In this document: piece by piece, positions 1 to 10,301 of the stretch
Position numbering within the stretch: the stretch's first letter is position 1
Layout of the letters: the number at the start of each line of letters is the position of its first letter
Assembly (NCBI GenBank): GCA_003697105.1
Contig: RFFQ01000132.1
Location: forward strand, 1-10,301
DNA length: 10,301 bases
Reading direction: 5' to 3'
DNA from: Gemmatimonadota bacterium
GTDB taxonomy: Bacteria > 4572-55 > J002
Translations under genes and position numbers: made by a program
The notes under the pieces: generated by a model
Databases searched by the model: none
What the model was told of the DNA's origin: nothing
Seen by the model: the letters and a program-made list of their open reading frames with translations, nothing else

Positions 1-249
1 AAAAGCAAAGAACCACCACCCATTGTCGATCAAGACTTTAGAAAAAGGCATCTGGCACTTGTGACGGTCTAAAATTCTCACAGGTCAGGTGATAGAACAA
101 ATTTATTTAAATTACCTTGCCATATAGATTTTGTCAATATGGGAAATCCAGCATAAAACCGCTTGACAACCCTGTTGCCTCCTTCTATTTTAGGCATCTT
201 AAATCTCGTCAGATTTTACTTCTGAACCCCGTTTAGTTAAGGAGTTTCC
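1..249. other. Window edge and upstream intergenic region
   Basis: No complete gene is visible. Two plus-strand frames are open from the first base and could be the 3' end of an upstream gene: one ends with TAA at 70-72 (ending ...ALVTV), the other with TGA at 62-64 (ending ...GIWHL). The second has fewer rare codons (the first uses AGA and AGG), but neither can be preferred with confidence. A minus-strand frame starting at 51 is also open to the edge, with no ribosome binding site. From about 73 to 160 the DNA is A/T-rich and non-coding, with a short AATTTATTTAAATT tract. A promoter for the next gene lies at 163-191. No convincing terminator is seen after 72. Confidence 0.4.
163..191 (+). 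promoter_or_regulatory. Sigma70-like promoter of the S41 gene
   Basis: A perfect -35 box TTGACA (163-168) is followed by a 17-base spacer and a -10 box TATTTT (186-191), 4 of 6 matches to TATAAT. Transcription would start near 198 and give a leader of about 50 bases before the ATG at 250. Consensus -35 and ideal spacing make this convincing if the host uses a standard housekeeping sigma factor. Confidence 0.6.
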
Positions 250-1770
250 ATGTTACAAGGTAAACGTAACCTGTTGATCCTACAAATCGTTTTGATAAGT
301 GTTTTTTCCTACGTATATGTTCAAGCCCGTGGCGATAATATCATCCAAAATCTGAATCTGTTTGGTCAGGTACTCAAAAATGTGGAAGAAAAATATGTAG
401 AAGAGGTCGATATGGCGAAGTTGTTGGAAGCCGCCACGGAGGGTTTGTTACGCCCGCTCGATCCTTACTGCCACTTGGTTGAAGCCGATGAACACGGTAA
501 CTTTCCACCACCTCATCACGGGAAATATGAGGTTGCCGGTTTGGTCCTCGGCGATTTTAACCACTCCCTGCGGATCGTCAGTACCTATGCTGGAAGCGAA
601 CCCGACCAGCGGGGTATCCGTTCCGGGGATTATATTTACAAAGTTAATGAGACCATTGTTCGTAATTTTTCCTTACCGGAATTGGTGCAATTGATTAACG
701 AAGTCGATACGGATACGTTGACCTTGGCAATTGTGCCGGTCGGTTCGCGCGGGTCGATCAATTACCGTTTCATGCGACCCGATGTGATCCAAAATAGTAC
801 CCCCCAAACCGTGCCTTATGCCTTTGTCACAGATGACCGGATCGGCTATGTACGGCTCGCTTATCTGACGGATCAAACGGCGGAAATCCTCAAGACGCAA
901 CTCGACCAGTTTGCCGCAAAAAACGTGACCCAGTTGGTTCTTGACCTGCGAGATTGTGCCAACGGTACCGTTGAAGAAGCCCAAGCGTTGGCGGAATTGT
1001 TCTTGCCCCGCGGGACAGTCTTTGCCGAGTTGAGCCATGACACCCATCAAGCACCCACCCAATTTAAAACCACCACCGCGCCAGTCTGGACGGGACCGGT
1101 TCTCCTGCTGACCAATCGGGGTACCGCCGGTATGGTGGAACTGCTTGCCGCCGCTATTGTTGAACATCAACGCGGTATCACCGTCGGGAAACCCACTAAC
1201 GGCAAAACCGGTTATCAGGAACTGTTGCCGGTAACTTCTACCTTGAAGATCGAACTCACCACCCGTGAATATCTCACTAGCCGTGGGAATTCACTCTTAC
1301 GTGAGGTCACGAAAGATGAAAATGGTGACGAAAAAGAGTTGCACCCCGCCGGCTTGAAACCCACGGTTGAAGTCAATGAAAAGTTGGATAAACGCTTTAT
1401 TCGCCAATTAGATGCCCAAAAATTGATCGATAAATTCGTCACAGATAAACCGTTGTTGCACGCTGATGCCCTCGATGAAGACGTACAGAAACAATTGCAG
1501 CAGTTCTTAGAAACCGAAAAATTTGAAACCGAAATCGAGCTTATTCAGGAATTATGGGACGATCTAAAACTCCGCTTGGAAGAAGCCTCATTACGCCACA
1601 ACCAAGGAGAGCTTGCCGCCGCTGAATTTGCCCTCACCCATGACCCACTGTACCAAGAAGCCGTTACCCTGTACAAAGGAATTACAACGACAGCTCAGCT
1701 AGTCGAACGGGGACAGGCGCGTCAGGTAAAAGCAGAAGCCGAGAAAACAGAGGAACCGGATCAAAATTAA
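250..1770 (+). CDS. S41 family (C-terminal processing protease-like) protein, probably catalytically inactive
   Basis: This is an exported or inner-membrane-anchored homologue of tail-specific proteases (CtpA/Prc). The start is fixed by TAAGGAG at 238-244, five bases before the ATG. Residues 7-26 form a signal peptide or anchor. Residues 36-75 match the S41 N-terminal helical region, including a YCHL-preceding LDP motif at 70-72. A PDZ domain spans about 93-165, and the S41 core about 195-375 (YVRLAY, LDLR, TNRGTAG, VGKPTNGKTG, REYLTSRG). The family's nucleophile motif TASASE reads TAGMVE here, so Gly294 stands where Ser is expected. Lys319 lies exactly 25 residues later, the normal Ser-Lys spacing, and is kept, as is Glu297. 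The NPGG loop after DLR is also changed (DCANG, 235-239). Residues about 380-506 are a charged helical tail. The fold assignment is firm. Inactivity is inferred from the missing nucleophile; it may act as a binding or scaffold protein. Confidence 0.9.
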   Translation: MLQGKRNLLILQIVLISVFSYVYVQARGDNIIQNLNLFGQVLKNVEEKYVEEVDMAKLLEAATEGLLRPLDPYCHLVEADEHGNFPPPHHGKYEVAGLVLGDFNHSLRIVSTYAGSEPDQRGIRSGDYIYKVNETIVRNFSLPELVQLINEVDTDTLTLAIVPVGSRGSINYRFMRPDVIQNSTPQTVPYAFVTDDRIGYVRLAYLTDQTAEILKTQLDQFAAKNVTQLVLDLRDCANGTVEEAQALAELFLPRGTVFAELSHDTHQAPTQFKTTTAPVWTGPVLLLTNRGTAGMVELLAAAIVEHQRGITVGKPTNGKTGYQELLPVTSTLKIELTTREYLTSRGNSLLREVTKDENGDEKELHPAGLKPTVEVNEKLDKRFIRQLDAQKLIDKFVTDKPLLHADALDEDVQKQLQQFLETEKFETEIELIQELWDDLKLRLEEASLRHNQGELAAAEFALTHDPLYQEAVTLYKGITTTAQLVERGQARQVKAEAEKTEEPDQN

Positions 1771-1794
1771 CCCCTGCAGGACTCCAAATTTATA

Positions 1795-1823
1795 TTGACT
1801 TTTAAGCAGAGTTCTGCTATTCT
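1795..1823 (+). promoter_or_regulatory. Sigma70-like promoter of the small membrane protein gene
   Basis: The -35 box TTGACT (1795-1800, 5 of 6) is separated by exactly 17 bases from the -10 box TATTCT (1818-1823, 4 of 6). Transcription would start near 1830, about 43 bases before the ATG at 1873. The TTG inside the -35 box opens an in-frame extension of the gene, but it is better explained as promoter sequence than as a start codon. Confidence 0.6.
1805..1818. promoter_or_regulatory. Perfect dyad between -35 and -10 boxes, possible operator
   Basis: AGCAGA, two bases (GT), then TCTGCT form a perfect 6-bp inverted repeat. It lies within the promoter spacer and touches the first base of the -10 box. 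A repressor or activator bound here would directly affect RNA polymerase. No regulator family is identified by the sequence. Confidence 0.35.
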
Positions 1824-1862
1824 ACAAGCCAATCGACATGCCATTCCTAAAAAATTAAGTTC

Positions 1863-1867
1863 GGAGG
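1863..1867 (+). promoter_or_regulatory. Ribosome binding site deciding the start at 1873
   Basis: GGAGG lies five bases before the ATG at 1873. This places the true start 26 codons inside the longest open frame, whose TTG at 1795 has no such site and lies in a promoter. Confidence 0.75.
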
Positions 1868-1872
1868 ATGAA

Positions 1873-2346
1873 ATGCTTCCCACACGTTTTTCCAATGCCT
1901 CTCAAAAAGGCTGGATTGCCGACGTTATTGTGATTATTCTGATTATTGCCGTTGCCGTAGCACTGGTTTATATCATTGAATATCCGTATCGGATTGAGAA
2001 GGAGATCGAATACAATCAGAAAGAAATGGAAGCACGTGAGAACTTAACCCGAATTGCAAAGGCGTTAGAGCAGTATAAGCGAGATTTTGGGGAATATACG
2101 GATCGAAAATTGTTACTGCGGCGGTATGACAAAGATGTAGATCAACTGCGAGACCCAATGACTTTTGAAGGTTATACCATTGAACTCGTACGTACCCCGC
2201 AAGATACAACCTATACCATTCGATCACCTTACGAACCATTTGGCAGCATCATCAATGGTGTTCGGACGTGGATTGGGCGTCCGGTTTCATTGCCCCCAGA
2301 TAGTACTGCGACAAAAGAAGGAGAACCCGCTGACGCCAACCCCTAA
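1873..2346 (+). CDS. Small single-pass membrane protein, pseudopilin-like, function unknown
   Basis: The product has 157 residues. A short hydrophilic N-terminus (1-13) precedes one hydrophobic segment (about 15-36, rich in Ile and Val). A charged amphipathic helix follows (about 38-72, probably coiled coil), and then a small globular part (75-140) and a disordered acidic tail. The pattern of a hydrophobic helix followed by ALEQYKRDFGEY (64-75), then DPMTFEGYTIEL (94-105) and YTIRSPYEPFG, resembles the GspG/type IV pseudopilin plan (AL-x-x-YK-x-D-x-x-x-Y, then DPWG-x-x-Y). The prepilin peptidase site (Gly followed by FTLIE) is absent, so it cannot be called a classical pilin. It has its own promoter just after the S41 gene and a strong terminator downstream, so it is probably monocistronic or the last gene of an S41 transcript. 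The gene is certain from the ribosome binding site and composition. The family link is weak. Confidence 0.8.
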   Translation: MLPTRFSNASQKGWIADVIVIILIIAVAVALVYIIEYPYRIEKEIEYNQKEMEARENLTRIAKALEQYKRDFGEYTDRKLLLRRYDKDVDQLRDPMTFEGYTIELVRTPQDTTYTIRSPYEPFGSIINGVRTWIGRPVSLPPDSTATKEGEPADANP

Positions 2347-2376
2347 GATGAATCATATCCGCCGAACTTGTGATAC

Positions 2377-2417
2377 AAAAATGTGTGATCGAAATGGTTT
2401 CGATCACGCATTTTTTT
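2377..2417 (+). terminator. Strong intrinsic terminator after the small membrane protein gene
   Basis: A 14-base arm (2381-2394, ATGTGTGATCGAAA) pairs with 2398-2411 (TTTCGATCACGCAT) through a three-base loop TGG. All pairs are Watson-Crick except one U-G wobble. A run of seven T follows (2411-2417), and A residues lie before the stem, so it could also stop leftward transcription. It ends only 25 bases before the start of the next gene. Confidence 0.9.
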
Positions 2418-2442
2418 ATGCCCTTTTGGATGGACGTAGCTC

Positions 2443-3375
2443 ATGCCAGTTCACGCCGCGATTGATATTGGCACAAATGCCGTTCTGTTACTTATCGCTG
2501 ACATCTCGAAACAAGGTCTCACCCCGCTTCACCTAGAGACCCGTATTGCCCGTTTGGGGCAACAGGTACATCTTACGGGTGAGTTGACACCTTCTGCAAT
2601 AGATCAGGTCACAACCATTTTGCAGGATTACCAGCGGATAATCCAGAATTTTGGTGCGGAGCCGGTCCTTGTCACCGGTACAAGTGCCGCCCGAGATGCC
2701 AAAAACCAAAGTAAATTGGTGGAGGCGGTCCGGAAGACCACCGGCTGGCAACTGCGTATCCTCTCAGGAGAAGAAGAAGCTCGCCTGACCTTTGAGGGGG
2801 GTGTCCTTGGACTAACCCCGGATACTTCGCACATTTTGCTGGTCGATATTGGGGGTGGGAGTACCGAACTCGTGTGGGGTATCCCCTCACCGCCCTCAAT
2901 ATATGCCTCGATTAGCCTGAATTTAGGTGCGGTGCGGTTGTTGGAAAAATTCATTACCGCAGCCCCCACGCCGGAGCGTGAATATCATGCCCTGCAACAA
3001 GCGATCCGCGCCGAATTGGAAATGGTTCCCCAACCTCCCATCCCGCCGGTGACATTAGCCGGTGTCGCCGGAACGGTAACCACATTAGCCGCGATCCACT
3101 TTGGGCTGGCAGAAGAAATCCCCGGACAGCTGCATAACCAGAGACTTTCACGGCATGATATTCACCGGATCAACGGCCAACTTCGCCAACAATCTCTGTC
3201 CGAACGCCTCCAGACACCGGGTTTACACCCCGGCCGGGAAGATGTCATTATTGTTGGCGCAACCATCCTCGAAACAATTATGGAAATGTTCGGGTTTAAG
3301 ACAATCACCATTAGCGAATACGGCTTGCGCTACGGCGTATTGTGGGACTACATCTCTCAGACGGAACACCGATGA
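2443..3375 (+). CDS. Ppx/GppA family phosphatase (exopolyphosphatase or pppGpp phosphohydrolase), short form
   Basis: This cytosolic enzyme of the ASKHA fold has 310 residues, the size of the short two-domain Ppx/GppA form found in Aquifex; the longer E. coli enzymes carry extra C-terminal domains. Motifs appear in order: IDIGTN (7-12, phosphate 1 loop), GTSAARDAKN (79-88), SGEEEARL (108-115, with the catalytic Glu at about 112), VDIGGGSTEL (134-143, phosphate 2), LNLGAVRL (159-166), AGVAGTVTT (about 206-214), GREDVIIVGATIL and EYGLRYG near the end. Members hydrolyse polyphosphate or pppGpp; the substrate cannot be chosen from sequence. The usual GTNS-x-R reads GTNAVL, so Ser13 and the following basic residue are lost. 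No good ribosome binding site precedes the ATG, and the terminator lies just upstream. The stop overlaps the next start (ATGA at 3372-3375), so translation is probably coupled to the glycosyltransferase. Confidence 0.9.
   Translation: MPVHAAIDIGTNAVLLLIADISKQGLTPLHLETRIARLGQQVHLTGELTPSAIDQVTTILQDYQRIIQNFGAEPVLVTGTSAARDAKNQSKLVEAVRKTTGWQLRILSGEEEARLTFEGGVLGLTPDTSHILLVDIGGGSTELVWGIPSPPSIYASISLNLGAVRLLEKFITAAPTPEREYHALQQAIRAELEMVPQPPIPPVTLAGVAGTVTTLAAIHFGLAEEIPGQLHNQRLSRHDIHRINGQLRQQSLSERLQTPGLHPGREDVIIVGATILETIMEMFGFKTITISEYGLRYGVLWDYISQTEHR
3372..3375 (+). other. ATGA stop/start overlap (phosphatase to glycosyltransferase)
   Basis: The ATG of the glycosyltransferase (3372-3374) overlaps the TGA of the phosphatase (3373-3375). 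No clear Shine-Dalgarno sequence lies before it, so initiation probably depends on ribosomes finishing the upstream gene. Confidence 0.8.
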
Positions 3376-4697
3376 AAACCGTTTTGATTCTTGCATACTA
3401 TTTTCCGCCGTTGGGCATGGGTGGCGTTCAGCGTTCCGCGAAATTCGTCAAATACTTACACCGTTTGGGCTGGCGACCGGTGGTCCTAACCGTTGGCGAT
3501 ATTGACTATTACGCTTACGACCCGGAATTAATGCAAGACATCCCTTCGGAGGTAGCCATCCACCGGATTACCGCGCCAGAGCCAGTGGTCATCCGGCGAG
3601 TTGCCAACAGGTGGCGTAACCGGTGGGTCCGGAGATCGCCCGCTACAGCATCCCCCCAGACGGGTAAAAAATGGAGTGAGCGGTTACAATGGGTTCTTTT
3701 GCCGGATACCAAGTCGATCTGGTGCCAATGGGCGTTACCCACAGCGCTAAATTTGATTCGGGATCAGGCGGTTGATGTGATCTTCGCCACCGCACCGCCG
3801 TACTCTGTCACCGGTTTGGGGATGGCATTAGCCCGCAAAACAGGCAAGCCGCTGGTAGTGGATTTTCGGGATGATTGGACCGGTGGAGAATTTGACCGTT
3901 ACCCCACGCGATGGCACCGCCGGTGGGTTGAACGTTTAGAAACCCGGGTGCTACAGTATGCCAGTGCCGTGGTTTCCGTCGCCGAACCGATCACGCGCCG
4001 TTTTCAGCAAAAACTCGGCAGCCAACCGGAAAAATTCTATACCATCCCGAACGGATTTGATGCGGAAGATTTTACCCGACCCGCACTGCCACGCTCCGAA
4101 AAATTGACCTTTACGTACAGCGGTGCAGTCACTCCGGATCGAGACCCTACTCCCTTTTTACGGGCACTTTCCCGTGCCGTGCAAAGTCATCCGGAACTGC
4201 GGCATCACATCCGGTTTGTTTGTGTCGGAGCACATTTGGGAGTCGATGTTCGGGCGCTTGCCAACCACTTGGAATTATCATCAATGGTGGAATGGGTACC
4301 GTACCAACCACATTCCAAAAGTGTGGCATATCTGCTGGCATCGGATGTGCTGGTTTTATTGATAACCTCTGAAACCGCCCGGTCGGCGGATGTGCCCACC
4401 GGTAAAATTTATGAATATCTGGCGGCACAAAAACCGATTCTTGCCCTCGCGCCTGAAAATGGCATAGCGGCAAACATGATCCACATGTATGGCAGTGGTA
4501 TGGTGTGTGACCCAACACATGTGGATAAAATAGCAACTACCATTTGGCAATATTACCAACAGCTTAAAAGCGGCACATGGAACCCATCCCCACCGCTCCC
4601 CATAACCTGTTTTGAGCGCCAAACCTTAACTCGGCAACTCATTGATATTTTTGACACAATCATTTCAACCCAGAGGAACAGATCGACGAATGCGTAA
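3372..4697 (+). CDS. Glycosyltransferase, GT4-like GT-B fold
   Basis: The product has 441 residues and no signal peptide, so it should act at the cytoplasmic face in building a surface glycan. The N-terminal domain starts YYFPPLGMGGVQRSAKFVKYL (glycine-rich GT4 entry, about 9-29). The middle contains VDFRDDWTG (163-171) and a conserved VVSVAEPITRRF helix (200-211), then IPNGFD (225-230). The C-terminal donor-binding domain has YSGAVTPDRDP (249-259), LLASDVLVLL and VPTGKIYEYLAAQKPILAL (341-359), whose K-x-YEYLA-x-x-KP pattern is typical of GT4 nucleotide-sugar binding. The start at ATG 3372 is chosen over a GTG ten codons earlier because it begins the family motif MKTVLILAYYFPP and overlaps the phosphatase stop. 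The sugar donor and acceptor are not predictable. It sits between the phosphatase and the lytic transglycosylase in one operon. Confidence 0.88.
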   Translation: MKTVLILAYYFPPLGMGGVQRSAKFVKYLHRLGWRPVVLTVGDIDYYAYDPELMQDIPSEVAIHRITAPEPVVIRRVANRWRNRWVRRSPATASPQTGKKWSERLQWVLLPDTKSIWCQWALPTALNLIRDQAVDVIFATAPPYSVTGLGMALARKTGKPLVVDFRDDWTGGEFDRYPTRWHRRWVERLETRVLQYASAVVSVAEPITRRFQQKLGSQPEKFYTIPNGFDAEDFTRPALPRSEKLTFTYSGAVTPDRDPTPFLRALSRAVQSHPELRHHIRFVCVGAHLGVDVRALANHLELSSMVEWVPYQPHSKSVAYLLASDVLVLLITSETARSADVPTGKIYEYLAAQKPILALAPENGIAANMIHMYGSGMVCDPTHVDKIATTIWQYYQQLKSGTWNPSPPLPITCFERQTLTRQLIDIFDTIISTQRNRSTNA

Positions 4698-7032
4698 ACC
4701 TGTACTACTCATTTGGGGATTAACAACGTTTTTACTGCTGATGTTGATCGGCAGCTCTCGCTTATCTTCCACCACCGAAGCCGCATCCCGGTCGGAAATT
4801 GCCGCCACCTTTAACCCGGAAGCGATCCGGGAATGGGTCCGGCACGATTATGCCGTGGATTCCCTCTCAAGCCAGATCGAATCTCAATTTGTAAAGTTTA
4901 CCCGTGGCTATCTGCTGTACCAGCAGGAACATTGGCAAGCCGCCCAAGCCGATTTTGCCAGTATGCTCGACTGGCAATCTTTTCCGTTAGAAGATTACGC
5001 GCAGTTTTATCTGGCAGACATTTTCCGGCAACAAGATTTGCCGGATTCTGCCGCAGTGTATTTGGAAGCTATTTTGAAACATCACCCCCAAAGCCTTTGG
5101 ATACCGGAAGCAGGCATCTGGTTGGGGCAATATTATGTAGAACGTGAGCAATATGAACCTGCAATCCGGGTGTTGGCACAGGCACTCAGTGTGCCCTCCC
5201 TCGATCCGGAAAAAAAATATGAGTGCCTGACTCTCTTGCAACGGGCGTATCAGGAACAGGATGACCGGGTACCGGCAGATTCCCTGAAATTGTACCTATG
5301 GCGGGAATTTCCCCTGCGACATGAAGGCAACCGTCCGGCGAATGCTACGCTAGTGGATCGATTCCGCCGGGCGGAACTCTTTTTTGAAAATGGCTATATG
5401 ACCAGCGCCCGCAAAAGTTACACGGCATTAAAAAGCATCGCCCGAACGCCGGAAGATAAAGCCCGTGCCACCCTTGGCGAAGCCCGTGCCCGAATGAACG
5501 CCAAATTTCGCTGGCGACGATCCCGAAACGAAAAACGGATGGCAGAATTGACCGTATCAAACTTAAAACCCCTGTTTCAAAAAAAACTACCCGCAGAACT
5601 GGGTTCGGAAGTTGGTTATTGGTTAGGGCGTGCCTATGAACGATTGGGGCGGGAAAAATCTGCGCGAAATGTGTACAAAGCTACTTTGGAACGCTACGCT
5701 AACGGTACATATAGCCCCAAAGTCCGAATTGAATTAGCGGAACTATATCTCAAATCAAAACAAATTCATCTAGCAGATTCACTCAGCCAGCAATTAGCGG
5801 TCACGGAGGAATCGGTTGTCTCTTTGTGGCATTTGGGGTGGGCGGCGTACCAAACGAATCAATTTGAATTCGCCGAACGTATCTTTCAAGAAATAGGGCA
5901 CCTGCCAGATTCCCGGCGGTGGCAAACTCGGGGACGGTACTGGGCGGCACGTTCCCTAGAACGGCAGTACCAGTGGGAAAACGCCGCTATTCTATATCAG
6001 CAGATTTGGGATCAATTTGATTACACCTATTATGGCTATGCCAGCCGCAGCCGGCTTAACCAACTACCGGCAGGTGTGCGCCAGAGGCTTTCAGAGACCG
6101 AACCGGACACGCTGGAAGCCCGATCCTCCCAATTGTGGATCAATCGATTTTGGAATACGTGGCAACGCAGTTGGCGCCGTACCGGACGTTCTTTGCCGGA
6201 GATTGAGGTCGATGTGATCCCCGAATTTCAGCGTTACCATGAGTGGCGTGCTCAATTATTTATGCAATTGGGGCTTTACGAACCGGCTCTGAATGAACTC
6301 AAAGCGTTGCAACGGGAGTACCCCCAACGAATGGCGTATTACGCTCAACTGGCATGGGTGTACCAGCGCATGGGTGATTACCGGCGGAGTATTATCTGGC
6401 TGAACCGGTGTCCCGATCCTCCCGATGCCACCGAAGAAACCTACTGGCATCTGTATTACCCGCTGGAATATTGGGATATTGTTAAAGAAAAGACCGAAAA
6501 ATATAATATTTCACCCTTTTTGCTGATGGGGTTAATTCATCAGGAGAGTGCCTTTGACCCCAAGGCAAAATCGATTGCCAACGCACGAGGCTTAACGCAA
6601 GTGATCCATTCCACTGGGCGGATTATCGCCCGGCGATTAGGGGTGCGTGGATTTAAATCCAGCATGTTGTACGATCCCCCAACGAGTATCGAATTTGGCG
6701 CCTATTACTTAAATTTGGGATTGCAAAAAAGTGGCGGAAATGTGGCGGTAGCAGTGGCGGGCTATAATGCCGGTGTGGAACGGGCAGTCCGGTGGTGGCA
6801 GGAACGCGGCGATCTGGAAGTTGATGAGTGGATTGAAACCATCCCCCTGAACGAAACGCGCAACTATGTCAAACGGGTCATTCGGAATTACTATGCCTAT
6901 CAAGATATTTATGGCGAGGATGTCCAGCAGGTCAATCCGGCGGGATATTTAACGAATCGGATTCCGTTTGTGGGAGATCCAACCATTGGCGGATGGGCGC
7001 CTGCGGGGCGAACACCCGGAGTTGTTGAATGA
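4690..7032 (+). CDS. Lytic transglycosylase with Slt-type domain and long helical-repeat region
   Basis: The product is a periplasmic or anchored enzyme of 780 residues that would cleave the MurNAc-GlcNAc bond of peptidoglycan, forming 1,6-anhydroMurNAc ends. A hydrophobic segment (5-20) and a Ser/Ala-rich stretch form a signal peptide. Residues about 45-585 are TPR-like helical repeats, comparable with the superhelical part of Slt70 but longer. The SLT domain (about 595-745) contains HQESAFDP with catalytic Glu619, Ser628, the motif GLTQ (634-637), GYNAG (691-695) and a NETRNYVKRVIRNYYAYQ motif. The usual GLMQ-x-MP reads GLTQ-x-IH, so Met and Pro are replaced. The start at ATG 4690 (MRKPVLLIWG) overlaps the glycosyltransferase stop by eight bases. 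AGAGGA lies at 4672-4677, a rather long 12 bases away. An in-frame TTG at 4642 is rejected because the signal peptide begins later. The 3' end overlaps the opposite gene by 101 bases. Confidence 0.92.
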   Translation: MRKPVLLIWGLTTFLLLMLIGSSRLSSTTEAASRSEIAATFNPEAIREWVRHDYAVDSLSSQIESQFVKFTRGYLLYQQEHWQAAQADFASMLDWQSFPLEDYAQFYLADIFRQQDLPDSAAVYLEAILKHHPQSLWIPEAGIWLGQYYVEREQYEPAIRVLAQALSVPSLDPEKKYECLTLLQRAYQEQDDRVPADSLKLYLWREFPLRHEGNRPANATLVDRFRRAELFFENGYMTSARKSYTALKSIARTPEDKARATLGEARARMNAKFRWRRSRNEKRMAELTVSNLKPLFQKKLPAELGSEVGYWLGRAYERLGREKSARNVYKATLERYANGTYSPKVRIELAELYLKSKQIHLADSLSQQLAVTEESVVSLWHLGWAAYQTNQFEFAERIFQEIGHLPDSRRWQTRGRYWAARSLERQYQWENAAILYQQIWDQFDYTYYGYASRSRLNQLPAGVRQRLSETEPDTLEARSSQLWINRFWNTWQRSWRRTGRSLPEIEVDVIPEFQRYHEWRAQLFMQLGLYEPALNELKALQREYPQRMAYYAQLAWVYQRMGDYRRSIIWLNRCPDPPDATEETYWHLYYPLEYWDIVKEKTEKYNISPFLLMGLIHQESAFDPKAKSIANARGLTQVIHSTGRIIARRLGVRGFKSSMLYDPPTSIEFGAYYLNLGLQKSGGNVAVAVAGYNAGVERAVRWWQERGDLEVDEWIETIPLNETRNYVKRVIRNYYAYQDIYGEDVQQVNPAGYLTNRIPFVGDPTIGGWAPAGRTPGVVE
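6932..7032. other. 101-bp tail-to-tail coding overlap
   Basis: The last 33 codons and stop of the lytic transglycosylase (plus strand) and the last codons of the O-antigen ligase (minus strand, TGA at 6934-6932) use the same DNA on opposite strands. No convincing terminator hairpin is seen inside or just beyond the overlap; a short T run at 7043-7047 has no good stem before it. Confidence 0.85.
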
Positions 7033-9070
7033 GGGAGTCCCGTTTTTCTGTACGACCTAAGCGGTGATTGCAAACGATCTGGATGCGCCAGTACAGCAAA
7101 TTTTGGCGGTACTCCGCATCCAATGCGTTTCCTATTTTCAGGGCATTTTTGCAGTCCCCGCTTTGTTCATATGCCAACATAAGTTGGTATTGTATTTGGG
7201 GATTTTCCGGTTCTTTCGCCAAAGCGTCTTCCAATATCGGCACCGCCGCCGCCCCCTTGCGTTGCTTGACCAACAACTGCGCCAACCAGCGGCGGTGCTT
7301 GTCGCTGTTCGGGTTCAAGGTGAGTTCGGCGTTTAGTCGTTCGATGGCTTCCTCTAACCTGCCCGTCGCTTGGAGCAACATCGCAATATTGAACTGCAAC
7401 CCCGGATAGTTAGGCATTATCTGTTCTGCCTGTTGGTAATCTTTCTCCGCTCGATCATAATCTCCCTGCCGCAAATAGACATATCCCCGCTGGACATACC
7501 CATCCACCCGGAAGGGGTCTATTTCAATTGCGCGGGAAAGCTCCTTTTGGGCGGCAAGCAAGTACGGTTGCTTATTGAGATTCGGGTGGTCATACGTCGC
7601 AATCGCCAATTGGCGCAAGATATTCTGACCCCGCTGCAGAGCCACATCACCCCGAAAAAAGATGATAGAATGCCACCCCACTCCACCCACCAGCACCGCG
7701 CTGATCAACCCGATCAGAGGAAAGTAACCCGGCAGCGGATGGTGGCGAAGTTTTCTGGAACGGGGTTTCTCAGATGCCTCGCCGGTGGGATCGTCACCCC
7801 ATGCGCACCGGTCGGTAATTCCCATACTCAACCACAGCAGGGTCGCCGTGGAGACAAACCGGCTATCCACACTGAACAAATTTTGCACCCACACACCGGT
7901 TATCCCCACGATAAGATAGAGGGTTGGGTCACGCCAAAAGGACGGATGTTTTAAGTAGGCACGGATGGCGCTCCCGTACAGTAACATGAGTACGGAAAGT
8001 TGTAACAGCAATCCAATAATGCCGGTTTCGGCGGCAGTCTCCAAAAATTCGTTATGCGCATGGGAAAGCAGATGGCGGCTAAAGGGGTGATATTGATCCA
8101 ATTCCGGCGGTTTAAACAGGGGAACCTTCACTACAAACGTGCCGTAGCCATGTCCCCACAGGGGTTGAGCCTTAAACATGTTGAATGCACTTTGCCAGAT
8201 CAACACCCGCGCCCTGTTGAAATCGGAGTCCACGAGGGTTTTAATGCGATCCTGAAATTGCGGAACCATCCACAATATCCCGGCACCGATTCCCACCAAT
8301 AACATGACCATCCCGACCATCAAAAAGGCACGCCGGCGATCCGTTTGCGGGTGGCGCATCACTTTCCAGCCGGTGAGTAACGCCAACAGAATACAGGCAG
8401 CCACAAAACCAACCCATCCGCCCCGGCTTTGGGTAAAGACCAGACTCAGGATCATTCCGATCATCAGTAGTGCGATTCCGATCCGGAGAGGTACGGATCG
8501 AGCTTGGAGCAATCGCCACAACGCCAGGGGTAACGTCAGTACCAAATAGGTTGCCAGATGGTTGGGTGAGCCAAAGGTTGACCAGACCCGTTTAATCGGA
8601 TGATCTCCCCGCCACGGTAGAAATTCGATGTCAAACCATTGTAAAATGGCATACATCATCACTAATGTTGCCGCCATGAGCCAGACATCGACGAGCCAAC
8701 GTAATTGAACACGCCGCGTGATGGTGTGCAACGCGCTGAGGTAAATCAGCACATAAAACAAAAAATTACTGAAGGCAAAAAGGGTGGTACGCCAATAAGG
8801 TAACGCCCATAACAAGGTGAGGGCATTCCATAACAGATAGAGACATATCAAACGGGATAACCGGGTGGGTAAATATGCCGTTGGGGGGCGAACAGCAAAC
8901 TGGATTAGGAAGGTTGCACCCAATAATGCCCCGCTCAGACGCAACAGCACGGTTTTAATCACACCGACATCAGACGTTTGGTACCAAATCAGGGTTGGGA
9001 TGAAAAATGTGAGGAGGAGAAGTATGGTGTACGAGAAATGGCGGGTAAAATAGGCTCGTTTTGCCGTCAT
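6932..9070 (-). CDS. O-antigen ligase/polymerase (Wzy_C/WaaL-like) with C-terminal TPR domain
   Basis: The product is a polytopic inner-membrane protein of 712 residues. Roughly ten to twelve hydrophobic segments occupy residues 13-420, with another at 448-472. The ligase signature includes TFGSPNHLATYL (165-176), TQSRGGWVGF (213-222, Arg216), NRARVLIW (285-292, Arg288), PLWGHGYGTF (303-312) and SHAHNEFLETAAETGIIGLL (336-355, His339). Conserved Arg and periplasmic His residues like these are known to matter in WaaL. Members transfer or polymerise lipid-linked glycans onto lipid A core, glycans or proteins; the acceptor here is unknown. Residues about 500-690 contain four to five TPR-type repeats (for example YVQRGYVYLRQGDYDRAEKD). 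The start ATG (9070-9068) overlaps the stop of the sensor kinase as ATGA and has no good ribosome binding site, so it is probably translationally coupled. The 3' end runs 101 bases into the lytic transglycosylase gene. Confidence 0.9.
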   Translation of the reverse strand: MTAKRAYFTRHFSYTILLLLTFFIPTLIWYQTSDVGVIKTVLLRLSGALLGATFLIQFAVRPPTAYLPTRLSRLICLYLLWNALTLLWALPYWRTTLFAFSNFLFYVLIYLSALHTITRRVQLRWLVDVWLMAATLVMMYAILQWFDIEFLPWRGDHPIKRVWSTFGSPNHLATYLVLTLPLALWRLLQARSVPLRIGIALLMIGMILSLVFTQSRGGWVGFVAACILLALLTGWKVMRHPQTDRRRAFLMVGMVMLLVGIGAGILWMVPQFQDRIKTLVDSDFNRARVLIWQSAFNMFKAQPLWGHGYGTFVVKVPLFKPPELDQYHPFSRHLLSHAHNEFLETAAETGIIGLLLQLSVLMLLYGSAIRAYLKHPSFWRDPTLYLIVGITGVWVQNLFSVDSRFVSTATLLWLSMGITDRCAWGDDPTGEASEKPRSRKLRHHPLPGYFPLIGLISAVLVGGVGWHSIIFFRGDVALQRGQNILRQLAIATYDHPNLNKQPYLLAAQKELSRAIEIDPFRVDGYVQRGYVYLRQGDYDRAEKDYQQAEQIMPNYPGLQFNIAMLLQATGRLEEAIERLNAELTLNPNSDKHRRWLAQLLVKQRKGAAAVPILEDALAKEPENPQIQYQLMLAYEQSGDCKNALKIGNALDAEYRQNLLYWRIQIVCNHRLGRTEKRDSLIQQLRVFAPQAPIRQWLDLPQTESDSLNIPPD
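9067..9070 (-). other. ATGA stop/start overlap (sensor kinase to O-antigen ligase)
   Basis: On the minus strand the ligase ATG (9070-9068) overlaps the TGA of the upstream regulator (9069-9067). The sequence before it is C-rich with no Shine-Dalgarno motif, which points to translational coupling and a shared transcript. Confidence 0.8.
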
Positions 9071-10188
9071 GGGGCGGTATCTATCTGGATCGTAGGAAGT
9101 GTGAAATGGAAGGTACTGCCTTGTCCCTCTTGGCTTTCGACCCAGATTCGCCCGCCGTGAGCTTCCACGGCAAGCTTGCAGAACGTCAACCCCAGACCGG
9201 ACGACACAAACTGATTTTCTTGATGCTTCCGGACTTGTTCAAATTTGTCAAAAATACGGGCTTGGTCTTCTTTGGGAATGCCGGCGCCGGAGTCGCTGAC
9301 ACTGATTCGGAGCCATCCTTCCGTGTGGGGGTGGGTACTGATGTGAATCATGCCACGTCGAGGTGTGAATTTTACGGCATTGCCGATCAAATTGGCGAAA
9401 ACCCGGACAAGTTTATCCCCGTCCACCTGAACAAATGGCGCATCGTAAGGAATATCGGTCTGGAAACTAATCTCTTTCTGGTTGATCAAGATGCGCACTT
9501 GCATAGCGGCATCACTCACCAGATCATAAATCCGGTGGGGGCGGCATGACAACTCCATGGCGCCTTCTTCCATCTTATGAATATCCAAAATATTGCTGAT
9601 CATCATCAGGAGTAGATTGGCACAATGTTGGCCATCATTAATCAGCCGGAGGGCAGTTTCTTGGTTCAGGGAGTCTGCCATTTGTGCCAGCATCTCAAAA
9701 ATGCTGGATAAGCTGGAGACCGGATTGCGGAGGTCATGAACCACCATATGCGTCAATTCTTCCTTCATTTTTTGGGAACGAACTAACTCTTGATTTGTGG
9801 CGGCGAGCTGGTCGTACAATGCTTTTACCCGGAGTTGTGCCCGCAATTTAGCATCCAACTCCTCAAACTCAAAAGGGCGGATGATGTAGTCATCGGCGCC
9901 AGTTTCCAAGCCCCGGATCATATCTTCCCGTTTGCGCTTCACCGCCGTGACCAAAATGACCGGTACATGACGTGTTTGCGGGTTTTCTTTGATTTTTTGG
10001 CACAATTCAAACCCGTTAATGTCCGGCATCATCACATCGGAGAATACCAGATCAATATCCTCCGCTAATTTTTCCAAGGCTTCACGCCCGTTGCTGGCAA
10101 AAACGGTCTCGTAACTGGCACCATCAAACATGGCTTCCATTAACATCCGGTTGTTGGCGTTATCATCGACAATTAAAATTTTGGGCAT
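9067..10188 (-). CDS. Response regulator-histidine kinase fusion (REC-HisKA-HATPase)
   Basis: The product is a soluble 373-residue signalling protein with its receiver first. REC spans about 1-120: acidic pair Asp8-Asp9, phosphoacceptor Asp51 in FSDVMMPD, Thr81, and Arg104 in IIRPF where the family nearly always has Lys. A coiled-coil linker (about 121-145) leads to HisKA with H-box VVHDLRNPVSS (149-159, phosphorylated His151). The HATPase domain shows the N-box ANLIGNAVKFTP, G1 DSGAGIP, F-box FDKFEQV and G2 GLGLTFCKL. There is no membrane segment and no output domain, so it probably receives phosphate from another kinase or senses a cytosolic partner and passes it on. The start at ATG 10188 gives the usual REC opening MPKILIVDDN; AAAGGAGA lies 12 bases upstream. 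A TTG 26 codons earlier is rejected because its extension is promoter-like A/T-rich DNA. Its stop overlaps the ligase start. Confidence 0.92.
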   Translation of the reverse strand: MPKILIVDDNANNRMLMEAMFDGASYETVFASNGREALEKLAEDIDLVFSDVMMPDINGFELCQKIKENPQTRHVPVILVTAVKRKREDMIRGLETGADDYIIRPFEFEELDAKLRAQLRVKALYDQLAATNQELVRSQKMKEELTHMVVHDLRNPVSSLSSIFEMLAQMADSLNQETALRLINDGQHCANLLLMMISNILDIHKMEEGAMELSCRPHRIYDLVSDAAMQVRILINQKEISFQTDIPYDAPFVQVDGDKLVRVFANLIGNAVKFTPRRGMIHISTHPHTEGWLRISVSDSGAGIPKEDQARIFDKFEQVRKHQENQFVSSGLGLTFCKLAVEAHGGRIWVESQEGQGSTFHFTLPTIQIDTAP

Positions 10189-10251
10189 TACCTGTGAGAA
10201 TCTCCTTTGCAGGGCAGTATTACCGGGGTTAAATACCATCAAAATTATGTA

Positions 10252-10279
10252 AATATAGATTATCAATACTCGCGTTGAA
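10252..10279 (-). promoter_or_regulatory. Possible promoter of the sensor kinase/O-antigen ligase operon
   Basis: On the minus strand a weak -35 TTCAAC (10279-10274, 3 of 6) lies 16 bases before a -10 TATATT (10257-10252, 5 of 6). Transcription would start near 10245, about 57 bases before the ATG. The -10 box is good and the region is A/T-rich, but the -35 is poor, so this is tentative. The last 20 bases of the window (10280-10301) are G/C-rich and hold nothing I can name. Confidence 0.35.
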
Positions 10280-10301
10280 CCCTGAGCGTTAGCCGGGCGG
10301 C

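Follow-up and report, generated by a model that had tools for sequence, protein, structure and literature searches.

A probable CtpA-type pseudoprotease lacking the catalytic serine in a Gemmatimonadota bacterium

The open reading frame at positions 250–1770 of the window (the whole stretch analysed, a complete contig of 10,301 bases, G000:C8) encodes a 506-residue homologue of the S41/CtpA proteases with glycine in the column of the catalytic serine. The reading of its product as a bacterial CtpA-type pseudoprotease, already put forward as probable in the initial annotation, is well supported at the sequence level: the protein has lost the nucleophile together with DLRxNxGG-loop residues, the serine is present in every relative sampled, and the same genome carries two active-type paralogues. 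The product is probably a partner or binding protein that does not cut proteins, and not an enzyme. The assembly comprises 4.18 Mb in 199 contigs and belongs to a deep, almost unsampled lineage; of the genomes compared, one (G001) is of its class, and the remaining relatives share only the domain with it.

Family assignment and gene signals

ORF 250–1770 is, as judged from profiles and domain order, a full-length S41/CtpA-type carboxyl-terminal-processing homologue, in which putative N-terminal dimerisation helices, a diverged PDZ domain, the S41 core and a C-terminal domain follow one another along the 506 residues. Peptidase_S41 (Pfam PF03572) was found at residues 197–356 with 95 bits, above the cut-off of 24, and the Pfam models CtpB_N-like (26.1 bits, cut-off 27) and PDZ (22.4 bits, cut-off 23.2) fell just under their thresholds. 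The C-terminal processing peptidase model prc (NCBIfam TIGR00225) gave 139.7 bits, short of the 218.6 that it requires. With the query left out, a profile of 49 homologues, mostly the best query matches in the genomes searched plus a few from viral and GTDB contigs, gave a colinear match over residues 9–495 (246.6 bits), with the posterior confidence of the alignment at its top level through the active site. The closest solved structures by sequence carry the annotation of carboxyl-terminal proteases and were, according to their titles, CtpA of H. pylori and of P. aeruginosa, followed by CtpB. Two AlphaFold2 runs on five-row alignments reached pLDDT values of 49 and 55, too weak for active-site geometry. 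A Foldseek search with the first of these models placed CtpA, CtpB and D1 protease on top (best E 3e-21), a result that supports the fold only. The features of the gene, all on the + strand, are the following:

163–191, +, sigma-70-like promoter sequence TTGACA-17-TATTTT upstream of the S41 gene, a candidate only (10/12 matches)
239–245, +, ribosome binding site aaggag, just upstream of the ATG at 250 (sequence)
250–1770, +, gene of the putative CtpA-type S41 pseudoprotease, 506 aa (ORF, Pfam, profile match)
250–330, +, hydrophobic N-terminal signal or anchor segment, residues 1–27 (sequence; AlphaFold2 helix 2–25 in a low-confidence model)
331–519, +, N-terminal dimerisation region, residues 28–90 (conserved columns, constraint ratio, CtpB_N-like score)
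520–780, +, PDZ domain, residues 91–177, strongly diverged with G95V, P117E, R150N and G151E (Pfam, conserved columns, constraint ratio)
943–972, +, DLRDCANGTV, residues 232–241, equivalent of DLRNNPGGLL and presumed oxyanion loop (alignments)
1123–1140, +, TAGMVE, residues 292–297, at the SASASE motif, with Gly294 in the nucleophile column (alignments, profile)
1195–1218, +, TNGKTGYQ, residues 316–323, equivalent of TFGKGSVQ, with Lys319 and Gln323 kept (alignments)
1372–1719, +, C-terminal helical domain, residues 375–490 (alignable with the CtpA C-terminal domain of the same class)

The intact frame of 506 codons and the ribosome binding site were both part of the initial annotation and are borne out. 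The promoter that it also named is suggestive only, as the region holds six promoter-like sites against 3.2 expected, about twice the frequency found in shuffles.

Loss of the nucleophile

Codons 292–297 (1123–1140) read ACC GCC GGT ATG GTG GAA, that is, T-A-G-M-V-E, as described from the start, with the GGT of Gly294 at 1129–1131 and the codon of Lys319 at 1204–1206. Inspection of column 294, in an ungapped part of the alignment, found Ser in 49/49 of the closest homologues collected and Gly in the query. The general-base column holds Lys in all 49, at a Ser-Lys spacing of 25 in 45 of them and of 28 in the other four. In the query Lys319 sits exactly 25 residues past Gly294, and Gln323, at Lys +4, is retained as well. 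The spacings of 25 and +4 are those of the triads of B. subtilis CtpB, Ser309-Lys334-Gln338 (PMC3808539), and P. aeruginosa CtpA, Ser302-Lys327-Gln331 (PMC8764530); the H. pylori CtpA triad is Ser300-Lys325-Gln329. A misalignment that hides another Ser at the site was considered and rejected, because three kinds of alignment (pairwise, multiple and profile) give the same result and the spacing fits exactly; the early confidence in this alignment was sound.

The change extends beyond the nucleophile. Besides S294G, the motif carries A295M and S296V; the FGKG motif carries F317N and G320T; and the DLRxNxGG loop reads DLRDCANG, with N236C and G238N at two positions invariant in the sample and also L241V. 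Presumably, as in the D1 protease structure, the glycine of this loop contributes to the oxyanion hole. Loss of catalysis by the Ser-Lys-Gln mechanism is near certain as far as sequence can tell. A rebuilt active site, in which another nucleophile such as Cys236 or Thr292 would act with Lys319 so that the protein is still an enzyme, is the least likely of the readings that we weighed and in our opinion very improbable. In its favour are the retained Lys319 and Gln323 and the Cys that replaces an otherwise invariant Asn in a loop that presumably borders the active site. Thr292, however, is the usual Ser/Thr two positions before the nucleophile, with Thr found there in several homologues that keep their Ser, and both the glycine of the loop and the switch in the PDZ domain have gone.

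Of 39 near-invariant columns, each at least 97% invariant among 46 homologues, 24 are unchanged in the query and 15 have been lost (G95V, P117E, G151E, I179V, F206L, N236C, G238N, L241V, S294G, I298L, G301A, V322Y, P344S, I349L, and D372T). The residues lost include catalytic and, it appears, PDZ-gating ones, and many of those kept (among them G91, G97, G122, D127, R176, D232, R234, G239, F251, E297, G313, and G318) are apparently structural. In the PDZ domain a nearly invariant RG is replaced (R150N/G151E) and the carboxylate loop lacks its first Gly (G95V). Position 150 probably corresponds to Arg168, the substrate sensor of CtpB, since the spacing to the nucleophile is 141 in CtpB and 144 here, an equivalence read from spacing rather than from a direct alignment. 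The initial annotation had rightly argued from the residues next to Gly294 that this was not a single fresh mutation, although it understated the change. The same 15 columns, together with normal codon usage, led us to reject a sequencing error or one recent mutation as the source of the glycine.

Paralogues and relatives

When an active S41 paralogue was sought in the rest of the genome, two intact CtpA genes were found (C186:76520–76987 and C68:31579–32070), with SASASE, NPGG, and FGKG all present. They and their relatives in G001 share the architecture of the query, C-terminal domain included, and differ from it in the three motifs kept and in far shorter branches: the terminal branch of the query measures 5.7 changes/site against a median of 0.72, and those of the paralogues 0.94 and 1.22. 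Both paralogues have probable counterparts in G001 and the query has none. No orthologue of ORF 250–1770 was found in the class relative, 386 relatives, two phyla, viral contigs, or genome contigs; the best match reached 154 bits at 26% identity, and every homologue read carries Ser. The search of genome contigs returned one match, a CtpA with intact Ser, and the viral contigs contributed few additional homologues to the alignment. The pseudoprotease gene is not near either active CtpA paralogue. Elsewhere in the genome lie two tricorn-like S41 proteins (L004 and L005, on G000:C59 and C176), whose open frames span some 1,100 codons and whose nucleophile motif reads AGSDGD and includes the Ser.

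Two observations were made on other S41 genes. IMG/VR contigs of 74–83 kb carry a long-branch CtpA-like gene with SASASE and YGKG intact (L053 2486–4126; the same gene in L064), which adjoins a gene resembling a kinase-phosphatase fusion. Genome G054 has tandem CtpA genes (L013 3–968 and 967–2592), with Ser intact in both.

Evidence for retention of the gene

The frame of ORF 250–1770 is intact over its 506 codons, and its codon bias relative to other genes (0.112 per codon) lies with those of the intact paralogues (0.099 and 0.112) and not with the two wrong frames (-0.10). GC content by codon position is 60/35/52%, resembling the neighbouring genes, and the agreement of codon usage with genes on other contigs weighs mildly against contamination of the contig. 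In a neutral simulation that started from the C186 paralogue and ran to 0.5 to 0.8 substitutions/site (37% to 24% identity) in 400 trials, about 15–19 in-frame stops arose and the frame stayed open in 0/400. An intact frame where all neutral simulations gave stops speaks against the gene having drifted neutrally over most of its history, and is compatible with a recent relaxation. A slowly decaying relic, that is, a surplus third copy of CtpA on which constraint has relaxed, still transcribed and with no present function, would account for the very long branch, the two intact paralogues, and the absence of an orthologue from one class relative and 386 sampled genomes. Against it stand the intact frame, the normal codon bias, the preserved GC contrast between codon positions, the promoter-like site and ribosome binding site, the stops that always arose in simulation at the same divergence, and a constraint that is uneven across domains, and we consider such a relic quite improbable. 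Retention by selection as a protein, which had been proposed at the outset, seems probable, although the support from the frame, codon usage, promoter-like site, and ribosome binding site is indirect.

Uneven constraint along the protein

Constraint by region was expressed as a ratio, with the query-to-homologue similarity (18 full-length homologues) divided by the similarity of these homologues to one another. This ratio was 0.84 in the N-terminal dimerisation region (bootstrap 0.51–1.15), 0.29 in the PDZ domain (0.09–0.43), 0.44 in the S41 core (0.32–0.54), and 0.27 in the C-terminal domain (-0.23 to 0.65), so that the PDZ domain is among the most accelerated regions and no special conservation is seen in the C-terminal domain, which is the second oligomerisation element. 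Most active homologues have a ratio near 1 in PDZ and core. All of the conserved columns of the dimerisation region are kept (6/6, P 0.02, with only six such columns there). Two other long-branch sequences go in the same direction more weakly (L018, 0.84 against 0.63 in the PDZ; L053, 0.46 against 0.37). The dimerisation region was less conserved at the outset, which produces a floor effect and makes the signal modest; we therefore take the uneven constraint as a lead and not as proof. With the N-terminal dimerisation region the least accelerated, the pattern points to oligomerisation as the property that may have been kept.

The initial annotation had favoured binding of a substrate or partner through the PDZ domain. 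This is disfavoured here, as the domain is strongly accelerated and has lost the carboxylate-loop Gly and the probable sensor Arg. More broadly, the product could be a stand-alone binding protein whose S41 cleft or PDZ domain holds a peptide or small ligand with no need of an active CtpA partner. The fold is kept and colinear along its length, the cleft retains its Lys and Gln, the PDZ domain is still recognisable, and there is a precedent in RBP3, an S41-like carrier that has lost its catalytic residues (PMC11750400). Nevertheless, the PDZ domain and core, the parts that would do the binding, are strongly accelerated and the dimerisation region is not, and we regard this possibility as rather unlikely.

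Gene neighbourhood

Downstream of the S41 gene, a small gene at 1873–2346, with its own promoter-like site at 1795–1823, encodes a 157-aa protein whose N terminus carries a transmembrane segment. Its T2SSG score of 14.5 bits, below the cut-off, is a hint of a pseudopilin-like protein, and a single weak match to it was found among 98 relatives. The other neighbours, at 3342–10266, encode a glycosyltransferase, a TPR-SLT transglycosylase, a Wzy_C/TPR ligase, and a receiver-HisKA-HATPase protein. The TPR-SLT lytic transglycosylase gene (+) and the O-antigen ligase/TPR gene (-), which lie on opposite strands, share about 100 bases at their 3′ ends (6932–7032). CtpA of P. aeruginosa governs cell-wall hydrolases via a TPR adaptor; a similar link to the neighbours seen here would be speculative.

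Discussion

The query resembles CtpA and CtpB, its best Foldseek and sequence matches, in domain order, in colinearity over the full length, in the Lys and Gln of the triad with the spacing of 25, and probably in its N-terminal dimerisation helices. It differs from them in having Gly for Ser and a changed DLRxNxGG loop, PDZ loop, and probable sensor Arg, and shares roughly 20–34% identity with them in PDZ and core. Non-catalytic S41 homologues as such are already known: vertebrate RBP3/IRBP descends from proteases and no longer has their catalytic residues (PMC11750400). It is likewise an S41-related fold without protease catalytic residues, but it consists of several modules and carries retinoids and fatty acids, whereas the query is bacterial, CtpA-like and of a single module, with putative dimerisation helices and a diverged PDZ domain. 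We found no description of a bacterial CtpA/CTP pseudoprotease in the open-access literature.

It is common for a pseudoprotease to regulate its active relatives. We give an even chance to the possibility that the product is a non-catalytic CtpA paralogue, secreted or anchored in the inner membrane, that pairs as a subunit with an active CtpA, for which two active-type proteins with SASASE/FGKG are available in the genome. Two subunits of CtpB (PMC3808539) or of CtpA (PMC8764530) come together through a four-helix bundle built from their N-terminal helices, and in H. pylori CtpA the two subunits of an N-terminal dimer are never active together: one works while the other rests (PMC12749690). 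A dead half should be mechanically tolerable given this one-active-per-dimer behaviour. The pseudoprotease, with Lys319 and Gln323 kept and Ser gone, would not run the Ser-Lys-Gln mechanism; its N-terminal helices would pack onto the corresponding helices of an active CtpA subunit, giving a mixed dimer of which it would be the permanently resting half, and this half might modulate the active one or present partners to it.

More tentatively, and with considerable doubt, we suggest a CTP machine of unlike subunits, in which the dead paralogue pairs through its N-terminal helices and fixes the one-active-per-dimer asymmetry. H. pylori CtpA reaches this asymmetry dynamically, whereas in the proposed mixed dimer the dead subunit would fix it; the arrangement can be likened to the ClpP/ClpR protease rings of catalytic and non-catalytic subunits. 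The obvious first candidates for a partner are the two active CtpA paralogues that this genome encodes. With its catalytic residues lost and its dimerisation region apparently kept, the protein itself would be a natural test case for the existence of mixed CTP dimers and for the usefulness of a design in which each dimer has one dead subunit.
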